NCBI GenBank assembly: GCA_947476625.1
Contig: CANJRA010000003.1
Location: 64,821-128,820 of the forward strand
Source of the DNA: Fidelibacterota bacterium
GTDB taxonomy: Bacteria; Pseudomonadota; Alphaproteobacteria; Rhodospirillales; Rhodospirillaceae
Direction: 5' to 3'
Length of the DNA: 64,000 nucleotides
Part shown: in pieces, positions 1 to 64,000 of the stretch
Layout: each line of letters begins with the position of its first letter
How positions within the stretch are numbered: position 1 is the stretch's first letter
Notes under the pieces: generated by a model
What the model saw: only the letters and a program-made list of their open reading frames with translations
The model's database searches: none
What the model was told of the DNA's origin: nothing
Position numbers and translations under genes: made by a program

Positions 1-1266
1 TCGGCGCGTGTATATCCCGCTCAGAATCAATCTGTTCTGGGTGACGGCACACCGATCAGACCTTACGCAATGAAGTCCGACGTACAGCAAGCGCAAACGA
101 CGTCCATGTGGACGCAGATCTCTGGCCAAGACTCTTATCCCGCGACCACCTACCGTCACGACTTCGCGGCGATCCAGTTCAAGACGCCTTTCACGCACAC
201 CGGCACTTTCATGCCTATTCTCTATGGCAGCACGAGCACACCCGTCACCAGCGCGGGTTATTCGGCGACCGTGCAAAACAAAACCGTCTATGGGCTTTAC
301 GCGCAGTCCGGAAACGAATCCAACACCTCGTTCTCCAGTTATCACTCATCCCACATCCGCGAATTCGTCATCGACGCCTCCGGCGGCAATTCGGGCAGTC
401 CGTTTTTTTACGTCGATCAAACGACTGCTCAGCGTTATCTCGTCGGCAGCCTGTCCTACGGCGACGACCTCGACGACCAAGCCGGCGGCCCTTGGTACGA
501 TTCCTGGAATCAAGATTTGGTCAGCGCCTGGGCGAGTTGGACTCCTACAGGCACACCAACCGGATCGGTCAGCGGCCTGCGCGTCGCCAGCGCCTTTTCA
601 TCCTCCATGGAAATGGTTCAGTCGTACTTGCGTTTTTATAACAGCGGCACCACAGCCGGCACTATCGACGTGACGATCGCCGATTACGCTACCGGCGCTA
701 TCCTCGGCACATGGACCAGCCCAAGCCTTGCAGCCGGTGTCGCCCGCCAGTTCTCCATACAAGACGTCGAAGACAACGCAGGCAGCACGTTTACCAAGCT
801 TCCTATGTATTCGCTTTCGGTGCGCCCGAGTTTCAGCGGAACATTCCAAAATATTTTATGGCATAAAGACACCAGCGCCATGACCAACATCACTGTATGC
901 GACACACCGACAGGTGCGAAGAAAACATTGATCGATGTGCACTCGTCGCTGGTGAGTACGCATCCTGCAACGATTGTCATTCACAATACCGGCACGGCGG
1001 CTGCGGCCATCTCGCTCGGCATTTACAATGCCGCAACCGGCCAGCGCATCGGGACTTATCCCGCCGGCGTCGTGCCTTCCAATGCGCAAAAGATCACCAC
1101 GATCGCCGCGCTCGAACAGACCTCAGGCATTTCGCCCGGCAACAGCATTTACTATTACAACATCAAATCCGACACGACCTTTACCGGCTATCTCCAACAT
1201 TGGCTGCATAACAAGAGTGCCAACATCGTTGCGGATATGACCACCACCTGCACGATGACGCCGTAG
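1..1266 (+). CDS. Secreted trypsin-like serine protease, 3' part
   Basis: The reading frame is open from the first base, so the N-terminus lies outside the window. About 130 residues from the first visible codon the motif SGGNSGSPFF matches the nucleophile region (GNSGSP) of S1-family proteases, with the serine as catalytic residue. The histidine and aspartate of the triad would lie upstream, partly or wholly outside the window. After the protease core come about 240 residues rich in Ser, Thr and Gly, apparently two similar beta-sandwich-like segments, perhaps used for binding. The composition suggests an exported or surface protein. The substrate is unknown. Family assignment is fairly sure; the accessory domains are not recognised. 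Confidence 0.75.
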   Translation, partial: SARVYPAQNQSVLGDGTPIRPYAMKSDVQQAQTTSMWTQISGQDSYPATTYRHDFAAIQFKTPFTHTGTFMPILYGSTSTPVTSAGYSATVQNKTVYGLYAQSGNESNTSFSSYHSSHIREFVIDASGGNSGSPFFYVDQTTAQRYLVGSLSYGDDLDDQAGGPWYDSWNQDLVSAWASWTPTGTPTGSVSGLRVASAFSSSMEMVQSYLRFYNSGTTAGTIDVTIADYATGAILGTWTSPSLAAGVARQFSIQDVEDNAGSTFTKLPMYSLSVRPSFSGTFQNILWHKDTSAMTNITVCDTPTGAKKTLIDVHSSLVSTHPATIVIHNTGTAAAAISLGIYNAATGQRIGTYPAGVVPSNAQKITTIAALEQTSGISPGNSIYYYNIKSDTTFTGYLQHWLHNKSANIVADMTTTCTMTP

Positions 1267-1286
1267 AACTTTATAATCCCGGGCAC

Positions 1287-1829
1287 TTAAGGTCTTGGGC
1301 GTTCCAGAACGACAAAACTGAAGGCAGGCCCATCAGCCGCTTCAGGATCGTGGCGTTCACGCGAGATTTCGCGCCAGGCCGACAAATCGAGATCCAGGAC
1401 CGTATCGCCCTCGAAGGCCCGGTGCACGTCGGTCAGGTAAACCCGGTCGGCACGCGGCAAGGTCTGGCGGTAGATCTCCGCGCCGCCAATGACGGCGATT
1501 TCGTCTGCGCCCGTGCGATGTGCGTCCTCATAAGCCAAGGCAAAAGCGGTTGCTAAATCCTGGGTCGCCGTAACACCGGCGGCCGACCACGCGGCATCGC
1601 GCGTGACCACGATATTTGTCCGGCGCGGCAACGGACGCCCGATGGATTCATAGGTCTTGCGGCCCATGATGATCGGCTTGCCTAACGTCATGCGCTTGAA
1701 GAACTGCAAATCGGCCGAAATGTGCCACGGCAGCTTCCCGTCCTTGCCGATCACACCGTTCTCGGCCCGCGCAACGACCAAAGTAACGCGGATCGGCGGG
1801 CCGTCGTAGCCGCTTTGTCCTTTGCTCAA
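1287..1829 (-). CDS. folA: Dihydrofolate reductase
   Basis: Reduces dihydrofolate to tetrahydrofolate with NADPH in the cytoplasm, feeding thymidylate and purine synthesis. Visible signatures are the N-terminal VARAENGVIGKDGKLPWH (substrate and Met20 loop), MGRKTYESIGRPLP and IGGAEIYRQTLP. At about 180 residues it has the usual bacterial DHFR length. No ATG precedes the conserved core. A TTG at 1829 has GGGAG seven bases upstream and is preferred over the TTG at 1835. thyA, the main consumer of the folate cycle, lies 0.5 kb away on the same strand, with one opposite-strand gene between them. Confidence 0.93.
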   Translation of the reverse strand: MSKGQSGYDGPPIRVTLVVARAENGVIGKDGKLPWHISADLQFFKRMTLGKPIIMGRKTYESIGRPLPRRTNIVVTRDAAWSAAGVTATQDLATAFALAYEDAHRTGADEIAVIGGAEIYRQTLPRADRVYLTDVHRAFEGDTVLDLDLSAWREISRERHDPEAADGPAFSFVVLERPRP

Positions 1830-1999
1830 AACCAACTCCCGCCTCTAGCTTGCCTAAAAAGCGTCTTATAAAGAACACCTTTCCTCAGTATAACCAAGGT
1901 GAAGGATGTTAGACTCCCTGCAAAGCCGCATGGTAGACTTAACGCATCCGGATGACGTCAAGGGGACGCATTTTGAACCGTAAGGGAGAGGAAAAAATT

Positions 2000-2281
2000 A
2001 TGAAGATGACAAAAATTTTCGCCGTAGCAGCATTGGCCACCAGCATGGGCATGGCCGGCAGCGCTTGGGCAGACTGTGGATTGAAGCCTTCGGTGCCGGA
2101 TTTACCCGCTGACGGCGCTACTGTCTCCAGCAAGGAAATTGGCGAAGTCGCCAAGAAATTCGACGAATATCAAGCCAAGTTCGTTGAATTCAACGAATGC
2201 GCCACCAAGGAATTCAACGACACCAGCGAGAAATTTAAAGAAGTACTCGAAACCTACTCGGCCAAGAATAAGAAGAAGTAA
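2000..2281 (+). CDS. Small exported protein of unknown function
   Basis: The ATG at 2000 follows a purine-rich GGGAGAGG site and gives a 93-residue product. It opens with a clear Sec signal peptide (MKMTKIF, a hydrophobic stretch, then GSAWA before DCG). The mature part is short, charged and probably helical, with two cysteines (in ADCG and NECA) and a lysine-rich tail ending KNKKK. A longer frame opens at 1952 but lacks a signal peptide at its start. I do not recognise the family. A strong bidirectional hairpin follows at once, so it is probably monocistronic. Confidence 0.75.
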   Translation: MKMTKIFAVAALATSMGMAGSAWADCGLKPSVPDLPADGATVSSKEIGEVAKKFDEYQAKFVEFNECATKEFNDTSEKFKEVLETYSAKNKKK

Positions 2282-2303
2282 GCCGCGCGCTCACGCGTCA
2301 ACG

Positions 2304-2340
2304 AAAAACGCCGCCCGCGGAACCCGCGGGCGGCGTTTTT
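2304..2340. terminator. Bidirectional intrinsic terminator
   Basis: A perfect 17-base-pair inverted repeat (2304-2320 with 2324-2340) has a three-base loop. Each arm consists of five A or T bases followed by a GC-rich stem, so either strand ends in a T run. It sits between the converging small exported-protein gene and thyA and can end both transcripts. Confidence 0.92.
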
Positions 2341-2363
2341 CATGACGATTTAGCGGAATCGAC

Positions 2364-3158
2364 CTAAACCGCAACCTTGGCCGCGATGTGCGGATGAGGG
2401 TTATAGTTTTCGAGTGTAAAATCGCTAAGGCTGAAACCGAAGATGTCGTCTACAGCCGGGTTAAGGCGCATCGTCGGCAACGAACGCAGCTCGCGCACTA
2501 ACTGAATGTGCGCCTGCTCGATGTGATTCGCATAAATATGGGCGTCGCCCAAAGTGTGAACGAATGTCCCGGGCTTCAACCCCGTGACTTGCGCCACCAT
2601 CATTGTCAGCAGGGCATAAGATGCGATGTTGAACGGCACGCCCAGAAAAATATCCGCGCTGCGCTGATACAACTGGCACGACAGCGTGCCCTCGGCGATA
2701 TAGAACTGAAACAGGCAGTGGCACGGTGGCAGCGCCATCTGGTTGACCTCCGCCGGATTCCACGCTGTGACAATATGACGCCGGCTGTCCGGGTTCTTTT
2801 TGATCCCCGTGATGAGATTTGCGATTTGATCAATCGTGCCACCTTCCGCCGTCGGCCAGGAACGCCACTGATGACCGTACACCGGGCCAAGGTCGCCGTT
2901 TGCGTCGGCCCATTCGTTCCAGATGGAAACACCGTTTTCCTTGAGATAGGCGATATTAGTATTGCCCGTCAGGAACCACAGCAGCTCGACGATGATCGAC
3001 TTGGTATGCAGCTTCTTCGTCGTCAGCAGCGGAAAACCGTCCGCCAAATTGAAGCACATCTGATGCCCGAACACACTCACAGTGCCCGTGCCGGTGCGGT
3101 CGGACTTCTTCACACCGGTGCGCAAAACGTGGTCGAGCAAATCAAGATATTGTTGCAT
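2364..3158 (-). CDS. thyA: Thymidylate synthase
   Basis: Methylates dUMP to dTMP using methylene-tetrahydrofolate. From the ATG at 3158 the product is 264 residues, the length of Escherichia coli ThyA, starting MQQYLDLL. Motifs include [11 protein letters not shown], the nucleophilic cysteine in [31 protein letters not shown] and the C-terminal [11 protein letters not shown]. The open frame runs further upstream to 3398, but that stretch overlaps the tmRNA acceptor segment and is not conserved protein, so the shorter start is right. It works with folA, which regenerates the dihydrofolate it produces. Confidence 0.96.
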
Positions 3159-3291
3159 GCGCACCTTATTACGTTGATTCGATGCGTTCCCCAAGAGGGA
3201 GTAACGCGGCAGGTAATCCAGTGGAAAAGTTTGCTTTTTCCGTGCGGTGCGTGGCTCGGGTAGCAATCTTAACCCAACCGCCCTATATTGA

Positions 3292-3630
3292 TGACGCCGC
3301 GCAAGCGGAAATGGCGCTAAACCTGCTGTGGCATAGGCGTAACGGACCCGGGGGCAGTACCCGGCGCCTCCACCAATTTCGCCCGGCTTAGAACGCAAGT
3401 TCTTCGGAATGCAAATTCCAGCCGGGCCTTATGGGGGCGAATTAGGCTCGACGTGCGCAGTAAAGACGGTAGCTGTTCCCGGCATGGTTCCGCCGTTATC
3501 GGGCCATATCTAAAAGTGCCAACGACAACGTTGCACTCGTTGAGGACGTCCGCCTCGCCGCCTAACGGCCGCTAGGTTTATACGTCCAAAGCGCGGTTCG
3601 GGGGGCACCGGGCAACAGAAGCCCCCCACT
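3292..3630 (+). ncRNA. ssrA: Transfer-messenger RNA, circularly permuted two-piece form
   Basis: Rescues stalled ribosomes and adds a degradation tag. The order is that of alphaproteobacterial permuted tmRNA. The acceptor piece comes first: T-arm stem 3348-3352 pairs with 3360-3364 around a 7-base loop, then acceptor strand 3365-3371, discriminator A and CCA at 3373-3375. An intervening segment follows, then the coding piece from 3433, whose GGGGGCG pairs with the acceptor strand (7 bp, one G-U). The tag frame at 3518-3565 reads ANDNVALVEDVRLAA then TAA. A hairpin at 3600-3606/3621-3627 lies near the likely 3' end. The outer limits are estimates. ORFs called over this stretch are not genes. 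Confidence 0.92.
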
Positions 3631-3793
3631 CTTCTCATAACGCGCGCCACCCCTTTGTTTAATCTCGCTATTAAATTCCATTTGAACCGGGTGCCAGACC
3701 CTACGAGAATGGAGGCATCATATATCGTAAAGTGAATGGAAGCCGCGCCCCCTGACGAAGGGATCAGCACGGTGTGAAGGCGCCTTGAAGAAC

Positions 3794-4390
3794 ATGGATA
3801 TCACGTCACTAAGCTACGAGCGGATGGTCGAAGATGCGTTGCGCGGCGTGTTGCGCGAGGCGTTGAAGATCACTGCTGCTCAAGGCCTACCCGGTCAGCA
3901 TCATTTTTACGTCACGTTCGATACCACCGCGCCCGGCGTGCAAATCGCCTCCAGCCTGCGCACGTTGCATCCCAACGAGATGACCATTGTCCTGCAGCAC
4001 CAGTTCTGGGACTTGCAGGTGCATGAAGAACACTTCGAGATCACGCTCAGCTTCAATGGCGTCAGCCAGCGCTTGGTCGTTCCTTTTGCTGCGGTAACGG
4101 CTTTTGCCGATCCGCACGCCAAGTTCGGTTTGCAGTTCCACGTCGAGTTCGAAGAGCGCACCGGCGCCGATGAAGATTCCAACGAAGACGCCGAAGCCGA
4201 AAACGACGACATCGACGAACCGCCGATGAACGACATTCTGCCGGTCGATTCTTCAAAGGTAACGCAGCGCGTCAAAGGCGGTCGAAAGATAGCCACAACG
4301 ACAACCGCGCCCCTGGCGACCGTTAAAGCCGATGCCGATGAAGACGACTCCGGCAAGGTTGTCACGCTCGACGCCTTCCGCAAGAAGTAG
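3794..4390 (+). CDS. sspB: SspB-type ClpXP adaptor
   Basis: Delivers ssrA-tagged proteins to the ClpXP protease. The N-terminal 120 residues (YERMVEDALRGVLREAL, then QHHFYVTFDTTAPGV and VPFAAVTAFADPHAKFGLQF) match the alphaproteobacterial SspB family. An acidic, low-complexity linker and a short basic/hydrophobic tail ending VVTLDAFRKK follow; in known SspB proteins the tail docks on ClpX. The ATG at 3794 is chosen, although a TTG at 3785 in the same frame is possible. The gene lies about 160 bases after the tmRNA that encodes its recognition tag, a functional pairing visible in the gene order. Confidence 0.9.
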   Translation: MDITSLSYERMVEDALRGVLREALKITAAQGLPGQHHFYVTFDTTAPGVQIASSLRTLHPNEMTIVLQHQFWDLQVHEEHFEITLSFNGVSQRLVVPFAAVTAFADPHAKFGLQFHVEFEERTGADEDSNEDAEAENDDIDEPPMNDILPVDSSKVTQRVKGGRKIATTTTAPLATVKADADEDDSGKVVTLDAFRKK

Positions 4391-4445
4391 CGGCGCACCC
4401 GTTTTTTTACCCATCGTTTAAACCTAACACGCACGGACGACTCTC

Positions 4446-6056
4446 ATGTTGGACGCAGCTTTCGCCGAAATCTTCCCCCTCGCCAAGGACACCACGCCCT
4501 ACCGCAAAATTTCGTCCGACGGCGTCAGCGTCGAGAAGTTTCGCGGCCAGGACATTGTGATCGTCGCGCCGTCGGCGATCACCGCATTGACGGAAGCAGC
4601 CTTCCGCGATCTCTCGCATCTGTTACGGCCCGGTCACTTGAAGCAGCTCCGCGCGATCATGGACGACCCCGAAGCCTCGCCCAATGACCGCTTCGTGGCG
4701 TTGGAGCTGATGAAGAACGCCAACATCTCGGCCGGCTTTGTCCTGCCCATGTGCCAAGACACCGGCACGGCGATTGTCATGGGCAAAAAAGGTCAGCAGA
4801 TCTGGGTCGACGGCGACGACGCGCTCGCCATTAGCCAAGGCGTGGCCGAAGCCTACGCCAAGCTTAACCTTCGCTACTCGCAGATGACGCCGACCTCGCT
4901 GTTCGAAGAAAAGAACACCGGCAACAATTTGCCCGCGCAGCTCGATCTCTTTGCCGTGCCCGGTGACACCTATAAATTCATGTTCATGGCCAAAGGCGGC
5001 GGCTCGGCCAACAAAAGCTATCTCTTCCAAAAAACCAAGGCCGTGCTGAACCCGGCGGGCCTCAGGAAATTCCTCGAAGAAGAAGTTAAAAACATCGGCA
5101 CCTCCGCCTGCCCGCCCTATCACCTCGCCATCGTCATCGGCGGCACCTCGGCCGAGATGACCTTGAAAACCGTGAAGCTGGCCTCCGCACGCTATCTCGA
5201 CGGCTTACCCACAAAGGGCGGCATGCACGGCCAGGCCTTCCGCGATCTCGACATGGAAGCCGAAGTCCTCGCCATGACGCGCACCATCGGCATCGGCGCG
5301 CAATTCGGCGGAAAGTACTTCTGCCATGACGTGCGCGTTATCCGTTTGCCCCGCCACGGCGCCTCGTGTCCGGTCGGCATCGGCGTCTCGTGCTCCGCTG
5401 ACAGACAAGTGATGGGTAAGATCAGCCGCGACGGCATCTTCGTTGAACAATTAGAAGCTAACCCTGCGCAGTATCTGCCCGAGGTCAAAACCGAAAAGCT
5501 CTCGCCCGAAGTGGTGAAGATCGATCTCAACCAGCCCATGGACGAGATTCGTAAAATCCTCAGCCAGTACCCGACCAAGACGCGCGTGTCCTTGAGCGGC
5601 CCCATGGTCGTGGCGCGCGACATCGCGCATGCGAAGCTGAAAGAACGCATCGACCGCGGCGAAGGCCTGCCCGAATATTTCAAGCAGCACCCGGTCTATT
5701 ACGCCGGCCCCGCCAAGACCCCGAAGGGTTATGCCTCGGGCGCCTTCGGCCCCACCACTGCGGGCCGCATGGATGCCTATGTCGACGAACTGCAAGCCCA
5801 CGGCGGCTCTATGGTCATGCTCGCCAAAGGCAACCGCTCCAAAGCCGTCACCGAAGCCTGCAAGAAGCACGGCGGATTCTACCTAGGCTCCATCGGCGGC
5901 GCCGCCGCCATGCTGGCCGAGAATTCCATCAAGAAAGTCGAAGTGATCGAGTACGCCGAGCTTGGCATGGAAGCCATCTGGAAGATCGAAGTCGAAGACT
6001 TCCCGGCTTTCATCGTGGTCGACGACAAGGGCAATGACTTCTTCCAGCAGCTCTAA
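4446..6056 (+). CDS. Class I fumarate hydratase (4Fe-4S)
   Basis: Hydrates fumarate to malate in the citric acid cycle. The 536-residue protein matches the FumA/FumB type. Cysteines 103 (PMCQDTG), 222 (SACPPYH) and 316 (GVSCSADR) fall almost exactly where the three iron-sulphur ligands of E. coli FumA lie. The C-terminal half has the beta domain with [28 protein letters not shown]. It is followed 0.9 kb later by an oxygen-stable class II fumarase, so the cell carries both isoenzymes. Which E. coli paralogue it corresponds to cannot be decided, so no symbol is given. Confidence 0.95.
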
Positions 6057-6198
6057 TCAGCACGCTTGACTCGAACGCCCAAAAATATATTCAGGAATGA
6101 TCTGCTGTATTTTTGCGTCTGCTCGTCTTCTCCCTAACACCAACCAAGCATTTCATAGCATGCTTTGGCCATTGTCGCCGTGCCCGCGCCGGCAGAGG

Positions 6199-6210
6199 TG
6201 GTCATGACCA
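6199..6210. promoter_or_regulatory. 12-bp palindrome, possible operator
   Basis: TGGTCATGACCA is a perfect palindrome in the 215-base gap before the alpha/beta hydrolase gene, and a further GACCAC half-site follows at about 6258. The same TGGTC/GACCA half-sites recur in the gap before the oxidoreductase at 56528. This suggests a regulator-binding site, but the regulator is unknown. Confidence 0.35.
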
Positions 6211-6271
6211 TTCGGGCGCAAGCTTTTGAATTCTCATCATTTCACCTGGCCACCTTTGACCACTTTTTAGG

Positions 6272-6913
6272 GTGATCCCTGTGAGTAACAATGCAATGCG
6301 CACCATTTTGTGGGACGGCGCAAAATCTGCACCACTTACCGTCGCACTCGCCCACGGCGCAGGTGCGCCGATGGACACACCGTTCATGACTTTCTTTACC
6401 GAAGGTCTCGCGGCGAAAGGTTACCGGGTCGCGCGCTTTGAGTTTCCCTACATGGCGGCGCGGCGGACGGACGGTAAACGCAAACCGCCCGACCGTCAGC
6501 CGGTGCTGCTGGAAACGTGGGCTTCCATCATCGCCGAAATCGGTCCTGACAAACTTGTCATCGGCGGCAAATCCATGGGCGGACGTATGGCAAGCCTCAT
6601 CGCCGACGACGCGGGCGTAAAAGGCCTGCTCTGCCTCGGCTATCCTTTTTACGGCGCAGGCCGCAAAGACAAGCCGCGCACCGAGCACTTGAAAACGCTC
6701 AAGACACCGACGCTGATCTGCCAAGGCACGCGCGACCCACTGGGCGACCGTGAAGCTGTTTCGGCTCTCTCTTTGTCGCCCGCCGTTCGCCTGCACTGGG
6801 CCGAGGACGGCGACCACGACCTTAAGCCCCGCCGCGCTTCGGGCCTGACGCATGAACAAAATTTGACAGCCGCCCTTGACGCCGCGGCGGGATTCCTCGC
6901 AGGGTTACACTGA
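6272..6913 (+). CDS. Alpha/beta-hydrolase family protein
   Basis: A 213-residue single-domain hydrolase. It has the oxyanion-side motif [10 protein letters not shown], the nucleophile elbow [11 protein letters not shown] (serine of GKSMGG), an acid in CQGTRDPLG and a late histidine in DGDHDLKP, which together complete a catalytic triad. This pattern fits the KANL3/Tex30-like alpha/beta hydrolases common in bacteria, whose substrate is unknown. The GTG at 6272, a GTG at 6281 and an ATG at 6296 are all possible starts. It sits between two fumarase genes; fumC starts 26 bases after its stop and may be co-transcribed. Confidence 0.8.
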
Positions 6914-6939
6914 AGGATTTCAAACCGAAAGCACGTTTC

Positions 6940-8334
6940 ATGGCCGCGACCCGCACCGAAACCGATTCCATGGGATCCATCGAGGTTCCCGACCAACATT
7001 ATTGGGGCGCGCAAACCCAGCGCAGCATTGTGAACTTCAAGATCGGCGGCGAGCGCATGCCGCTGCCTTTGATCCGCGCGTTCGGCGCACAAAAACGCGC
7101 GGCGGCGATTGCCAACAAAGCTCTCGGTGAATTGCCTGCCGACATCGCCGATGTCATCGTTAAAGCTGCGGAAGAAGTCGCGGGCGGGAAACTTGACGAC
7201 GAATTCCCGCTGGTGGTCTGGCAGACCGGCTCCGGCACGCAGACCAATATGAACGTCAACGAAGTCATCGCCGGACGCGCCAACGAAATTCTCACCGGCA
7301 AAAAAGGCGGCAAGAGCCCGGTTCACCCCAACGACCATGTGAACAAGGGCCAGTCATCCAACGATAGCTTTCCGACTGTAATGCACATTGCTTGCGCCAT
7401 GGAGATTACCAATCGCTTGATGCCTGCTCTGGAAAGATTGCACGGCGCGCTCGACAACAACGCCGAAGCCTTCGCGAACATCGTCAAAATCGGCCGTACG
7501 CATTTGCAGGACGCGACCCCTTTGACGCTTGGCCAGGAATTCTCAGGCTACGCCGCGCAGGCCGGGTACGCCCACGACCGCCTGAAAGCGACACTGCCGC
7601 GCCTTACCCGCCTCGCGCAGGGCGGCACAGCTGTCGGCACCGGCGTGAATACCAAACGCGGCTTTGCCGATAAATTCTGCATGGAGCTCCGCGAACAGAG
7701 CAAAATTTCCTTCTGGCCGTCGGTGAACTTTTTTGAATCCCTCGCGACACACGACGCGATGGTCGAGCTATCCGGCGCACTCAACACCATCGCCGTATCG
7801 ATGATGAAGATCGCCAACGACATCCGCCTCTTGGGCTCGGGCCCGCGCTCGGGTTTCGGCGAGCTGATCCTGCCCGCCAATGAACCGGGCTCGTCGATCA
7901 TGCCGGGCAAAGTCAATCCAACCCAGGCCGAAGCGTTGACGATGGTCTGCGCGCAAGTGATGGGCAATCACACGACCGTGACCGTGGCGGGTTCGCACGG
8001 GCATCTTGAGCTGAATGTCTTCAAGCCGGTGATTGCCTACAACGTGCTGCAATCGATCCGCCTGCTGACCGATGCGATCTCCAGCTTTATTGTGCATTGT
8101 CTCACGGGCCTGAAAGCCAACAAGGTCGCGATTGCGCGCCATGTAGATAATTCTCTAATGCTGGTCACAGCGCTTGCGCCCCACATCGGTTACGACAAAT
8201 GCGCCGAGATCGCCAAGAAAGCCCATACCGACGGCACCACATTAAAGGATGCCGCCGTGAAGTCCGGCTATGTCACTGCGGAACAGTTCGACGCCTGGGT
8301 CATACCGGCCGACATGATCCGGCCTCATGACTAG
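6940..8334 (+). CDS. fumC: Class II fumarate hydratase
   Basis: Iron-free, oxygen-stable fumarase of the citric acid cycle, a homotetramer in the aspartase/fumarase superfamily. The 464-residue length is typical. Visible are [13 protein letters not shown], the catalytic histidine 188 in [10 protein letters not shown] and the flexible signature loop [15 protein letters not shown]. The stop overlaps the start of the following ribbon-helix-helix gene by eight bases, which indicates translational coupling. Confidence 0.97.
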
Positions 8335-8545
8335 TGTCAAAAAGCGCTCGGTCGATATCGCCGGGCACCGCACCAGCGTGTCGATCGAAGCGCCGTTCTG
8401 GGAGGCATTGCACGAGATTGCCAAACGCCAGAACACCTCGGTCAACGCGCTGATAGCGGCCATCGACGGCACGCGCGAGGACAACCTTTCCAGCGCGCTT
8501 CGGGTTTATGTGCTTAGCGAGTTACAAAAATCAGCGCGGCAATAA
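8327..8545 (+). CDS. Ribbon-helix-helix domain protein
   Basis: A 72-residue protein with the layout of the RHH_4 family: a short basic beta strand ([16 protein letters not shown]), then two helices ([25 protein letters not shown]) and a C-terminal helix. Such proteins bind DNA as dimers, and the target is unknown. Its start lies inside the end of fumC, so it is likely co-expressed with fumC. Its end overlaps the converging AsmA-like gene by 15 bases. Confidence 0.75.
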
Positions 8546-11500
8546 CGTAATATTCGGTAGATCGAGTGCGCCTTTGATGGTGATCGGAACATCCGTCGGT
8601 CGCGCCGCTGCCTCGCCGCGCGCTTCGAGGCGAAGTCTGCCCGCAAGATCCACCTGCCAACGTGCGAGGTCGATGCTCCCTGAGAAAACGCCGCCGTAAG
8701 ACTTAGATGCCACAGTCGTATCTTCAATCTTGATGCGACCTTCCGCCGCCGACAGGCGCGATTCCAAACTCACTGTGCCCGCGCGTCCGCCTGAAATGCC
8801 TTCAAGCTGATTGACCGCGGCAATCGCACTCAAAAGTCCAGCGATTGGTCCGCTGCCGGTTTCCGTAGCGGTGAGTTTAACGGTGCCGTTGCCCGACAAA
8901 TTCGAGATCATCGCTGCGGGGCTCGCGCCTTGTGCGCGGAAGCTGCCGGCGAAGTCCGCCTTGCCGCCGGATTTGAGCGTTCCGCTGCCGCCATTCACAG
9001 CACTCGCGACACCTGCGAGATCACCGCCGATGAAAGCGATCTCGCCCTGAATCAGCGGCATCGGCGCAGTAGCGACCTTCAGATAAAGCTGTCCGGGTGC
9101 GTTGAAGACCTTACCGTTCCATGCGCCGAGTTCCGCTGTTCCGTCGGCGAAGGTTAGCTGTGTGGCAAAGTTCTGAACTTGAATGCCGCGCCAAGCCAAT
9201 GATTTGCCCGCCACCTGCACGTCGCCGCGCCAACCTTTAAGAAAGGACCAGTCGAAAGCGTCCTCGGACCAAACGGGTTTAGCGGCGGCGCGCGGTGCTG
9301 TCTTGATAAGGCTGACAGGTGTGGCGAACGGTTGTTCTGGTTGTTTCGGCCATATCTTATCGGCTGACGGTGCCATGACATTGAAAGCACCTGTGACTTC
9401 GGGACCGTTCTGGCCTTTTGTTATGCTTACATTTCCCATCAAGGCATTGTCGCCGAGGCGCAGGTCGATGGAATCGACGGTGGTCCGCGTTTCGTCCCGC
9501 ACAACGCGCGCGGTCATCTTCAAAGCGCCTGGATCGGTGAGACTGACCGGCCACACGCGGCCCATGGCGCGCATCAACGCCGCGTAACTGCCTTGCGTGG
9601 CTTCGACGTTAAGCGTGACGTGGGGCTGCTGATCCAATGTCAGCGCTTCACCATCGGCGCGGATCGTTAAGCCGGCGGCCTTGAGCGTGCCCGCAATCGT
9701 GGCCTGCGCCATGCTGCCGCTAGCGACAGCGGTGAACGATATCGGCGTGAAACCCTTAAGCGGTGCAGGTACATCAAAAGCAAACGCCCGCCCGGCACGG
9801 CCAAGATCGGTAGCAGATATATCGAACTGTACATTTTCGAAGCTTGGTGTCGAGTCCAAGTTGTTCACAGTCCCCCCCACCCATGCCGACACGCTGCCGA
9901 CATTCTCGAATGAAGCGCTGCGGACGTTTAAAGCACCGTCCTTTAATTGCAGATCTATGCCGGCTTTACCGCTGCTGGAACCTCCTGCCGTTAAGGAAGC
10001 GACTTCGACGTGCACGTCGGCATCAAAATCGGCGAGCGCGTGATAGGGCGTGGATGTGGAGTGAACGCCATAAGGATCAGGCTTTGCCGCCGGAGGCGCG
10101 GCAGGCGCAGGCGTTGTGGCTTGGGCCGTCTCGCGCCGCGTCACGGCCGGAAGGTACGCATCGAGGTTAAACGCATTTACTTTCAGGTCGGCGGCAATGG
10201 TGGTGCGCGGATTACGCGACCAGGACATGCGTCCGGTAATGCCGCTGGTATCGACCGTCGCGGTGATGTCGCTGAGCATAACCGTGCTTGACGTACCCTG
10301 TACGGCGGCGCGCAACGAGGCGTTCTTCAGACGATCCTGCAAGCGTCCGTCAGGGTCAGGCTTCGTCCCGAGGCACGCCATCAACCCGCGCAGGTCGGTG
10401 GTTTGCACCTCAACGCTCCCGTCGAACGAGGGCGTGTCATTGAAGCGAGCCATGCCGAAGGCTTTGACACGGGTGGCAGACGGCAACTCGAACGAAACAT
10501 TGGAAAGCGTCAGTTCGCCTGCCGCAAGCGAGGCTTCAATAAACCCGCCTTGCAACATCTGGCCGCCGTAAGACAGCAGCGGAAAACGGATGTCGAAGGT
10601 GGCTGAAAGATCTTTGAACGGCGCATAGAGTGCATCGGAGCTGGCGCGGGGCGGCTCCTGTGCATGCGCCGACATGATGCCGTTAAAGGGCGATGCAGGC
10701 GGCATATCGACAAAGGCGAAACGCCAAGCTTCAATTTGCAGCGTGCCGAATTCGAGTTTTACATTCATTTTGGGCGGCGCTTCCGCGCGCCAGACGACCG
10801 AGCCTTTCGCCGATGTACCGCCAATGTCGAAGGACAGCGGATCGGCGGATATGCCTTGCGGATCGCCGTTCACCTTGGCCGTCAATGAAAAGGGTTTGCG
10901 CATGGCGGCGGGCAGCGCGGTATCGGGTCCGGCCAGTCCAAAAGCACCGAGCATTGCCGCTGAACTTGTTCCCGTGATGCCGATGTCGCCGCGCACATTC
11001 CACAATGCATCGCCCGAAACCGTGCCGCTGAATTTTGCCGTAGCGTCGGCCTCCAGCAGTTTCAATGTGATGTTTATGCTTTTCGCGTGCGGTACGCCGC
11101 GGCCGACAATCGCATCCACGGCCATGAGTGTATTGCCGACGACAAAGTTACCCTCCAGCGATACCGGCGCCCCGACCGGCGCAGCGATTTTAAGATCGAT
11201 ACCTTCTGCATGCACGGATGTGCCGTTAGCGGCATCTTGAAACACAATACTGCCGTCTTCGATTTCGATACGTGCCACATCCAGATCGAACGGATCGTCG
11301 GGCTTCACAGCAACGGCAGAGGCTCCTTGCGGCGGCTGGCTATCGCGTCCGACAAAATCAATCGCACCTTGGCTGGTGCGGGTGATGCGAGCTTCCGGGC
11401 GTTGCAACACGAGTTCACGAAACTGCATGCGACCCTGAAGCAGCGGTAGAAATACAAGCCGCGCACTCAGGCGTTTCACAGCTACGTAATCGTCGGCCAT

Positions 11501-11749
11501 GCTGCTGGAAAAGCGCACTTCGTCGGCATTAAAGGCTGGGCGCGGCAGAAGCACAAAATCAACATCGCCGTCGATGGACACCGGTCGCCCGGAAGCAGCA
11601 CTCAGCCGTGCGGCAAAGGCCGCACGGTATTCCGTCCAATCAATGAAATGCGGAACGGCAACAAGGCCCGCCAGGATAACAAGCCCAACCGCCGCGATGA
11701 CAAAGGCGGCTTTGACGCTGGCGGGTGGACGGAATGATACCGGTATCAG
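8531..11749 (-). CDS. AsmA-family protein with uncertain start
   Basis: A very large membrane-anchored periplasmic protein (over 1,000 residues) of the AsmA type, linked in other bacteria to lipid transport to, or assembly of, the outer membrane. The first ATG/GTG/TTG start in frame is GTG 11581. Sixty open codons above it encode a hydrophobic segment (AAFVIAAVGLVILAGLVAVP) followed by HFIDWTEYRAAFAARL, which is the normal AsmA anchor and start of the AsmA domain. Those codons contain no ATG, GTG or TTG. A CTG at 11749 or ATT at 11752, beside the stop of the upstream dehydrogenase, is the likely start. The C-terminal AsmA_2 region is present. Confidence 0.85.
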   Translation of the reverse strand: MIPVSFRPPASVKAAFVIAAVGLVILAGLVAVPHFIDWTEYRAAFAARLSAASGRPVSIDGDVDFVLLPRPAFNADEVRFSSSMADDYVAVKRLSARLVFLPLLQGRMQFRELVLQRPEARITRTSQGAIDFVGRDSQPPQGASAVAVKPDDPFDLDVARIEIEDGSIVFQDAANGTSVHAEGIDLKIAAPVGAPVSLEGNFVVGNTLMAVDAIVGRGVPHAKSINITLKLLEADATAKFSGTVSGDALWNVRGDIGITGTSSAAMLGAFGLAGPDTALPAAMRKPFSLTAKVNGDPQGISADPLSFDIGGTSAKGSVVWRAEAPPKMNVKLEFGTLQIEAWRFAFVDMPPASPFNGIMSAHAQEPPRASSDALYAPFKDLSATFDIRFPLLSYGGQMLQGGFIEASLAAGELTLSNVSFELPSATRVKAFGMARFNDTPSFDGSVEVQTTDLRGLMACLGTKPDPDGRLQDRLKNASLRAAVQGTSSTVMLSDITATVDTSGITGRMSWSRNPRTTIAADLKVNAFNLDAYLPAVTRRETAQATTPAPAAPPAAKPDPYGVHSTSTPYHALADFDADVHVEVASLTAGGSSSGKAGIDLQLKDGALNVRSASFENVGSVSAWVGGTVNNLDSTPSFENVQFDISATDLGRAGRAFAFDVPAPLKGFTPISFTAVASGSMAQATIAGTLKAAGLTIRADGEALTLDQQPHVTLNVEATQGSYAALMRAMGRVWPVSLTDPGALKMTARVVRDETRTTVDSIDLRLGDNALMGNVSITKGQNGPEVTGAFNVMAPSADKIWPKQPEQPFATPVSLIKTAPRAAAKPVWSEDAFDWSFLKGWRGDVQVAGKSLAWRGIQVQNFATQLTFADGTAELGAWNGKVFNAPGQLYLKVATAPMPLIQGEIAFIGGDLAGVASAVNGGSGTLKSGGKADFAGSFRAQGASPAAMISNLSGNGTVKLTATETGSGPIAGLLSAIAAVNQLEGISGGRAGTVSLESRLSAAEGRIKIEDTTVASKSYGGVFSGSIDLARWQVDLAGRLRLEARGEAAARPTDVPITIKGALDLPNITLLPR

Positions 11750-13515
11750 AATGCGCCTTCCGCCACGGCCATCATGGACTCGGGCCCGGACCGCACAACC
11801 GCGACCAGACCGGAAATCAGCGGCAAGACCCGTTGCATGTAATAGCGGCCGACTTGAATTTTTACCGCGGTAAGATCGTCATTCTTTTTCAGCGCCGCCT
11901 CGATCATCAACACCCACGTCCAGGCGAACGCCGTCAGGCCAAAGATGCGAAGATAGTCAACGGCGGCTGCCGGGCGGGCATTGGGATCGTTTTGCGCGAC
12001 CAGCCACTGCGTAAGAACCGTCAGCTTTTGCACGGCATCTTTTAGCGGCGCGGTGAACTCCGCCATATCGGCGCGGCCGTCGACACGTTTCAAAGTCTCG
12101 TCGACCTCCTTGATCCAGCCTTTAAACAGGCGGCCGTTTTCGAGTCCAAGTTTGCGGCCGATAAGATCGAGCGCCTGGATCGTATTTGTGCCTTCATAAA
12201 TTTGCGTGATGCGCACGTCGCGCACCAGCTGTTCCATACCGTGCTCGCGGATATAACCGTGGCCGCCGAAGACTTGAAGGCAGGCGTTGGCGATCTCGAA
12301 ACCGAAATCGGTACCGCAAGCTTTGACGATCGGCGTCATCAATTGCGCCATGTCATCGGCGTGCGCGCGCACGGCTTTGTCGGGATGCTTATGCGAAATA
12401 TCGACCTGCATGTGTGCCCAAACCGCCAAGGCGCGCTGCGCCTCAACCAGCGAACGCGAAAACAGGAGCCGGTTGCGAATATCGGGATGGACGATGATCG
12501 GATCGGCGGGCTTGTCGGGACGCGCAGGCGCTCCGGCGGCGCGGCTTTGCAGGCGGTCTTTCGCATAGGCCGCAGCGCTTTGATACGCGATCTCGGCAAC
12601 GCTGATGCCCTGGCTGCCGACGAACAGGCGTTCCTTGTTCATCATCACGAACATGCCCGCGAGTCCCTTGTGCGGTTGACCCACCAGCCAACCCGTGGCG
12701 TCGTCGAAATTCATGACGCAGGTAACCGACGCGCGCATACCCATTTTATGTTCGATGGAGCCTACGGTCGCGGCGTTGCGCTTGCCGAGCGAGCCATCGG
12801 GATTTGGCAGGAACTTCGGCACCAGGAACATCGAAATGCCGCGGCTGCCTTCCGGTGCATCGGGCAAGCGCGCGAGGACCAGATGGACATGGTTCTCGGT
12901 CATGTCGTGTTCGCCGGCCGAGATAAAAATCTTGGTGCCGGTAATGCTGTAGGTACCGTCGGCATTCGGCACGGCCTTCGTGCGCAGCAAACCAAGGTCC
13001 GAACCCGCATTGGATTCCGTGAGGCACATTGAGCCCTGCCATGCGCCACTGATGAGCTGCGGCAGATAGTAACTTTTTTGTTCGGGCGTCCCCAACGCAG
13101 CGAGCACCAAAATGGTGCCTTGCGTCAGGCCCGGATAAAGGCCCATCGAAAGATTGGATGATCCGATCATTTCAGAAACAAGGTAATCGATGGTTTCGGG
13201 CAAGCCCTGGCCGCCGTATTCAGGATCGGCGGTCACACCGCACCAGCCGCCTTCGGCATATTGCTTGTAGGCTTCTTTAAAGCCCTTGGGCGTCGTGACC
13301 TTGCCGCCCTCAAAGGTACAACCTTCTTCGTCGGCAGTGCGGTTAAGCGGCAACAGCACGCCTTCGCACAGCTTGGCGCATTCATCCAAAACCGCGTCCA
13401 TGAGATCGGCGGTGGCGTCGGAAAATCCCGGCAAGGCGGTGAGAACGTCGGCAGCGCCGAACACGTCGTGTAAGACAAAGCGCATCTCGCGCAATGGAAC
13501 TGCATAGGTCGTCAT
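11746..13515 (-). CDS. Acyl-CoA dehydrogenase
   Basis: FAD enzyme that oxidises an acyl-CoA to the 2-enoyl-CoA. It is 589 residues from the ATG at 13515, which follows a GGGGGA site; the frame opens earlier but without a ribosome site. Length, the N-terminal MTTYAVPLREMRFVLHDVF, the middle domain (CLTESNAGSDLGLLRT, then GTKIFISAGEHDM) and the C-terminal VFGGHGYIREHGMEQLVRDVRITQIYEGTN place it in the long-form group that includes DmdC-like enzymes. The substrate cannot be read from the sequence. Its stop overlaps the AsmA frame, so the two are probably one transcript. Confidence 0.92.
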   Translation of the reverse strand: MTTYAVPLREMRFVLHDVFGAADVLTALPGFSDATADLMDAVLDECAKLCEGVLLPLNRTADEEGCTFEGGKVTTPKGFKEAYKQYAEGGWCGVTADPEYGGQGLPETIDYLVSEMIGSSNLSMGLYPGLTQGTILVLAALGTPEQKSYYLPQLISGAWQGSMCLTESNAGSDLGLLRTKAVPNADGTYSITGTKIFISAGEHDMTENHVHLVLARLPDAPEGSRGISMFLVPKFLPNPDGSLGKRNAATVGSIEHKMGMRASVTCVMNFDDATGWLVGQPHKGLAGMFVMMNKERLFVGSQGISVAEIAYQSAAAYAKDRLQSRAAGAPARPDKPADPIIVHPDIRNRLLFSRSLVEAQRALAVWAHMQVDISHKHPDKAVRAHADDMAQLMTPIVKACGTDFGFEIANACLQVFGGHGYIREHGMEQLVRDVRITQIYEGTNTIQALDLIGRKLGLENGRLFKGWIKEVDETLKRVDGRADMAEFTAPLKDAVQKLTVLTQWLVAQNDPNARPAAAVDYLRIFGLTAFAWTWVLMIEAALKKNDDLTAVKIQVGRYYMQRVLPLISGLVAVVRSGPESMMAVAEGAF

Positions 13516-13746
13516 GAGCGTTCCCCCTGCCGTATGTTGCGGCAAATCGCCTTACCGCACGGATCAATCTGCATAGGTTAAGCCATTGATAGAAGGCGTC
13601 AACTCGCGCAAATCCACTAAAACCGATGCACAGGTTACCATTTGTCACAAACTCACGCTAAAAACGCCCCATTTCTGACTTTAAAATGTGTCTGATATAA
13701 AGATTCGCGCCGCCCGATCCGGGTACGCTGTAGGGTAAAGGACACT

Positions 13747-14718
13747 ATGTCATTTCTTAAAAAGTCCGTGATTGAAAAGTCTGGGATTGAAAAGTCTGCG
13801 ATTGAAAGATCCGTAGAGCCGGCTACGCCGCACACGCGCGCGGCCGTGCTGGGCCTCAATACCGAACACGGCTCCTATCTGACCCGCATCAAAGATTATC
13901 CCATTCTGAGCGAGTCTGAAGAACAGGCATTGGTGCGGCGTTGGTACACCGATGGCGACCGCAAGGCGTTCGACGCCCTGATCGGCAGTCATCTGCGCTT
14001 GGTGCCAAAGATCGCGCAGCGATACGCCGGCTACGGCATGCCGATGGGCGACCTGATCGGTGAAGGCAACTTAGGTCTTCTGCAATCGGCCGAGCGCTTC
14101 CGTCCCGAAAAAGGATTTCGTTTCTCGACCTATGCCCGCTGGTGGATCAAAGCCGCGATCCTCAACCACATCTTGCAGAACTGGTCGCTGTTGAAAGTCG
14201 GCAACGGCGCCGGCAAGAAACGTCTGTTCTTCAATCTCCGCCGCGCGAAACGCTCATTGCAGCCCGACGGCAGCCGCCACTTAAGCGACGCCGAGATCGC
14301 CAAATTGGCGCGCCACTTCCGCGTTACCAAGGACGACATCGTCTCTATGGACCAACGCATGAACGCTAACGATCTGTCCCTGCATCAGCCGGTGCCGGGC
14401 AGCGACGGCCTGACAGTCGGTGATTTAGTTGCCGATACCGCGCCTGGTCCCGAAGAATGCCTGACCGCCGAGGACGAACGCAAAAACCGCGCGGCTATGT
14501 TGCAAGCGGCCCTGTCGAAGCTCGACGGCCGCGAGAAGAATATCGTTACCAAACGCTATCTGACCGAACGCCCGGTCACATTATCCAAACTCGCGACGAT
14601 TTACGGGCTGACCGCCGAGCGCGTGCGCCAGATCGAAGTCAAAGCCATCGCCAAACTGCGCCAATGCATGAAACCGCGTCTGCGCCCTGTGGCCATGAGC
14701 CTTGGCCTCGTCCTCTAA
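13747..14718 (+). CDS. RpoH-family RNA polymerase sigma factor
   Basis: A heat-shock-type sigma factor. Region 2 is clear (SHLRLVPKIAQRYAGYGMPMGDLIGEGNLGLL, then FSTYARWWIKAAI), followed by the RpoH-box-like LFFNLRRAKRSL and a region 4 helix-turn-helix (LTAERVRQIEVKAIAKLR). An AAAGGA site precedes the ATG. The first 22 residues are unusual: three near-identical five-residue units (VIEKS, GIEKS, AIERS) encoded by a 15-base tandem repeat at 13771-13815. Alphaproteobacteria often have more than one RpoH, so the primary heat-shock role is not proven. Confidence 0.88.
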   Translation: MSFLKKSVIEKSGIEKSAIERSVEPATPHTRAAVLGLNTEHGSYLTRIKDYPILSESEEQALVRRWYTDGDRKAFDALIGSHLRLVPKIAQRYAGYGMPMGDLIGEGNLGLLQSAERFRPEKGFRFSTYARWWIKAAILNHILQNWSLLKVGNGAGKKRLFFNLRRAKRSLQPDGSRHLSDAEIAKLARHFRVTKDDIVSMDQRMNANDLSLHQPVPGSDGLTVGDLVADTAPGPEECLTAEDERKNRAAMLQAALSKLDGREKNIVTKRYLTERPVTLSKLATIYGLTAERVRQIEVKAIAKLRQCMKPRLRPVAMSLGLVL

Positions 14719-14806
14719 CACAGCACGGCGCGCGCGGTAGCGAGCGGCGCGCCAAACGCCTATAGTCGCGGCAGAACATTTCAGCCGGGACGCCGTTTTT
14801 CTGTCG

Positions 14807-15565
14807 ATGGAATTAGCCGTTAAAGAACTGCCCTCGCCCAATTTCGGCCCGCGCCGCGCCGTCGACTGCGAAACGCGCGTGCGGCATTTGGTACTGCATT
14901 ATACCGGCATGACCTCCTGCCAACGCGCCTTGGACCGGCTGTGCGATCCGAAAGCCGAAGTCAGCGCTCACTATGTGATCGACGAGGACGGGAGTGTTTA
15001 TCGGCTCGTCGCCGAGGAGATGCGTGCATGGCACGCAGGTGTTGGTTTTTGGCATGGTGTTCGCGATATCAACAGCACCTCCATCGGCATCGAGATCGTC
15101 AATCCCGGACACGAATACGGTTACCGCGCTTTTCCAGACGCGCAGATCGCAGCCCTTGGCGTTCTCGCGCGCGACATCATGCAGCGGCACACTATTCAGG
15201 CACATGATGTCCTCGGTCATTCCGACATCGCGCCCGGCCGCAAGACCGATCCCGGCGAGTTGTTCCCGTGGCAGAGCTTGGCCTCGCAAGGCATTGGGCT
15301 TTGGCCGGAGGACACCGTCGTTGTCGCGGGACATACGGATATGAACGGCGCTTTGCGGCGGTTGTCGGAGGTCGGCTACGCGGTCCCCATGACGCCCGAT
15401 CTAGGCAGCGACATCCTGAAACCTGAATCGGCCGTGACGGATGTGATCTGCGCCTTTCAGGGACGCTACCGCCAAAGCCAAGTGGACGGAATTTTAGACG
15501 CCGAAACCTCCGCCCGCATCGCTGCCGTAGCGGTGCGGTTTGCGACATCGCGCGCCTCGGCTTGA
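14807..15565 (+). CDS. N-acetylmuramoyl-L-alanine amidase, AmpD/AmiD type
   Basis: Cleaves the bond between muramic acid and the peptide in murein or murein fragments. The amidase_2 domain shows zinc ligands His31 (VLHYTG), His138 (LGHSDIAPG) and Asp148 (KTDPG), with SAHYVIDEDGSVYRLV between them. No signal peptide is seen, which favours a cytoplasmic recycling role like AmpD. The C-terminal 70 residues (AVTDVICAFQGRYRQSQVDG) resemble a peptidoglycan-binding domain, which is more like AmiD. The end is 32 bases before the RNase P RNA gene. Confidence 0.88.
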   Translation: MELAVKELPSPNFGPRRAVDCETRVRHLVLHYTGMTSCQRALDRLCDPKAEVSAHYVIDEDGSVYRLVAEEMRAWHAGVGFWHGVRDINSTSIGIEIVNPGHEYGYRAFPDAQIAALGVLARDIMQRHTIQAHDVLGHSDIAPGRKTDPGELFPWQSLASQGIGLWPEDTVVVAGHTDMNGALRRLSEVGYAVPMTPDLGSDILKPESAVTDVICAFQGRYRQSQVDGILDAETSARIAAVAVRFATSRASA

Positions 15566-15597
15566 CCTCGGCGGCGCGGAAGGCCATTTTAACCCCG

Positions 15598-15985
15598 CGC
15601 CAGATGGCTGGATGACTGCTCTTTGCTTCGGCAGGGAGAGGAAAGTCCGGGCTCCACGGAAGCAAGGTGCCGGATAACATCCGGCGAGGGCGACCTCAGG
15701 GAAAGTGCCACAGAAAACAAACCGCCAACTTCGGTTGGTAAGGGTGAAAAGGTGCGGTAAGAGCGCACCGCGCTGGTGGTAACAACAGCGGCAGGGCAAA
15801 CCCCACCTGGAGCAAGACCAAATAGGGACGGCCGTTCGCGTGGCTTCGGCTATGGCGAAAGATAGGTTTCCGGATCGTCGTCCGGGTCGGTCGCGTCGAG
15901 GTGCGCAGCAATGCGCATCCCAGAGGAATAGTCATCCAACGGCAGCAATGCCGCGGACAAAACCCGGCTTATAGGCCATCTGGCG
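15598..15985 (+). ncRNA. rnpB: RNase P RNA, class A
   Basis: Catalytic RNA of RNase P, which trims 5' leaders of tRNA precursors and, here, also of the two-piece tmRNA precursor. The P1 helix is an exact 11-bp pairing of 15598-15608 with 15975-15985. Universally conserved blocks are present: GAGGAAAGTCCGGGCTCC near the 5' end, GGGTGAAAAGGTGCGGTAAG, the ACAGCGGCAGGGCAAACC block, and CAGAGGAATAGTCATC near the 3' end. A run of seven T follows the 3' end and probably terminates transcription. Protein ORFs drawn over this stretch are spurious. Confidence 0.97.
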
Positions 15986-15992
15986 CATTTTT

Positions 15993-16523
15993 TTACGAAC
16001 CAACATCAGGCGGCGCGTTGCGGAAAATTTTGTGATGCACTTTGTCTCCGGCCTTGAGGCCCAAGGTTTCCGACGTGCCGCCGGCGAGTTCGAGGACAGC
16101 TTGCACGTTCTGCGCCGGACCGACGGGTTCTTCGGAATGTGGAACGGTGTTCTTGGCGATATAGACAATCTCGCCACTTGAACGAATGAACACCATGTCG
16201 AGCGGGATGAACGTATTGCGCATCCAGAAACGCGTTTTCTGTTCGTAGCGGAAATCGAACAGCATGCCGTGATCGGCGGCCAGCACGTTGCGGTGCATAA
16301 GGCCGATGTCGCGCTGCGTGGCGGTATCGGCAAGCTCGACCGTGAACTTATGCGTTTTGCCGCCGCTCTCAATCGTCAGCGGCGACGTCGCCAATGATTG
16401 CGCTTTGGCGGGATCAAATGGCTCGAAGGGCCGCAAGCCTTCGGCATAAGAGACCGGCGCCGTCAGAAGCATGACGAAGGCCAGCAACGCGGCGATGCGG
16501 CGCATACATGTTGTCATCATCAT
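15993..16523 (-). CDS. Exported DUF192-family protein
   Basis: About 176 residues from the first of three tandem ATG codons at 16523; an ATG at 16505 is an alternative. The N-terminus is a signal peptide (MRRIAALLAFVMLLTAPVSYAE). The rest is a DUF192 domain with the hallmark RDIGLMHRNVLAADHGMLFDF, FWMRNTFIPLDMVFI and AVLELAGGTSETLGLKAGD. The function of DUF192 proteins is unknown. The frame extends upstream through the next gene, but those codons are not part of the domain. It converges on rnpB, with seven bases between the mature ends. Confidence 0.85.
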   Translation of the reverse strand: MMMTTCMRRIAALLAFVMLLTAPVSYAEGLRPFEPFDPAKAQSLATSPLTIESGGKTHKFTVELADTATQRDIGLMHRNVLAADHGMLFDFRYEQKTRFWMRNTFIPLDMVFIRSSGEIVYIAKNTVPHSEEPVGPAQNVQAVLELAGGTSETLGLKAGDKVHHKIFRNAPPDVGS

Positions 16524-16539
16524 TTTTTTCACGGTGAAA

Positions 16540-17103
16540 TTACTTTGCACGTTTTGGTGTCCACCGCACGGCGGTAACAGGTTTACCCGTCGCATTGCGC
16601 ATAACCTTGGGCCGTAAAACTTTATCGGCCGTCGGCGCATCATTCACCGCCGCGCCCGAAGTTTTGCGCGCCAATTCTTGCGTGCCGTAAAAATCCACCA
16701 TGGAATCAAATGTAATCTCGGTGGCGGGCGCTAACGATAGTGCGTCCGCATAGGGCGGATGGCGCTTGATAAGCTTGTTGAGATGCTCGGCTGAATGCGC
16801 GCCAAACTGACGCCAGATGCTGTCGAGAAGATGGCGTGGGACTTCTTCGATCGGCTTAAACGTCACGCTGGGCCGGCCGCGTTCGAAGGCGCGGAAGACC
16901 GTGGGCTCTATGGGCCCCTCATCACCGGCGACGAAAGTGGCGGGCATGAGTTTCGCGCCGCCTTGCAGTACGCCGAAATAGGCCTGCGCGAGATACATGA
17001 GGCGATGAAGTTTTTGCGGCTGAAGATATTCGCCGTCGTCCTGTGCACGGTCCAGGAACCAGAAGGCTACCTCAAAACACGATTCAACGGCCGTGGGACG
17101 CAT
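16540..17103 (-). CDS. Panacea-domain (SocA/DUF4065-like) protein
   Basis: 187 residues. The first 120 match the Panacea/DUF4065 layout: CFEVAFWFLDRAQDDG, LQPQKLHRLMYLAQAYFGVL, then FVAGDEGPIEPTVFRAFE. In Caulobacter the related SocA is an antitoxin that hands its toxin to ClpXP, and Panacea domains in general are neutralising modules of toxin-antitoxin pairs. No partner toxin is visible beside it: the neighbours are a DUF192 protein and an unknown gene on the far side. It may be an orphan or have a housekeeping role. A basic C-terminal tail (RWTPKRAK) is present. Confidence 0.72.
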   Translation of the reverse strand: MRPTAVESCFEVAFWFLDRAQDDGEYLQPQKLHRLMYLAQAYFGVLQGGAKLMPATFVAGDEGPIEPTVFRAFERGRPSVTFKPIEEVPRHLLDSIWRQFGAHSAEHLNKLIKRHPPYADALSLAPATEITFDSMVDFYGTQELARKTSGAAVNDAPTADKVLRPKVMRNATGKPVTAVRWTPKRAK

Positions 17104-17211
17104 CGCGCAGCTTTACCTTCTGAAGGGACGATAGAGAAAGTGTGCCGCAGGTGACGCCTGCAGACAATAGAGCACCCTTACATGAGAAGGTTAGAGTTAG
17201 CCGGGAGACCG

Positions 17212-17625
17212 TTAGCGCATGATCCCGAAGTCGGTGGTGGCTTGCGCCATGCCCATCAGCGCTTGGTTGAATTCGTAAATCGCCACGCCGCGCTCGGCCT
17301 CAACCGCCATCGGCGACACCACGCGCGAGGTATGCGCGGCTTGAGCCTGCATGATGGTGGACCCTATTTCGCGCGAAACCAAGACGCCGCCAAAGCTGAC
17401 GACACGGTCCTGGAACTGACCGCCCTGACGGCGGCGGCGGCGGGAATTGCTAAAATCGTCGCGATGTTCGTCTTCGAAGCCGGGCGTCTGGTCGCGCGCC
17501 GGCGGTGCATAGGCATTGGAAAGCGGATCGACGAAGTCCATAGATGACGACGTCGCATGACGCGATTGCGAAATCCGCGTCGACGCTCCAACAATCCCAG
17601 TATTTGCAACCTGAGCGGTGCTCAT
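17212..17625 (-). CDS. Protein of unknown function
   Basis: 137 residues from the ATG at 17625, with a GAGG site ten bases upstream; the frame opens earlier but without support. The protein has a low-complexity polar N-terminus, an arginine-rich patch (SRRRRRQGG) and a C-terminal half predicted to be helical (SREIGSTIMQAQAAHTSRVV, then EAERGVAIYEFNQALMGMA). There is no signal peptide or membrane segment. I do not recognise the family. It is not close enough to its neighbours to suggest an operon. Confidence 0.55.
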   Translation of the reverse strand: MSTAQVANTGIVGASTRISQSRHATSSSMDFVDPLSNAYAPPARDQTPGFEDEHRDDFSNSRRRRRQGGQFQDRVVSFGGVLVSREIGSTIMQAQAAHTSRVVSPMAVEAERGVAIYEFNQALMGMAQATTDFGIMR

Positions 17626-17735
17626 GGTCGTATGGGCCTCAGTGTCAACGGAGTGACCCTGCTTTTGGTTCACGAAAAAACGCAAAAAAACGTGTTATTT
17701 TAAATATTAACCAGCCATTAATACTTGTGGCAAAC

Positions 17736-17834
17736 TCAGCTTTGAACCGCCAGCGCCACCAACGACCACAAATAAAGCGTGACGAATAATCCAAGCAGAG
17801 CAGAGGCTTCTTTAATAAAACCGGTGGCGCTCAT
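17736..17834 (-). CDS. Predicted 32-residue single-pass membrane protein
   Basis: A small gene hidden at the end of a longer spurious frame. The ATG at 17834 is preceded by AAAGGGGA at good spacing. The product is MSATGFIKEA, then a hydrophobic stretch of about 20 residues (LLGLFVTLYLWSLVALAV), then QS. This looks like a tiny inner-membrane protein. An ATG at 17861 in frame would add nine residues but has no ribosome site. It is divergent from dusA. The role is unknown. Confidence 0.5.
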   Translation of the reverse strand: MSATGFIKEASALLGLFVTLYLWSLVALAVQS

Positions 17835-17961
17835 GACAACATCCCCTTTATATGAGTTCATCTTTTGTTCTCGTTCGTCATAAGAACAAATATAGAACAT
17901 GTTGTCAAGCGGCCTGTGACCGCCTAGGGAGAACGGAGTTTTCCCGGTTCGGACGCGCGCT

Positions 17962-18957
17962 GTGAGTTTCCGCTTTTCGATAGCCCCGATGATGGATTGC
18001 ACGGATCGGCACTGCCGGTACCTGCTGCGCCTCATCAGCCGCCGCACCCGCCTTTACACCGAGATGGTGACCGCGGCGGCGATTGTGCGTGGCGGCGATC
18101 CGCAGCGCTTTCTGGGCTTTAATCCGGCCGAACAGCCCCTCGCCCTGCAGCTCGGCGGCAGCGACCCTGTGCAATTGGCCAAGGCTGCCCGCATGGCTGA
18201 AGACTGGGGATACGACGAGATTAACCTGAACGTCGGCTGCCCCAGCGACCGGGTCACCTCGGGCCGCTTTGGCGCCTGCCTGATGGCCGAGCCGGATCTC
18301 GTGGCCCAGTGTGTGCGCGCCATGCGCGATACCGTGCGGATACCTGTGACGGTCAAAACCCGTATCGGCATCGACGACATGGACACCGATCAACACCTCG
18401 ATGCCTTCATCACGACCGTCGCCGCCGCCGGTTGCGACACCTTCATCATTCACGCCCGCAAAGCGTGGCTGCAGGGTTTAAGCCCGAAAGAAAATCGCGA
18501 AATTCCGCCGCTGAGCTATGAGCGTGTTTACAAGCTCAAACGCAGCTTTCCGCATTTGACGCTGGTCCTGAACGGCGGCCTGAAAACACTCGCGGAGTCA
18601 TTCGCAGCGTTGACGGCGGTCGACGGCACTGCGCTCGACGGCGTCATGTTGGGACGCGCACCCTATGAAGCGCCTTATATGCTGGCGGATGTCGACAGGC
18701 TTTTCTTTGAAGACGCACACCCGACGCCGCATCGTGCGGACGTGGCCGCCGACTATGTCGCCTATGCGGCGCGTGCGATCGGCGAACATACCCGCCCGCA
18801 TCATGTCCTGCGCCATGCCGCGGGTTTGTTTCACGGGCGCGCCAACGCGCGGCGGTGGCGCCAGACACTGGCACGCGTCGGTCAGAATGACGGGGCTTTG
18901 GACGAACTCATCATCCTCGCCCGGCAGTTGGACGAACAGTCCGCACTGGCTGCCTAA
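17962..18957 (+). CDS. dusA: tRNA-dihydrouridine synthase A
   Basis: FMN enzyme that reduces uridine at positions 20/20a of the tRNA D-loop. Visible are the N-terminal FSIAPMMDCTDRHCRYLLRL, QLGGSDP, the catalytic cysteine 93 in NLNVGCPSDRV, KTRIGID and LNGGL. The early MMDCTDRHCR and overall length of 331 residues fit DusA rather than DusB or DusC. The GTG at 17962 is the only start that keeps the complete first strand. Confidence 0.93.
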   Translation: MSFRFSIAPMMDCTDRHCRYLLRLISRRTRLYTEMVTAAAIVRGGDPQRFLGFNPAEQPLALQLGGSDPVQLAKAARMAEDWGYDEINLNVGCPSDRVTSGRFGACLMAEPDLVAQCVRAMRDTVRIPVTVKTRIGIDDMDTDQHLDAFITTVAAAGCDTFIIHARKAWLQGLSPKENREIPPLSYERVYKLKRSFPHLTLVLNGGLKTLAESFAALTAVDGTALDGVMLGRAPYEAPYMLADVDRLFFEDAHPTPHRADVAADYVAYAARAIGEHTRPHHVLRHAAGLFHGRANARRWRQTLARVGQNDGALDELIILARQLDEQSALAA

Positions 18958-19224
18958 AGCGCTTTAAATCGCCGCGAAAATACGCGCCAATTCGTTAAAA
19001 TATAATAGTAATAGCGGTTCTTGCTCTATTGCGTCGCAAGCCAAGCCGCGCGCCGAAATCGCCAGCCCTCATATCCGGAAAAACCCTAAGCTGCCAAAGG
19101 GTTGAACTTCAACCTCTTGCCGCGCCTAATGGTTTATGCGACTGATAAGAATTTTAGAAAGCCTAGCCGGGTGTGCGACACATATAAGCTCGGCATCAGC
19201 CGTGCATTCGAGGAGCTAGGGGCG

Positions 19225-19914
19225 GTGACGACAGGTCCGCGATACGCGATTTACTATGCCCCGGAGCCCGGTTCGCCTCTGCATGCCTTTGGCCAAAGCT
19301 GGTTCACGGACGCGCAGGGCGCGAGCGTGGCGACAAGCATTAGCCCCGAGCGGATCCAAGAACTCAGCGAAAACTCCCGCCGCTACGGTTTCCACGGCAC
19401 CTTGAAGCCGCCGTTTGGCCTCAACCCCGCCAGCAGCCTCGAAAGCCTTCTGGCTGCCGCGCGGATTTTTGCCCGCACGCTGGCGCCCATAGAACTCCCG
19501 CCGCTGGAACTTGCGATCATCGGCAAGTTCATCGCACTCACGCCGATCACGCAATCGGCGGCGCTTGAAAAGCTTGCTGCCGCATGTGTGCGCGCCTTTG
19601 AAGCTTTCCGCGCGCCGCTCACGCATGAGCAATTGGAAAACTACAAACTCAACCGACTGACCGTGCACCAGGAACAGATGCTGGAGAATTGGGGCTATCC
19701 CTACGTCATGGAAGAGTTCCGCTTTCATATTTCGGTCACGGATCGCATCGAGGATTCGCGCGAGCGCTATGATGTCGTTGAAGCGCTCGAGAGATTAGCT
19801 GCGCCCATTCTCGGCAAACCCATCACCGTGCGCGAACTAACGGTGTTCAGCCAAAGCGCCATCGATGAGCCGATGATTCCGATCGAGCGGATTCCCTTCG
19901 GCCGCGGCAAATAG
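19225..19914 (+). CDS. DUF1045-family protein, 2H phosphoesterase fold
   Basis: 229 residues from the GTG at 19225, which follows a GAGGAG site; the open frame begins at 19102 but that part is not conserved. The start RYAIYYAPEPGSPLHAFGQSW and the two histidine motifs HGTLKPPF and HISVTDRI, about 105 residues apart, are the marks of DUF1045, a relative of the 2H (HxT/S) phosphoesterases. In other genomes the family often lies in phosphonate-use loci, but no phn gene is seen here. The substrate is unknown. The next gene starts 18 bases later. Confidence 0.8.
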   Translation: MTTGPRYAIYYAPEPGSPLHAFGQSWFTDAQGASVATSISPERIQELSENSRRYGFHGTLKPPFGLNPASSLESLLAAARIFARTLAPIELPPLELAIIGKFIALTPITQSAALEKLAAACVRAFEAFRAPLTHEQLENYKLNRLTVHQEQMLENWGYPYVMEEFRFHISVTDRIEDSRERYDVVEALERLAAPILGKPITVRELTVFSQSAIDEPMIPIERIPFGRGK

Positions 19915-19932
19915 CGCGTATACTCCGGCGTC

Positions 19933-21291
19933 ATGAAAAATATGATGCTTATATTACGGCGCGCAGCGGGCCGTATGTTGGCCCGTACAGCGCGCTGGGC
20001 GCGAATCTTTTCGGGCCGAAAAACCGAACCTGAAATTGCCTCACCGGTTTATTGGGGTGATGACATTGCATTGGCGCTCAGCAACCTCGCCCAAGAAACG
20101 GAAACGCGCGCCAGCGGCCGGGTTCAAGTCATCTCGCTGGCGGATTTCCGCGAAGCCATCGGTCCGCTGTGGGACAAATATGAAAGCCGCATTCTGATCA
20201 TCGCCGAGTCCACCATTGGGCGGATGATCGGCAAGGGCAACACGTATATCCAGCAGGGCGAAGACGCGTGGATGCTGCTGTTTTTCAGCGTCAATGAAGC
20301 CGAAGCACAAAAACGCACCGACGCCATGGCCGCCAGCATCGGTCAAAAATTAGTTGGCGCGCAGTTCTCGGCCGAGGAGCTGCCGCTGCCGGCCACCGCG
20401 CGGCTGGATATGTCCGGCGCGTTCAATGCCGACGGCAGTATCGATATGGAGGCTTTGAAGGCGTCCATCAGCCGGATCAAACAGTCACAGATTTCAAAAA
20501 CGGCGACACGCAAGAATCCGGACAAATCGTCCTTGCCGCGTCCAGCGCCGACGTCCCCCGCCGGGGCAACGCTGTCGCGCTCGAATGCCGATATGCTGAA
20601 AACGTTTTTCCGTCCGGCGTGGTGTGCTGAAACGGAAAGCATCGATACGTTCTTTTTTCGCGCCGCACCCGAGCGCGGCGTGAACATCTATGCCGACGAC
20701 GCACTGCCGGTGAACGATGCGACGATTATCGATATAACGAAGACCGCCGCCACGGCTTTCGGCGCCATGTGCGATAGCGGCCTGCAAGCCAAGATGTCGG
20801 TCCCGATCCCCTACGGCACATTGCAGGGCGCGGCTTTGGCCGAGATTAGGCGCATCGTTGCGACTTTGCCGCAGCGCGAACGGCTTTTGCGGCTAAGACT
20901 GGAGGTGGCGCGCATTCCCGCCAATGCCCCGGTCGAGATTTTGATCGCCATGCGCGAGGCTTTCCGGCCTTATGTGCGTGAAGTCGCGTTCCTGGTCGAT
21001 CTTTATGCGCCCAATGAGCGGGTCTTAGTGCCCGAACACATCATGCTGGGGGCCGACTTTACGACGGCCCCTACAGCAAGCGACGAAGATATATTTCAAC
21101 AAATGATGCTGTTCCGCCAACGGGCCGGACGGCGCGGCACTTATGTACTGGGGCTGCACAGCCGGGCCCAAACCAACAGCGCCGTTAACGCAGGCATAGC
21201 CGAAATCGGGGGATCGACGTTTATGGAAGATATGAAGCGTCTCCCGCACCGCATTTCTAACTTCTCGCGCGAAGAAATTATGGCGCCCTAA
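19933..21291 (+). CDS. Unrecognised protein, possibly degenerate GGDEF-EAL
   Basis: 452 residues. An N-terminal basic helix (ILRRAAGRMLARTARWARIF) precedes a domain of about 120 residues. Near its middle is IGKGNTYIQQGEDAWMLLFF, reminiscent of a GGDEF active-site strand with the signature lost, followed by NEAEAQKRTDAMAASIGQ. A Pro/Ser/Thr-rich linker (about 190-220) leads to a C-terminal part starting FFRPAWCAETESIDTFFFR, with SVPIPYGTL further on. Both resemble framework positions of EAL domains without the catalytic EAL. If so, the protein cannot make or cut cyclic di-GMP and might only bind it or a partner. This is a resemblance by eye, not a proven assignment. Confidence 0.5.
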   Translation: MKNMMLILRRAAGRMLARTARWARIFSGRKTEPEIASPVYWGDDIALALSNLAQETETRASGRVQVISLADFREAIGPLWDKYESRILIIAESTIGRMIGKGNTYIQQGEDAWMLLFFSVNEAEAQKRTDAMAASIGQKLVGAQFSAEELPLPATARLDMSGAFNADGSIDMEALKASISRIKQSQISKTATRKNPDKSSLPRPAPTSPAGATLSRSNADMLKTFFRPAWCAETESIDTFFFRAAPERGVNIYADDALPVNDATIIDITKTAATAFGAMCDSGLQAKMSVPIPYGTLQGAALAEIRRIVATLPQRERLLRLRLEVARIPANAPVEILIAMREAFRPYVREVAFLVDLYAPNERVLVPEHIMLGADFTTAPTASDEDIFQQMMLFRQRAGRRGTYVLGLHSRAQTNSAVNAGIAEIGGSTFMEDMKRLPHRISNFSREEIMAP

Positions 21292-21352
21292 TTTCGCCAA
21301 AACCAAGGCGTCTAATACCCCTATAGGTAGGCGACCCAACATGGAGGACGTC

Positions 21353-21700
21353 ATGTCTTTTAAAACGCAAATAATTCTCGCCGCTATTGGCTGCCTGCTG
21401 GCAGGCCCGATCCTCGCCGCAGAGGCCGAAACCGCCCCGATCCAATTGAGTGATTTAGGTGGTGTTAAATCCTGGAAAGTCGGCAGCGATACGGTGGTGT
21501 TCATTAAGAGCAAGACCGATCAATGGTATAGGGCCGAAATGCTTGAATACTGCATGAAGTACGACACCAGCAAGGGCGTGAACTTCATCACCGAACTTGA
21601 TCCGGTTACGAACGTTAAGACCAGTGCCGTCGTTGTAGAACGCCACATGTGCAAGATCACGTCTCTCACGAAGGTAGATGCTCCCACCCTCGCGAAATAA
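21353..21700 (+). CDS. Small exported protein, paralogue 1 (DUF6491-like)
   Basis: 115 residues from ATG 21353. It has a Sec signal peptide (MSFKTQIILAAIGCLLAGPILAA) and a short mature domain with the pattern DLGGVKSWKVGSDTVVFI, then DQWYRAEMLEYC and a second cysteine near the end (ERHMCKIT). The next gene encodes a protein with the same pattern, so the two are tandem duplicates. The family resembles DUF6491, whose function is unknown; the paired cysteines suggest a disulphide. Confidence 0.72.
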   Translation: MSFKTQIILAAIGCLLAGPILAAEAETAPIQLSDLGGVKSWKVGSDTVVFIKSKTDQWYRAEMLEYCMKYDTSKGVNFITELDPVTNVKTSAVVVERHMCKITSLTKVDAPTLAK

Positions 21701-21714
21701 ATCAGGAGAATACG

Positions 21715-22089
21715 ATGAAAATTGCCCTTTTCATTCCTACCGCTGCCGTCCTTGGCCTCGTGTGTGTTGCCTCCGTTGCTCAGGCGGCGCGCCCCGAAAT
21801 CGCCTTTGCCAATAACGGCGGTATCCGTAACTGGCAGGCCGACGGTCAGAAAACGCTCTATGTGCAGGGCAACGGTGCACAGTGGTACAAGGCCGAGTTC
21901 TTGAGCAACTGCACAGGCATAGATTTCGCCGAACAGATTGCCTTCGAGACTGAGACGAGCGGCGCTTTTAATAAATTTAGTTCTGTCTTGGTTGAGGGAC
22001 GCAAGTGCCCCGTCTCGAGCTTTGAAAAGAGTGACAAGCCGCCGACCAAGAAAGAAAAAGCCGCTAGAGAATCCGGCACGACGCCGTAA
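21715..22089 (+). CDS. Small exported protein, paralogue 2 (DUF6491-like)
   Basis: 124 residues from ATG 21715, with CAGGAGAA just upstream. It has a signal peptide (MKIALFIPTAAVLGL and on to AQAA) and a mature part that mirrors the preceding gene: NGGIRNWQADGQKTLYV, AQWYKAEFLSNC and GRKCPVSSF. A lysine-rich tail (KPPTKKEKAARESG) is added. The two genes are 14 bases apart and surely co-transcribed. Function unknown. Confidence 0.75.
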   Translation: MKIALFIPTAAVLGLVCVASVAQAARPEIAFANNGGIRNWQADGQKTLYVQGNGAQWYKAEFLSNCTGIDFAEQIAFETETSGAFNKFSSVLVEGRKCPVSSFEKSDKPPTKKEKAARESGTTP

Positions 22090-22111
22090 TCTCGCGTTGC
22101 TGCCCGCGGGC

Positions 22112-23272
22112 CTAGGCTGACTTCAAGAAGTCGCCGATGGCCCGCGCGGCGCGCGTCGACGAAGGCGTGTCCTGCAGATCAAACGTCGTGCGGAAAGCGG
22201 CTTCCTGCACAGGCCGGTACTTGGTATAGACCGCGGGATCGGCGTGCAACGCACGGTCCAACTCATCGATCGCGTTCACCACCGGGCCGAAGTTCCAGAA
22301 GGCATAATTGGGATCGTTCTTCCAATCGGCCTTATGGGTATTGATAAAAATACATGGCCGCGGCGCGATCAGGAATTCGTAAATCTGACTGCTGACGTCG
22401 CCGAGATAAATATCGGCGGCAAGCGTGTAGGTCATATCGAAACTGGCGGGACTGCCGAGATCGACGTGGATATGTGGACAGCGGAGGTATTTTTCCGGCA
22501 GGTCGCGCCGCCACCGCGCCGTGAGACCTTCGACAGTCATGTGCACGCGGCGTTTGAACAGCATGATGTGAGGCGCAAAAATCAAATTGCACTCGGTGCT
22601 GTTGTAGAAATATTCCAGCACATCTAGGCCCATATCGTACCAAGACGACAGGCGCGGCTCCGGGTGCGGGTTATAGAGCACCACCGGCTTTGCATTATCA
22701 AAAAACTTGCGCCGCCGTCCCGCGGCCACGTCGACGGTGTCGAATTTTGGGTAGCCGATGACGGCGATCTGTTCGGGGCGCAGGTAGCCCAATTCCAAAA
22801 ATCTGTCGCGCTGCTTGAGGCCGTGCAGCAGGACAAGATCATTACCACCGAATGATTTTGTAAAACCTATAGAGCGGTCGCCGGCGCCGTGATCGATGCG
22901 CAGGATTTTCAGATGCGCGAGTCCGCGCAGCTTGCGGAGAAAGAGGCTGGTGCCCTCGGTGACAATGACGGCATCGAAACGGCTGAAAAGTGCCGCGTTA
23001 CTGTAAAGGTTATCAAGCCTGCTGAAGGGCAGAACAAGATCAAGTGCGCGCGTGAAAGGCTTGTGCCACGCCGGAACGTCAAGCTTCAGAAAGCGAACGC
23101 GTCCTTCGACGGTCGGCCCGGCCAGCGCACGCACAGTCTCAAGCAGCACATCGGATGTCGCAAGAACCGTAACCTCTATGTCGGGATATTGGGCAATCAG
23201 CGCAGGGATCACGACAGCGCTATGACGGGCCTGGTGTCCACCCCCGTGATTATAGAGAAACGCGACCTTCAT
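22112..23272 (-). CDS. CDP-glycerol glycerophosphotransferase-like GT-B transferase
   Basis: 386 residues with a two-Rossmann GT-B layout. The start MKVAFLYNHGGGHQARHSAVVIPAL is glycosyltransferase-like. The C-terminal half has YNPHPEPR, then LAADIYLGDVSSQIYEFLIAPRPCIFINTH, which resembles the DxSS...P.IF donor-site motif of TagF-type CDP-glycerol glycerophosphotransferases. It probably transfers a nucleotide-activated unit to a surface glycan or lipid. It overlaps the upstream nucleotidyltransferase by four bases and is the last gene of a three-gene operon that also includes a CMP-sugar synthetase fusion. Donor and acceptor are unknown. Confidence 0.75.
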   Translation of the reverse strand: MKVAFLYNHGGGHQARHSAVVIPALIAQYPDIEVTVLATSDVLLETVRALAGPTVEGRVRFLKLDVPAWHKPFTRALDLVLPFSRLDNLYSNAALFSRFDAVIVTEGTSLFLRKLRGLAHLKILRIDHGAGDRSIGFTKSFGGNDLVLLHGLKQRDRFLELGYLRPEQIAVIGYPKFDTVDVAAGRRRKFFDNAKPVVLYNPHPEPRLSSWYDMGLDVLEYFYNSTECNLIFAPHIMLFKRRVHMTVEGLTARWRRDLPEKYLRCPHIHVDLGSPASFDMTYTLAADIYLGDVSSQIYEFLIAPRPCIFINTHKADWKNDPNYAFWNFGPVVNAIDELDRALHADPAVYTKYRPVQEAAFRTTFDLQDTPSSTRAARAIGDFLKSA

Positions 23273-24102
23273 GGTACGCGCCGTGCCGCGAGAACACTTT
23301 CGGCAATCGGAATGTGATCCGGGCGGTCGACATCCATGGCAGCGACGGGATCAGTCAGCACGATGGCCTTGGCTTTCAAACCCATCGCACGCGAAACCGC
23401 ACGGAGAGCGCCTTCAAGATCGAGGAATCCGGTCACGGCCCGCAGCAGCGTCCACACACCGAAATGCAAAATCAGCTGCCACGGTTTCTTGCGCCGCCCC
23501 TCGACTTCGCTCCAAGCGCGCGCAGCCTTAGGTCCAGCGCCGGGCGTCAGCGCGAAGAGATTGCAGCCGCTGTAGCCTTCGCCGCCGAGCCGGATATAGG
23601 TGCGCCTCACATGCGGGAAAGACGCGCGGATCTCCGTTTCGCGGGCCAGGCCCACAGCAGCATCGACATCATCGGGTACGCCCGCACAAAAGGCGTCGAG
23701 CGTCGCCGGTGTCAGCAGCGGATTGTCGGCGGTGGTGACCAGCACCGCGCCCTCGAACCGCTGCTCTTCCATGGTTTTGAGCACACTGGTCGCCGGGCTG
23801 GTTGCGCCTTCGCGGAAACTGAACCGGTGCGCGCTGGGAGCGATCGCGGCCTGCACGTCGCTGTTATTCTGTATGTCCGCGACAGTGTTGGCGACGATCA
23901 CGATGTCGCCGATATGCTTAGCCGCCAGCAGGGTTTCAAGCACATAAAGGATCATCGGACGGCCGAGGAGCGGCAGCAGCGCCTTGCGCTTGCCGGGCGA
24001 AAGCTGCGCCAGCACGTCGGCCGGGCGGTCGCCTGCAAGCAGAATGACGGTAAAAGACGCTGGCACAGAAGTCCCCGGATGAGCCGTGATACCGCCCTTC
24101 AA
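23269..24102 (-). CDS. MobA-like nucleotidyltransferase
   Basis: 277 residues of the NTP-transferase superfamily. The N-terminal FTVILLAGDRPADVLAQLSPGKRKALLPLLGRPMI is a slightly altered form of the LAAGxGxR...K nucleotide-binding loop, and TTADNPLLTPATLD carries the metal-binding aspartate. It probably activates a sugar, polyol or acid with CTP or another nucleotide. Middle gene of the operon: 18 bases after the cytidylyltransferase-RraA gene and overlapping the transferase gene by four bases. Confidence 0.78.
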   Translation of the reverse strand: MKGGITAHPGTSVPASFTVILLAGDRPADVLAQLSPGKRKALLPLLGRPMILYVLETLLAAKHIGDIVIVANTVADIQNNSDVQAAIAPSAHRFSFREGATSPATSVLKTMEEQRFEGAVLVTTADNPLLTPATLDAFCAGVPDDVDAAVGLARETEIRASFPHVRRTYIRLGGEGYSGCNLFALTPGAGPKAARAWSEVEGRRKKPWQLILHFGVWTLLRAVTGFLDLEGALRAVSRAMGLKAKAIVLTDPVAAMDVDRPDHIPIAESVLAARRVP

Positions 24103-24120
24103 TAGCGGTAAACGGGGAAG

Positions 24121-25419
24121 TTAAAAAGTGCCGTGTTTATCGGTTACCTTACCGACGTCCTCGCCCATGATGATGCCGTAGCGGATGTCGAATTCCTTTT
24201 TCATGGTCGCCATCGCTTCGTCGCGGATCGAGGGCCAAAGGTCCTGGGGGATCGCCAGCACGCCGTCATCGTCGGCATAGACATAGTCGCCGTTATTGAT
24301 GGTCACGCCGCCGATCTTGATGGAACGGTTCATGGCGTAGGCGGTACCTTCATATTTGATATCGTCGCAGTAGATGCCGTGGGCAAAGACCGAGAATTCG
24401 AGCTGATTCAGTTCGGCGGAATCGCGCGTATAGCTGTCGACCACGGCACCCACCGCGCCCGAACGGATGGCGATGTTGGCATTGAGATCGCCGAAGTACG
24501 CGAATTTCTTTACGTCGTTTTGCACGCAGATGACGTCGCCCGGGCGAACGAAATTGTAGCTGGCCTGAGCGGTATAGATGCCCTTCCAGTCGTCGCCTTT
24601 CTTCAGCTTGCGCAATTCCAATGTCTTGGCTACGCCGAGAATGGAACGGCCGCTGATGCGCTTGAAACCGGGCGGAAACAACGCTTTGATGCCGCGCTCT
24701 TTGCAGATGTCGGCCAGCAGCGACGAACACAGATGCGGGCGAATGGCATCGAGCTTAGCGTTGTGCGCGGCGCGGTAACCGGCGCAAATGCGCTCGGCGA
24801 GTGACAGATCATCGGGCCAGTTGACGTCGAAGGCTTCTTCGTCGGTCAACTCAAACAACACCACCTTGTCGCCAAAGCGGCGCTTGGGTTTCGGTTTGCC
24901 CTTTTGCTTGCGGACCATATAGAGGCCCATGGACTCAAGCACGGTCTCGGGCAGATCGACGGAATTGGGAATGCGGCCTTCACCATAAGCAGGGGGCCCC
25001 TTTTCCCAGGTGTACTGCTTGCGCTTCTGCACGGCGACCAGAGAGTCCGCCTTGGCGTCGGCTTTCAACGCCTTGATCGCCTGCGTCATGGTCTCGGCGG
25101 TCATGAAGGGGCTAGTGCACAGACATTGGATGTAGATGTCGGCTTCGACCTGTTTGCACTCGTTGGCGAACAGTTCATGGCCATCGGTTTTGTTAGAGGC
25201 CAGCGTCGGCTTGCGCTTGAGGATTTTGACCGGCAGGTCCGAGGCCATTTCGATGATGGCATCGGATTCCGTATCCAAATACACGTCATCGATCTCGGGA
25301 CAGGCGAGTAGCTGTTTAAGTTTGCGCTTAAAAAGATAGTCGCCGTCGAGAATGACGGTGTTTTTGTTACGGATGCGGGTGCTTTCACCCTTCGCGGGCA
25401 CAAACGCCACGGTACGCAT
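24121..25419 (-). CDS. CMP-sugar synthetase fused to an RraA-like aldolase domain
   Basis: 432 residues from ATG 25419 (GGGAGA upstream). Residues 1-220 are an acylneuraminate/KDO cytidylyltransferase domain: MRTVAFVPAKGESTRIRNKN, then YIQCLCTSPFM and ELTDEEAFDVNWPDDL. Residues 225-432 are an RraA/HMG-aldolase-like domain: FGDLNANIAIRSGAVGAVVD, then SYTRDSAEL, keeping the Arg-Asp pair that aldolases of this family use, and YVYADDDGVLAIP. I infer one chain that may form or split a 2-keto acid by pyruvate-type chemistry and activate the acid with CMP. First gene of a three-gene operon with a nucleotidyltransferase and a glycerophosphotransferase-like enzyme. Confidence 0.82.
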   Translation of the reverse strand: MRTVAFVPAKGESTRIRNKNTVILDGDYLFKRKLKQLLACPEIDDVYLDTESDAIIEMASDLPVKILKRKPTLASNKTDGHELFANECKQVEADIYIQCLCTSPFMTAETMTQAIKALKADAKADSLVAVQKRKQYTWEKGPPAYGEGRIPNSVDLPETVLESMGLYMVRKQKGKPKPKRRFGDKVVLFELTDEEAFDVNWPDDLSLAERICAGYRAAHNAKLDAIRPHLCSSLLADICKERGIKALFPPGFKRISGRSILGVAKTLELRKLKKGDDWKGIYTAQASYNFVRPGDVICVQNDVKKFAYFGDLNANIAIRSGAVGAVVDSYTRDSAELNQLEFSVFAHGIYCDDIKYEGTAYAMNRSIKIGGVTINNGDYVYADDDGVLAIPQDLWPSIRDEAMATMKKEFDIRYGIIMGEDVGKVTDKHGTF

Positions 25420-25568
25420 CGATAGTCTCCCACCCAAATTAGGGAATTACCCGGCTGTACCCTAGGACCAGCTGGTTAAAAATTGGTTCTAAAGGGTGTC
25501 ATCCGCTTGAACCGACAGGTTAATCCTTTACGCTGGCGCAACCCCCTCATCCCTCGTGCGGACATCCC

Positions 25569-28208
25569 ATGAAAACCGAGCAGCCCCCCAAAAACGCCCC
25601 GACTGTTATCCGTCTGGCCGATTACACGCCGCCGGACTACCAGATTGACTCCGTGGACCTGGTTTTCGACCTGGACCCGCAGGCGACCCGCGTCAAAACG
25701 ACCTTAAAAATTACCAGCGCCCACGACCGCGCCAAGGGCGTAAGGCCGCTGGAATTGAACGGCGAGCACTTAAAACTGCTGAGCATTGCCATCGACGGCA
25801 AACCTTTGGCCACCGACGCCTATGAGGTGACCGACGAAACCCTGACCATTGCCCTGCCCCCCGCCGCCTTCACGCTGGAAACCGAGGTCGAGATTAGCCC
25901 GGAGGCCAACAAGGCGCTGGAAGGTCTGTACGTTTCGCGCAGCGTGTTCTGCACCCAGTGCGAAGCCGAAGGCTTCCGCCGTATTACCTATTATCCCGAC
26001 CGCCCCGACGTGATGTCGGTGTTCCGGACCACCGTGCGCGCGCCGAAGCAAAGCCACCCGGTGCTGCTGTCTAACGGAAATCTGAGCACGCAGGGTGACC
26101 TGCCGGATGGTCGTCACTATGCCGTCTGGGACGATCCGTTCCGCAAGCCGTGTTACCTGTTCGCGCTGGTAGCGGGCGATCTCGCGCATATCGCGGACAC
26201 GTTCACCACCATGTCCGGGCGCAAAGTCGATTTGCGCATTTATGTCGAGCACGGCAAGCAAGACCGCGCCGGGTATGCCATGGACTCACTCAAGCGCTGT
26301 ATGCGCTGGGACGAGACTGCCTTTGGGCGCGAATACGACCTCGATATTTTCAACATCGTCGCGGTCAGTGACTTCAACATGGGGGCCATGGAGAACAAGG
26401 GCCTCAATATCTTTAACGACCGCTACATTCTGGCCGATCAGAACACCGCCACCGACATGGACTACTATTTGATCGAGTCCATCGTCGCGCATGAATACTT
26501 CCACAACTGGAGCGGCGACCGTGTCACCTGCCGCGACTGGTTCCAGCTCAGCCTGAAAGAGGGCCTCACGGTCTTCCGCGATCAGGAATTCACCGCCGAC
26601 ATGCGCAGCCGCGCCAACAAACGCATCGACGATGTCGAAGTGCTGCGCGTCACGCAGTTCCGCGAAGATGCCAGCCCCCTCGCCCATCCCGTGCGGCCCG
26701 AGAGCTATATCGAGATCAACAACTTTTATACGTCGACGGTCTATCAAAAAGGCGCCGAAGTCATTCGCATGATGAAGACGCTGCTGGGGCCGGAGAAATT
26801 CCGCGCGGGCATGGACCTCTATTTCAAACGGCACGACGGTGAAGCCGTCACCTGCGAAGACTTTGTCCTGTCCATGGAAGACGCTTCCGGCGTTGACCTC
26901 GAGCAATTCCGGCTGTGGTACAGCCAGGCCGGCACGCCGCGTATTACCGCCTCCTGTGAATTCGACGTCGCGCAAAAGACATTCAGCCTCACGTTGACGC
27001 AAGAATGTCCGCCGACGCCGGGCCAGCCGGACAAGAAGCCTTTTCATATTCCTGTCGCCGTGGGCCTTGTCGGCGCGACCGGCCAAGACATTCCGATTAA
27101 GACCAATGTGCTTGAGCTGAAGACGCCGCGCGAAACCTTTGTCTTTACCGATGTACCCGGGCCAAAAGCACCACGCCTGTCAATCAACCGCAACTTCGCC
27201 GCACCGCTGGTCGTCAATTTCACCCAGAGCGACGAAGACCGTGCTTTCCTCATGGCGCATGATTCCGACGCTTTCAACCGCTGGAACGCGGCGCAGGGCT
27301 ATGCGTCGACCATCATTTTGCGCGCGGTGGCCGATCTTCAGGCCGGACGCACGCCGCAGCCTGACCAGAACTTCATTGATGCTGTCGGCGTGGCGATCGC
27401 CGATGACAGTATCGCGCCGGCATTCAAAGCATCACTGCTGAGCTTGCCGACCGAAGACTACATCGCCAACTTGATGGAACGCGAAGATCCGATCAATCTT
27501 CATGCCGCGCGCAAGGCCGTGCGGCGCTTTGTGGGTGCGCATCATCGACCCGCGCTGCAGCGTCTTTACGATGCATCCCGCACCAACACGCCTTACAAGC
27601 CCGACGCCGACGGCATGGGCGAACGGCTTTTGAAGCGCACGGCGCTTGGCTATCTCGCGACCCTGGAAACACCGGAAACAACCAAGCTGGTCAAAAGCCA
27701 ATTCGACAGCGACGATAATATGACCGACCGTATGGATGCGCTTTCGATCCTCAACGCCCTGGACGCACCCGAACGCGTGCAGGCGCTAGATGCGTTCTAT
27801 GAGCAGTTCAAACAGGATCATCTGGTGGTCAACAAGTGGCTGACCGTTCAGGCCAGCGCGCCGTTGCCGGGAACGCTTGCTACGGTGAAGGCCTTGATGA
27901 ATCACAGCGCCTTCGACATCAAGAACCCCAACAAGATTCGCGCATTGATCAATACGTTCTCGTTGATGAACCCGCTTAATTTTCACGCCGCGGATGGATC
28001 GGGATACGCATTCCTTGCCGATCAGATCCTAGCCATCAACGCCTTTAATCCCCTCACCGCCGCACGCCTCGTGGCGCCTTTGGGTCGGTGGCGGCGTTTT
28101 GACCAGCAGCGACAGGCGCTGATGAAGGCGCAGCTTGAACGGTTGGCGGCAGCGCCGGGCCTATCGCGGGATGTGCTTGAGCTCGTGATGAAGGGCATCA
28201 ACGGCTAA
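25569..28208 (+). CDS. pepN: Aminopeptidase N
   Basis: Zinc M1-family peptidase that removes N-terminal residues from peptides in the cytoplasm. At 879 residues it has the length of E. coli PepN. The substrate-binding GAMENKGLNIFN and the zinc site HEYFHNWSGDR (His308, Glu309, His312, with the distal Glu in LKEGLTVFRDQEF) are intact. The C-terminal DUF3458-type helical domain is complete. It stands alone, converging on emrB with two bases between the stop codons. Confidence 0.97.
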   Translation: MKTEQPPKNAPTVIRLADYTPPDYQIDSVDLVFDLDPQATRVKTTLKITSAHDRAKGVRPLELNGEHLKLLSIAIDGKPLATDAYEVTDETLTIALPPAAFTLETEVEISPEANKALEGLYVSRSVFCTQCEAEGFRRITYYPDRPDVMSVFRTTVRAPKQSHPVLLSNGNLSTQGDLPDGRHYAVWDDPFRKPCYLFALVAGDLAHIADTFTTMSGRKVDLRIYVEHGKQDRAGYAMDSLKRCMRWDETAFGREYDLDIFNIVAVSDFNMGAMENKGLNIFNDRYILADQNTATDMDYYLIESIVAHEYFHNWSGDRVTCRDWFQLSLKEGLTVFRDQEFTADMRSRANKRIDDVEVLRVTQFREDASPLAHPVRPESYIEINNFYTSTVYQKGAEVIRMMKTLLGPEKFRAGMDLYFKRHDGEAVTCEDFVLSMEDASGVDLEQFRLWYSQAGTPRITASCEFDVAQKTFSLTLTQECPPTPGQPDKKPFHIPVAVGLVGATGQDIPIKTNVLELKTPRETFVFTDVPGPKAPRLSINRNFAAPLVVNFTQSDEDRAFLMAHDSDAFNRWNAAQGYASTIILRAVADLQAGRTPQPDQNFIDAVGVAIADDSIAPAFKASLLSLPTEDYIANLMEREDPINLHAARKAVRRFVGAHHRPALQRLYDASRTNTPYKPDADGMGERLLKRTALGYLATLETPETTKLVKSQFDSDDNMTDRMDALSILNALDAPERVQALDAFYEQFKQDHLVVNKWLTVQASAPLPGTLATVKALMNHSAFDIKNPNKIRALINTFSLMNPLNFHAADGSGYAFLADQILAINAFNPLTAARLVAPLGRWRRFDQQRQALMKAQLERLAAAPGLSRDVLELVMKGING

Positions 28209-28210
28209 GC

Positions 28211-29740
28211 TTACATCTCGACGACGGCATGCTCCGTGGGGCTGGGCGCGAACTTACGCTTACGCAGCAATAAGATGAATGGAATGGTGATGGCGGTAAT
28301 GATCGTCATCAGCACGAAGGCGTCGATATAGGCGATCATCGCAGCTTGACGCGTTACGACGCCGTTCAAAATAGCGACCCCCTGCGGCCCGGACATTATC
28401 GGAAGTTCGGTGATCATGTTCTGCACCGGTCGGCTGAGTGGTGTGATGTGCTCACTCAAGAGAGCATGATTGGTTTGAGTTTGGCGCGAGATAATGTTCG
28501 TGACGAGGGTGATGCCGATACTGCTGCCGATGGTACGAATCAGGCTGTTAATCGACGTCGCTTGCACGCGGTAGGTCGGCAGCAGCGTGCCGAACGCCAA
28601 CATCGTCATCGGCGAGAAGAACAAGCCTATGCCCACACCTTGCAATGCACCGCTGACAATTAATTCGTGCGACGTGACGTTAAGATCGAACCCCGCCATA
28701 TAGTACATAGAGTACGACGTCATGGCCGTGCCGATCATCATCAGCAGGCGCGAATCTATAAATTTCACAAGTCTGGCTGAAAGACCCATGGCGATGAACA
28801 TGCCAATGCCGCGCGGCATCATCAGAAAGCCAGTCTCGATGACGGGATATCCCAAAAGACTTTGCAGCATAGTCGGCAGTAGCGCCATGGTCGCAAAGAT
28901 CGTCAGGCCGCTGATGAATCCTAACGTCGTGCCGGTCACAAAATTAAGATCTTTGAACATTTTCAGATTGATAAACGGATTATTGGTCGTCAGAACGTGA
29001 ACGATGAACAGATAGAACGAGATGGCCGCTATGCCGGCCTCTATCAGAATCTCCAGCGACAAAAACCAGTCTTGAGTCTCGCCGCGGTCCAGCATCAGCT
29101 GAAACGACGCCAGAGCAATGGCGATAAACGCGAAGCCCTTGAAATCGAAATTCGGCATCGTGGTTTTCTTGTGGCCTGGCATAAAGATCCAGATGCCGAC
29201 CAGGCACAGCAAACCAATCGGCATATTGATGAAGAAACACCAGCGCCATCCCCAGGTATCGGTGATGTAGCCGCCGATGGTCGGCCCGATCACCGGTCCC
29301 AGAACCACACCCATGCCCCAAATGGACAATGCCGAGCCGTGTTTTTCGGGGGGATAAATATTCAAAATAACCGTCTGCGCGAGCGGCACTAAACCCGCGC
29401 CTGCAAATCCTTGGATGATGCGAAAGATCACCATTTCCGGCAGGTTCTGCGCGATGCCGCACAGCATGGAAGCAACCGTGAAGGTGCCGACCATGAATAA
29501 GAACACATACTTTGTACCGAAGCGTTCGGTCAGATAACCGATCAACGTCATACCAATGGCCGAGGCCACCACATACGACGTCAGAACCCAGATGATCTGG
29601 TCCTGGGCGGCATTCATGCTGCCTTGCATATGCGGCAGAGCGACGTTGGCGATGGTCGTGTCCAACGTCTGCATCACCGCCGCCGCCATAATGACGATGG
29701 TGATGATGATCGTTTGGCCGGTGACCTTCAAATCAGACAT
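28211..29740 (-). CDS. emrB: DHA2-family drug efflux transporter (EmrB-like)
   Basis: 14-helix major facilitator that pumps drugs with proton antiport. The 509 residues include the DHA2 motifs LDTTIANVALPHMQGSM, GYLTERFGTKYVF and the motif-C-like WGMGVVLGPVIGPTIGGYI. In E. coli EmrB works with the membrane-fusion protein EmrA and an outer-membrane channel. Here emrA lies 12 bases upstream in the same operon, with a MarR regulator in front. The drug range is unknown. Confidence 0.9.
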   Translation of the reverse strand: MSDLKVTGQTIIITIVIMAAAVMQTLDTTIANVALPHMQGSMNAAQDQIIWVLTSYVVASAIGMTLIGYLTERFGTKYVFLFMVGTFTVASMLCGIAQNLPEMVIFRIIQGFAGAGLVPLAQTVILNIYPPEKHGSALSIWGMGVVLGPVIGPTIGGYITDTWGWRWCFFINMPIGLLCLVGIWIFMPGHKKTTMPNFDFKGFAFIAIALASFQLMLDRGETQDWFLSLEILIEAGIAAISFYLFIVHVLTTNNPFINLKMFKDLNFVTGTTLGFISGLTIFATMALLPTMLQSLLGYPVIETGFLMMPRGIGMFIAMGLSARLVKFIDSRLLMMIGTAMTSYSMYYMAGFDLNVTSHELIVSGALQGVGIGLFFSPMTMLAFGTLLPTYRVQATSINSLIRTIGSSIGITLVTNIISRQTQTNHALLSEHITPLSRPVQNMITELPIMSGPQGVAILNGVVTRQAAMIAYIDAFVLMTIITAITIPFILLLRKRKFAPSPTEHAVVEM

Positions 29741-29752
29741 GGAAAGCCGCGT

Positions 29753-30829
29753 CTAGTTCAACAGCCGCTGGAGGCGCGTACGCCCGGTATCGACATCGGC
29801 AACAACGCTCATGCCTGCGCGCAAGATCTCATTCTCATCGGGATTGTCGACCGAGATACGCACCGGAATGCGCTGCACGACCTTGATCCAGTTGCCCGTC
29901 GAATTTTGCGCGGGAAGCACCGAGAATTCTGCTCCGGTGGCGCCGGCAATGCTTTCAACACGTCCATGGAAAATCTTTCCCGGATACGTATCGACGCCGA
30001 TTTCCACGGGCTGATTGAGTTTCATAAGCGTGAGGTCGGTTTCCTTGAAGTTCGCTTCAATCCACACGCCATGCGTGGAAACCACACTCAACAGCGGCAC
30101 GCCCGTGCGGGCATATTCGCCAAGCTTGGGCAAACCAACCACCGTTCCATCGAACGGCGCAACGACGACGGACCAGCCCAGAAGATGTTCGGCCGCGATC
30201 TTGGAGGTGTAAGCAACCTTATAACTCGGCAATGTCTCGGGCGCGGCCTTGGGGTCGCCATTGAGGCGCGCCAGGATTTCGGCCTCCTCTTGCTTGAGAA
30301 GGGTGATGTTCTGACGCGCAGATTCTAACGCGTGGCGCGCTTCATCCAGTTTCGCGGCAGCAACAAAGTTATTGGCCGCCAGCGCCGACTGACGTTTGAA
30401 CTCGCGGTCGGCAAAAGCGACGTTGCCCTGCATGATGGCAAGCGATGCCTCTTTTTGCGCATAACGCGCCTTATCGCTTTGGATGCTCGTCAGCGCGTTT
30501 TGCAACTGCGCTTCGCTTGACGCTAGGCCGAGGCGGAAATTGGTGTCGTCCAACGTGAGCAGCTTTTGGCCCTTCGTGACCGTTTGATTCTCGCCCACGA
30601 ATAAAGCCGTCACCGAGCCCGAGACTTGCGGGCTCAGCGAGGCGATATCGGTTTTGACGTAAGCGTTGTCGGTGCCGACATAGCGGCCGCTTGTTAGATA
30701 CCAGCCAACCGCCGCCACAATCGCGACGGCGGGAACCACCACCATCAAGATGCGCCTCAGAAATTGCCTCTGGTTAGGGGCGTTTTCGTCGAGCGACGAT
30801 TGAAGTGATACCTTCGATTCTGCATTCAT
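29753..30829 (-). CDS. emrA: HlyD-type membrane fusion protein (EmrA-like)
   Basis: 358 residues: a short cytoplasmic tail, one membrane helix (RILMVVVPAVAIVAAVGWYL), then the lipoyl/coiled-coil/beta-barrel layout of periplasmic adaptors (RYVGTDNAYVKTDIASLSPQVSG, a long helical hairpin, and VVAPFDGTVVGLPKLGEYA). It links the EmrB pump to an outer-membrane channel; no channel gene is seen nearby. It overlaps the upstream marR gene by four bases. Confidence 0.9.
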   Translation of the reverse strand: MNAESKVSLQSSLDENAPNQRQFLRRILMVVVPAVAIVAAVGWYLTSGRYVGTDNAYVKTDIASLSPQVSGSVTALFVGENQTVTKGQKLLTLDDTNFRLGLASSEAQLQNALTSIQSDKARYAQKEASLAIMQGNVAFADREFKRQSALAANNFVAAAKLDEARHALESARQNITLLKQEEAEILARLNGDPKAAPETLPSYKVAYTSKIAAEHLLGWSVVVAPFDGTVVGLPKLGEYARTGVPLLSVVSTHGVWIEANFKETDLTLMKLNQPVEIGVDTYPGKIFHGRVESIAGATGAEFSVLPAQNSTGNWIKVVQRIPVRISVDNPDENEILRAGMSVVADVDTGRTRLQRLLN

Positions 30830-31320
30830 GGCGTTGGCCGGCCGGTCTGCGTTAAATTTATGCTTTTGCGGGCGAGCTTGGCCTCGGCTTTGCCAAAGTT
30901 CGATCTGATGCGGATCAAAAGTTCGATCGTGTCCCGCTGCTCTTCTTCCGTCAGCCCCTTGCTGGCGATCATCTGTATTTCGTCGCCAACGTTGTGGAGA
31001 ATTTTCAGGATCGGGAGCGCGCGCGGAGTGATGGACAGTTGGATGATGCGCTTGTCGCTTGGATCGGGTGTGCGCTCGATCAGCCCGGTTTTCTCCATGC
31101 GGGTCAGAATGCGCGCAACGGCAATCGGCTGCATTTCCAGGATGTCGGCGAGGCCCGCCTGACTGATGCCTTCATTGCGTTCCAAAAGCCAAAGCGTCTG
31201 CCACTGCCCCTGGGTAAAACCATGGCTGCGAGCGCGGCGATTGAAATGCCGGCGGACAGTCCGCGAAGTTTCATAAATTTCGCGAACAATCGTAAGGGGA
31301 TTGAGATGATGATGTACCAT
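30826..31320 (-). CDS. MarR-family transcriptional regulator
   Basis: 164-residue winged-helix regulator. It has the recognition region ISQAGLADILEMQPIAVARILTRMEKTGLIERTPDPSDKRIIQLSIT, ending in the DxRxxxxxLT-like wing. First gene of the efflux operon marR-emrA-emrB, overlapping emrA by four bases, so it very likely represses its own operon and is released by a pump substrate. A group of GTATAC repeats lies just upstream. Confidence 0.88.
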   Translation of the reverse strand: MVHHHLNPLTIVREIYETSRTVRRHFNRRARSHGFTQGQWQTLWLLERNEGISQAGLADILEMQPIAVARILTRMEKTGLIERTPDPSDKRIIQLSITPRALPILKILHNVGDEIQMIASKGLTEEEQRDTIELLIRIRSNFGKAEAKLARKSINLTQTGRPTP

Positions 31321-31349
31321 GACGACGATTTACCATACTAAAAGGATTG

Positions 31350-31405
31350 GTATACAGCATATACTATATGACATGTATACGAGTCAGCCATGCAGATTTG
31401 CATGG
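31350..31405. promoter_or_regulatory. Probable operator region of the efflux operon
   Basis: The gap before marR holds GTATAC at 31350-31355 and again at 31375-31380, with a related ATATAC between them. A separate perfect inverted repeat, CCATGCA-GATT-TGCATGG, lies at 31388-31405. MarR proteins commonly bind such palindromes overlapping their own promoter. Binding is an inference from position and symmetry. Confidence 0.4.
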
Positions 31406-31421
31406 ATTTATCTAACTGATT

Positions 31422-32664
31422 TCAAATGATATTTTTAGCGTATTGCTTGGCGAGTGCCGGCACGAACGAGGGCGTGCGTGATGATACGGCAATGCCTGCA
31501 CCAGCGGCTGCGATCAGAATCTCTTCCATGTCGCGGCAATAGCTCCAGAACTCTTCCTCATAGTTTCGGTCCCAGAACCCGGCATGGACCCGGTGGGTGA
31601 CGGCCATTTTGCCCATGTAGTCGTCTTCATTGGCATGGGACCAAGGTTTGGTCGCGGCAGCAAACGGCATGCAATCGCAGCCGTAGATATCGACCTTCTT
31701 GGAGATCGTGAACGCCACCGGCAGAACAATCATGGTGAAAATATTCGCCGTGGCGGCCGTGATGAATTCCTTGGTTAGGTCGACATTGAAGCGCGGACGC
31801 CGGTCGTTACCGATACCGATAATGTGCGCATGCGCTTTGGGCGCGACCACTTCGCGGAAATAAGGCACGTAGCCAAGCTGCGTGATCACGACGCGATTCG
31901 GATCGGTCATGGCGCGCACTAAATCCTGCCGGAACCGGCCAGCATAGAGCGGGGCGCCGCAATGCTGGATCGGATCGCCGCAGAATATCAATTTGGGGTT
32001 TCAGATGCGCGAGTGCGGCTTCGTCGGCGATGGTCGAATTGCAGATGGCGCGCAACGCGGGGCCGGGATCGAACTTGGTCTCGACCACGCGCGCCAAGGA
32101 CGGCCCATTGCCGAAAGCGCTGACCGGCCGATTTTTCCATGTCTTCAAGTGCTGCGAAAAAACCGCGCAACAATCGGTCACCAGCTTCTCGAGTTCCGAC
32201 TGCGCAAAAAGTTGATAGATGAAACAAATCACCGATAGCGTTTCTTGTTGAACCGTGTGCGGATCGGCCCATATCAGTTCTGCACCGGTTTGAGCGGCAA
32301 TGCGGCGCGCGGCGGCCACGGCTTGTTCGCTCTGCGTATCCCAGACAATGATGCCTTTTAATTTGGGATAGCGTGCTTTTGTGTACTACGATGGATCGAG
32401 CGCGGAGTCTTGTAACAGAGTCACTTTGTCTGTGTAACGCGGTGCATAACTGGCGATGACCGGATCGAGATCGCGGTTGAGATAGACCTTGGCTATGGTT
32501 AGGATTTTCCCCGCATCAAGCAGCGCAAAATCGTCGCCGGCGTAGGGAAAAATCAGCCGCTCGATTTTGGGCAACGCCGGGAGAAAATGCCAAACGCTGC
32601 GAAAGAGCTGATCAAACAGCGCCGGTCGCGTCGGGAATGGTGGATAGAACAAAATATCGACCAT
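31422..32664 (-). pseudogene. Broken gene, possible DUF115/MptE-like glycan protein
   Basis: The frame opens at ATG 32664 (MVDILFYPPFPTRPALF), meets an in-frame TAG at 32388-32386, continues in the same frame (YTKARYPKLKGIIVWDTQSEQ) and then shifts by one base near 31990. It finishes as LIFCGDPIQHCGAPLYAGRF and on to AKQYAKNII. Joined, it would be about 410 residues. SAFGNGPSLARVV followed by FCGDPIQH recalls DUF115/MptE-like proteins of flagellar or surface glycosylation, but the match is weak. Two independent lesions argue for a true pseudogene rather than one sequencing error. Confidence 0.75.
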
Positions 32665-32751
32665 GAAGCGCAATCCTACCTTCCGGCATCGTTTTGGCCA
32701 ATGCCGGGTTTGTTGTGTACGCAATAACTTCGCTTATCAGGGAGAATACCA

Positions 32752-33483
32752 ATGATGATGACTTCGCTACGCCGGGTTGCCGGCGCTGTGGCTTTGGCAA
32801 TGACGTTGGCCACCCCCGTGTTTGCCGCGCCGTCGATGGACTCACCGACCGAGGCTAAGCTCAAGACCGTGCTGTCGGGCACGCAACGCAGCGAAGCCAA
32901 CAAAATGCGCGACCCTCACCGTCATCCGCTCGAGACCCTCAAGTTCTTCGGTTTCAAACAGGACATGGCCGTACTTGAGATCAATCCAGGTGGCGCGGGC
33001 TGGTGGAAGGAATTCCTTCAGCCTCTGTTGGCCGAGAAAGGCAAATATGTCGGAGCGTCGCTCCAGGTCGGCGGCCCAGCGCTCGTACCGCCGGGATCGA
33101 TGGACATGGTGCTGACCTTCCGCAATTTGCATAACTACCTGATGAGCGACAACGTGAAGCCCGCAATCGGCATCATGTTTGCGGCGTTGAAGCCGGGTGG
33201 CTACCTGGGCATCGAGGAGCATCGCGCTCCTACGACAGCCGCGCAGGATCCGAAGGCCATGTCGGGCTATGTGCGTGAAGACTATGCAATCAAGTTGTTT
33301 GAAGACGCCGGTTTCAAATTCGTCGCCAAGTCCGAGATCAATGCCAACCCTAAGGACACTAAAGATTATCCGAAGGGTGTCTGGACACTGCCGCCGAATT
33401 ACGCGGCCGGCGATAAGGAAAAATATGCAGCCATCGGTGAAAGCGATCGCTTCACCCTGCTGTTCCAGAAGCCTGAAAAATAG
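32752..33483 (+). CDS. Exported SAM-methyltransferase-like protein
   Basis: 243 residues with a Sec signal peptide (MTSLRRVAGAVALAMTLATPVFAAP) and then a class I methyltransferase-like fold. Motif I appears as VLEINPGGAGWWKEFLQPLL, followed by MVLTFRNLHNYL and ALKPGGYLGIEEHRAP. Such exported methyltransferase-like proteins are widespread in Proteobacteria and their activity is unknown, because S-adenosylmethionine is not expected in the periplasm. AGGGAGA precedes the ATG. It is intact although flanked on both sides by pseudogenes. Confidence 0.82.
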   Translation: MMMTSLRRVAGAVALAMTLATPVFAAPSMDSPTEAKLKTVLSGTQRSEANKMRDPHRHPLETLKFFGFKQDMAVLEINPGGAGWWKEFLQPLLAEKGKYVGASLQVGGPALVPPGSMDMVLTFRNLHNYLMSDNVKPAIGIMFAALKPGGYLGIEEHRAPTTAAQDPKAMSGYVREDYAIKLFEDAGFKFVAKSEINANPKDTKDYPKGVWTLPPNYAAGDKEKYAAIGESDRFTLLFQKPEK

Positions 33484-33497
33484 AAGGTTGTTTTTTG

Positions 33498-33546
33498 GCG
33501 CGTCATCTTATCGGAAAACCGATAGTCACTTTTCCGGATCACGCGC
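33498..33546. repeat. Palindromic intergenic repeat, copy A
   Basis: Outer arms 33498-33507 and 33537-33546 pair at nine of ten positions. An inner helix of CGGAAAA with TTTTCCG has an 11-base loop. The core is shared with copy B at 60511-60558, while the outer arms differ in a compensating way. Both copies sit at the very end of a minus-strand gene and are preceded on the plus strand by a T run. It looks like a REP-type mobile or structural element. Confidence 0.7.
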
Positions 33547-34416
33547 TCAGTTACCGTCGGCGCTGGCGCGGCAGATTTGATTGGTCTGCTTGAGCTGGTT
33601 GCATACCGCTTCGGCATCGGCGACGGAATTGAACGGACCAGCTATGACGCGATAGAACGTGCCCTAGCCGAGTTCGACCTTGCGAATAACCTGCCTGAGT
33701 GACGCCAGCGTGGTTTTGTTCTGCAAGACGATTTCCTGCCATCACTGCTTGGCGGAGTCTTCCGAACGGAATGATCCAAGATGCACGACAGGACCGGTGA
33801 TATCGGCCGGTGCCTCTGCGGCAGACGGCGCGGCTCCGGCAGCTTTGCCTTTGGCCGGCGCGGCTTTGGATGCAGATTTCTTATCGCTGTCCGTTTCCTG
33901 CGAGGGCAACAGCCCAGTCCGCAAGACATGCTCGATGGCGGCTTTTTCCGCTTCGAACTCTGACGTCGTGATCAGATTTTTGACGCGTAGCGCATCTAGG
34001 TGCCCAACCATCGCGGCACCTTGAATGACGTCGGCCGGCGGCGGCTTGCGTTCCATGCGATCTTCCGGCGCTTGCGGCAAAAGCGCATTGATAATCATTG
34101 TGCGTTCCATCGCGTGTTGCGGGGCCGTAATCGCGCGCATTTCAAACGAACGGCGCAATGCTGCCAAGCGCGCGACAATCGCATCGCTGCCCGGAACGGA
34201 ACGCTCTAATCCCCCACCCGCAGGATCTTTGGTATAGGGCAGCAAGGCGCCAACATTCGCGGCGCGGCGGCGCGCATATTCTTCCTGCGTAATCAGGCTT
34301 TCGTCTTGCAAGCGCCGCAACGTTTCAAAGCGCTGCATGACGTTCTTTTCCGCGGCGGTCATGGGAATGTCGCCGAGACCGCGCGAAATCACCGGCATCT
34401 TGCCTGGCTCAACCAC
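33547..34416 (-). pseudogene. SPOR-domain protein with two internal stops
   Basis: One continuous frame of 290 codons interrupted by TGA at 33744-33742 and TAG at 33666-33664. Codons on both sides are in register: VVHLGSFRSEDSAKQ, stop, WQEIVLQNKTTLASLRQVI, then VELG, stop, GTFYRVIAGPFNSVADAEAVC. Together these form a complete SPOR domain, which binds denuded septal peptidoglycan. The upstream part has helical repeats (RFETLRRLQDESLITQEEYARRR) like short SHOCT-type segments. An earlier frameshift near 34460 probably cost the start and signal. The intact protein would have been an envelope or division factor. Confidence 0.82.
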
Positions 34417-34546
34417 GGCCGGGACAAATTCGCGGGTGTCCAGAATGGGCGCAGTCGTTGCCGAGGAGATACCACGGTTTCGTCATCCGTCGGCAGCTTG
34501 CCGGCGGCGGGCACACCAAGCGCAAACACGGCGCCTAGTTGGCGCC

Positions 34547-35072
34547 ATGATGAAACTCACAGGACTGACCGCGACTGGTCTCGCCCGATCGGCCGGCCTT
34601 ACGCCGTCGACAATTAACCGCTTCATGCATAAGCCGGTGCGCCACGCCCTCAGCCAGCGCGCCGACGCCGGTTGCCGGTGTTGCCGCCGACCTGCCGGTT
34701 CTGATGGCCGCCACGCAGGGCATCAACGTAACCAAAGGCGACTTCGCACGCGCCCCGTTCAAAACCCAGCGCCCGCCCTTCCTGGCCGACGACCCGAATG
34801 CTTTTGCGATTTTTATGCCGGATGAGTCCATGATGCCGCGCTTTGATGCCGGCGATATTTTGTACGTCAGCCCCGCCCGCAACGTGGAGGGTGCAAAACG
34901 TGATGTGGTCATTGATCGCAACGGCCGCGGCTTTGTTATCGGCAGCCTATTGAGCGCAACATCGAGCGGTGATCGCAGCGCGACGTTCTCGCCGCAGAGC
35001 CGCACCACATTCGAGCGCGATAAAATCCTCGGACCTTACCGGATCGTCGGCGTGCAGCGTTTGGATGGATAA
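34547..35072 (+). pseudogene. S24/LexA-like regulator, frameshifted
   Basis: The N-terminal helix-turn-helix is clear (KLTGLTATGLARSAGLTPSTINRFM, then HALSQR). The frame is lost at about 34660 and resumes in another frame as PVAGVAADLPVLMAATQGINV. The S24 peptidase-like domain follows: AIFMPDESMMPRFDAGDILYVSPARNVEGAKRDVVI. In S24 regulators the Ser in the DESMMP-type motif and a Lys (here in GAKRDVV) form the self-cleavage dyad. The linker is shorter than normal, so a deletion caused the shift. The C-terminal part alone is open from 34704 but would lack DNA binding. Nothing phage-like lies around it. Confidence 0.75.
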
Positions 35073-35074
35073 CG

Positions 35075-35554
35075 CTAGTTGCGCAATATCACCGTGACGG
35101 GCGTCAGCGGCCCGTTCACGTCGAAAGCCGCATCCTTCAACTTCGGAGGGGCCATGCGTATCGGTGCGTCGCGCGATACGCCGTAAGGCTCGGCAGGCAA
35201 GCCGACCCACGTCTTATCTAATTTATGATCGTTGTTGCGGTCCTGATAGAGCGCGATCGCATAAATGCCCGGCTTCTCGACCGGCACGCATATCTTCATT
35301 TCGCCTTGCACGGCAGGGGCACGCAGGCGCAAAAGTTTTCTGCCGGACTTCAGGAATTTCTCGGGGTCGTCGTCATGCAAGTCGACGGTGATGGTACCGC
35401 GGTCATCACGTATGTTTTTGACCGACACCAAGATAGAATACGGCAGATGTTCGCAAGATTTCTGGGCAGACACAGCGGTTTCAGCGGCACGGGCCTGCAT
35501 TTGCCCAGCCGCCGACACCAGAACGAGAAGAGAAAGCCAGAGTCTGCTTACCAT
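35075..35554 (-). CDS. Exported DUF2141-family protein
   Basis: 159 residues with a signal peptide (MVSRLWLSLLVLVSAAGQMQA) and one DUF2141 domain: ILVSVKNIRDDRGTITVDLHD, then GIYAIALYQDRNNDHKLDKTWVGLPAEPYGVSRDA. The NDHKLD loop resembles a calcium-binding turn. The function of the family is unknown. It is intact, unlike the genes on either side, and converges on the S24 pseudogene with two bases between. Confidence 0.85.
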   Translation of the reverse strand: MVSRLWLSLLVLVSAAGQMQARAAETAVSAQKSCEHLPYSILVSVKNIRDDRGTITVDLHDDDPEKFLKSGRKLLRLRAPAVQGEMKICVPVEKPGIYAIALYQDRNNDHKLDKTWVGLPAEPYGVSRDAPIRMAPPKLKDAAFDVNGPLTPVTVILRN

Positions 35555-35729
35555 GCGCGCACTTTAGCTCATACATCGGGTCAAAAATGTGACGTCTGCA
35601 GTTCGGAAAGAAAAAAGCCACCCCTTTGCCGGACCGAACATTCGTCCGGACAATGCGATTACTCTAACGCGCGCAACAGTACGCGTCGATACTGTTGATC
35701 ATGACCTCAAAACGCGGAAATATTGCACG

Positions 35730-36191
35730 ATGAACAATTCACACATGAAACGCGCCATCGCGTTGGCGCTGCTGGGCATGCAAAGCAAGACGGGCGGCCC
35801 CTTTGGAGCGGTCGTCGTGAAAGACGGCGTCATTGTGGGTGAAGGATAAAATCAAGTTACCTCGACGAACGATCCAACGGCACGCGCGGAAATTGTCGCT
35901 ATCCGCCATGCGTGCAAACGCTTAGGCACGTTTTCGCTGGAAGGCGCCGCGCTCTATACCACCTGCGCGCCCTGCCCGATGTGTTACGCCGCGATCTTTT
36001 GGTCGCGGATCGGTGAAATTGTTTACGCGACGGATCAAACCGACGACGCGCGCGCTGGCTTCGATGACAAAGTACTGTGGAATGACGTTGGGCTACCGCC
36101 GGACGCTCGCAGGCTGCTTATGCGCCATACCCCCGAAGCCGAAGCCCTATTTGATGCTTGGCTCACTATGCAGGATAAAACGCCGTATTAA
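35730..36191 (+). pseudogene. Guanine-deaminase-like enzyme, inactivated
   Basis: A 153-residue cytidine/deoxycytidylate-deaminase-fold protein interrupted by TAA at 35847-35849, with the frame continuing (GVIVGEG, stop, NQVTSTNDPTARAEIVAIRHA). The zinc site is also damaged: guanine deaminases have HAE at DPTAHAE, but here it reads ARAE, so the histidine ligand is an arginine. The PCPMC ligand pair is intact. The protein would have deaminated guanine to xanthine or a related base. Two separate hits on function make it a pseudogene. Confidence 0.85.
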
Positions 36192-36280
36192 GGCGCCGAT
36201 ATACACGTGAACGGGTGAACCCCAAGCCTTCGTTGAGGTACGTCCCGTACAAAAATACCTTTTGCAACTGCAGATTAACT

Positions 36281-36308
36281 CAGACAACCCTATAAGCTAT
36301 GTTGTCTG
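36281..36308. promoter_or_regulatory. Inverted repeat before the alcohol dehydrogenase
   Basis: CAGACAAC at 36281-36288 and GTTGTCTG at 36301-36308 form an exact 8-bp inverted repeat with 12 bases between. It lies 170 bases upstream of the alcohol dehydrogenase start, in a stretch that is more AT-rich than its surroundings. It could be an operator or a hairpin; no T run follows. Confidence 0.35.
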
Positions 36309-36481
36309 CACTTCCACAACTATTAGTAGTTAGTTTATTATCTAATTGGTTGCGAAGAAAAAACGTTTTCCAGCGTTTGGGCCGTGATGCTTGTGAATGA
36401 TGTCAGCCGCACCTATACACAGCGGTCTGTTACACAGCCGACCTCTACAGAGGCATCCGTCAGAAAAGTTGGGAGCCCGCC

Positions 36482-37540
36482 ATGCAAGCCAAAGCTTACG
36501 CCACGCAGTCAGCGACCGCGAAGTTTGGTCCATTTACGATTGAGCGCCGCGAACCCGGCCCGGCCGATGTGGCGATCGACATTCTGTATTGCGGCGTCTG
36601 CCATTCGGACCTTCATATCGCGCGCAACGAGTGGGGTGGGGCAAATTACCCTTGCGTGCCCGGCCACGAAATTGTCGGGCGTGTGAGCGCTGTCGGCACC
36701 AAAGTGACGAAAGTGAAAGTCGGCGATTTGGCTGGGGTCGGTTGCTTGGTTGGCAGCTGCCGCACCTGCACTTCCTGCGGCGAAGGTCTCGAGCAATTTT
36801 GCGAAACGCCGGGCGGCCAAATCCTGACGTATAATTCGATCACCCCTGACGGCAAAAATACCTACGGCGGATATTCCGACGCGATTGTGGTCGATGAGCA
36901 CTTTGTGCTGCGTATCAAACATAGCGAGAAAGACCTTGCCGCCGTTGCACCGTTGCTGTGCGCCGGGATTACGGCATGGTCACCCTTACGCAAATGGAAT
37001 GTCGGGCCGGGCCAGACAATCGGCGTGGTCGGTATCGGCGGGCTTGGGCACATGGGCATCAAACTCGCGCGTGCGCTGGGCGCGCGTGTTGTGGCCTTCA
37101 CAACCTCGGAATCAAAACGCCAAGATGCGCTGAAGCTGGGCGCCAACGAAGTGATTGTCTCGAAAGATGCCGCCGCAATGCAGGCGCAAGCCGGCACACT
37201 CGATTTCATCCTCAATACAGTGGCGGCGTCGCACAATCTCGATGCGTTTTTGAATTTGCTCAAACGTGATGGCGTGATGGTTCTGCTGGGCGTGCCTTCA
37301 ACCCCGCATCCGTCGCCGAGTACGCGCGCATTGGTCCGTAAACGCCGCCAGCTTGCGGGTTCGATCATCGGCGGTATTCCTGAGACTCAGGAGATGCTCG
37401 ATTTCTGTGCCGAAAGGGGGATCGTCTCGGACGTCGAAACCATTGCCATGCAGGATATCGAAAAAGCCTATGAGCGCATGCTGCAGAGCGATGTGAAGTA
37501 TCGCTTCGTCATCGACATGGCGACGCTAAAGGCGGGTTAG
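36482..37540 (+). CDS. Zinc-dependent NAD(P) alcohol dehydrogenase
   Basis: 352-residue medium-chain dehydrogenase of the cinnamyl-alcohol/YahK type, reducing aldehydes or oxidising alcohols. Catalytic zinc ligands are Cys in CGVCHSDLH, His in PGHEIVG and a later Cys (LLCAGIT). Four structural-zinc cysteines are in CRTCTSCGEGLEQFC, and the cofactor loop is GVVGIGGLGHMGIKLA. A GGGAG site precedes the ATG. The gene is preceded by 290 bases of non-coding DNA with an inverted repeat. The physiological substrate is unknown. Confidence 0.92.
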   Translation: MQAKAYATQSATAKFGPFTIERREPGPADVAIDILYCGVCHSDLHIARNEWGGANYPCVPGHEIVGRVSAVGTKVTKVKVGDLAGVGCLVGSCRTCTSCGEGLEQFCETPGGQILTYNSITPDGKNTYGGYSDAIVVDEHFVLRIKHSEKDLAAVAPLLCAGITAWSPLRKWNVGPGQTIGVVGIGGLGHMGIKLARALGARVVAFTTSESKRQDALKLGANEVIVSKDAAAMQAQAGTLDFILNTVAASHNLDAFLNLLKRDGVMVLLGVPSTPHPSPSTRALVRKRRQLAGSIIGGIPETQEMLDFCAERGIVSDVETIAMQDIEKAYERMLQSDVKYRFVIDMATLKAG

Positions 37541-37737
37541 GTTGGATAGCGTCGGCAACGGCCGTCTCATTCCTGCTCGCCAAAGCGGAAATTATCAATA
37601 AAACATTGATTATAAACAAAAATATTCATAACTATCGGCGCGGTGGCGGCCTGGAACGCTTGGCTGTTCGCAGGGGCGACATGGGTGGCCGGAATGTGCC
37701 CCGGTGCTGTTCTCACGAGCGGATGCACATGACGCTT

Positions 37738-37757
37738 AACGCTATTTACCTAGCGTT
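37738..37757. promoter_or_regulatory. Inverted repeat before the MFS transporter
   Basis: AACGCT-N8-AGCGTT, 70 bases upstream of the transporter start. Together with an AT-rich tract around 37600-37630 it marks a plausible promoter and operator region in a 286-base gap. No regulator gene is adjacent. Confidence 0.3.
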
Positions 37758-37826
37758 CAATTCCATTTATCTAAGGGGCCGACAATATTCCTGCGTAAGT
37801 TCGTTTACGTCAGGGGGAGATACGTT

Positions 37827-39134
37827 ATGGGGGAGACACAGGTTATGAACGCTACGGATTCCGCGGTTCCAAGTTCCTCTGATCAGATAACTAAAAAAGT
37901 TTTCGCACGGCTCATCCCCCTGCTGCTTCTCTGTTATTTCATAGCTTATTTGGACCGAATCAACGTCGGCTTTGCAAAATTGCAAATGCTGGCCGATCTG
38001 CAGTTTAGTGAAACTGTCTATGGTCTGGGCGCCGGTATATTTTTCATCGGCTACGTGATCTTCGAAGTTCCAGCCAATCTTATTCTGATGCGGATCGGTG
38101 CGCGCGTCTGGATCACCATGATCCTGGTAGCGTTCGGTGTCATTTCGTCCATGACAATCTTTGTCCAGTCCGCGACCTCGTTTTACATTTTGCGCCTCCT
38201 GCTCGGTATTACCGAAGCCGGGTTCATTCCTGCCGTGTTGTATTATCTGACGCTGTGGTTTCCCTCGGCGCAACGCGGAAAAGCCTCGGCACTCTTTCTC
38301 GCGGGTATTCCACTCTCGGGCGCCATCGGCGCGCCGCTTTCCGGTTGGATCATGAATCAGTTTGCTGGCGTTATGGGGATGTCGGGATGGAAATGGGTAT
38401 TTCTGCTGGAAGGATCGCCCGCGATCATCCTGGGTCTGATCTGTTACTACTATCTCGATAACGACATTGATTCGGCCAAATGGCTTAACAGCCAGGAAAA
38501 GGCGCAGCTCAAGAAAACCCTCGACTTTGAAACCACAGGCAAGAGCCATTCGATTCGCGATGGTTTGACGAACCCACGCGTCTGGCTTCTCAGCGGAACG
38601 TATTTCTTTCTCACAATGGGGCTCTATGGCATCAGCTTTTGGTTGCCGAGCATCATTCGCGAGACCGGCGTTGCTGACCCGCTGAACGTCGGGTTGCTGA
38701 CGTCTATTCCTTACATCTTCGCGCTCGGTGCGATGTATTTGGTCGGACTTAGCTCCGACAAAAGAAAAGAGCGCCGGTGGCACCTTGCTGGATGCGCCCT
38801 CATGGGCGCGATTGGCCTGACCGTGAGCGTGTTCTTTGCCCACAATACAGTCATCGCCCTCGCGGCTTTGACCGTCGCGGCTATGGGCATTATCCCCTGC
38901 GTCCCGCAGTTTTATACCTTGGTGCCCGCTATCGCGAGCGGCGCCGCGGCGGCCATGGCGATCGCGGTCGCCAATTCGGTCGGCAGCATCTCGGGCTTCA
39001 TTGCTCCGTACCTGATCGGTTTTGTCAAAGACACAACGGGCAACACTACCTACGGCGTGATGACTCTCGCTGTCGCTTTGGTCATCGGTGCCGCGCTTGT
39101 GTTTGCAAATCCGGCAAAGTTAGTGAACCGATAA
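37827..39134 (+). CDS. MFS transporter, anion:cation symporter family
   Basis: 435 residues, about 12 membrane helices. ACS-family signatures include CYFIAYLDRINVGFAKLQM in the first helix, FFIGYVIFEVPANLILMRIGARVWI and RLLLGITEAGFIPAVLYYL. Members import organic acids such as tartrate, phthalate, hexuronates or allantoate with protons. The next gene, 100 bases on, is a COG4091-type dehydrogenase, so the pair may take up and oxidise a sugar acid or polyol acid. GGGGGA precedes the ATG at good spacing. Confidence 0.9.
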   Translation: MGETQVMNATDSAVPSSSDQITKKVFARLIPLLLLCYFIAYLDRINVGFAKLQMLADLQFSETVYGLGAGIFFIGYVIFEVPANLILMRIGARVWITMILVAFGVISSMTIFVQSATSFYILRLLLGITEAGFIPAVLYYLTLWFPSAQRGKASALFLAGIPLSGAIGAPLSGWIMNQFAGVMGMSGWKWVFLLEGSPAIILGLICYYYLDNDIDSAKWLNSQEKAQLKKTLDFETTGKSHSIRDGLTNPRVWLLSGTYFFLTMGLYGISFWLPSIIRETGVADPLNVGLLTSIPYIFALGAMYLVGLSSDKRKERRWHLAGCALMGAIGLTVSVFFAHNTVIALAALTVAAMGIIPCVPQFYTLVPAIASGAAAAMAIAVANSVGSISGFIAPYLIGFVKDTTGNTTYGVMTLAVALVIGAALVFANPAKLVNR

Positions 39135-39236
39135 CGCTAATTGGTTCGGTTTACATCATCGGCAAAATCACCTTTATAACGCTCGTCTAATTGGACTGGC
39201 GTTTAGGGACGATTGGCCTCGTAAGCTGGCAGGAAA

Positions 39237-40577
39237 ATGAATCTCTCGTTTATGCTTGCGGCACGCTGTGAAGAACGTCGTCCTGTTCGTGTCGGCGTGA
39301 TCGGGGCCGGAAAATTCGGATCTATGTTCCTGGCCCAGGCGGTCAGAACGCCTGGACTACACGTTGTCGGCATCGCTGATCTGAGCGCCGCGCGTATCGC
39401 GCAGGCACTGACACGCACGGGCTGGGCAAAAGAGCAGTATGCGGCGACGTCGCTCATCGATGCAACCAAGCACGGCACAACGCATATCCTAGACAATGCC
39501 GAGGCTTTGATATCGTACGAACAACTCGACGTTATCGTCGAAGCCACCGGAAATCCGGCAGCGGGTATTCGCCACGCCCTTTTGTGTTGCCAACATCGCC
39601 ACCACATCATCATGGTGAATGTGGAAGCCGACGCCTTGGCGGGGCCTCTGCTTGCGCGCCGCGCGGCCGAAGCCGGAATTGTCTATTCTTTTGCATATGG
39701 CGATCAACCGGCGCTGATTGCCGAATTGGTCGATTGGGCGAGAACGTCCGGATTCGATGTCGTATGTGCGGGCAAAGGTACGAAGTATCTGCCCATCTAT
39801 CATCAATCCACGCCCGATACCGTTTGGGGACACTACGGGTTTTCCGAGGAGCGGGTTCGGGGGGGTGATTTCAACCCTCAGATGTTCAATTCTTTTTTGG
39901 ACGGCACCAAGTCGGCGCTTGAAATGGCCGCTGTGTCAAACGCGACTGGCCTGAGACCGCCCGAAAATGGGCTGTCATTCCCGCCCTGCGGCGCAGATGA
40001 CCTGCCGTTGATTTTGAAACCCCAAAGTGACGGCGGTGTGCTGGCGTACAAGGGGACCGTTGAGGTTGTTTCGTCGCTCGAGCGCGATGGCCGGGCGGTG
40101 TTCAGAGATTTGAGATGGGGCGTCTACGTCACGATTGACGCGCCGAACGATTATGTCCGCAATTGTTTTGCCGAGTACGGATTACGCACCGATCCTTCGG
40201 GAAAATATACCGCCATGTATAAGCCGTACCATCTCATCGGCCTTGAAGTCGGCCTTTCGGTTGCGAGCGCAGCGCTGCGCGGCGAGCCCACGGGAACAAC
40301 GCGCGCGTTCAATGCCGATATTGCGGCCACGGCAAAGCGCGACTTGCGTGAAGGCGAGCGGCTGGATGGCGAGGGCGGCTATACCGTTCACGGCACGCTC
40401 ATTCCTGCGCAACGCTCGCTTGCCATGAAAGCGCTTCCCATAGGACTTGCGCACGGCATGCAATTGCGCAGACCGGTTGAAGCCGGCGCCTTGCTGAGTT
40501 GGGACGACGTTGTCATCGACCAAACGCGTGATGACGTAAAAGTCCGCCGCCAAATGGAAGCGGAAGAAGCCATTTAG
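39237..40577 (+). CDS. Homoserine-dehydrogenase-like oxidoreductase with SAF domain
   Basis: 446 residues matching the COG4091 type. The N-terminal Rossmann domain has VRVGVIGAGKFGSMFLAQAV, followed by VIVEATGNPAAGIRHAL and FAYGDQPALIAELVDWAR. The C-terminal 70 residues form a SAF-like domain (LPIGLAHGMQLRRPVEAGALLSWDDVVID). Relatives occur in catabolic loci for uncommon sugar acids rather than in threonine synthesis. It sits between an ACS transporter and an rRNA methyltransferase, which starts 36 bases after its stop. The substrate is not known. Confidence 0.82.
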   Translation: MNLSFMLAARCEERRPVRVGVIGAGKFGSMFLAQAVRTPGLHVVGIADLSAARIAQALTRTGWAKEQYAATSLIDATKHGTTHILDNAEALISYEQLDVIVEATGNPAAGIRHALLCCQHRHHIIMVNVEADALAGPLLARRAAEAGIVYSFAYGDQPALIAELVDWARTSGFDVVCAGKGTKYLPIYHQSTPDTVWGHYGFSEERVRGGDFNPQMFNSFLDGTKSALEMAAVSNATGLRPPENGLSFPPCGADDLPLILKPQSDGGVLAYKGTVEVVSSLERDGRAVFRDLRWGVYVTIDAPNDYVRNCFAEYGLRTDPSGKYTAMYKPYHLIGLEVGLSVASAALRGEPTGTTRAFNADIAATAKRDLREGERLDGEGGYTVHGTLIPAQRSLAMKALPIGLAHGMQLRRPVEAGALLSWDDVVIDQTRDDVKVRRQMEAEEAI

Positions 40578-40613
40578 CTGGCCTTCATCGCCGGAAAATG
40601 TGTAGGAAGGCCT

Positions 40614-41909
40614 ATGGCTCAAGACCTTCGTGTAGATGAGCTTCCCCCAAGCGGGCTTCCCATAAGCGAACTAGGCCCCATGGGCGACGGTGTGCACCAG
40701 TCGGAGCGCGGTCGTATCTATATCGAGCGGGCGCTGCCGGGCGACAGGGTTCATGCCAAAATTCATAAGGGCACAGGCAGCGTTCTCCGGGGTGACTTGA
40801 TCCATGTAGTGGAGTCCTCACCGCATCGCGCGACGCCGCCGTGTCCGCACTATGATGCCTGCGGCGGTTGCACCCTTCAGCATGCCGATGACGCATTTTA
40901 CCGGAAGTGGAAGACCGTGATCGTCCGCGCCGCTTTGGATAAGAGCGGAATAACCCCCGAAAAGTGGGAGGACTCTATTTTTCTTCCCGCCGGTCACCGC
41001 CGTCGTGTCACGTTCGCGGCGTCTAAGAAAAAGAACGTCGTCACGCTGGGATATTTTCGGCGGCGTTCGCACACGGTGACTGAGATCACCTCATGTCTTA
41101 CGGCCGACCCCGCAATCATGAACCTGCGTGCGGGTCTGGCGGTGGCGTTGGTGCCGATTTTACAAGATGGGAAAATCGCCGACGTTTTCATTCAGACGAT
41201 CAATGGCTCCTACGACGTGGTCATTACCGGTCCCATCGGCAAAAAAGGCGTGCCTGATTTGCAGGTATATGAGGCTCTCGCGCATCTGACTCAAACATTG
41301 GGCGTCAACCGCGTAGGCTGGCGTGCGAGCGACCGCGAAGCTGTTGAAGTCATGCTCGAAGTTCATCCTGTGTATGCGACGTTCGGCAAGCTCGATGTTG
41401 CGCTGCCGCCGCTAGCATTCTTGCAACCCACCAAAGTTGGTGAGGACGCGCTGGTGCGTGCGGTCATGGGGCTGTTACCGCTATCCGGTAAATTCGCCGA
41501 TCTTTTTTCCGGTTGTGGGACTTTCAGCGGCCCGATGTTAGAGCGCGGCGCCGTCGATGCGTATGACAGCACGGTTTCCGCCGTCCAGGCCCTCGATAAA
41601 TCTAAAGGCGCTAAGCCATTGAAAGCGATTTACCGGGATCTTTTCCGCAACCCGCTGCGGCGCGATGAAGCGAGCCGGTATGACGCGATTGTTTTCGATC
41701 CGCCGCGTGCGGGCGCCCAGGAGCAGGCGAGAGAACTCTCCGCCAGCCAAACGCCTCGCCTTGTCGGGGTTTCCTGCAACCCCGTGAGCTTCGCCCGCGA
41801 TGCCCGCGTTTTGTTGGATGGTGGGTATTGCTTCGAGAGCATCATGATCGTCGATCAGTTTACCTGGTCGCATCATGTCGAGTTAGTCGCATCGTTTACT
41901 CGGCGGTGA
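40614..41909 (+). CDS. 23S rRNA uracil-C5 methyltransferase, RlmD/RumA family
   Basis: 431 residues. Order of parts: an N-terminal TRAM-like beta barrel (GDGVHQSERGRIYIERALPGDRV), four iron-sulphur cysteines in PCPHYDACGGCTLQH with a further one in the linker (TSCLTADP), and a SAM domain (FADLFSGCGTFSGPML, then FDPPRAGAQEQ). The catalytic Cys388 is in VGVSCNPVSFARD. The usual role is m5U formation in 23S rRNA; the exact position (747 or 1939) cannot be read. The start is set by an AGGAAGG site. Confidence 0.9.
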   Translation: MAQDLRVDELPPSGLPISELGPMGDGVHQSERGRIYIERALPGDRVHAKIHKGTGSVLRGDLIHVVESSPHRATPPCPHYDACGGCTLQHADDAFYRKWKTVIVRAALDKSGITPEKWEDSIFLPAGHRRRVTFAASKKKNVVTLGYFRRRSHTVTEITSCLTADPAIMNLRAGLAVALVPILQDGKIADVFIQTINGSYDVVITGPIGKKGVPDLQVYEALAHLTQTLGVNRVGWRASDREAVEVMLEVHPVYATFGKLDVALPPLAFLQPTKVGEDALVRAVMGLLPLSGKFADLFSGCGTFSGPMLERGAVDAYDSTVSAVQALDKSKGAKPLKAIYRDLFRNPLRRDEASRYDAIVFDPPRAGAQEQARELSASQTPRLVGVSCNPVSFARDARVLLDGGYCFESIMIVDQFTWSHHVELVASFTRR

Positions 41910-41949
41910 CGACCATCTACCAGACTGAGCGGGGGCGTGCCGTCCGGCT

Positions 41950-42599
41950 TTAATGCCAGCCATGACTCATTGCTATGCGCACGGCATCGGTGCGGCTGCC
42001 TGATTTTATTTTCCGGTAAAAATTTCTGAGGTGCACCTTGACAGACACCTCTTGTATATCAAGCGCGAGCGATTTCCTTGTTCACTTTTCGGGCGATTAA
42101 AAGCCGAAGGACAGATGCTTCCTGCTCGCTCATTTTCTCAAAGCCCGCGGTAGATCTGGCGGAAGACGTAGATTGATCCTTGTTGTCGGAATACCCCCCA
42201 TTGCCGTCATCTTCCAGCAGTTTCGGTGGAAGATAAGTCTCACCTTCGAGTACCATTTTCAGCGCCATGAGCAGCGCTTTGCCTTTAGCGGTCTTAGGGA
42301 TGTAACCGTTAGCACCGAATTGCATCGTGGTGCGGATCACGGCGGGCTCTGTGTGGCCGGAAACGACGACGATGGGGTGTATCCGGCAACACGCCACGCA
42401 CTTCGGCAATGCTCTGGGGCCCGTTCATCCCCGGCATCTGTAAATCCATCACCACCATGCTGGCTGTTTCGCGCGCGAGCGACATCACCTCGTGTAGCGA
42501 GCTTGCTTCGGCGATATCAACGCTGTCGGAAAGCTGCTTCAGGTATTAGCGTAAACTTTCGCGAACCAGAAAATGATCGTCCGCCAAAATGATCCGCAC
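41950..42599 (-). pseudogene. LuxR/FixJ-type response regulator, broken three times
   Basis: Reading from 42599: VRIILADDHFLVRESLR, then TAA at 42548-42546, in register with YLKQLSDSVDIAEA and the phospho-acceptor region VVMDLQMPGMNG. A frameshift near 42370 leads to PIVVVSGHTEPAVIRTTMQFGANGYIPK. A second frameshift near 42060 leads from NKEIA into ALDIQEVSVKVHLRNFYRKI, the DNA-binding LuxR helix-turn-helix. The three lesions remove any product. A run of nine C (42606-42614) borders the 5' end. No histidine kinase gene is near. Confidence 0.85.
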
Positions 42600-42622
42600 C
42601 CTCGCCCCCCCCCAGGCCCGCT

Positions 42623-43432
42623 GTGTGGCGGCCGCCGCTATGGCTCGCTCTAGGCTCGGGTGAATGGGTCTCCACGATACCGTTCAACGTTTTCTTAAAG
42701 AGGCATGCAATCGATCTTACCCTTACCCCGCTGCCAGACATTAGAGATTGTTATGTGCATGGTACAACGTCACAGCCTCTGCAGATAGGATCTGTCAGCT
42801 TTCGCCCTGCAAACTTGCGTTATCGTGTTATGAGCGGAGGCGGCAGACATCGATGGTTAAATCTGAGCATTGATCCAAAACATTTTACTGCATTAACCGG
42901 CCTCGAAGTTCGGCATCTTCGTCTGTTGCCGAATTTGCTCGATGGTGCGGTCCAAACTGCTTTGGTGCTTTTGTTCTACGAAATCATTAATCCGGGAATG
43001 GCTTCTTGGACGCTCATGAAATCAATCGTTGACGTCGTCATGGTTGACGTCGCGAGGATCCTACGTGGTACCGATAAGTCCACTAGTGCGCACGAGTCAT
43101 TCACTCCTGCGCAGCTCAGCCAATTAATGAAGTATGTGGATGACGATTCGAATCCTGCTCCTACGATTCTAAACATTAGTCGCCATCTTGGAATGAGTGG
43201 GCGCCATCTCTCGCGCATGTTCAAGATTTCCACGGGTCGAACGATATATGAGTACGTTTCTCAAGTGCGCATACGCAAAGCGATAGAAATGCTCACGACT
43301 ACCGACATGACCGCCAAGGCAATCTCTAATCACTTGAGGTACAAGTCGCCTTGGGGTCTTTCTGAGGCGTTTCAGCGTGTTACGGGTCAGACCCCCACTG
43401 AGTTTCGTCGGCTTCTCAAAAATAAACATTAA
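42623..43432 (+). CDS. AraC-family transcriptional regulator
   Basis: 269 residues. The C-terminal 100 residues carry two helix-turn-helices: ILNISRHLGMSGRHLSRMFKISTGRTIYEYVSQVRIRKAIEML and the closing MTAKAISNHLRYKSPWGLSEAFQRVTGQTPTEFRRLL. The N-terminal ligand part is not recognised. The called GTG start at 42623 lacks a good ribosome site, and the true start may be downstream. The gene is richer in A and T than its neighbours. The converging haem-c/beta-propeller gene is a possible but unproven target. Confidence 0.8.
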   Translation: MWRPPLWLALGSGEWVSTIPFNVFLKRHAIDLTLTPLPDIRDCYVHGTTSQPLQIGSVSFRPANLRYRVMSGGGRHRWLNLSIDPKHFTALTGLEVRHLRLLPNLLDGAVQTALVLLFYEIINPGMASWTLMKSIVDVVMVDVARILRGTDKSTSAHESFTPAQLSQLMKYVDDDSNPAPTILNISRHLGMSGRHLSRMFKISTGRTIYEYVSQVRIRKAIEMLTTTDMTAKAISNHLRYKSPWGLSEAFQRVTGQTPTEFRRLLKNKH

Positions 43433-43521
43433 TAGACATCCTGCGACTATTAGACTTAATCGCCGTAACGTCGGTCGGAAACGCTGATATCGCGGGTGTC
43501 CCTAATTCGTGTCACAATAAA

Positions 43522-43548
43522 AGCGGACGCAGGGTCACTGCGTCCGCT
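43522..43548 (-). terminator. Intrinsic terminator of the haem-c/propeller gene
   Basis: A perfect 11-bp stem (43522-43532 with 43538-43548) and five-base loop lie about 50 bases past the stop of the minus-strand gene. On the minus strand the stem is followed by TTTTATTG, a short U-rich tail. On the plus strand it could also slow readthrough from the AraC gene. Confidence 0.7.
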
Positions 43549-43594
43549 CTGGAAAGTGGCCACACTGCGCGTGGGCAGCGTGGTTTTGCCCTGT

Positions 43595-45751
43595 TTAGTG
43601 AGCCAAAGGGTCGGGGCGGAACTGAATCTGCACAGCCTTCGCGGTATCCCCAGTTTCACCACCCTCCTGATGATCTATGGTGACTGAACCGAACTCTGTC
43701 CACATTGAACGACCTTTCCATCCAGCCTTCGGATCGTCGATACGAACATCCATGCCGCGGGTATACATCCCCAACGGGTACGGCATGCGGAAGGTCAGGA
43801 ATTTATCAGCGCCAGGCGGCAAAGCAGCCACAGAGTCTGAATAGTCGGCCGGAACGAAGACGGTGTCTTTGCCAAGTCCCATGACGTTGTGATGGTCGAC
43901 AAACACGTTATACGCGTGATCTGCGACCGATCGGCCGTCCTTCATCTTCGGACCGGGCATGTCATAGAACTTCCAGCCTTCTTTACAATGCTGCCCTGTC
44001 GCTGTTGGTCCATTCAGGACTTTGCACTTGCGGCGATCAAAGCTGCCGACTTGGCCACTTGCGAAGGCAACCCAGACAACGCCATTCGAGTCAATGTCTC
44101 CACCGCGCGATACCAGAGCCGGGTAAGTGCCATCAGCCAGCTGAGGCGGCTCGTAGAATTCGGTGATGCAGGTTTCGGGCGCGTTAGCGCCCTTAGCTAA
44201 GCGATAAATGCCGCCCGGATAATAGGGAATATACTTGAAGAACCAGACGCTATCATCGGCGGGGCTGACGTTCATGCCGTAGGTATAGCCGCTGATTTGG
44301 GTATCTTTCTTCGGGTCGGGCGCCTTCACATCGGCCGGCGGAGGGGCAAACGGATTAACTGCCGCATTCCACGCGGCTTTATTCTGGTCGATCTTTCCGT
44401 CGCCATTAGTGTCGAGAACCATCGGACACCAACCCTGTGCTTTGTTGACGTCGCCGGTTTGGTCGTAAACCTTAGTATCAAGCCAGCCCATCACTTCGAA
44501 TTCGCCACTTGTGTAAACTACGTCCTTAGAGTCGATGGCGATGTGATGGCCCCCAAAGCAAACTGGCAAGTTCGTGATCTTGTCGTTATTTTTTGTGTCT
44601 ACCACGTTGATGACGCGGCCACCGCTCATTGGGAAGAGCTTGGCAAACTTGTTATTCGGATCGGAGCATGCGGCTTTCGGTGCTTCTTTTATCGTGCTGA
44701 GGTTTGCAAACCAGATGCGGTCCTTTTGATCCCGTGTCAAATGGTGCACAAGGCTGTCCTTGTCATGTGTAGATGCGGGCCAAGTACCAGGAACCGGAAA
44801 AGTCGAACTCTCGCCGGTTTTTGGATCGAATTTAATTACGTTACCGACCCATTGCGACATCCCATAGATTACGCCATTGGGGTTGCTCTCAGGATGACGG
44901 CGGTCGACGGAAACAACGTCGTGCATGAACGTTTGATCACCCACATCCCAGACGCTATAGACCGCGTTGCGTTCCACGCCGGTGGGGCGCGGCGGAGCCT
45001 GCGGTGGAACTGCGCCTTTGCGGATGCCGTCGGTCCAGTCCGCGAACATCTTCAAAGCCGGGGCACCCATACGCGACATATTATTGGTCATCGTGGCGGC
45101 ATTTTCCGAGCCATGGTCACCAAACGTAATATCGCCACGCTCGCGGGCTTTCTTGATACGCTCGCTCCAGGCTTCGATGCTGTTTCCGGTATCCGGCAGG
45201 TTGCGGGTTGCCGCATCACCGATTTGGTGGCAGTGACGGCAGCCTTCTTGCAACTGCGCCATCCATTGCTGCTGAGACTGCCACACCGGCGGTATGCCGT
45301 TGCCTTTGGGGCCTGTGCCGGGAAATTTATCTTTCGCGGGTACGTCCAACATCGCGTACCAGTAGTTTGCCGGATAGATCTGGGCGGCTGCCGCCGCATC
45401 GGCCGCAGGCTTCGCTTTGACGTTAACGATGCTGCCGGGTTTTGCTTTCACTAATTCTGAATCAGCCAGGCCGTATCCTCTGACAAAGATCGTGTAATTC
45501 GCAGTGGGCAAGTCTGGGATGACATATCGGCCCTGATTGTCGGTCGCGACGATCTTAATCAATCTTGTTTTCAGGTCCCTCGTTTCTGCAATTACCCACA
45601 CGCCGGCTTCCGGCCCCTTCGGACCAGTGACTTGGCCGCCGATGTCGTCCTTGTCAATCTGTACGCCATCTGCCGCAATGGCCGTGTTCAGCACCCCGAG
45701 AAACAGACATGCTGTGCCTGCTAATAGAAAACCTCTCAATTGATTTCGCAT
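43595..45751 (-). CDS. Exported haem-c / beta-propeller protein with CarboxypepD-like domain
   Basis: 718 residues with signal peptide (MRNQLRGFLLAGTACLFLGVLNTAIAA). Residues 35-115 form a carboxypeptidase-regulatory-like beta sandwich (IGGQVTGPKGPEAGVWVIAE, then DNQGRYVIPDLP). Around residue 170, GCRHCHQIG is one c-type haem CxxCH motif. The rest resembles a Vgb/SMP30-like propeller, with repeats such as GVIYGMSQWVGNVIKFDPKTGESSTF, and it includes an EF-hand-like DTNGDGKID loop. It is likely a periplasmic redox or lyase-type enzyme that binds haem and calcium. The substrate is unknown. It is monocistronic, with a terminator behind it. Confidence 0.8.
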   Translation of the reverse strand: MRNQLRGFLLAGTACLFLGVLNTAIAADGVQIDKDDIGGQVTGPKGPEAGVWVIAETRDLKTRLIKIVATDNQGRYVIPDLPTANYTIFVRGYGLADSELVKAKPGSIVNVKAKPAADAAAAAQIYPANYWYAMLDVPAKDKFPGTGPKGNGIPPVWQSQQQWMAQLQEGCRHCHQIGDAATRNLPDTGNSIEAWSERIKKARERGDITFGDHGSENAATMTNNMSRMGAPALKMFADWTDGIRKGAVPPQAPPRPTGVERNAVYSVWDVGDQTFMHDVVSVDRRHPESNPNGVIYGMSQWVGNVIKFDPKTGESSTFPVPGTWPASTHDKDSLVHHLTRDQKDRIWFANLSTIKEAPKAACSDPNNKFAKLFPMSGGRVINVVDTKNNDKITNLPVCFGGHHIAIDSKDVVYTSGEFEVMGWLDTKVYDQTGDVNKAQGWCPMVLDTNGDGKIDQNKAAWNAAVNPFAPPPADVKAPDPKKDTQISGYTYGMNVSPADDSVWFFKYIPYYPGGIYRLAKGANAPETCITEFYEPPQLADGTYPALVSRGGDIDSNGVVWVAFASGQVGSFDRRKCKVLNGPTATGQHCKEGWKFYDMPGPKMKDGRSVADHAYNVFVDHHNVMGLGKDTVFVPADYSDSVAALPPGADKFLTFRMPYPLGMYTRGMDVRIDDPKAGWKGRSMWTEFGSVTIDHQEGGETGDTAKAVQIQFRPDPLAH

Positions 45752-45983
45752 AATCTCTCACTTTTCAAAAATGTATAAATGGCCTCGATCTGCTGCGCGC
45801 GTGTTGTCGATCGCGAAATCGACCCCTGATATTGGCTGCGCAGATTTGTTTTTTTGACAATTCTAGAGAAATTTTTGGCATATCAATCAGTTCAGATTTT
45901 TGAAGTATTGCCTAAGCATTATGCGTGGCAAGAAGTGTTGCTCAGGTTTTCGGGCCACGACTTCGAAAACGCGACATCGTTTC

Positions 45984-46255
45984 TTAAAATGTTGAGCGTG
46001 CCATGTAAGGGGCGTTTTCGAAGTGATTGCTAGGGCGCCTCTTGGCCACCTCGAGCGGCTGCGGATTGAGCGAGAGAATATGCGCGCGTACGACACGCTT
46101 GCGCCGCACCAGATCCGCGCGCTCAAGCAGACGAATATGTTTTGAAACCGAATTCAGCGAGATCGCGAACGGTGCGGCCAGTTGCGTGACGCGCGGCGCG
46201 TCGGATCGGCCAGTGCCGCTAAAGTATGATCGAGGCCGGTTAGCTGCATTTTCAT
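45984..46255 (-). pseudogene. ArsR-type regulator remnant
   Basis: From ATG 46255 the frame reads [22 protein letters not shown], the classic ArsR opening. It then loses several residues and shifts frame, resuming as RVTQLAAPFAISLNSVSKHIRLLERADLVRRKRVVRAHILSLNPQPLEVAKR, the helix-turn-helix and wing. The missing piece is the helix normally starting ILxxL. After the domain the frame runs into unrelated sequence and stops at 45984. No neighbouring target gene is obvious. Confidence 0.75.
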
Positions 46256-46364
46256 ATATTTACCCAGGGTGAATAATATCTACGCCTGTGTTACTGTCAA
46301 CTTACTGGGGGCCAACCCCTCGGATAAAGTCGGCTCCTTTCGCGGAGCCCTTGGGGAGTTTGTG

Positions 46365-46931
46365 ATGGGCAAGACGGCGAAAGGTAAAGCCGCCAAAACC
46401 GATAAGGCATCATCCAAGATGCCCGGTAAGACGCTGACCAAACTTGGGAAAAAACCCCTGGTCGGTATTATCATGGGCAGCACCTCAGACTGGGAAACGA
46501 TGCGCCACACAGCCGAGATCCTGGCCGATTTGCGCGTGCCCTTCGAAGCCCAAGTGGTCTCGGCGCACCGCACGCCCGACCGACTTTATGAGTATTCTAA
46601 AAAGGCCGAGACCCGCGGCTTTCAGGTGATCATCGCCGGCGCCGGGGGTGCCGCGCATCTTCCCGGCATGACGGCGGCCATCACGTCCCTGCCCGTCCTC
46701 GGCGTCCCCGTAGAAAGCAAAACGCTGCAAGGTTTGGACAGCCTCTTGTCGATCGCACAGATGCCGGCCGGCATTCCTGTTGGCACGCTCGCCATCGGCA
46801 AAGCCGGCGCGAAAAATGCCGCGCTGCTGGCCGCTGCGATTCTAGCGCTTCACGACGAAGCTCTGGATCTGCGGCTCAAAGCGTGGCGCAAAAAGCAGGC
46901 TGCCGGCGTCGGCAAAAATCCCGCAGCCTAA
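46365..46931 (+). CDS. purE: N5-carboxyaminoimidazole ribonucleotide mutase
   Basis: Catalyses the mutase step of purine synthesis (N5-CAIR to CAIR). Core motifs: [52 protein letters not shown] and [31 protein letters not shown] 46365 follows GGGGAG and gives 188 residues. The first 30 ([19 protein letters not shown]) are a basic extension not found in most PurE. The open frame starts earlier, but that part has no support. purK begins 23 bases after its stop. Confidence 0.93.
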
Positions 46932-46954
46932 ATCTCATTATCACCGTATCAGCG

Positions 46955-48052
46955 ATGCATCGTCTTCAGCCCGGCACAACTATTGGAATTCTCGGCAACG
47001 GCCAACTGGGCCGCATGCTGTGCCTCGCCGCCGCGCGTTTGGGGTATCGCACGCACGTATTCGGTCCTGAAGCCGACAGTCCGGCCGAACACGTCGCCAC
47101 ATATTCTACGGTCGCCGATTACACCGACGAAACCGCATTGGCGGCATTTTCATCCGCCGTTGGTGTCGTGACATTTGAATTTGAGAATGTCCCCGCCAGT
47201 GCCGCCGCCTACCTCGCCGCTCACGTTCACGTACGTCCGACATGGAAAGCGCTGAAGGTCTGTCAGGACCGCATCAAGGAAAAACAATTCTTCGCATCCA
47301 TCGGCGCCGCCACCCCGCCTTGGCGCGGTGTCAATACGCATAGTGATTTGGATATCGCGATTAAGGAAATCGGTGCGCCTGCGGTCTTGAAAACCGCGCG
47401 CTTTGGTTACGACGGCAAAGGCCAGGCAAAAATTCTCGCCGAGGCCGACACCGGCGCCGCCTGGGCCGCCATTACAGGCGGAAAAAACCCGACACCCAAA
47501 AACACCTTCGCTGTGCTGGAAGGATTCGTCGATTTCATCTGCGAGATTTCCGTCATCGCCGCGCGCGGCCAGGACAGAAATGTCGTCTGCTTCGAACCAT
47601 CCGAGAACGTGCACGCCAATCACATGCTTGCAACGTCGACAGTGCCCGCGCGCATCGCACCGGCGACAGCGGCGCATGCGATCGATATCGCCACACGCGC
47701 CATCAAGGCGCTCGATCTTGTCGGCCTGCTCGCGGTTGAAATGTTCGTCACCTCGTCCGGCGCAATCCTGTGCAACGAGATGGCGCCGCGCCCGCATAAT
47801 TCGGGCCATTGGACTCAGGACGCCTGCGGCACCAACCAGTTCGAACAGATGATCCGCGCCGTCGCCGGCCTGCCGCTCGTCGATCCCGCGCGCCATGCCG
47901 ACGCCGTGATGCGCAATCTGGTGGGTGAAGACGTCAACAACATCGACGGTTACCTCGCCGATCCCGCCGCGCATGTCCATCTTTACGGCAAAGCCGAGGC
48001 CCGCCCCGGACGCAAGATGGGGCACGTCAACATTCTTAAGGCGAAAACTTAG
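46955..48052 (+). CDS. purK: N5-carboxyaminoimidazole ribonucleotide synthase
   Basis: ATP-grasp enzyme that carboxylates AIR with bicarbonate, making the substrate of PurE. It shows GTTIGILGNGQLGRMLCLAAARLGY, KTARFGYDGKGQAKI, VEMFVTSSGAILCNEMAPRPHNSGHWTQDAC and TNQFEQMIRAVAGLPL. The ATG at 46955 gives 365 residues, the usual length. It converges with the TonB-receptor remnant, the stops overlapping by four bases. Confidence 0.95.
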   Translation: MHRLQPGTTIGILGNGQLGRMLCLAAARLGYRTHVFGPEADSPAEHVATYSTVADYTDETALAAFSSAVGVVTFEFENVPASAAAYLAAHVHVRPTWKALKVCQDRIKEKQFFASIGAATPPWRGVNTHSDLDIAIKEIGAPAVLKTARFGYDGKGQAKILAEADTGAAWAAITGGKNPTPKNTFAVLEGFVDFICEISVIAARGQDRNVVCFEPSENVHANHMLATSTVPARIAPATAAHAIDIATRAIKALDLVGLLAVEMFVTSSGAILCNEMAPRPHNSGHWTQDACGTNQFEQMIRAVAGLPLVDPARHADAVMRNLVGEDVNNIDGYLADPAAHVHLYGKAEARPGRKMGHVNILKAKT

Positions 48053-49308
48053 TTCACCCAGTTGACGCTGATGCCGAAGGTGCGCGGACGCAACGGTGTC
48101 ACTTGCGATACACGCCCCAGCGAAAACGGATTCCCGAAGGCATGCGTGTTCGCCCGGTTGTCGAGCACGTTGTTGATATACAACGCCACGCGTGTTCCAC
48201 CCTGCTGCACGCCGAAACGCATATTGACCGCCTGATAGTCGTGAACCACCGCGTCCGGCCCCGTATTGTTTGTCAGACGCGCACTGCCGACAAAATCTGC
48301 TTTGACATTCGCAAAGCCGGTCAAGTTAGCGCTAATAGGATGTTCGTATTGCCCCGCCAATGTCAGTGCGAGTTTAGAAAGCACCGGCAGACGGTTGGCA
48401 CTGATGATGGTGGCCAGCACGTTTATTTCGATCAGCTCCAGACGACTCCACGCGAAGTTCGCGATCAAATGAACATGCTCGTTAGGCACGTACAGCGTTT
48501 CGATCTCGAAGCCCGGCGTGAGCACATCGCCAAGGTTCGCGGTAAACGATAGGCCGTTTAACCGGGCCAGATCGGCCTGCGTGTTGCTCCAAACCGAATA
48601 AAAAGCCGAGGTACTGATGCTCAGCGACTGATTGAGAAAAGTCGACTTCGAGCCCAACTCAAAATTCCACAAACTATCGGATGCGAAGTTCGACACGGTC
48701 AGCCGCGAATTTCTGCCCGGCGCAACCACGCGCGAATCAATGTTGATCCCGCCCAACCTGAACCCTTGCGCAACCCTTGCGTAAAATAAGTGGCTCGGAT
48801 TGGCGCGGTACGCGATCGAGGCGCGCGGCGTGACACCGGTTCTTGAATTTACGCCCACGGCGTCCAGCGGGCCGATGTCGATCAACTCGGAATTATTGGC
48901 CGCCGCGTCCAATACCCCGTGATAAAGCCGCATACCGCCGGTGACCGTTACTTTCTGCGTCAGGGCATAAGACACTTCCCCAAACAGCGCCAGTTCGGTG
49001 CCGGAGTCATGGCGATTTTTAAGATAGAAAACACCCGTCGGGGGCGTCATGCGCAGCAGCGTCAACTGACTGACGTTGTCGGCCGCACGATGAGAAATAA
49101 AAGCACACGCCAGCCATTCGATGCTCGTCCCTGGAAGCGAGGCCAGCCGCGTCTCGTGATTGATCGTGCGATAGCGACCGTGCTGATCGAAAGCCGTCGC
49201 CGACGGCGGCCGCCACGCCAAGAACGGCAGCGCCTGCGAGGCGTCATAGCGCGTGATCACCTTTTGCGCGATCCATGCCGTGGATGATGTCAGGTCGGCC
49301 TGTGATTA
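48049..49308 (-). pseudogene. TonB-dependent receptor, C-terminal barrel fragment
   Basis: About 410 codons of outer-membrane beta-barrel: GEVSYALTQKVTVTGGMRLY, ARVAQGFRLGGIN, ALYINNVLDNRANTHAFG and the terminal strand TFGISVNWVN. The signal peptide, TonB box, plug domain and first half of the barrel are absent. Upstream codons remain barrel-like (STAWIAQKVITRYDA) up to a TAA at about 49308, where the aminotransferase gene begins to read. A deletion or rearrangement has removed the 5' half. The fragment cannot form a receptor. Confidence 0.78.
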
Positions 49309-50469
49309 AGTCCGCTTCACCCCTGCCCGCCACTTCGCGAGGCGCGTACACGCCTCTTCCATATCCTCGGTCGATCCGGCAAAGGAAAACCGCACAAAGC
49401 GGTGGCCGACGAAGGTATCGAAGTCCACGCCGGGCGTCGTCGCGACACCGGCCTCGTTGAGAATGCGTTTGCACAGCGTCGGCGAATACTCGCCAAAGTC
49501 GGACGCATCCGCATAAATATAAAATGCGCCGTCAGCCGGCGCGAAACGCTCGAAGCCGCTTTCGGGCAAACGCCGCAACAAGACATCGCGGTTGCGCGCA
49601 TAGCGCGCGACGTTGGCATCCAACTCGTCGCCGCAATCGAATACCGCGATGCCGCCGTGCTGCGAGACGGCGGGCGGCGAGATGAAGAGGTTTTGCGCCA
49701 GACATTCCACCGGGCGCTTGAGATCGGGCGGCACCACGAGCCACCCCAGCCGCCATCCGGTCATGCTGAAATATTTCGAAAAGCTGTTCACCACATACAC
49801 GCTCTCGGACAAGCCCACCGCGGTCGTGGCTTTCGCGCCATAGGTGATGCCGTGATAAATTTCATCGGACACAAGGCGGACGCCGTGCCGGTCGCAGAAA
49901 TCCACCAGCGCGCGGAATTCGTCGGGCGGCACCACCGAGCCCGTGGGGTTGGCGGGGCTTGCGAGAATGAGCCCGTCCGGCAGCTTGGACATTTTCTTCA
50001 AGTGATCGACGGTCGGCTGGTAGTGCGTCGCGCCGTCGACTTGGATCAACTCCGGCACGATGCCGAGACTGGTAAGAATATGACGGTAGGCCGGATACCC
50101 CGGCGCCGCCAACGCCACACGGTCGCCGACTTCAAAGGCACTCAGGAATGCGAGGATGAAGCCACCCGAAGATCCCGTGGTAGCAAAAATACGATCGGGC
50201 GAAACATCGACCCCGTACATGTCGCGGTAATGCTCGGCGATGCGCCCGCACAACACCGGCAGTCCACCCGCAACTGTGTAGCCCAAAGGATCGCCACCCA
50301 AAATCTGCGCAACCTTTTGCGCGGCGGCTTTTGGGATTCCCGTCGAAGGCTGCCCGACTTCCAGGTGAATGATGCTGCGTCCTGCTGCCTCCAACGCGGC
50401 GGCATCGCGCATGACATCCATCACCATAAAGGGAGGAACCAATCCGCGCTGCGCGATTTTAATCGCCAT
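49306..50469 (-). CDS. PLP-dependent class I/II aminotransferase
   Basis: 387 residues of the aspartate-aminotransferase fold type I. Visible are the N-terminal IIHLEVGQPSTGIPKAA, TTGSSGGFILAFLSAF (phosphate cup), ASPANPTGSVV and LVSDEIYHGITYG. The PLP lysine lies in VNSFSKYFSMTGWRLGWLV, and the C-terminal FVRFSFAG holds the carboxylate-binding Arg. The amino donor is unknown. The GGT-like lipoprotein gene ends two bases upstream, so they form an operon. The end of this gene abuts the truncated receptor. Confidence 0.93.
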   Translation of the reverse strand: MAIKIAQRGLVPPFMVMDVMRDAAALEAAGRSIIHLEVGQPSTGIPKAAAQKVAQILGGDPLGYTVAGGLPVLCGRIAEHYRDMYGVDVSPDRIFATTGSSGGFILAFLSAFEVGDRVALAAPGYPAYRHILTSLGIVPELIQVDGATHYQPTVDHLKKMSKLPDGLILASPANPTGSVVPPDEFRALVDFCDRHGVRLVSDEIYHGITYGAKATTAVGLSESVYVVNSFSKYFSMTGWRLGWLVVPPDLKRPVECLAQNLFISPPAVSQHGGIAVFDCGDELDANVARYARNRDVLLRRLPESGFERFAPADGAFYIYADASDFGEYSPTLCKRILNEAGVATTPGVDFDTFVGHRFVRFSFAGSTEDMEEACTRLAKWRAGVKRT

Positions 50470-50471
50470 GC

Positions 50472-51899
50472 TTATCGCCTCCGCTCAATAGCGAGCATGT
50501 ATCCGGCGCTGCGCGGATCGTTTTTCACTTCGCAGCGGACAACGTTCTTCGCGTCGGTATTGCAGGTCAGCGCGTTGACGAGGCCGGAGCGCGCCTCGAA
50601 CTTGTCCGGAAAGGGCATCGCTTCGGCGGCCGTGCGGCCATCGACGACGGCACGCGTCACAGCCGCCGCGCGCGCCACGGCGCCAGGTCCGGCCGCCGAC
50701 AGCGCGAACATGAATTCGTTTTTCTCATGATTGATCGCAATCACAGGCGCCAAGGTTTGCGTGTCCGCGCCGGGTGCATCGGGCGCGGGCGCCAACAAAA
50801 ATCCAACGCCGGAGGGCATGATGCCGAGACCAAAGGGTTTGCCCATACTCAGCGCGCACGCCACCGCACTGCCGGTAGAATCTTCGACAACGAAGCTGGT
50901 TGCGCCCGATGGTACGGCTGCGGTGGTTGTGACAGGTGTTGGCTTTGCGAACGCTTTCAGGAAGTCGCCGCCCGCCATTTTTGTCGTCAGCGCATATATG
51001 CGCGTCGTGCCTTCATCCACACCCGCCGGCGCACTCCATTGCGGTACAAAATCGCGCAAATCATTGGCGGTAATGACACGACCTGCGGCGGCAATCGCGC
51101 CTTCCACTTCGCTGCCCAGCATCCCCGTATTCAAATCATTCGCACCGCGCGCGCGGATGCGGCTCAGAATGATGGCGAGATCGGCTTGCTTCAATCCATT
51201 GCCGGCTTGCAGCATCTGGCGGCGCGGCGTCATGAAGGCTTTGAGTGCGTTGGGATCATTCGTCAGCGCTTCACCGTCGCCCGCAAGATCACGCGCAAAA
51301 GCCCGCGACACAGGATGGCCGAAGCGCGCCAGATTTTCCGCCGGCGCTACAACCTGCGCCCACGGCAACTTGCCGTATTTGGCATGCAGCGCGAGCAGAC
51401 CGCGCGCCAGCGCCGGTATCGCCGCGCGGAACCGCGCAGCGCCGTCGTCGGCCGAGGCTCGCGCCGTGAAGTCGAGCGCCTCGGTTGTTCCACTGATGGC
51501 ATCATGCACGATACACGCACCACCGCCGCCCAATCCGGCAGACGACGGCAATGTGACGGCCAGTGCAAAACCCAATGCCACGGCAACGTCGGCGGCGTTG
51601 CCCGCGGACTGGAAGATTTTCTGCCCGACGACAGCGGCTTCGGGCTCGTCCGCCGCCAACAGGCCGACAAAGCGCCGGTCCGGCTTCGAATCACCGGCCC
51701 CGAATTGCAGTTTTATGTCGGGCAATTCGCCACATCCGGCTAGTAACGCACTCATTACAACCACGACAGAGCCCGAAAAAAGGCGTCGGGACCATGCCGG
51801 AAAATGCCATAATCCGGCGGCATCCAGGAGGGCGGCGGACCGGGAGGACGGTTCAGCCGCGCAATGTTCAACCTTCACCAATGAAGTCCCGTGACCCAT
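50472..51899 (-). CDS. Gamma-glutamyltransferase-like lipoprotein, active site altered
   Basis: Up to 475 residues. A hydrophobic stretch ends in the lipobox SALLAGC, so it is probably a lipoprotein processed at that cysteine. The true start may be a later codon than 51899, since the opposite-strand protease gene starts at 51891. The mature part follows the Ntn-hydrolase gamma-glutamyltransferase layout (LPSSAGLGGGGACIVHD, then LARGLLALHAKYGKLPW). Where GGTs have the catalytic Thr-Thr-His, here it reads GATSFVVEDSTG, so the nucleophile position appears to be Ala or is shifted by one. Autoprocessing and transferase activity are doubtful. Confidence 0.75.
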   Translation of the reverse strand: MGHGTSLVKVEHCAAEPSSRSAALLDAAGLWHFPAWSRRLFSGSVVVVMSALLAGCGELPDIKLQFGAGDSKPDRRFVGLLAADEPEAAVVGQKIFQSAGNAADVAVALGFALAVTLPSSAGLGGGGACIVHDAISGTTEALDFTARASADDGAARFRAAIPALARGLLALHAKYGKLPWAQVVAPAENLARFGHPVSRAFARDLAGDGEALTNDPNALKAFMTPRRQMLQAGNGLKQADLAIILSRIRARGANDLNTGMLGSEVEGAIAAAGRVITANDLRDFVPQWSAPAGVDEGTTRIYALTTKMAGGDFLKAFAKPTPVTTTAAVPSGATSFVVEDSTGSAVACALSMGKPFGLGIMPSGVGFLLAPAPDAPGADTQTLAPVIAINHEKNEFMFALSAAGPGAVARAAAVTRAVVDGRTAAEAMPFPDKFEARSGLVNALTCNTDAKNVVRCEVKNDPRSAGYMLAIERRR

Positions 51900-53303
51900 A
51901 GCGTTTCCGCCGTACCGCGTTTACCGAAATTCCGCACCGCCCATCTCTGGATCACGGCGTCTTTAGTCGCCTTGACGATTGGTACAAGCGGGGTCGCGCA
52001 GGCGCAAGACTTCAGTATCGGCACGGTGCTCGACGACACCGAAATCGGTGCAACCTTGAATGCCTATGCCCGCCCGTTGCTGCTCGATGCCGGCATTGCG
52101 CCCGAGAATATTGCTATTCACATGGTCGTGGACGACAGCATGAATGCCTTCGCGACACAGGGCAACAATGTCTATTTCCACACCGGGCTGCTGCTGCGCG
52201 CGAAGAACTCGAATGAAGTCATCGGCGTCATGGCCCACGAATTCGGCCACATCGCCGCCGGGCACGTGGTTCTGGTAGCGAGCGATCTCGCGGGTGCGAC
52301 GACGATCTCGCTTCTGTCGACGTTGCTCGGCGTCGCAGCCGGCATCGCGAGCGGAAACCCTGAGGTCGGCATGGCCGTCATGATGGGCGGCCAGCGCGCC
52401 GCCATTGGCGAGTTCCTCAGTTTCAGTCGGGGCCAGGAAGCCCGCGCCGACCAGTTTGCGCTTAAAACGCTCGCCGATACCCATCAGTCGGCGCAGGGCC
52501 TTTACAACTTTTTCCAGCGCCTCGCGGGCGAAGAACGCATGATCACCGACAACCGCGACCCGTACATCCGCACTCACCCGCTGAATTCCAACCGCATGGA
52601 CGCGATTCAATCGGCGATGGCTTCGTCGCCTTATACAAACGTACAGCTCGATCCAGACCTGGAGCGGCAGCACCGGCGCATGCTGGCGAAGTTGTTTGCC
52701 TTCCTGAAACCGCAAATCACGACGCTGCAGCGCTACCCGGCCTCGGACAAAAGCATCGAGGGCCGCTACGCTCGCACCATCGCCTATTATCGCCGCGGAC
52801 AGTTCAAGGAAGCCTTTCCGCTGGTGGAAAGCCTCCTCAAAGACGCGCCGCAAGATCCGTACTTCTGGCAGATCAAAGGCGACATGGAAAAGAGCCGCAG
52901 CCATGTCGAGGAGGCGATTGTCGCCTACCGCGAAGCCATCCGTTATTTGCCCGACGCACCCGAAATCCTGACCTCTTACGCCCACGCCACCGTCGAAAGC
53001 GGCAAGCCCGAATACGCTGCCGAGGGCCAGGCCGCCCTCAAACGCGCCCTTGCTATCAAACCCGATAGCCCCGATACCTGGGACATGTTGGCTAGGTCTT
53101 ATGCCCAAAACGGCCAAACCGGCCTTTCGGCCTATGCCGCCGCGGAACGGGCGATTCTGACGGGCGAATTCGGAGATGTGGCCCGTTACAGTAACCAAGC
53201 CGAGAAATTGCTCGAAAAAGACACGCCGACTTGGTATCGCCTACAGGATATAAAGGTCCTGGCGCAAAACTATCTCCGCGAGATGCGGGATAAGCGCCGT
53301 TAG
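51891..53303 (+). CDS. Periplasmic M48 metallopeptidase with TPR repeats (BepA-like)
   Basis: 470 residues: signal peptide (ending GVAQAQ), an M48 protease domain with zinc motif HEFGH at residues 116-120 and the third ligand in SRGQEARADQFAL, then TPR helices from about residue 290 (ARTIAYYRRGQFKEAFPLVESLL). The build matches BepA/YfgC, which in E. coli degrades or helps assemble outer-membrane proteins such as LptD. The start is GTG 51891, divergent from and overlapping the called GGT start. A DsbA-like gene follows 38 bases downstream, which fits an envelope quality-control unit. Confidence 0.9.
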   Translation: MTHSVSAVPRLPKFRTAHLWITASLVALTIGTSGVAQAQDFSIGTVLDDTEIGATLNAYARPLLLDAGIAPENIAIHMVVDDSMNAFATQGNNVYFHTGLLLRAKNSNEVIGVMAHEFGHIAAGHVVLVASDLAGATTISLLSTLLGVAAGIASGNPEVGMAVMMGGQRAAIGEFLSFSRGQEARADQFALKTLADTHQSAQGLYNFFQRLAGEERMITDNRDPYIRTHPLNSNRMDAIQSAMASSPYTNVQLDPDLERQHRRMLAKLFAFLKPQITTLQRYPASDKSIEGRYARTIAYYRRGQFKEAFPLVESLLKDAPQDPYFWQIKGDMEKSRSHVEEAIVAYREAIRYLPDAPEILTSYAHATVESGKPEYAAEGQAALKRALAIKPDSPDTWDMLARSYAQNGQTGLSAYAAAERAILTGEFGDVARYSNQAEKLLEKDTPTWYRLQDIKVLAQNYLREMRDKRR

Positions 53304-53341
53304 AGCCACCTACGCTATCCTCTCTGAAAAGGAACGTCCCC

Positions 53342-54091
53342 ATGCCGCGCATCGCTTTCATGATCATGCTGGGCTTATGTGTCGCGCTGGCCGGGGCTCA
53401 ACCCGCCGCCGCCGCCGACCAAAGCGCGCTGTCGCCAGCCCAAAAGGAAGAGATCAAGAAACTCATTCGCTCGTACATTCTGGAAAACCCGGAAATCCTG
53501 CCGGAAGCCATCGAGATTCTGCAGGCGAAACAGGAAAAGGCAAAGGGCGCGAAACGCGCCGACGTGCTGGCCTCGCGTAAGGAAGAATTGTTCAATCCGC
53601 CCGAAGGCACCGTCATCGCCAATCCCAACGGCGACGTCACCCTTGTCGAGCTCTTCGATTACAACTGCGGCTACTGCAAACATTTCTTCCCCACGCTCAT
53701 GGAAGTCGCCAAAGCCGACCCCAAGCTTCGCGTGGTGATGAAAGAATATCCGATCCTGGGCCCCTCCTCGGCGGTCGCATCGCAAGCCGCGCTCGCCGCC
53801 ATGAAGCAGGGCAAATACACCGCGTTCCATTTCGCGCTGCTCGGATATAAAGGACAGCTGAGCAACGACGCAATCATGAAGGTGGCTTTGGAAACCGGTC
53901 TCGATCTTCCAAAGCTCCGGGAAGACATGAGGGCGCCTGAAATCACAGCTATCCTCAAGAAGAATCACGAACTTGCTCAGGCTTTCGGCATCGACGGCAC
54001 GCCCGCGATGTTTATTGGCGACGAATTCGTGCCGGGTGCGATCGAGAAAGAAGACCTTCTCAAAATGATCGCCGACGCACGCAAGAAGTAA
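53342..54091 (+). CDS. DsbA-family thiol-disulfide oxidoreductase
   Basis: 249 residues. A signal peptide (MPRIAFMIMLGLCVALAGAQPAAAA) is followed by a helical N-terminal segment (YILENPEILPEAIEIL) typical of the BdbD/ScsC-like group. The thioredoxin fold has active site CGYC (Cys109 and Cys112) in LFDYNCGYCKHF and the cis-proline loop GIDGTPAMFI. It makes or shuffles disulphides in periplasmic proteins. It follows the M48 protease gene and precedes an unknown gene by 21 bases. Confidence 0.92.
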   Translation: MPRIAFMIMLGLCVALAGAQPAAAADQSALSPAQKEEIKKLIRSYILENPEILPEAIEILQAKQEKAKGAKRADVLASRKEELFNPPEGTVIANPNGDVTLVELFDYNCGYCKHFFPTLMEVAKADPKLRVVMKEYPILGPSSAVASQAALAAMKQGKYTAFHFALLGYKGQLSNDAIMKVALETGLDLPKLREDMRAPEITAILKKNHELAQAFGIDGTPAMFIGDEFVPGAIEKEDLLKMIADARKK

Positions 54092-54112
54092 AACTCCGAA
54101 GTAAGGCGCACG

Positions 54113-54730
54113 ATGACCGAGACCGAGAAGGGTTTTACAGCCAAAGAGCGTTTGCGATTCCGCAAGCTGCTGGAAGTGGCGAATTCCACGACCTATAGCG
54201 GCGAGCGCGACGCTGCCATGAGCGCGGCAACACGCCTTGCCGCCAGTCACCGCATGAGCTTGCGCGAAGCCGCGGGCATGGCCGATGCCGTCGACGCGCC
54301 GCCGCCGCCGCCCAACCAGCGTCCGCACCGCCCAAGCGGTTTTCACGCGGACTTCGGCGCGGCAAACCCGGAAAATCTGGGAACGTGGTGGCAAGCGCCG
54401 CCGCGCCCCGCGCAGCAAACTCACACGTATCGCACCGACAACGAGCGCGCCGCGGCCGAAAAGAAGCGCCACGTCGACGCCATGGCCGAAGCGATAAGTC
54501 GCGGCCTCGACGCCGAGGAGCGTCTCAAAGAGCAACGCATCGCCAAAGCGCGCGCAACTATGTATGCGCGCCCAAAGAAACGCGGCTCGTGGCGCGCGCG
54601 GCCCGAGTTCGTCCGTGTACTGTTGACGGAAACCGCCATGTCCGCGAAGGAAATCGCGGCCGCGGCGGGTGTGACGATCTATGACGTCTATCGCGAAAAG
54701 TTACTGATGCGGCGCTCGAACGCCGCTTAG
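54113..54730 (+). CDS. Unknown protein with DUF2786-like N-terminus
   Basis: 205 residues. The first 50 (LRFRKLLEVANSTTYSGERDAAMSAATRLAASHRMSL) resemble the DUF2786 motif of two helices with a conserved LL...A..T...E...A. A proline-rich linker (APPPPPNQRPHRP), a charged coiled region (AAAEKKRHVDAMAEAISRGL) and a C-terminal helix-turn-helix-like stretch (MSAKEIAAAAGVTIYDVYREKLL) follow. A DNA- or RNA-binding role is possible but unproven. It overlaps the converging flgE by four bases. Confidence 0.6.
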   Translation: MTETEKGFTAKERLRFRKLLEVANSTTYSGERDAAMSAATRLAASHRMSLREAAGMADAVDAPPPPPNQRPHRPSGFHADFGAANPENLGTWWQAPPRPAQQTHTYRTDNERAAAEKKRHVDAMAEAISRGLDAEERLKEQRIAKARATMYARPKKRGSWRARPEFVRVLLTETAMSAKEIAAAAGVTIYDVYREKLLMRRSNAA

Positions 54731-55995
54731 CGTTTTAGATCGCGCGCCGCCATAGTCATTTCGTCGGCGGTGGTGAGTACTTTCGCGGCGCTGGAATAGG
54801 CGCGCTGCGTAATGATCATTTTCGAGAACTGGTCCGTCAGATCGACGTTGGATTGTTCCAGCGCGCCGGCGACGATTTTGGTCGTGCCGGTCGGATCGCC
54901 CAGCCCCTTCAGCATCAAAGCGCCGGATTCCTGCGTCTGCACAAAGATATTGCCGGGCTTGGCTTCAAGAAAATGGTCAGCGGCAAAGTTCGCGAGCGGC
55001 AATTTAAAGAGGTTCTTGACCTCGCCGTTGGTGTAGCTTCCGACGAGAACACCGTCTTTTGTAAAATATGATTTATCGAGGCGGCCGTTGACATAGCCGT
55101 CCTGATCGACCCCAACCATGGTCAGCCGTCCTTCGTCTGCAAACAAGGTCATCTTTTTAATATCGACCGTGAAAGACTGCGGGCCGGCCGGATCATTGAC
55201 TGTGACATTGAGAATGCCGTCGGACGGCGAGGTGAGTTTGCCGTTGCCGCCGAACTGAACCGTCGGCGGATCGAACGTCACATCGACCGGCTGGTTGTCC
55301 GCGCCGTAAGAGTTCATGTCCAACGTCCACTCGCCGGTGATCGAGGCGTTGAAGCCGATGGTCATGGAGCGCGAATTGCCTGCCTGATCGACGAACGGCA
55401 GACCGACGTTCTGGCGGCCGTTGGCGCCGGCCGACAGGTTCGCCTGCAGCTGAATGCCTGTGTTGGGCTTGAACGGGAAAATCGCATTGTTGTTGTACTG
55501 CACCGGAACCAGCGATCCGAGAGAGTCGGCTTGCGTGAAGGTGCCGTCATCGTTCGCTTTCCAGCCGTAGACATAAGAACCGTCGGCGGTGGTCAGCAGC
55601 GTGCCTTGATCGAGCGTGCCGTCGTTGTCGCTATCGGTGGTGAGCTGCTCGGCCTTGCCGAAGAACGCGCCATCGCGCGTGTACGAAAAGCCTGCGCTGC
55701 CGTCGATAGAGCTATTCGTGACGAAGAATCCGCGGCCGTTGACCGCGAGATCGAGCGTGCGGTTTGTGGTGGCGATGGTGCCTTGTTTGTCCACCTGGCG
55801 GAAATCGAATGTGTTGACGCTGAAGAAACGCTTATCGGTCGGCTGAATGTGATTCAGCAGCGTCTGGAAGTGCGTGTCCTGGGCTTTGTACCCTGTGGTG
55901 CTCACGTTCGCGATGTTCGTGCCGATATTCGACAAAAACTGCGACTGCGACAGCATCGCTTGCACAGCAGTATTGAAAGTTCCTTGGGGGCTCAT
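54727..55995 (-). CDS. flgE: Flagellar hook protein
   Basis: Subunit of the flagellar hook, exported by the flagellar type III system. 422 residues from ATG 55995; a GTG at 56004 is also in frame. N-terminal MSPQGTFNTAVQAMLSQSQFLSNIGTNIANVSTTGYKAQ and C-terminal SNVDLTDQFSKMIITQRAYSSAAKVLTTADEM are the paired coiled-coil-forming ends of rod/hook proteins. The D1/D2 domain between (GFSYTRDGAFF and on) fits FlgE rather than FlgF or FlgG. It stands alone with no other flagellar gene in the window. A sigma-54 promoter lies upstream. Confidence 0.9.
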   Translation of the reverse strand: MSPQGTFNTAVQAMLSQSQFLSNIGTNIANVSTTGYKAQDTHFQTLLNHIQPTDKRFFSVNTFDFRQVDKQGTIATTNRTLDLAVNGRGFFVTNSSIDGSAGFSYTRDGAFFGKAEQLTTDSDNDGTLDQGTLLTTADGSYVYGWKANDDGTFTQADSLGSLVPVQYNNNAIFPFKPNTGIQLQANLSAGANGRQNVGLPFVDQAGNSRSMTIGFNASITGEWTLDMNSYGADNQPVDVTFDPPTVQFGGNGKLTSPSDGILNVTVNDPAGPQSFTVDIKKMTLFADEGRLTMVGVDQDGYVNGRLDKSYFTKDGVLVGSYTNGEVKNLFKLPLANFAADHFLEAKPGNIFVQTQESGALMLKGLGDPTGTTKIVAGALEQSNVDLTDQFSKMIITQRAYSSAAKVLTTADEMTMAARDLKR

Positions 55996-56073
55996 CGCCT
56001 TCACTCCGTTATTTCGTTAGCCCCTAGACGTACCGATTGCGCGGCACGCACCACGGGCGTTCAGGCATTCAGA

Positions 56074-56089
56074 AGCAAGGCCTGTGCCA
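56074..56089 (-). promoter_or_regulatory. Sigma-54 promoter of flgE
   Basis: On the minus strand the 16 bases read TGGCACAGGCCTTGCT, an exact match to the sigma-54 consensus TGGCAC-N5-TTGCW, with GG and GC at the -24 and -12 places. It ends about 80 bases before the flgE start, giving a leader of roughly 60-70 bases. Hook genes in Caulobacter are likewise sigma-54 dependent and need an enhancer-binding activator. Confidence 0.85.
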
Positions 56090-56221
56090 TTGGGCGATGC
56101 GTTGATAATCAAAGACTTAGTGTTTTGCGCCCGCGCTTAATGGGCATCTTTGAGGGCCGATCCGTCCACATCTCGGCAATTCCTGCCTAGCATCGATGTG
56201 GCCACCCTTCGCGCTCCTGGG

Positions 56222-56272
56222 GTGGTCAGACCACATTGTGCGAGATCAAGGGCTTGCATTGACCAGTGGTCA
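56222..56272. promoter_or_regulatory. Paired palindromes, GntR/FadR-type operator candidates
   Basis: GTGGTCAGACCAC at 56222-56234 is a perfect palindrome that contains TGGT-N3-ACCA, the pattern bound by FadR-subfamily GntR regulators. TGACCAGTGGTCA at 56260-56272 is a second perfect palindrome with the same half-sites turned outward. Both lie in the 530-base gap between flgE and the oxidoreductase gene at 56528. No protein-coding gene is seen in that gap, only these sites, the flgE promoter and a further GACCACC half-site near 56315. Confidence 0.45.
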
Positions 56273-56527
56273 GAGGCGCATGCAAAAGAGCGGCCCTATA
56301 GCCGCCTGTTTTCGACCACCAATTTCAGCAGATCATTCTGGTCTATATTTTTGAGGGTTCGAGTCAAGAGATCGGTGAAGTGCTGAACCGACGTACAGAC
56401 GAAATTACGCTCAGAATGCGCACCAGATTAGTGATTTGTGCAATGCAACCCGCCCCGCGTTTGACCTTGCCAAGCTGACCTCGTACATCTACCCGCGTCA
56501 CACTTTCACAGCATCGGGGAGCCCGTC

Positions 56528-57538
56528 ATGACGACAAATCGCCAATGGATTTTCACTAGCCGTCCGCAAGGCATGGTGAGCGCCGCCAATTTTGAGTATC
56601 GCGAAACGCCCCTGGCCGATGCGCCGCTGCAGACCGGCGATGTGTTGGTGCGCAACCAGATGTTTTCGCTGATCCCGGCGCAGCGCACGTGGATGAATGC
56701 GGACTCGGAATACTTTCCGCCGATTCCGTTGGGCGCGCCGGTGACGGCGGTTGCGGCAGGCGAAGTCATCAAGAGCGCGAACCCGGCGCTGCCAGTCGGC
56801 ACGCGCGTGTCGGGACTGACGGCATGGGAAGACTTTACGCTGATTAAAGGCGAGCGCATGACGGTTTCGCCGCTGCCCGAAGGTGTCGACCTGATCCAGG
56901 CGCTGAGTGTTTTCGGCGGCAATGCGATGACGGGTTACTTGGGCTTGATGAAGGTCGGCCTACCGAAAGCTGGCGAAACAGTGGTTGTGACGGGCGCGGC
57001 CGGTTCGACCGGTGCGACGGTTGTGCAAACCGCGCGCCTCAAAGGCTGCAAGGTCATCGGCATCGCAGGCGGTCCGGAGAAATGTAAATGGCTGCGCGAA
57101 GTCTGCCACGTGGAAGCCATCGACTATAAAAACGAAAACGTCGCGGAGCGTTTGAAGGCATTGGCGCCGAAAGGTGTCGACGTTTTCTTCGACAACGTCG
57201 GCGGCGTCATCATGCAGGACGTGATCGATCAGATGGCCTTGCACGGGCGCGTCGCGCTCTGCGGGCAAATCTCGCAATACAATACGCCGGGCCCGGCCGT
57301 GGGGCCGCGCGATATGTTCCGACTGATAAGCCAAAGACTGCGCGTTCAGGGATTCCTCGTCTCGGATCTCATGGCGCATCGCCCGGAAGCCCTGGCGGAC
57401 CTGCAACAATGGGTCAAAGACGGCAAGTTCGCCTACAAGGCCGACGTGCGTGAAGGGTTCAAGAAACTGCCGACGACGTACGCCGAACTTTTCACAGGCG
57501 GCAACGACGGCACGCTGCTGCTGCGCGCGGACGCTTAA
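56528..57538 (+). CDS. NADP-dependent oxidoreductase, CurA/leukotriene-dehydrogenase type
   Basis: 336-residue zinc-free medium-chain reductase that reduces carbon-carbon double bonds of enones. The N-terminal NRQWIFTSRPQGMVSAANFEY, GNAMTGYLGLMKVGLPKAGETVVVTGAAGSTGATV (Rossmann loop) and FFDNVGGVIMQDVIDQM are typical; no zinc cysteines are present. GGGGAG precedes the ATG. The next dehydrogenase gene starts one base after its stop codon, so both are one operon. Possible GntR-type operators lie upstream. Confidence 0.9.
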   Translation: MTTNRQWIFTSRPQGMVSAANFEYRETPLADAPLQTGDVLVRNQMFSLIPAQRTWMNADSEYFPPIPLGAPVTAVAAGEVIKSANPALPVGTRVSGLTAWEDFTLIKGERMTVSPLPEGVDLIQALSVFGGNAMTGYLGLMKVGLPKAGETVVVTGAAGSTGATVVQTARLKGCKVIGIAGGPEKCKWLREVCHVEAIDYKNENVAERLKALAPKGVDVFFDNVGGVIMQDVIDQMALHGRVALCGQISQYNTPGPAVGPRDMFRLISQRLRVQGFLVSDLMAHRPEALADLQQWVKDGKFAYKADVREGFKKLPTTYAELFTGGNDGTLLLRADA

Positions 57539-57539
57539 T

Positions 57540-58553
57540 ATGAAAGGCATTCGGCTTGACCCCGCGCGGGGACTGAACGGCATCGCGATCGCGGAGCTTC
57601 CCGATCCGGGCCAGCCGCGGGCGGGCGAAGTGCGGGTGCGGATTCATGCGAGTTCGCTCAATTTCCATGACTATATCGTCGCCAACAATAACGATCAGAA
57701 ATTCGCGGGGCGTATTCCGTTGTCCGATGGCGGCGGTGTTGTCGAGGCTGTCGGCGACGGCGTCACCGAATTCAAGGTTGGCGACGCTGTGGTCTCGTGC
57801 TTCTTCCCGGAATGGTTAGACGGCGCGCCGACGACTGCCGACTTCTTGACCGTGCCCGGCGACGGCGTGGATGGATACGCACAGCCGGTAGTGGTGCGTC
57901 CAACTGCGTATTTCACGCATGCCCCGCGCGGCTACTCGCATGCAGAGGCGGCAACGCTGACTACTGCGGGTCTTACCGCGTGGCGGGCGTTGATTGTCGA
58001 CGGCGGACTTAAGGCCGGCGACAGCGTGCTGGTGCTGGGTACCGGCGGGGTTTCGATCTTTGCGTTGCAGATTGCTAAGGCGATGGGGGCGACGGTTATC
58101 GCGACGTCATCGAAAGACGAGAAACTCAAACGGCTGAGCGCCTTGGGCGCGGATCACACGATCAATTACAAGACGGACCCTGCGTGGGGCACCACCGTGC
58201 AGACCTTGACGGGTGGGCGCGGCGTCGATCACGTGATTGAAGTCGGCGGTCCGGGCACGCTGGCGCAATCCATCACCGCCGTGCGCAACGGCGGGCATAT
58301 CTCACTGATCGGTGTGTTGACGGGGTTCGGCGGCGAAGTGCCGACGGCCGCGATGATGGTCAAGCAAGTGAAGCTGCAAGGCATTGTCGTCGGCAACCGC
58401 CGTCACCAGCAAGATTTTGTCCGCGCGATTGATGCGACGGGGTTGCGGCCGGTGATTGATCGCAGCTTCAAGCTGGCGGAGCTTGCGGCGGCGTTTCGGC
58501 ATGAGGAATCTGGGGCGCACTTTGGGAAGATTTGTGTGGAGATCGGCGATTAA
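57540..58553 (+). CDS. Zinc-free medium-chain dehydrogenase/quinone reductase
   Basis: 337 residues from ATG 57540; the frame opens earlier inside the preceding gene. MDR fold with VRVRIHASSLNFHDYIV, HAEAATLTTAGLTAWRALI, SVLVLGTGGVSIFALQIAKAMGATVIATSS (cofactor loop) and HVIEVGGPGTLAQSI. No structural-zinc cysteine cluster is seen. It is a paralogue in fold of the gene before it, from which it is separated by one base. The substrate is unknown. Confidence 0.9.
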   Translation: MKGIRLDPARGLNGIAIAELPDPGQPRAGEVRVRIHASSLNFHDYIVANNNDQKFAGRIPLSDGGGVVEAVGDGVTEFKVGDAVVSCFFPEWLDGAPTTADFLTVPGDGVDGYAQPVVVRPTAYFTHAPRGYSHAEAATLTTAGLTAWRALIVDGGLKAGDSVLVLGTGGVSIFALQIAKAMGATVIATSSKDEKLKRLSALGADHTINYKTDPAWGTTVQTLTGGRGVDHVIEVGGPGTLAQSITAVRNGGHISLIGVLTGFGGEVPTAAMMVKQVKLQGIVVGNRRHQQDFVRAIDATGLRPVIDRSFKLAELAAAFRHEESGAHFGKICVEIGD

Positions 58554-58604
58554 ATCCGTACCTGGTACGGATTCACGAGTAAACAATCCGTACCTGGTAC
58601 CGAT
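58554..58604. repeat. Two copies of a 19-bp palindrome
   Basis: ATCCGTACCTGGTACGGAT at 58554-58572 is a perfect 9+1+9 palindrome directly after a stop codon. A second copy with one changed base lies at 58586-58604. They fill the 74-base gap between the MDR gene and the converging aldo/keto reductase gene. They might be a terminator without a T run, or binding sites. Confidence 0.65.
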
Positions 58605-58627
58605 CAATTCTCGCACCAACTATCGAC

Positions 58628-59620
<993 letters not shown>

Positions 59621-59653
59621 GTCGCCTCCAACATGGTTGAGAGACCGAGTATC

Positions 59654-60445
59654 CTAAATCAGCCCACCCAGCGGGCTTGATGGATCGGCGTATAATTTCC
59701 GCGGCATGCGTCCCGCGAGATACGCAAGGCGTCCTGCTTCCACCGCGAGCTTCATGGCCTTCGCCATTTTGATAGGATCTTTCGCGGCGGCGATGGCGGT
59801 GTTCATGAGCACGCCGTCGCAGCCGAGTTCCATGGCGATGGCGGCATCGGAGGCGGTGCCGACGCCGGCGTCGACCAGCACCGGCACTTTGGCGGCTTCG
59901 ATGATGAGGCGGATGTTGACGGGGTTCTGCACGCCGAGGCCCGAGCCGATCGGCGCGGCCAAGGGCATGATGGCGCAGCAGCCGAGGTCTTCGAGCTTCT
60001 TGGCGATGATGGGATCGTCGCTGGTGTAGACCATGACGTCGAAGCCGTCCTTGATCAGCGCCTTGGCGGCTTCGAGGGTTTCGGTGACGTCGGGGTAGAG
60101 GGTCTTCTGGTCGCCGAGCACTTCGAGCTTCACGAGGTTCCAGCCGCCCGCTTCGCGCGCCAGACGTAATGTGCGCACGGCGTCCTGTGCGGTGTAGCAA
60201 CCGGCGGTGTTGGGCAAATAGGTGTATTTTTTGGGGTCGACGAAATCCATCAGCATGGGCTGTTTGGGGTCGGAGATATTGACCCGCCTGACAGCCACGG
60301 TGACGATCTCGGCGCCCGTGGCTTCGATGGCCTGGGCGGTTTCGGTGAAGTCTTTGTATTTGCCGGTGCCGACCAACAGGCGCGACTGGAACCGAAGTCC
60401 CGCGACCTGGAAGAAGTCTTCACCGACCTTTGCGTTCCCGTCCAT
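59654..60445 (-). CDS. thiG: Thiazole synthase
   Basis: Forms the thiazole phosphate ring of thiamine from deoxyxylulose phosphate, dehydroglycine and ThiS-thiocarboxylate. 263 residues, TIM barrel: [33 protein letters not shown] with the Schiff-base lysine, and [31 protein letters not shown]. It follows thiS in the same direction, but a palindromic repeat lies in the 112-base gap between them. Confidence 0.96.
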
Positions 60446-60510
60446 ACCTGCCGCCTATTAATTACGTGTGCCTGTGAACCCAAAACCGCGTTTAGGGCTG
60501 TTTTATTTTT

Positions 60511-60558
60511 GGGCATGTTCTTATCGGAAAACCGCTCACACTTTTCCGGAACACGCCC
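60511..60558. repeat. Palindromic intergenic repeat, copy B
   Basis: Outer arms 60511-60520 and 60549-60558 pair at nine of ten positions, and the inner helix CGGAAAA/TTTTCCG matches copy A at 33498-33546. Outer-arm bases differ from copy A but keep pairing. It begins at the last base of the thiS stop codon, and a T-rich tract lies on its plus-strand left side, as in copy A. In this place it could attenuate or process the thiS-thiG transcript. Confidence 0.7.
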
Positions 60559-60758
60559 TAACCGCCACCAATAAAGTGCACAATTTCCAGCCGGTCGCCG
60601 TCGTCCAGGGCCGTGGTCTCGAAGGCCGACTTGGGGACGATCTCGAGGTTGCGCTCGACCGCGACCTTGCGGCCGTCGATGCCCAGTTCCTTGAGCAGGC
60701 CCGCCACGGACAAACCTGCCGCCAGGGCCCGGGGTTCACCGTTCAAAACAATCTGCAT
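60558..60758 (-). CDS. thiS: Thiamine biosynthesis sulphur carrier
   Basis: 66-residue ubiquitin-like protein, MQIVLNGEPRALAAGLSVAGLLKELG and on to the C-terminal DGDRLEIVHFIGGG. The terminal Gly-Gly is adenylated and turned into a thiocarboxylate that gives sulphur to ThiG. It is upstream of thiG in the same transcript. No thiF, thiO or thiE gene is in the window. Confidence 0.95.
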   Translation of the reverse strand: MQIVLNGEPRALAAGLSVAGLLKELGIDGRKVAVERNLEIVPKSAFETTALDDGDRLEIVHFIGGG

Positions 60759-60988
60759 AAAAACGCGCCGTCTCGGCTGATATTAAGCGATAAAACCTAG
60801 CCCCGTAAGTATGGGATGGGGGGCCGATTGTTGCAACAAGTCCTAGTGCCTAAACACTTTTTTAGCTTGGACCCAGGCAACGAGCGGGTTGCCCTGGGGC
60901 CGGGGGTGGTATATCCCTGTCACCGCCCCGCAACCAGTGAATTGTACCATTGGCGCGGGGCCGAACAGGGTGGATTGGAGTAGCCAGC

Positions 60989-61441
60989 GTGAGCGGCGTT
61001 ATCCTCGTTCTCAACGGCCCGAACCTCAATCTCTTGGGGCAGCGGGAGCCGGACATTTATGGGCGGACGTCGCTGGACGACATCCGCGCGCTGTCGGCTG
61101 CGCGCGCGAAACTGCACGGCCTTGAGGCCGACTTCCGCCAGAGCAACGAAGAAGGCGAACTGGTGTCGTGGATTCAAGCCGCGCGCGGCAGCGCCCAAGG
61201 CATTGTCATTAATGCCGCTGCGTATACGCATACATCGGTGGCGATCCTGGATGCCTTGCTGGCATGTGGGTTGCCGGTGATCGAAGTGCATCTTTCCAAT
61301 ATTTATAAGCGTGAAGAATTCCGCCATCACTCCTTCGTGTCGCGCGCGGCAGCGGGTGTGATCTGCGGTTTCGGCGCGCAAGGCTACGAACTGGCGCTAG
61401 ACGCCATGGCGCATATTCTCAAACAGGCAAAATCCTCGTGA
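60989..61441 (+). CDS. aroQ: Type II 3-dehydroquinate dehydratase
   Basis: Third step of the shikimate pathway. The GTG at 60989 follows GGAG and gives 150 residues, the usual size for the dodecameric type II enzyme. Motifs: [21 protein letters not shown] (catalytic Tyr), [17 protein letters not shown], and [20 protein letters not shown]. It overlaps accB by four bases; the aroQ-accB-accC order is common in Proteobacteria. Confidence 0.96.
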
Positions 61442-62082
61442 GCAAATCCAAGAAACCGACACCCAAAGCGACATCACCCAAAGTAGCGCCGGCTAAGACA
61501 GCAGCTAAAGCAGCGCCTAAAGCATCTGTAGCGAAGAGCGCCGACAAAGCTCCGGTGCAAAAAGATGCTGCGAAAAAAGTCGCGGCGCAAACCGCGCCTC
61601 CTAAATCGGCGCCTTCTAAGTCGACACCTTCTAAAACGACTGGCAAAATCGACAGCGATATGGTGCGTCAGCTGGCCGGTGTTCTCAACGAAACCGGCCT
61701 GACGGAAGTGGAATACGAAGCGGCGGGCGTGCGCATCCGTGTGGCGCGCCAGACGGCGCAAGGCGTTATCAGCGGCGGCGCGCCGGTTTATGCGCAGGCG
61801 CCGGTTGCCGAAGCCGTGGCCGCCAAGCCGCTCGATCCTGTCAGCCATCCCGGCACGGTGAAGTCGCCGATGGTCGGCGTGGCTTATCTGTTGCCGGAAC
61901 CCGGCGCCACGCCGTTTATTAAAGTCGGCGACAGCGTCACCGAAGGGCAGACCTTGTGCCTGATCGAAGCCATGAAAACCTTCAATCCGGTGAAAGCGCC
62001 GCGCAGCGGCAAGATCGTGAAAATTCTGGTCGAGAGCGGATCGCCGGTCGAATACGGCGAGCCCCTCTGCATCGTTGAATAA
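61438..62082 (+). CDS. accB: Biotin carboxyl carrier protein of acetyl-CoA carboxylase
   Basis: Carries biotin between the two half-reactions of malonyl-CoA formation. The C-terminal lipoyl/biotinyl domain has the biotin lysine 180 in [12 protein letters not shown]. Residues 1-65 are an Ala-Lys-Pro-rich linker longer than in E. coli AccB, which is about 155 residues in all against 214 here. The start is the GTG overlapping the aroQ stop. accC follows without a gap, so the two subunits are made together. Confidence 0.95.
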
Positions 62083-63438
62083 ATGTTCGAAAAGGTTCTC
62101 ATCGCCAATCGCGGCGAAATCGCGCTTCGTGTTCAGCGCGCGTGCCGCGAAATGGGCATTAAGACCGTCGCCGTTCACTCGACGGCGGATTCCGAGGCCA
62201 TGCATGTGCGCTTGGCGGATGAGTCCGTCTGCATCGGCCCGCCGTCCGCGCGCGAAAGCTATCTGAACAAAGCGGCGATTATTTCCGCTGCGATCATTAC
62301 CCATTCCGACGCGATTCATCCCGGTTACGGCTTCCTGTCGGAGAACGCCGAGTTCGCCGAAATGGTGGCCGATCACAGCATTACCTTCATCGGCCCCTCG
62401 CCGATCCATATTCGCACCATGGGCGATAAGGTGATGGCGAAGAAGACCGCGAAAGCCGCGGGCATTCCAGTAGTGCCCGGTTCGGACGGCGCGGTAGAAA
62501 ACGAAGACGCGGCGGTCGCGATGGCCGACAGCATCGGCTATCCGGTGCTGATCAAAGCCTCGGCCGGCGGCGGTGGACGCGGCATGAAGGTCGCGCAGAA
62601 CCGCGATCAGGTGCGCGAGGCTTTCACGACGGCCGGGACTGAAGCCAAAGCCGCGTTCGGCAACGGCGAAGTTTATATGGAAAAATACCTCGGCCGCCCG
62701 CGCCACATCGAAATTCAGGTGCTGGGCGACAAACACGGCAACGTCGTGCATTTGGGCGAGCGCGATTGTTCGCTGCAGCGCCGCCACCAAAAAATCTTCG
62801 AAGAAACCCCCTCGCCCGCCCTCAACGCCGGTCAGCGTGATGAGATCGGCGAAGTGGTGTGCAAGGCCATGCGCACGCTGGGCTATGACAACGCCGGAAC
62901 CGTCGAGTTTTTGTACGAAGACGGGAAGTTTTATTTCATCGAAATGAATACCCGCCTGCAGGTGGAGCATCCGGTGACGGAAATGGTCACCGGCCTCGAC
63001 CTCGTGCGCGAACAGATCCGCGTTGCCGCCGGGTTGGAACTGGGCTTCAGCCAGAAAGACGTCACCTTCGAAGGCTTCTCGATGGAGTGCCGCATCAATG
63101 CCGAGAACCCGCGCACCTTTGCACCTTCGCCGGGTTTGATTACCGGATATCACGCGCCGGGCGGCCGCCGGGTTCGTGTCGATTCCGGGCTTTTCTCGGG
63201 CTTCAAAATCCCGCCGCATTACGATAGTCTGATCGCCAAGTTAATCGTGCAGGGGAGCACCCGTCACGAATGCCTGATGCGTATGCGCAGGGCCTTACAC
63301 GAGTATGTTATCGACGGAATCGACACGTCCATTCCGTTGCATCAGGCCGTGTTGAACGAGCCGGCGATTATCAACGGCGATTACGACATCCGTTGGCTCG
63401 AGGAATTCATCGCCAACAGCTCAGACGACAAGAAGTAG
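62083..63438 (+). CDS. accC: Biotin carboxylase subunit of acetyl-CoA carboxylase
   Basis: ATP-grasp enzyme that carboxylates the biotin on AccB. 451 residues: FEKVLIANRGEIALRVQRACRE, ATP loop KASAGGGGRGMKV, EKYLGRPRHIEIQVLGDKHGN, FIEMNTRLQVEHPVTEMVTG and the MECRINAENP motif. The start ATG directly follows the accB stop. Just past its TAG the last 14 bases (CGACAAGAAGTAGG) are repeated once, a small tandem duplication at 63425-63454 that includes the stop codon. Confidence 0.97.
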   Translation: MFEKVLIANRGEIALRVQRACREMGIKTVAVHSTADSEAMHVRLADESVCIGPPSARESYLNKAAIISAAIITHSDAIHPGYGFLSENAEFAEMVADHSITFIGPSPIHIRTMGDKVMAKKTAKAAGIPVVPGSDGAVENEDAAVAMADSIGYPVLIKASAGGGGRGMKVAQNRDQVREAFTTAGTEAKAAFGNGEVYMEKYLGRPRHIEIQVLGDKHGNVVHLGERDCSLQRRHQKIFEETPSPALNAGQRDEIGEVVCKAMRTLGYDNAGTVEFLYEDGKFYFIEMNTRLQVEHPVTEMVTGLDLVREQIRVAAGLELGFSQKDVTFEGFSMECRINAENPRTFAPSPGLITGYHAPGGRRVRVDSGLFSGFKIPPHYDSLIAKLIVQGSTRHECLMRMRRALHEYVIDGIDTSIPLHQAVLNEPAIINGDYDIRWLEEFIANSSDDKK

Positions 63439-63481
63439 GGCGACAAGAAGTAGGCGCCGGATTGTCGAGGGGGCGCGCTCC

Positions 63482-64000
63482 TTGACCGAAATCACCGCCG
63501 ATCTTGTTCTTAAAGCTTATGCCTACGGGGTTTTCCCGATGGCTAAGTCGCGCGGCGACACCGACGTTTTCTGGGTGCAGCCAAAACTGCGCGGCGTGCT
63601 GCCGCTGGATCAATTCCACCTCCCCCGCTCGTTACGCAAACGCATGCGGCAAGATAAATTCACCATCACGGTCAACCACGACTTTCATAGTGTCTTGGCG
63701 GGCTGCGCGGAGGCAGCCGAGGGCCGCGCCGACACCTGGATCAACGACCGCATCATCGAGTTGTTCGGCGAACTGCACGCCGCCGGTGCGGCGCATAGCA
63801 TCGAGGTATGGCGGCACGACGATTTGGTGGGTGGATTGTACGGCCTGGCCATGGGCTCGGCCTTCTTCGGCGAAAGCATGTTCAGCCGCGAGACCGATGC
63901 GTCGAAAATCGCGCTGACGCATCTGGCGGCGATATTAAAGGTCGGCGGCTATACGCTGCTGGATACGCAATTCATCACCGATCATCTGAAACGCTTCGGC
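63482..64000 (+). CDS. aat: Leucyl/phenylalanyl-tRNA-protein transferase, 5' part
   Basis: Adds Leu or Phe to proteins with N-terminal Arg or Lys, feeding the ClpS-ClpAP N-end rule pathway. The frame starts at TTG 63482 (TEITADLVLKAYAYGVFPMAKSRGD) and runs off the window with 173 codons visible. It keeps FWVQPKLRGVLPLDQFHLPRSLRKRMR, DTWINDRIIELFGELHAAG, then the HSIEVWR and GGLYGLAMGSAFFGESMFS motifs. It is 43 bases after accC, the gene order seen in many alphaproteobacteria. Confidence 0.93.
   Translation, partial: MTEITADLVLKAYAYGVFPMAKSRGDTDVFWVQPKLRGVLPLDQFHLPRSLRKRMRQDKFTITVNHDFHSVLAGCAEAAEGRADTWINDRIIELFGELHAAGAAHSIEVWRHDDLVGGLYGLAMGSAFFGESMFSRETDASKIALTHLAAILKVGGYTLLDTQFITDHLKRFG

Follow-up and report, generated by a model that had tools for sequence, protein, structure and literature searches.

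A fusion of CMP-sugar-acid synthetase and RraA-like domains in a three-gene operon that may contribute to an acidic envelope lipid or glycan

Enzymes that activate 2-keto sugar acids with CMP can carry a second domain. In NeuA-HAD fusions the partner of the CMP-synthetase is a phosphatase-like domain, and the mammalian CMP-sialic acid synthetase has a non-catalytic C-terminal domain. The CMP-Kdn, CMP-sialic acid and CMP-Kdo synthetases (PDB 9t4z PpNeuA, 6ifd and 1eyr, and KdsB/KpsU) have a common fold. Their metal site has been described for NmCSS, where the roles of Q104, D209 and D211 are assigned and the D211A substitution is reported to lower kcat 15,000-fold (PMC2901514). Group 2 capsules with TagF-like polymerases are described as combining CMP-Kdo with a CDP-polyol (PMC5974469, PMC11666461). 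In Caulobacter, the ceramide diphosphoglycerate (CPG2) lipid requires CC_1153, a CofC-like nucleotidyltransferase (PMC12275187, PMC13228409, PMC11324152, PMC10331486).

The locus described here lies in a window of 64,000 nucleotides, the whole stretch of DNA that was analysed, and consists of an operon of three minus-strand genes. The first (24,121–25,419) encodes a protein of 432 residues, referred to as the fusion, in which Pfam, Foldseek and alignment identify a NeuA-type CMP-sugar-acid synthetase domain (residues ~1–200) followed by an RraA-like aldolase domain (residues ~232–432). Its ATG start is preceded by a ribosome-binding-like GGGAG in an intergenic region (25,420–25,568) common to the fusion and a divergent pepN-like gene on the plus strand (25,569–28,208). 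The second gene encodes a MobA-like nucleotidyltransferase (NTP; 23,269–24,066), and the third a putative GT-B-type transferase with distant Glyphos_transf similarity (GPT; 22,112–23,272), with relatives in two ceramide clusters. The coordinates agree with a sequence-only reading that reported three packed genes and a 4-base overlap, which lies between NTP and GPT. The 18-base gap reported between the fusion and NTP applies to the longest reading frame of NTP, from TTG at 24,102 (23,269–24,102), and becomes 54 bases with a GTG start at 24,066. The GTG is the preferred start, since in a relative (L037) the frame is interrupted by a stop codon shortly before the same point and conservation in the NTP alignment sets in at about this position. 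A mobile origin was rejected: a plasmid collection gave no match at E ≤ 1e-30 and a phage collection none at E ≤ 1e-10.

Both halves of the fusion exceed their Pfam cut-offs, as CTP_transf_3 (residues 5–125, 50.3 against 22.6 bits) and RraA-like (residues 235–388, 91.6 against 24.5 bits), and the structural model (pLDDT 82.6) has CMP-Kdn synthetase 9t4z and the RraA-type protein 3k4i as its two top-ranked Foldseek matches. We identify 9t4z as the P. parvum enzyme of PMC6200933. Like the described synthetases, the fusion keeps the glutamine and the first metal aspartate, which by our position assignment are Q98 and D198 (NmCSS Q104 and D209). Unlike them, it has Asn200 in place of the second metal aspartate (NmCSS D211), and all 31 copies carry Asn at this position, so that the full Gln-Asp-Asp metal site is lacking. 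The replacement may change CMP transfer or abolish it. The domain reaches none of the named NCBIfam equivalogs (PseF, 41.9 against 205.7; best KdsB-type model, 37.7 against a cut-off of 193). Fold, residues and gene neighbours together indicate that the fusion is probably a CMP-ulosonate synthetase, and a Kdo-type substrate is slightly favoured; the most likely identity is a CMP-Kdo-type synthetase with an aldolase domain.

The RraA half contains both TRDS and FGDLN, and its predicted active site bears out the sequence-only reading: in a sequence alignment, D311, R332 and D333 fall at the positions of D102, R123 and D124 in HMG/CHA aldolase 3noj (Foldseek rank 10), and the model shows the RraA fold. 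The domain shares this fold and the D-x20-R-D motif with the HMG/CHA aldolase and RraA family (3noj, 3k4i). The RD pair is present in all 31 copies, as is an acidic residue at +3 from its Asp, and the GD Asp in 29, with Glu in L072 and L074. In contrast to that family, the domain is part of a fusion, and the phosphate-site residues of HMG aldolase are replaced by a conserved, fusion-specific lid, CxD[IV][KR]xxxT (with C changed to S in L073); several substrate-side residues of 3noj also differ. Scores fall below the equivalog models (LigK/PcmE or RraA; 62.6 against 304.5 and 43.9 against 136). From alignment and model, this domain is reasonably likely to be catalytic. A role as stand-in for a missing KdsC phosphatase was rejected: KdsC exceeds its cut-off in only one of 16 fusion genomes (G460), and the gap is not peculiar to them, since Caulobacter, among the control genomes, also has no KdsC match.

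NTP matches the Pfam MobA-like NTP transferase family (49.8 against 27 bits) and falls below the NCBIfam IspD, MobA and CofC equivalogs (IspD, 29.4 against 181.3; CofC, 18.1 against 105). Its best solved-structure relative is TTHA0179. This, together with a separate IMPCT-type gene adjoining NTP in L095, indicates that NTP is probably not CpgD, an enzyme that has been likened to IMPCT (PMC12275187). The earlier description of GPT as glycerophosphotransferase-like holds weakly. GPT scores 21.6 bits against the Pfam Glyphos_transf (TagF) cut-off of 22.1, over its C-terminal part only. At E ≤ 0.01, Glyphos_transf is recognised in 14 of 16 members of the GPT family, with 3.3e-6 as the lowest value, and there is a weak match to the TagF-like Cps3D (E 0.015). 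The GPT model is of modest confidence (pLDDT 71.7), with UDP-GlcNAc 2-epimerase and GT-B glycosyltransferases as best structural matches (TM ~0.5). A relationship to the FYLP transferase finds no support from hhalign, and profile comparison finds no relation between GPT and a neighbour protein in L072.

The three genes are contiguous in 15 of the 61 genomes examined, the window's own included, although in one of these (G016) the frame of the fusion is split. The arrangement is thus not due to chance, and the genes do co-occur elsewhere, as the sequence-only reading expected. These 15 are among 22 genomes with the fusion; as the other seven lack the contiguous triad, the fusion can probably work without NTP and GPT. 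In triad genomes the fusion is 82–89% identical to that of the window, and GPT and NTP 57–77%. GPT (E < 1e-100) occurs in 17 of the 61 genomes, 16 of which also have the fusion; in the 17th (G017) the contig starts 283 bases before NTP. That GPT is found only with the fusion was rejected: within the 61 genomes the exceptions are G017 and a weak match in G045, and the statement is false across the class. Of 384 other genomes there, 11 have GPT relatives, and the class-wide search for the fusion gave no match in any of these 11. Window-type and sphingomonad-type fusions are only ~50% identical, so their substrates may differ.

The Kdo-type assignment draws on more distant loci. In nine of nine (L059–L067), an FYLP gene is followed by a KpsF-type isomerase gene and then the fusion. 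KdsA comes next in two of the nine (L059 and L063), over its cut-off in both; the contig of L061 stops at the fusion. The KpsF model, scanned in L063 and L064, is over cut-off in the former and just under it in the latter. Fusion loci of the window's own family have no KpsF or KdsA match. Eight genomes of the L059–L067 type, with that of L061 left out, were searched for KdsA, CTP_transf_3 and Capsule_synth. In five, KdsA adjoins a strong CTP_transf_3 (KdsB-like) gene and Capsule_synth genes occur on that contig. G802 and G805, MAGs of no stated completeness in which KdsA is inside the fusion operon, have one weak further CTP_transf_3 match each (19.4 and 27.2 bits). KdsA is present in all 16 fusion-bearing genomes searched, including that of the window, which means that a PEP-dependent Kdo supply exists; it speaks only weakly for the Kdo reading, since LPS makers in general carry KdsA. 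NeuB-type synthases are missing from 11 of 18 fusion genomes searched (own included) and present in seven. The window genome has none, and sialic, legionaminic and pseudaminic acids were on this ground rejected as substrates in this organism. It also has no Capsule_synth (KpsC/KpsS) match. Of the proposal that the fusion makes or checks a keto acid and activates it with CMP, activation is supported by the 9t4z fold and the KpsF and KdsA neighbours of distant relatives; the making is not, given KdsA in 16 of 16 genomes.

Relatives of GPT and NTP are sometimes found beside lipid genes. L125 and L126 share the gene order flippase-GPT-aasR-cerR-acpR-spt, and Spt in L125 scores 676.5 against a cut-off of 500 bits. 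Two GPT genes, a flippase, NTP and DAGK occur together in L129. NTP is found with a CDP-alcohol transferase, a HAD gene and the IMPCT-type gene in L095, and GPT, a CDP-alcohol transferase and an IMPCT-type gene lie within 13 kb in L123; both IMPCT-type genes score low (38.9 and 42.9 against 580 bits). Six of the ten GPT neighbourhoods read (L121, L122, L124, L127, L128 and L130) show no lipid-head-group link, and the window has no tblastn match to ceramide genes. From these contexts there is an even chance that GPT and NTP serve a lipid head group. They weaken the earlier TagF/polyol reading of the two proteins, whose families in some other genomes adjoin genes for ceramide synthesis, lipid kinase, CDP-alcohol transferase and IMPCT/CpgD-type enzymes.

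The whole is best explained, at a probability of about 0.4, by an operon for the synthesis of an acidic lipid, or of a lipid-linked glycan, of the cell envelope. The synthetase domain of the fusion would use CTP to turn a 3-deoxy-2-keto sugar acid into the CMP sugar, a step we infer from fold, residues and neighbours; Kdo, or an acid closely related to it, is the most likely substrate. The RraA half would act as a metal-dependent pyruvate-enolate enzyme on the same 4-hydroxy-2-keto acid, and could build it, cleave a surplus or invert C4 by retro-aldol/aldol reaction. NTP would activate another small phospho-unit by joining it to a nucleotide, and GPT, probably a user of cytidine nucleotides, would transfer one of the two activated units to a lipid acceptor, by analogy with bacterial phosphosphingolipid head-group assembly. 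The new surface-polymer or lipid-modification route first proposed is thereby supported in part, as an activated keto acid, probably Kdo-like, and a second activated unit, with GPT and NTP leaning to a lipid head group. A bolder version is very unlikely: the synthetase with its own aldolase would remodel the sugar acid just before activation, either inverting C4 through a retro-aldol/aldol sequence or making the acid without PEP, and GPT would load the sugar acid or the second NTP-activated unit onto a phosphosphingolipid. If true, the product would be an acidic lipid that resembles LPS but lacks lipid A.

Several features fit other explanations. The fusion might act alone. NTP and GPT would then form an independent lipid module, and their common promoter with the fusion would be a coincidence limited to one genus and a sister genus. 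The seven fusion genomes without a contiguous triad, the occurrence of GPT without the fusion across the class and the higher conservation of the fusion agree with this, but the presence of the fusion in 16 of the 17 GPT genomes, the contig start that interrupts the 17th and the NTP/GPT overlap leave it doubtful. A teichoic-type polymer is somewhat less probable. NTP would provide a CDP-polyol, GPT would be a TagF-like glycerophosphotransferase and the fusion would supply the linker, of Kdo type, on the model of those group 2 capsules that have TagF-like polymerases. The Glyphos_transf and Cps3D matches of the GPT family and the weak IspD-likeness of NTP are consistent with it, as is a distant cluster (L074) where the fusion adjoins a CTP_transf_like (TagD-type) gene and a true Glyphos_transf gene (180 bits) lies ~6 kb on. 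However, comparison of GPT with that Glyphos_transf protein by hhalign is not significant (probability 1.4%), and GPT itself stays under the family cut-off and has relatives inside the ceramide cluster in two genomes. Unlike group 2 capsule producers, the window genome has no Capsule_synth gene, and no polymer export gene was noticed within the window, as already stated in the sequence-only reading.

The remaining alternatives concern the RraA half. It is unlikely to be a structural or regulatory domain beside an enzymatic CMP half, even though E. coli RraA is described as binding and modulating the RNA degradosome (PMC5065237), Glu replaces Asp in two of 31 copies and 3noj substrate-side residues have changed. 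The Arg-Asp pair persists throughout groups only ~50% identical, and the lid is conserved too. Lower still is the probability of a PEP-free route, in which this half joins pyruvate to a sugar aldehyde, and capture of the product by the CMP half draws an unfavourable aldol reaction forward. The D-x20-R-D motif, the lid at the position of the HMG-aldolase phosphate site, a neighbouring KpsF-type gene that could provide an arabinose unit and the frequent lack of NeuB favour such a route, but the PEP-dependent synthase KdsA is found in every fusion genome searched and directly after the fusion in two of the nine distant loci.

The NeuA-HAD fusions likewise join a CMP-synthetase to a second domain, with HAD as the partner there and RraA here. 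The NTP and GPT families resemble the Caulobacter CPG2 pathway in lying, in some genomes, near spt, lipid-kinase, CDP-alcohol transferase, IMPCT/CpgD-type and flippase genes, whereas ceramide genes are absent from the window operon, which has a putative CMP-ulosonate synthetase in addition. In the PMC literature searched, which leaves out most subscription papers, 'RraA' and 'cytidylyltransferase' occur together in no paper. Both halves belong to known superfamilies, but no description of their fusion was found.

Many RraA family members have no assigned role, and the fusion ties an RraA-type domain to a putative Kdo-type sugar-acid pathway, where its substrate is open to direct test. For the unnamed GPT family, a gene context of flippase, ceramide and IMPCT/CpgD-type genes is now available, and GPT is a candidate enzyme for CPG2 steps that are still described as unknown in the papers on that lipid. 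The joining of an activating domain to an aldolase domain, upstream of two genes with relatives that in some genomes adjoin genes for lipid head groups, suggests that the operon is an undescribed way of decorating the cell surface.

The operon consists of three minus-strand genes that diverge from a pepN-like gene. The first (24121-25419) encodes the 432-residue fusion, in which Pfam confirms the CTP_transf_3 (CMP-sugar-acid synthetase) and RraA-like domains described in the sequence-only reading. The second (23269-24102, or more likely from a GTG at 24066) encodes a MobA-like nucleotidyltransferase (NTP; Pfam NTP_transf_3), and the third (22112-23272) a putative GT-B-type transferase (GPT). 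GPT had been called glycerophosphotransferase-like, and similarity to Glyphos_transf is seen, although its score lies just under the Pfam cut-off. A tandem pair of plus-strand genes (21341-22089), whose small products resemble each other and have leader-like N-termini, converges on the operon and adjoins it in many relatives too. The source genome (2.6 Mb, completeness 100%, contamination 0.48%; the window spans 64821-128820 of its contig C3) has as its nearest named records MAGs labelled Rhodospirillaceae, Caenispirillum or, many times, Candidatus Marinimicrobia. The remaining genes of the window appear housekeeping-like from called proteins read by eye without a domain search, and the ceramide, flippase, lipid-kinase, CDP-alcohol transferase and IMPCT-type (weakly matching, CpgD-like) proteins of other loci have no matches inside it.

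The three-gene operon claimed earlier proved real and conserved. Among 61 genomes (the source genome and 60 relatives) the fusion is present in 22 and GPT (E<1e-100) in 17, while 15 have all three genes side by side (G000-G002, G005-G012, G014-G016 and G026, where G000 is the source genome). The fusions of the remaining 14 triad genomes are 82-89% identical to that of the window (83 and 74% for the two pieces of the G016 copy); for NTP and for GPT the figure is 57-77%. The fusion frame is split in G016 (also record L057) and in record L067, through either sequencing error or decay. NTP-GPT sits at a contig start in G017, and fusion and GPT lie on separate contigs in G024. G004 carries two fusion copies (C159, locus L055; C207, locus L100), one of them truncated where its contig stops; behind that copy lies NTP but no GPT. 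The fusion occurs without GPT in G003, G013, G019, G020 and G035. Profile searches (E<=1e-60) found the fusion in 3 of 385 genomes class-wide and 2 of 398 phylum-wide, the source genome included in each.

The AlphaFold model of the fusion (pLDDT 82.6, alignment of 28 sequences) shows two domains with a helix between them. Its Foldseek matches include CMP-Kdn synthetase 9t4z (rank 1), RraA-type 3k4i (rank 2) and the HMG/CHA aldolase 3noj (rank 10). In a profile alignment D311, R332 and D333 fall on D102, R123 and D124 of 3noj; several substrate-side positions are changed, and the fusion has a conserved CxD[IV][KR]xxxT lid. In 31/31 copies, many from close relatives, the CMP half has Asn where the Neisseria enzyme carries its second metal Asp, which cautions against assuming normal CMP transfer, while the strict conservation of this Asn argues against decay. 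Locus L026, outside these copies, has Ala at the acidic position 3 after the Asp of the Arg-Asp pair. A copy in G327 (L073:9168-10352) stops early, at 394 residues, past the RraA lid. A search of a subset of PMC papers found none that names both RraA and cytidylyltransferase, and no description of such a fusion.

In all nine loci L059-L067, from records of Novosphingobium, Sphingomonas, Sphingomonadales and Hyphomicrobiales, a KpsF-type isomerase gene precedes the fusion (against a KpsF model cut-off of 203.7 bits, L063 scores 232.8 and L064 202.6). KdsA (TIGR01362, above cut-off) follows the fusion directly in L059 and L063, and in L061 the contig stops at the fusion. Eight genomes of this type were searched for KdsA, CTP_transf_3 and Capsule_synth. 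In five, KdsA adjoins a strong, KdsB-like CTP_transf_3 gene, with Capsule_synth genes on the same contig; in G809 the first two lie on different contigs. G802 and G805, where KdsA is inside the fusion operon, have one weak further CTP_transf_3 match each, and the search found no Capsule_synth gene in either. The simplest reading of this gene context is that the fusion does the job of KdsB in these two genomes, with MAG incompleteness as a caveat. KdsA is present in 16/16 fusion genomes searched, an expected finding for LPS makers, and NeuB in 7/18.

Upstream of the KpsF-type gene, all nine loci carry a gene for an 'FYLPVxTPWWF' protein (e.g. L064:5796-6932). The L064 copy has no Pfam match, and no solved relative was found at E better than 0.5; hhalign shows distant similarity to a sub-threshold Capsule_synth-like neighbour of the fusion in L072. 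The surroundings of this and two other more distant fusions resemble surface-glycan loci: the L073 copy lies beside genes that read as O-antigen-like, and the L074 locus also holds a TagD-type gene (CTP_transf_like), one for Glyphos_transf and a GT29-like gene below threshold.

The GPT model, of modest confidence, is similar to GT-B enzymes, and 14 of 16 family members have weak Glyphos_transf matches. Across the class, 11 of the 384 other genomes searched contain GPT (G324 marginally), and none of these is among the fusion genomes of the class sample. Ten neighbourhoods were read, leaving out L131. In L125 and L126, GPT (L125:8347-9474, L126:8046-9179) has a flippase on one side and the ceramide genes aasR-cerR-acpR-spt on the other, the first three of these named by Pfam type and gene order; Spt of L125 scores 676.5 bits (cut-off 500), and CDP-alcohol transferase and lipid kinase (DAGK) genes fall within the same 18-kb stretch. 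GPT may be an unrecognised phosphosphingolipid gene there. L129 has two GPT genes, a flippase, DAGK and an NTP (35% identical, without a Pfam match); the GPT copies flank a protein with a GINT1_N domain (glucosamine inositolphosphorylceramide transferase family; 1545-4704). CDP-alcohol transferase and IMPCT-type genes lie 6-9 kb from GPT in L123. No link of the lipid-head-group type was seen in the other six neighbourhoods.

NTP relatives in the window's family adjoin a related flippase or sit one gene off in L094, L096 and L097. Their neighbours in L095 are genes for a CDP-alcohol transferase, HAD and an IMPCT-type protein, and in L093 one for a 2-hydroxyacid dehydrogenase. They directly adjoin an MmgE/PrpD-type gene in L094 (Pfam) and L098 (by reading). 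According to PMC11324152, ceramide diphosphoglycerate (CPG2) in Caulobacter requires two nucleotidyltransferases, the CofC-like CC_1153 and CC_1152, as well as the CDP-alcohol-type transferase CC_1159, with a potential flippase in the same region. By numbering offset, CC_1152 appears to be CpgD of PMC12275187. The match of NTP to the CofC model is weak (18.1 bits).

The chemistry first proposed, a keto acid activated with CMP and a second activated unit made and transferred, is a reasonable guess. The evidence shifts the probable substrate of the fusion in the direction of acids of the Kdo type; for NTP and GPT it tilts to a lipid head group.
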